From the NCBI GenBank assembly GCA_001871015.1, contig MNUO01000103.1, positions 1 to 7,098 on the forward strand: a DNA stretch of 7,098 bases, written 5' to 3'. Position 1 is the first letter of the stretch, and every line of letters starts with the position of its first letter. Origin of the DNA: Candidatus Desantisbacteria bacterium CG1_02_38_46 (GTDB taxonomy: Bacteria; Desantisbacteria; UBA1551; UBA1559). Position numbers and translations under genes: made by a program. Shown one piece after another: positions 1 to 7,098 of the stretch. The notes below the pieces were generated by a model, which was not told the DNA's origin, made no database searches, and was given only the letters and a program-made list of their open reading frames with translations.

Positions 1-353
1 AAAGCACCTATCACAACTACCACAAGAAATGAAAGAACAATCAAGTCTAATATCTTACTTAAATTTTCCCTGTTGATGTTCTTTGCAAAAACAAAATAAG
101 CAATTGGATATGCGCAAAATGCTATAAATCCATATATGCTTAATAGTTTGTTTACAGAAGTTAATGTTGAAACAAAAACAACTGCGGTAAAAATAATTAT
201 AGCCCAATCAAGCGCATTCTTCTTTTCTGATAATTTTATTTTTTTCAAAGAACTGAAAAATGAAATAAGAAGACCTATGTACATAACTATGTTTATCAGC
301 GGCAGCCAGAATATAGTTATGAATAGGCCTTTTTCAGCAATTTTAGTTTTCAT
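1..353 (-). CDS. O-antigen ligase-like polytopic membrane protein, N-terminal part (cut by window edge)
   Basis: Reading from the ATG at 353 down to base 1 gives 117 residues with no stop, so the gene continues beyond the window. Hydrophobic segments lie at about residues 9-34, 49-64, 72-90 and 102-117, separated by short basic loops (LKKIKLSEKK, KNINRENLSK). The order of a transmembrane segment, a LDW...STLTSVNKLLSIYG stretch and a further segment ending in a KN-I-like loop resembles the N-terminus of the O-antigen ligase/polymerase (Wzy_C) superfamily. Members act on lipid-linked sugar polymers at the inner membrane. The catalytic periplasmic loop is not in view, so the family is inferred from the N-terminal pattern only. 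No clear Shine-Dalgarno sequence precedes the ATG. The frame is open back to a TAA at 387-389 without another good start. It could instead be some other polytopic membrane protein. Confidence 0.55.
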   Translation of the reverse strand, partial: MKTKIAEKGLFITIFWLPLINIVMYIGLLISFFSSLKKIKLSEKKNALDWAIIIFTAVVFVSTLTSVNKLLSIYGFIAFCAYPIAYFVFAKNINRENLSKILDLIVLSFLVVVVIGA

Positions 354-359
354 AAATTT

Positions 360-461
360 TAAAAAGGGGACGCTTCTACTTATGAATTAAAAAGATGTCC
401 ACCCTACAAATAAATTTCACTCTTGACAGAGCAGAAAAAAAGTAGAAGCGTCCCCTTTTTA
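360..461. repeat. Palindromic element with 22-bp perfect inverted arms
   Basis: Bases 360-381 and 440-461 are exact reverse complements (22 bp) around a 58-base centre. The arms contain AAAAAGGGGACGCTTC and its complement. A second, AT-rich pairing links 437-444 (AAAAAGTA) with 460-467 (TACTTTTT) next to the corrinoid gene stop, so two alternative hairpins are possible. The element fills the gap between the corrinoid gene and the membrane-protein gene. It resembles REP/BIME or MITE-like repeats. The right arm shares AAAAAGTAG and GTCCCCTTTT with the repeat at 5747-5797, so the two belong to related families. It could reduce read-through between the genes, but there is no GC-rich stem with a U-tract typical of an intrinsic terminator. 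Confidence 0.8.
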
Positions 462-467
462 CTTTTT

Positions 468-1103
468 CTACAGACTTAATAATTCCTTTGCTTTGTCCAC
501 AGCAGATGCGGCATCAGGAGCATAGCCATCTGCACCAATCTCATCCGCATATTCCTGTGTCAGTGGAGCACCGCCTACCATTATTTTTACCTTGTCCTTT
601 AAACCCTTTGTCTGCAATACATCGATTGTTGTCTTCATAGAAGGCATAGTTGTAGTAAGAAGTGCGGACATGCCCAGTAATTTCGCAGATTTTTCCTGAA
701 TTGCAGAAGCAAATTTCTCGGCGTCAACATCCACTCCAGCATCTACAACATCGAAACCTGCCCCTTCAAGCATCATCACAACTAAGTTTTTGCCAATGTC
801 GTGCAAATCACCCTTCACTGTACCCACCACCACTGTTGCTACTGGTTTTACACCACTTTTAGCAAGAATAGGTTTCAATATGTCCATCCCGGCATGCATT
901 GCTCGGGCAGCAATCAGCACCTCAGGAACATAAAACTCGTTCTTTTTGAACTTGTCACCGACCACATTCATACCAGCGATCAATCCTTCCCCTAAAATCT
1001 TCCCTGGTTCTACACCCTCCTGAACCGCTGACTGAGTCAACTCCTTTGCCTTTGCCATGTTTCCACCAATAATACTTTCTGCCAAACCTTTTAAATCAGC
1101 CAT
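468..1103 (-). CDS. Cobalamin-binding corrinoid protein of a methyltransferase system
   Basis: The product is 211 aa, the normal length for the small corrinoid proteins (MtaC/MtbC/MttC-like) that carry a methyl group between a substrate-specific methyltransferase and an acceptor methyltransferase in the cytoplasm. Residues 1-85 form the helical cap domain (LAESIIGGN, GEGLIAGMNVVGDKF, FYVPEVLIAARAMHAGMDILKP). Residues 88-211 form the Rossmann-like B12 domain. The cobalt-ligand motif DxHxxG is intact at D99-L100-H101-D102-I103-G104. It is followed by the SALLTTTM (146-153) and GGAP (177-180) motifs that line the cobalamin nucleotide tail. The start at 1103 is chosen because AGGGAGG lies 5-6 bases upstream and MADLKGLAES is a family-like N-terminus. 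The frame is open up to 1214, but that extension is encoded by a repeat. No partner methyltransferase is in the window, so the methyl donor (methanol, methylamines, methoxy-aromatics or other) cannot be assigned. Confidence 0.9.
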   Translation of the reverse strand: MADLKGLAESIIGGNMAKAKELTQSAVQEGVEPGKILGEGLIAGMNVVGDKFKKNEFYVPEVLIAARAMHAGMDILKPILAKSGVKPVATVVVGTVKGDLHDIGKNLVVMMLEGAGFDVVDAGVDVDAEKFASAIQEKSAKLLGMSALLTTTMPSMKTTIDVLQTKGLKDKVKIMVGGAPLTQEYADEIGADGYAPDAASAVDKAKELLSL

Positions 1104-1123
1104 CTTCTCTCCCTCCCTTGTTT

Positions 1124-1184
1124 GTAGTGGTCGTTGCGAGGTCGCCTCGGGCGACCGAAGCAATCTAATGGAATTGCCCACTAC
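1124..1184. repeat. Palindromic repeat with GTAGTGG/CCACTAC ends and a different GC-rich core
   Basis: The element begins GTAGTGG (1124-1130) and ends CCACTAC (1178-1184), the same ends as the repeats at 2243-2393 and 3563-3636. The core is different: a perfect 7-bp hairpin GGTCGCC-TCG-GGCGACC (1140-1156) flanked by pairing TTGC (1134-1137) and GCAA (1160-1163). The core resembles the widespread TTGCGAG...GAAGCAATCT type of intergenic repeat (from memory). It lies between the PPi-type phosphofructokinase and the corrinoid gene. The CCACTAC end supplies the TAG stop of the phosphofructokinase on the minus strand. Confidence 0.8.
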
Positions 1185-2215
1185 TTTAAAAATACTTTTG
1201 CAAAACTCCACCATTCCTCATCTACTGTCTTTAATTTTGCCACTGCTTGCTCAAGCGGAACTGCCTCAATCCTATTGCCTTTAAGGCATGCCATCATTCC
1301 AAATTTTCCTTCTTTTATTAAATCAACTGCTTTAACTCCCACTCTTAAGCTCAGAATCCTGTCAAAGAGTGTTGGCGAACCTCCTCTCTGCATGTGTCCG
1401 ATCACTGAACTCCTTGCTTCAATTCCTGTCCTTTTTTCAATTTCTTTTTCCAAAGTCACTGCCACAGCTCTTTTTTTAAGAATGATGTGGCCGAAAGCAT
1501 CTTTTTCCTGCTCTTCCTCATCTTCCTCATCTTCCTCTGAAAATTCTATTCCTTCAGAAACAACTACAATTCCATAGCCCTTCCTTTCCCATACTTTCTT
1601 GAGGTGAGTGCACATTTCATCAAAATTAACTTTTTGTTCCGGAATAAGTATCCAGTCTGCTCCACCTGCAATACCCGTAAAAAGAGCAACCCAGCCGGCA
1701 TGCCTTCCCATAACTTCTAACACCATAATCCGATGATGTGATTTTCCTGTGTCTCTTAATCTTTCTACGGCATCGATGGCAATGGTGGCAGCACTATCAA
1801 ATCCGAAAGTATAATCAGTAGCAGAAAGGTCATTGTCCATTGTTTTTGGAACTCCAACAATTTTTAAACCTTTCTTGTAAAACTTATTTGCCACCCCTAA
1901 AGTATCATCTCCGCCAATTGCAATTAAAGCATCCAAACCTATATTTTTAAATGTCTCCATGCATTTCGGAACCATTTCATCTTCTTTTTTAAAAGGATTC
2001 GTTCTGGAACTTCCTAAAATAGTCCCGCCCTTTGAAATAATTTCATCAGCAGTTTTTAAATCCAGGGACATCGTTAAACCTTTAATTAAACCTGCCCAGC
2101 CATTTTTTAAACCAATAACTTCAATTCCATAATCAAGGGAGCGCAAAATAATTCCACGGATTGACTGGTTCAATCCCGGACAATCTCCACCACCAGTTAA
2201 AACACCTACCTTCAT
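1181..2215 (-). CDS. pfp: 6-phosphofructokinase, predicted PPi-dependent (group III-like)
   Basis: This 344-aa cytoplasmic enzyme interconverts fructose-6-phosphate and fructose-1,6-bisphosphate. The N-terminal GGGDCPGLNQSIRG (8-21) is the phosphate-binding start of the family. GGDDT (101-105) and PKTMDND (123-129) place Asp at position 104 and Lys at 124. In E. coli PfkA numbering, which fits here without offset, that pair marks PPi-dependent enzymes; ATP enzymes have Gly104. The catalytic Asp is D127. MGRHAGW (169-175) and GHMQRGGSP (273-281) bind the sugar phosphate, with R268 and H274 conserved. An acidic run of Glu/Asp at about 226-237 is an unusual insert in a surface loop. The start has AAAGGAGG about 9 bases upstream. 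The end (FAKVFLK) is abrupt, and its TAG lies in the flanking repeat, so the last few family residues may be missing. PPi use would make the step reversible. This is inferred from residues and not proven. Confidence 0.93.
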   Translation of the reverse strand: MKVGVLTGGGDCPGLNQSIRGIILRSLDYGIEVIGLKNGWAGLIKGLTMSLDLKTADEIISKGGTILGSSRTNPFKKEDEMVPKCMETFKNIGLDALIAIGGDDTLGVANKFYKKGLKIVGVPKTMDNDLSATDYTFGFDSAATIAIDAVERLRDTGKSHHRIMVLEVMGRHAGWVALFTGIAGGADWILIPEQKVNFDEMCTHLKKVWERKGYGIVVVSEGIEFSEEDEEDEEEQEKDAFGHIILKKRAVAVTLEKEIEKRTGIEARSSVIGHMQRGGSPTLFDRILSLRVGVKAVDLIKEGKFGMMACLKGNRIEAVPLEQAVAKLKTVDEEWWSFAKVFLK

Positions 2216-2242
2216 TTTGAAAACCCTCCTTTACTGCTACTG

Positions 2243-2393
2243 TAGTGGTCGAGTTTACTCGACTTTTCTGCAGAGCAAGCTCTGCCACTACCTGTAGTGG
2301 TCGAGTTTACTCGACTTTTGGCAGAACAATCTCTGCCACTACCTGTAGTGGTCGAGTTTACTCGACTTTTGGCAGAGCAATCTCTGCCGCTAC
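2243..2393. repeat. Three tandem copies of a 51-52-bp cloverleaf-type palindromic repeat
   Basis: Three copies start near 2243, 2295 and 2346 (to within a base). The first copy divides exactly into an outer arm GTAGTG, hairpin GTCGAGTTTACTCGAC (7-bp stem, TT loop), linker TTTTCT, hairpin GCAGAGCAAGCTCTGC (7-bp stem, AA loop) and outer arm CACTAC. Copies 2 and 3 keep the first hairpin and carry changes in the second (GGCAGA...TCTGCC stem). The third copy's last arm is CGCTAC, which still pairs with GTAGTG through one wobble. The block fills the gap between aldolase and the downstream phosphofructokinase, stopping just before the latter's ribosome binding site. Its last arm contains the aldolase TAG stop. 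It is non-coding despite an open plus-strand frame. Confidence 0.88.
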
Positions 2394-3538
2394 AGTAGTC
2401 CTGCGGAGCCGAACATTATTGCAAGACTCTTAACATGCTCGGCTATTCTGTTTTTGACTAAAGTCATAACTTCTATGAATGCTTCGTCTTTAAAACTGCG
2501 GTAATTTTCTCTCAGTAATTGTGGGTCCATTTTGACAACCGGTTCTAAATAACTTCTCGGGTCAACCAGGCTTCCTGAATCAACAGGATTTCCGTCTTTG
2601 TCTTTTGCAGGAGTTTCTCCTGTGAATACCTTTTTTATTACACTGAGAATTTCTGATTTTTTATCTACATCCGGATGGTCATTCAAATATTTCCTGAGCG
2701 TAGCTGTTATACCTAATCTTAAATCAGTGTCTATGTTTACTTTTCTTATTCCTTCTTTAATTGCTGCTTTTATCATATAATCAGGAATACCGCTTGTCCC
2801 CTTTAATGAACCGCCGTACTGATTTATTTCTTGGACAAGTTCTCTGGGCACGGTAGATGAACCATGACCAACCAGAAAGTGGTCAAGATTCTGGTGGTTT
2901 GCCTTTATTCCGGCATAACTATCAGTTACTATTCCTACATTCAGAGCATCAGTTTTACCCTTGTTAGGTCCATGCGAGGTTCCGTAAGCCACCGCAAGAG
3001 CATCTACCTTGCTCCTGTCAAAAAATACAGGTACAAACCTGGGGTCTGCGTAAGTTGTTTTTCCATAAGCAACATCCTCTTCCACACCTGCTAATTTACC
3101 ATATTCACCTTCTACGCTAACACCCTTTGGGTGAGCATAATCTACTATTTCCTTGGTAACTTCTATGTTCTGGATTTCATCTAATTTTGAAGCATCAATC
3201 ATTACAGAACTAAAACCATTGTCAACACAATCCTTTGCACTTTTAGTATCTCCGTGGTCAAGATGCAGTGCAAGAGGAAGAGTGATTTTCATATCTTTTA
3301 TTGCCTTTAATACCATAACCTGGATTTTATCCGCACCACCCTGGAATTTATTCGCACCCCTGCTCGCCTGAATTATTCCAGGAGCTTCTGCTTTGTACAA
3401 ACCTTCTAATATTCCTTGTGCCTGAGCATAAAAATTCACATTAAATGCGCCGATAGCAGATGGATGCCCTCTCAAAGAAGCAAATTCTGCAGCCTGCATT
3501 AAAGGTACTATGGAACATAACTTTGGCTCTTCTGACAT
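2390..3538 (-). CDS. fba: Class II (zinc-dependent) fructose-bisphosphate aldolase
   Basis: The 382-aa product reversibly splits fructose-1,6-bisphosphate into dihydroxyacetone phosphate and glyceraldehyde-3-phosphate. Class II signatures run in order: AFNVNFYAQAQGILEG (31-46); HLDHGD (92-97), with D94 the proton-transfer residue and H95 a zinc ligand; SVMIDAS (111-117); VSVEGEYGKLAGVE (140-153); YGTSHGPNKG (185-194), with H189 a ligand; VGHGSS (223-228), with H225 a ligand; and the phosphate-binding KVNIDTDLR (266-274). It is longer than most class II enzymes (about 300-360 aa). It has a C-terminal tail (VDPRSYLEPVVK, 325-336) ending FGSAG, as in the longer Calvin-cycle-type subgroup. AAAGGAGA precedes the ATG by about 6 bases. 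The stop TAG falls inside the adjoining repeat, so only the last residue or two could be repeat-derived. It is flanked on both sides by phosphofructokinase genes acting on its substrate. Confidence 0.95.
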   Translation of the reverse strand: MSEEPKLCSIVPLMQAAEFASLRGHPSAIGAFNVNFYAQAQGILEGLYKAEAPGIIQASRGANKFQGGADKIQVMVLKAIKDMKITLPLALHLDHGDTKSAKDCVDNGFSSVMIDASKLDEIQNIEVTKEIVDYAHPKGVSVEGEYGKLAGVEEDVAYGKTTYADPRFVPVFFDRSKVDALAVAYGTSHGPNKGKTDALNVGIVTDSYAGIKANHQNLDHFLVGHGSSTVPRELVQEINQYGGSLKGTSGIPDYMIKAAIKEGIRKVNIDTDLRLGITATLRKYLNDHPDVDKKSEILSVIKKVFTGETPAKDKDGNPVDSGSLVDPRSYLEPVVKMDPQLLRENYRSFKDEAFIEVMTLVKNRIAEHVKSLAIMFGSAGLL

Positions 3539-3562
3539 TTTATTTCTCCTTTTTTTAGCACT

Positions 3563-3636
3563 GTAGTGGTCGAGTTTACTCGACTTTTCTGCAGAGCAAG
3601 CTCTGCACTTCCAGAGTGCCTACTTTTGGCCACTAC
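3563..3636. repeat. Cloverleaf palindromic repeat with an extra third hairpin
   Basis: This copy has the same GTAGTGG start, first hairpin and GCAGAGCAAGCTCTGC second hairpin as the block at 2243-2393. About 24 further bases follow, containing a third small hairpin GCACT-TCCAG-AGTGC (3605-3619), before the closing CCACTAC (3630-3636). It sits between the ATP-type phosphofructokinase stop (TAA, 3643-3645), six bases away, and the aldolase start. Confidence 0.85.
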
Positions 3637-3642
3637 ATTTAA

Positions 3643-4614
3643 TTAGATTGCAAGAATCTGCGCCAACTCATATAATTCTTTATCAATCTTTTTCTCGTTT
3701 TTCAACATATATTCCAGATCGTAATCAATTATTTTTTCTTCCCGGATTCCCACAATTTTAGGATTGCTGGATTCCTGCATATCTTTTAAAACCTGAACCG
3801 CATGTATCCCAAAAAGGCTGGCAATCTTTCTACTCCTTGCAGTCGGTGAACCGCCTCTCTGTATATAACCAATAATGCTCACTTTCACTTCAAAACCAGT
3901 GCATTTTTTAATCTGGTCGGCAATTGCAAAAGAATTCCCCGCTCCTTCAGCCATTATGATAATATAAGAAGTCTTACCCTTTTCGCGGTTGTGTAAAATA
4001 CTTTCACAAATTACATCTAAATCATATTTAACTTCCGGAAGAAGAACAATCTCTGAACCACTGGCCAACCCCACTTCAAGAGCAAGAAAACCCCTTTTTC
4101 TTCCCATAACTTCTATAATAAAAATACGTTCGTGTGAAAAAGCTGTATCTCTAATTTTATCAATTGCCTCTAATGCAGTATTAATTGCCGTATCGAATCC
4201 AACAGTGTAATCAGTACCACAGACATCATTATCTATGGTAACGGGAATTCCAACAATTGGGATTTTGTATTGCTCATATAGTTGACCTGCTGCGGTAAAG
4301 GAACCGTCTCCACCTATAACAACCAGTCCTTCTATATTATTGTCTTTTATCACTTTAATTGCTTTTTCTCGTCCTTCTTTTGTTCTGAATTCCTCACAGC
4401 GCGCAGTTTTAAGAATGGTTCCTCCAAGATTAATAATTCCGCTTACTGAACGTAACTCCATCGGGATAATTTCGCCGCCGATAAGACCAGCGTATCCTCT
4501 TCGGACACCGAATACTTTAAAACCGTAGTAAATTGCGCTGCGCACTACTGCTCTTATGCAAGCGTTCATTCCAGGTGCATCGCCACCGCTGGTCATTACT
4601 GCAATTCTTTCCAT
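3643..4614 (-). CDS. pfkA: 6-phosphofructokinase, ATP-type (PfkA-like) with altered substrate-site residues
   Basis: The 323-aa product matches bacterial PfkA in length (E. coli, 320 aa). It would phosphorylate fructose-6-phosphate to fructose-1,6-bisphosphate in the cytoplasm. Family motifs: TSGGDAPGMNACIRAVVR (8-25), TARCEEF with R72, GGDGSF (101-106) with Gly at 104 as in ATP users, TIDND (126-130) with catalytic D128, SHERIFIIEVMGR (160-172), AEGAG (222-226) with E223, and YIQRGGSP (250-257). Three positions differ from E. coli PfkA. Val125 stands where Gly124 is, Lys244 where Arg243 is, and Tyr250 where His249 is; the last two residues contact fructose-6-phosphate. The GAGGA ribosome binding site lies about 7 bases before the ATG. 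It follows accA after a tandem repeat and precedes the aldolase. The enzyme class is certain. Phosphoryl donor and kinetic role are inferred. Confidence 0.93.
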   Translation of the reverse strand: MERIAVMTSGGDAPGMNACIRAVVRSAIYYGFKVFGVRRGYAGLIGGEIIPMELRSVSGIINLGGTILKTARCEEFRTKEGREKAIKVIKDNNIEGLVVIGGDGSFTAAGQLYEQYKIPIVGIPVTIDNDVCGTDYTVGFDTAINTALEAIDKIRDTAFSHERIFIIEVMGRKRGFLALEVGLASGSEIVLLPEVKYDLDVICESILHNREKGKTSYIIIMAEGAGNSFAIADQIKKCTGFEVKVSIIGYIQRGGSPTARSRKIASLFGIHAVQVLKDMQESSNPKIVGIREEKIIDYDLEYMLKNEKKIDKELYELAQILAI

Positions 4615-4628
4615 TTTCTATCCTCTTC

Positions 4629-4758
4629 TGTAAGCAGGACATAAAGTCCTGCGCTACAGTTTTGATGTCAGGACTAAAGTCCTGCGCTACAGTTTTGATG
4701 TCAGGACTAAAGTCCTGCGCTACAGTTTTGATGTCAGGACTAAAGTCCTGAGTTACAA
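4629..4758. repeat. 33-bp tandem repeat, about four copies
   Basis: Exact 33-base units lie at 4666-4698 and 4699-4731. A diverged first copy precedes them (from about 4629) and a partial, diverged copy follows (4732 to about 4758). Each unit holds the palindrome CAGGACT-AA-AGTCCTG followed by CGCTACAG. The block separates accA from the ATP-type phosphofructokinase. Its last copy overlaps the end of accA: the TAA stop (4753-4755) is in the TTACA that replaces CTACA of the other copies. The period being a multiple of three leaves a plus-strand frame open, which explains an apparent repetitive peptide there; it is not a gene. Confidence 0.9.
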
Positions 4759-5736
4759 TTTCCGCGACTCTGTGGTTTCTATTTCTTCTGTAAAAACACC
4801 CATCTTGCGGAATTTTTCATATCTCATCTGGAGTAACTCATCCTTGTTAATATTTTTGATTAATCCCAGGTTTTTCAAAACTGCTTTTTTGAGTTCCTGG
4901 GCAGCAAGTCCGGGATCCCGATGCGCTCCCCCGGAAGGCTCAGGAACAATTTCATCTATTATACCCAATTTAAAAAGTGCAGGGGCTGTAATCCAGGATG
5001 CTTCAGCAGCCACATCAGCTTTAGCGGAATCTCTCCATAAAATTGCACTGCATGCTTCTGGTGTACAAACAAAATATACAGCGTTTTCCATCATCAGAAT
5101 TTTATCCCCTATACCAATACCCAGCGCACCACCACTACCCCCTTCACCAATAACTATTACAATGATAGGGGTGTAAACCTGGGACATATCGCGCAGGTTT
5201 CTTGCAATTGCTTCAAATTGACCTCTCTCCTCAGCTTCTAACCCTGGGTAGGCACCAGGAGTATCAATGAAACAAATAACTGGTTTAGAAAATTTCTGGG
5301 CAAATTTCATCAGTCTTAAGGCTTTACGGTATCCTTCAGGATGTGCCATTCCAAAATTGCGCGCTATATTCTCCCTTGTATCCTTTCCCTTTTGATGCCC
5401 AATCACAACTATTCCTTCTCCATCCAGCTTTGCCAATCCTCCGATTAATGCTCTATCATCACCAAAAGACCTGTCACCGTGCAACTCAATAAAATCCTCA
5501 AATAACATTCCTATATAATCAAGAGTGGTTGGTCTCTTTAAATGGCGTGCTAACTGTGTCCTCTGCCATGCTGTCAAACTGGAGAAAACTTCTTTCTTTA
5601 ACTGGCGCGCTTTTCTTTCCAGTTCCCCTATCTCCTTGGTAAAATCTATCCTTTTTCCCTTGGCGAAATTTCTTAATTCTTTAATTCGCTTCTCAATCTC
5701 AGTAATTGGCTTCTCAAAATCCAAGTCCCCGTTCAT
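4753..5736 (-). CDS. accA: Acetyl-CoA carboxylase carboxyltransferase subunit alpha
   Basis: The 327-aa product is the usual length for AccA (E. coli, 319 aa). With AccD it moves the carboxyl group from carboxybiotin to acetyl-CoA, making malonyl-CoA for fatty-acid synthesis. The N-terminal LDFEKPITEIEKRIKEL (5-21) helical region is typical. Crotonase-fold motifs follow: ELHGDRSFGDD (84-94), GHQKGKDTREN (113-123), RNFGMAHPEGYRKALRLM (126-143), FIDTPGAYPGLEAEERGQ (156-173), GEGGSGGALGIGIGD (197-211) forming the oxyanion-hole region, PEACSAILWRD (226-236) and GGAHRDP (269-275). The C-terminus (KFRKMGVFTEE) is family-like, so it is complete. The start at 5736 has GAGG four bases before it, a tight spacing. 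An upstream ATG at about 5744-5746 is out of frame. Other acetyl-CoA carboxylase subunits (AccB, AccC, AccD) are not in the window. Confidence 0.97.
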   Translation of the reverse strand: MNGDLDFEKPITEIEKRIKELRNFAKGKRIDFTKEIGELERKARQLKKEVFSSLTAWQRTQLARHLKRPTTLDYIGMLFEDFIELHGDRSFGDDRALIGGLAKLDGEGIVVIGHQKGKDTRENIARNFGMAHPEGYRKALRLMKFAQKFSKPVICFIDTPGAYPGLEAEERGQFEAIARNLRDMSQVYTPIIVIVIGEGGSGGALGIGIGDKILMMENAVYFVCTPEACSAILWRDSAKADVAAEASWITAPALFKLGIIDEIVPEPSGGAHRDPGLAAQELKKAVLKNLGLIKNINKDELLQMRYEKFRKMGVFTEEIETTESRKL

Positions 5737-5746
5737 AAAACCTCAT

Positions 5747-5797
5747 GGGGTCAGGTCTTGCTTTGTGCTTTGTGAAAAAGTAGCCTGTCCCCTTTTA
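5747..5797. repeat. Short intergenic palindromic repeat
   Basis: GGGGTCAGG (5747-5755) pairs with CCTGTCCCC (5784-5792) except for one central T/T mismatch, giving a 4+4-bp stem with a 28-base loop. The right part, AAAAAGTAG...TGTCCCCTTTT, is like the right arm at 440-460 but with a different middle. The element fills the whole gap between the outer-membrane protein stop (TAA at 5798-5800) and the accA ribosome binding site. Repeats of this look are often mobilised by REP-associated Y1 tyrosine transposases; none is present in the window. Confidence 0.7.
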
Positions 5798-6538
5798 TTA
5801 AAAAAGTTTGTTGGTATATCCAATGTGAATTTCACGTGTTGACTGCACGGCACCACTTATAAATAAATTTCTGGCAAAAAAACCTACCCTTAATGTAGGA
5901 AGTGGGGTATACTCTATACCGAAATTGTAACTTATGTATATGGAACTAGCGTCATCGTAACCTGACTCAATTTCACCTATAGCCGAAAACTCAGGTGTGA
6001 AGAAAAAATCACAACCAATAAAGAAACCAATTCCCACATTTTCGCCTACTGGCCTATTAAGTCCTCCGTGAATATGAGAAAACATCTTTCCTGCAGAAAA
6101 TTCCTTGCTTACAATCCCATAAAAACCTTTTCCCTTTTTCCCCCAGTAATTTGAAGAATCAAAACCCAGACTTATAGTGGGCCAGACTCTTGAGGTAATC
6201 TCATCAAAAATTCTAAACTTTGCAAGAACGCCAGGATTTCCGTTAGGGATTGAAGGTGTGCTAGAACCTACCAAACCATCCACGCTCAGCGAAAGCCCCA
6301 GAAAAAGTGAATCTAAAAGCCCCAGGCGAATTTTACTAAGAACACCTCCATCGCCGTAAACACGAAAATCAATACTGCAACTTCCTTTCTGAATAGGATA
6401 AGCAGTCGGAATTCCTATTAAATCATAGGGAAGTTGCGGCTGAGCATATAATACAGGACGCAGCAAGCAGTGGACAGTGAACAGTATAAAAACAGACGCA
6501 ATAACTTTTACCTTTAAACTTTTGTCTTTTACTTTCAT
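5798..6538 (-). CDS. Outer-membrane beta-barrel protein (YjbH-like/uncharacterised)
   Basis: The 246-aa product has a basic N-terminus and a hydrophobic stretch (about 11-31) ending LYAQ, a likely signal peptidase I site after A32. The rest alternates short hydrophobic beta-like strands with Gly/Asn/Asp turns (DFRVYGDGG 57-65, LFLGLSLSVDGLVG 78-91, TISLGFDSSNYWG 121-133, KGFYGIVSKEF 137-147, HIHGGLNRPVGENVGIGFFIGCDF 155-178). It ends YTNKLF; a terminal Phe is the usual recognition signal for outer-membrane barrel assembly. The mature size suggests a barrel of about 10-12 strands. The GFDS...KGFY.V.SK.F...H.G.N pattern resembles uncharacterised YjbH-like proteins. The ATG at 6538 is chosen over an in-frame GTG at 6562 because AGGAG sits 6 bases before it. 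It is the first gene of the minus-strand run. Substrate or function is unknown. Confidence 0.8.
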   Translation of the reverse strand: MKVKDKSLKVKVIASVFILFTVHCLLRPVLYAQPQLPYDLIGIPTAYPIQKGSCSIDFRVYGDGGVLSKIRLGLLDSLFLGLSLSVDGLVGSSTPSIPNGNPGVLAKFRIFDEITSRVWPTISLGFDSSNYWGKKGKGFYGIVSKEFSAGKMFSHIHGGLNRPVGENVGIGFFIGCDFFFTPEFSAIGEIESGYDDASSIYISYNFGIEYTPLPTLRVGFFARNLFISGAVQSTREIHIGYTNKLF

Positions 6539-6551
6539 TTTGACTCCTGAT

Positions 6552-6623
6552 ATAATATTCACATGGGTTCTTGTAATAGGTTTTAAAGGTCTTGTAGAGT
6601 CTGTAGCCTCAAGTGAATATTAT
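6552..6623. repeat. 11-bp inverted repeat in the leader of the outer-membrane protein gene
   Basis: ATAATATTCAC (6552-6562) and GTGAATATTAT (6613-6623) are exact reverse complements 50 bases apart. The pair lies upstream of the outer-membrane gene start and just before the plus-strand promoter. It could be an operator pair or a hairpin in the 5' untranslated region. The AT-rich composition lowers its significance. Confidence 0.5.
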
Positions 6624-6626
6624 TAT

Positions 6627-6655
6627 TTGATTTTTTGCATAAAATCTTGTATAAT
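6627..6655 (+). promoter_or_regulatory. Sigma-70 type promoter reading toward the transposase
   Basis: TTGATT (6627-6632, -35) is followed by exactly 17 bases and a perfect TATAAT (6650-6655, -10). Transcription would begin near 6662. It would cover the leader and the IS110 transposase. A consensus-like TTGACA also lies at 6684-6689 but has no good -10 at the right distance within the window. Confidence 0.65.
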
Positions 6656-6719
6656 ATAGTTCAAAGATACCCTTAAAGCAGGATTGACAATTTTTAACGC
6701 TCCTTGTGGGTTACAGGGA

Positions 6720-6940
6720 TTCTCAAACTCTGTTTGAGGGGGGTATTGAAGTATCAACCACCTCGAGAAAATTGAAATTTACCCCGTTTCCTCAAAGATT
6801 TTTTGACCCTGTGGTACCACTTCTGAAAGATTATTGCTTCCTGCTCTCTACGCCTGAGAATATTCATTTAGGATATTATGGGTCGCCGATAATTCATGGC
6901 GACACCATTCATCATCAGGCTATATGTAGCGTAGAAAAGC
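6720..6940 (+). ncRNA. Candidate IS110 bridge RNA (structured leader)
   Basis: Three structured parts can be drawn in order. First, a stem-loop CTCAAAC-TCT-GTTTGAG (6722-6738). Second, a domain closed by GAAGT (6748-6752) with ACTTC (6819-6823) and ACCAC (6757-6761) with GTGGT (6811-6815), enclosing a small TCAAA/TTTGA hairpin (6792-6806). Third, a domain closed by GCT-TCTACGC (6843-6853) with GCGTAGA-AGC (6929-6940), then an internal loop (6854-6877 and 6909-6928). Its tip is a 10-bp stem with one bulged A (6878-6887 with 6898-6908) around a 10-base loop. Bridge RNAs of IS110 elements, known from IS621, lie upstream of the recombinase and have a 5' stem-loop plus target- and donor-binding internal loops, so position and layout fit. 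The folding was done by eye. The region is also an open frame joined to the transposase, so coding is not excluded. Confidence 0.5.
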
Positions 6941-7011
6941 AAGAAGAACTAATCCTGCAAAAAGAGTATCGAGTTTTCAAAGAAAGTCCCAAAGGGGACG
7001 AAGGAGGTTCT

Positions 7012-7098
7012 ATGTTTTACCTGGGTATAGATGTAGCAAAGAAGTCCTCAAGGTATCTGGTGCTGGACAGTGAAGGGAAAAGGGTAGTAAGTTTTAGT
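7012..7098 (+). CDS. IS110-family DEDD transposase/recombinase, N-terminus (cut by window edge)
   Basis: Only 29 residues are visible, beginning MFYLGIDVAKKSSRYLVLD. The GIDVAKKS start with its Asp is the first acidic position of the RuvC-like DEDD catalytic domain of IS110 transposases, and LDSEGKRV follows as in that family. AAGGAGG ends four bases before the ATG, which supports this start. The frame is also open upstream to 6688, with only a GTG (6706) as a possible earlier start. The serine-containing C-terminal domain that would confirm the family, and whether the gene is intact, lie outside the window. The gene runs opposite to all other genes here. Confidence 0.8.
   Translation, partial: MFYLGIDVAKKSSRYLVLDSEGKRVVSFS

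What the first reader, a model, noticed from the sequence alone, without database searches (positions are those of the whole stretch)
6720..6940. Putative bridge RNA in front of an IS110 transposase, with three-domain fold
The long leader of the transposase can be folded by eye into a 5' stem-loop (6722-6738) and two larger domains (6748-6823 and 6843-6940). The third domain has a closing stem, two long single strands (6854-6877 and 6909-6928) and a bulged 10-bp tip, which is the arrangement of guide-bearing loops in IS110 bridge RNAs. If right, the internal-loop strands should be the target or donor guides of this element. Seen: the complementary segments. Known: IS110 bridge RNA architecture from IS621. 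Inferred: that this leader is one.
Basis: partly seen in the sequence, partly recalled or inferred. Interest (0 to 1): 0.75.

Follow-up and report, generated by a model that had tools for sequence, protein, structure and literature searches.

The report
Bridge RNA of SD-targeting IS110 element
The stretch in front of this truncated transposase gene is a genuine IS110-type bridge RNA, a guide RNA that tells a jumping gene where to land, and in this family the guide copies the ribosome's own signal sequence, so most copies land exactly at the ribosome-binding sites of genes.

Summary
The window is a contig that breaks inside an IS110-group element: left end at 6547, recombinase ATG at 7012, 29 codons left. 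The leader encodes a bridge RNA. In 12 homologous leaders (Omnitrophota, Nitrospirota, host genome) 28 of 43 drawn pairs show compensatory changes; slid controls give 8-10. A covariance model found two held-out relatives at 146 and 61 bits. [quoted passage not shown] The donor guide covaries with the right end (P = 0.003); the window's right donor guide (TCAG) matches its own deviant left end (CTGA).
New: the left target guide is CCUCCU/CUCCU, like the anti-Shine-Dalgarno end of 16S rRNA, and most copies sit in a Shine-Dalgarno sequence 8-13 nt from an ATG; a minority sit inside genes at SD-like sequences. IS900 is a precedent for SD targeting (my knowledge, not found in the library). Not testable here: transcription, recombinase binding, transposition, the window's own right end.

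The parts
5798..6538 (-). Neighbouring gene whose Shine-Dalgarno sequence (AGGAGTCAAAATG, minus strand) abuts the element's left end; 246 codons from ATG at 6538
   Evidence: ATG lies 8 nt from the core; ORF of 246 codons
6540..6546 (+). Left half of the target site (t1-t7, TTGACTC), host DNA
   Evidence: nothing upstream of TCCTGATATAAT is shared by the three copies in this genome; the IS110 boundary is set by homologues
6547..6548 (+). CT core at the left end of the element
   Evidence..CT[G/A]GTATAAT starts every left end; right ends finish ..GGATnTCT
6549..6556 (+). [quoted passage not shown]
   Evidence: joined to a right end found on contig C61 of the same genome it gives TTGACT-N17-TATAAT
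6556..6620 (+). 5' stem-loop of the bridge RNA (arms ATATTCAC/GTGAATAT, enlarged loop)
   Evidence: a hairpin follows the -10 box in 14 of 14 elements
6627..6656 (+). Possible internal promoter TTGATT-N17-TATAAT; not conserved in homologues
   Evidence: scan expectation 1.5 sites, so weak
6688..6836 (+). Target-binding domain: outer stem 6688-6691/6833-6836, inner stem 6706-6718/6807-6820
   Evidence: helices 1 and 2; 13 of 15 pairs have compensatory changes
6696..6704 (+). Left target guide AACGCTCCT (anti-Shine-Dalgarno-like; CTCCT matches the left flank CTC-CT)
   Evidence: position by analogy with IS621 (PMC11208158)
6719..6806 (+).
6826..6830 (+). Right target guide AAAG (6826-6829) and handshake A6830 (would pair with d7 = T)
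   Evidence: RTG equals the complement of core + 2 nt in 8 of 9 homologues with a known right flank
6838..6945 (+). Donor-binding domain: stems 6838-6844/6939-6945, 6848-6852/6930-6934, tip stem 6878-6887/6898-6908
6870..6875 (+). Left donor guide AGGATA
   Evidence: covaries with the right end in homologues, P = 0.003
6911..6919 (+). Right donor guide AT(C)ATCAG plus handshake G6919 (pairs with t7 = C); TCAG complements the left end CTGA
   Evidence: geometry as in IS621 (PMC11208158)
7001..7098 (+). RBS (GGAGG) and first 29 codons of the IS110 recombinase (MFYLGIDVAKK..); the rest is lost at the contig end
   Evidence: weak PF01548 match; 57% identity to the N-terminus of the G261 recombinase

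Best explanation
Window 6547-7098 is the left part of an IS110-group insertion sequence. Its 465-nt non-coding left end encodes a bridge RNA. By analogy with IS621, the excised circle joins right end and left end and so builds a sigma-70 promoter (TTGACT-N17-TATAAT) that transcribes the RNA (inferred). The RNA has a 5' stem-loop, a target-binding loop and a donor-binding loop. The donor loop pairs with the junction (left guide AGGATn with the right end, right guide TCAG/CCAG with core CT plus GA/GG). The target loop pairs with the landing site (left guide CCUCCU or CUCCU, right guide AAAG). Because the left target guide resembles the anti-Shine-Dalgarno end of 16S rRNA, the element is sent to Shine-Dalgarno sequences on the opposite strand, usually just in front of a start codon. 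It recombines at CT and leaves AGGAGG next to the neighbouring gene. Shown here by comparison: ends, structure, covariation, guide-donor matches, SD-type sites. Inferred: transcription, binding by the recombinase, strand exchange.
For: Three copies in the genome share sequence only from TCCTGATATAAT on; a relative's fragments in G261 also begin at CCTGGTATAAT. 12 leaders: 28/43 pairs compensated, 91.3% of cells paired, covariation score 0.438 against 0.05-0.12 when slid and 0 of 500 shuffles as high. RNAalifold recovers the same main helices unaided. Held-out elements L093 and L088, not used for the model, score 145.9 and 60.9 bits. Unrelated IS110 loci L004, L034 and L069 give no hit. Held-out L093 has guide ATACCUCCU equal to its target ATACCTC-CT in 9 of 9, and LDG AGGACG equal to its deviant right end AGGACG. 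LDG/LD permutation P = 0.003; register-free LTG/LT P = 0.038. RE-LE junction: 17-18-nt spaced promoter in the joined ends. 12 of 16 left ends have an ATG of an ORF >= 80 codons 8-16 nt away, 3.4% expected at random positions of the same loci; both held-out elements as well. Recombinases carry PF01548 and PF02371. IS621 anatomy: PMC11208160, PMC11208158.
Against: The element in the window is cut off, so its own right end, right target half and recombinase integrity are unknown. The only right end found in the genome (C61) has AGGAAA, one mismatch to the window's AGGATA, and right flank CTCCC, which does not match AAAG beyond the core; it may belong to another copy. Target-guide covariation is weak (RTG P = 0.11); RDG P = 0.08; each rests on one informative change. 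A few copies (L002, L067, probably L038; L033 undefined) are not at gene starts. The apical extension in the window has no counterpart outside this genome, so its fold is unsupported. No RNA data.
Confidence: 0.93

Rival explanations
1. The leader is a structured 5' untranslated region that only regulates recombinase translation; the match of loop strands to the element's ends is shared ancestry.
For: The RNA ends shortly before the recombinase RBS; small RNAs have been proposed to regulate the IS110 member ISPpu9 (PMC11208160).
Against: Two-domain IS621-like anatomy with core, handshake and guide positions conserved; LDG follows the right end in four variants; the structured region sits behind a junction promoter 280-465 nt from the gene.
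Confidence: 0.04
2. The leader is coding: the open frame 6706-7011 is an N-terminal extension of the recombinase.
For: 102 codons open in frame with the recombinase; L093 and L088 also have open frames of 246 and 135 nt.
Against: No Pfam match; nearest in-frame stop 15-54 nt upstream in L033, L052, L053, L054, L055, L057, L067, L068; the conserved RNA segment is read in different frames in window and L093; compensatory changes follow base pairs.
Confidence: 0.01
3. The RNA is a bridge RNA, but the Shine-Dalgarno siting reflects survivorship (insertions between genes are tolerated) and not an anti-SD guide.
For: LTG-LT covariation is weak because guides and targets vary little.
Against: The core lies inside the SD itself, typically 8-11 nt from the ATG, always in the same orientation; the guide column reads CTCCT/CCTCCT in nearly all RNAs; copies inside genes also sit at SD-like sequence (L002, L067); L093 matches 9 of 9.
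Confidence: 0.1

Closest known systems
IS621 and IS110-group bridge RNAs (PMC11208160, PMC11208158)
   Same: Long left end with RNA; 5' stem-loop, target loop, donor loop; CT core; junction-formed sigma-70 promoter; LDG/RDG/LTG/RTG order; handshake bases; ATA..TAT short repeats around the donor; PF01548 + PF02371 recombinase
   Different: Different guides (anti-SD target, AGGATn donor); RNA region roughly 220-270 nt in relatives and about 385 nt in the window (estimated from the -10 box to the end of the donor domain) against 177 nt in IS621; IS621 targets REP elements
IS900/IS901 of mycobacteria (IS110 family; from my own knowledge, not found in the paper library)
   Same: Reported to insert between ribosome-binding site and start codon of genes in one orientation
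   Different: Mycobacterial elements; no sequence compared here; as far as I know the guide basis of that targeting has not been shown
seekRNA of ISEc21 and IS1111 elements (PMC11187229)
   Same: Non-coding-region RNA guiding a DEDD recombinase to its target
   Different: IS1111 elements carry the RNA downstream of the gene; here it is upstream

Membership tests
IS110-group bridge RNA | Encoded in the non-coding left end upstream of a DEDD recombinase with PF01548 and PF02371 | tested here: met
   for homologues; in the window only the first 29 codons remain
[quoted passage not shown]
[quoted passage not shown]
   52 of 54 LDG positions, P = 0.003; RDG 55 of 56. The window's own right end is not available
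IS110-group bridge RNA | Target guides complementary to the target | tested here: met
   RTG 35 of 36; LTG 5-9 of 9 with the best run at the core; covariation itself is weak
IS110-group bridge RNA | CT core at both ends and scarless rejoining of the target | tested here: inconclusive
   CT present at both ends in nine elements with both ends; no empty site in a sister genome was compared
IS110-group bridge RNA | Promoter formed across the circular junction | tested here: met
   by sequence only
IS110-group bridge RNA | RNA is made, bound by the recombinase and needed for insertion | not testable with these tools
   needs small-RNA sequencing, binding and transposition assays
IS1111 group | Long right end with RNA downstream of the gene and 7-17-bp subterminal inverted repeats | tested here: not met
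   RNA upstream; right ends end about 50-190 nt after the stop with only short ATA/TAT repeats

The most novel reading that the evidence does not exclude
A clade of IS110 elements in Omnitrophota, Nitrospirota and the host lineage carries a bridge RNA whose target guide mimics the 3' end of 16S rRNA (CCUCCUU). Any bacterial genome thereby offers hundreds of landing sites that lie outside coding sequence and whose Shine-Dalgarno sequence is rebuilt on insertion. The guide would be fixed by selection instead of drifting with each new target.
Probability: 0.7. Interest if true: 0.65.

Novelty: new member of a known kind. Interest (0 to 1): 0.55.

Why it matters
It adds a covariation-supported bridge RNA clade from uncultured phyla, with natural variants in donor and target guides. 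The anti-SD guide offers an RNA-level explanation for translation-start targeting by IS110 relatives such as IS900, which can be tested directly by guide swaps. It also shows how a guide aimed at a universal functional motif gives broad but safe target choice.

Tried and rejected
Plasmid and phage collections: no match to the leader. Viral contigs: no relatives. Rfam at gathering and permissive thresholds: nothing. The other complete IS110 in this genome (L004, C53) is unrelated and has no such RNA. PF02371 hits on C113 lie in a RuvA-like gene, false positives. A 21-bp match on C101 is only a shared promoter-like stretch. Idea that 6543-6640 is a separate palindromic target repeat: rejected, no copies without the element, and homologues place the left end there. 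Idea that the CTGGGA/TCCCAG stem closes the donor loop: kept in the counted structure, but RNAalifold prefers AATAT/ATAT and leaves CCAGG largely free for the donor, which fits IS621 better. MAFFT misplaced the window's target domain because of the apical extension, so 6719-6806 was cut out for the counts. LTG-LT test with a fixed register was not significant (P = 0.22).

Full report
What the window is. The window is the whole of contig C5 of a 1.73-Mb, 133-contig draft genome. It ends inside an insertion sequence: an ATG at 7012 behind a GGAGG starts MFYLGIDVAKKSSRYLVLDSEGKRVVSFS, a weak but correct match to the first 25 positions of DEDD_Tnp_IS110. Two more contigs of the same genome end inside the same element (C86, 100% identical to window 6642-6776; C97, 90%), so it is multicopy and breaks the assembly.

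Finding relatives. The 29 residues led to a full recombinase in G261 (57% identity over 28 residues). Its protein led to seven more loci, mostly in Omnitrophota and Nitrospirota, and later to L066, L067, L068, L088 and L093. The three full-length ones scanned carry PF01548 plus PF02371. Plasmids, phages and viral contigs gave nothing.

Ends. In this genome the three copies share sequence only from TCCTGATATAAT (window 6545) on. In G261 three copies begin at C(C)TGGTATAAT. Across 14 elements the left end reads CT[G/A]GTAT[A/T][A/T]T, with CTGATATAAT in the window. Right ends read ..TTATAGGATnTCT with small variations, then unique flank. With the core taken as CT, the left end in the window is 6547 and the non-coding left end is 465 nt, against 278-342 nt in relatives. 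Joining right and left ends gives sigma-70-like promoters with 17-18-nt spacers, for example TTGACA-N17-TATAAT in L093, and TTGACT-N17-TATAAT for the right end found at the start of contig C61 of this genome joined to the window's left end. This is the junction promoter described for IS621 (PMC11208160).

Structure. The leader folds better than shuffles (z = -4.1). In 12 leaders aligned together (window with its apical extension 6719-6806 removed), a structure of 43 pairs has 91.3% standard pairs, 28 pairs with compensatory changes and a covariation score of 0.438. Sliding the partner strand by 1-3 columns gives 8-10 pairs and 0.05-0.12; none of 500 shuffles reaches the observed values. The structure was drawn by me from these sequences, which favours it over slid versions for the percentage paired. 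RNAalifold, unaided, finds the same main helices. A covariance model from these 12 found the held-out L093 (145.9 bits) and L088 (60.9 bits; recombinase 44% identical) and nothing in three unrelated IS110 loci. A hairpin directly behind the -10 box occurs in all 14 left ends. It is the natural 5' stem-loop; in the window it is 6556-6620.

The hairpin 6722-6738 and most of 6740-6806 belong to an extension of the target-domain tip that no relative outside this genome has. The third domain was placed correctly. The guides are best assigned by IS621 geometry (PMC11208158): LTG 6696-6704, RTG 6826-6829, LDG 6870-6875, RDG 6911-6918, handshake bases A6830 and G6919.

Guides and DNA. LDG equals the right end in 52 of 54 positions over nine elements, with variants AGGATG, AGGATA, AGGATC and AGGACG each matched in the same element (only L052 departs); permutation P = 0.003. 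RDG: 13 elements have left end CTGG, with CCAG in 12 of their RNAs; the window alone has CTGA and TCAG. RTG: AAAG with CTTT, and L053 alone ATAG with CTAT; one mismatch in 36 positions. LTG: 5-9 of 9 positions match in the best register, best at the core; P = 0.22 in a fixed register and 0.038 if the linker may be 0-2 nt. So donor guiding is supported by covariation, and target guiding by matching plus one or two informative changes.

Target. The left target guide column reads CTCCT or CCTCCT(T) in most RNAs, the sequence of the 3' end of 16S rRNA (established knowledge). The left flank of the element is, correspondingly, the Shine-Dalgarno of a gene on the opposite strand: AGGAGTCAAAATG in the window, AGGAGGATGTATG in L051, AGGAGGTCTCATG in L054. 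Of 16 left ends, 12 have an ATG of an ORF of at least 80 codons 8-16 nt from the core; random positions in the same loci do so in 3.4%. Two of those twelve (L037, 16 nt; L038, probably inside a cytochrome gene by my reading of the joined flanks) are doubtful, so 10 of 16 is the cautious count; L053 sits before a 55-codon ORF. The held-out L088 and L093 also fit. L002 and L067 lie inside genes at SD-like sequence (by translation of the flanks), as expected if sequence, not the start codon, is read. Because the core CT stays on both sides, the neighbouring gene keeps AGG(A/G)G in front of its ATG, while its own promoter is moved away; what this does to expression is unknown.

Alternatives. A coding leader is excluded by in-frame stops close to the ATG in most relatives and by the frame differing between window and L093. 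A purely regulatory leader does not explain the guide-end covariation. Survivorship alone does not explain why the recombination core sits inside the SD in one orientation.

Placement and novelty. Every sequence-testable feature of an IS110-group bridge RNA is met except comparison with an empty site, which I did not do. It is therefore filed as a new member of a known kind. Targeting of translation starts is, from my own knowledge, reported for IS900; searches of the paper library for it, and for bridge RNAs with anti-SD guides, found nothing, which is weak evidence because most subscription journals are absent. The anti-SD guide and the enlarged RNA of this genome are the points that could interest a specialist.

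Limits. The window's recombinase, right end and right target half are missing. The right end on C61 differs from the window's LDG by one base, and its right flank does not match AAAG beyond the core; it may be another copy. A probable right half of L057 on another contig (L065) also has a flank (CTAA) that does not match AAAG. No expression or binding data exist.

Noticed in passing
window 2239-2388 and 3560-3606: Repeated palindromic intergenic unit TGTAGTGGTCGAGTTTACTCGACTTTT..GGCAGAGCAATCTCTGCC, four copies between genes; similar short stretches occur in C53 (L004).
   Followed up: no
window 4635-4757: Tandem 33-bp repeat (TAAAGTCCTGCGCTACAGTTTTGATGTCAGGAC); the same unit occurs in inverted orientation near the element on contig C86 (L002 954-1062).
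   Followed up: no
window 342-381 and 440-479: Long inverted repeat around AAAAAGGGGACGCTTCTACTT, resembling REP-type palindromes; GGGGTCAGGTCTTG..CCTGTCCCC at 5749-5795 looks related.
   Followed up: no
window 1181-2215, 2390-3538, 3643-4614: Two different phosphofructokinase-like genes flank a fructose-bisphosphate aldolase-like gene, followed by an acetyl-CoA carboxylase alpha-like gene (by sequence reading, not searched).
   Followed up: no
L076 1-230 (contig C61 start): Right end of a copy of the same IS family fused to the 3' end of an AbrB-like gene; this right end contains CTCGCCTCGGGCGAG, a motif whose core TCGCCTCGGGCGA is also seen around window 1141-1153.
   Followed up: partly
L036/L038 and L037 (G261): Internally deleted copies of the element that keep the left end, one of them with both ends, possibly non-autonomous derivatives.
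   Followed up: partly
L068/L070: Decayed copy whose donor guide (CCCG) no longer matches its left end, in keeping with a broken recombinase.
   Followed up: no
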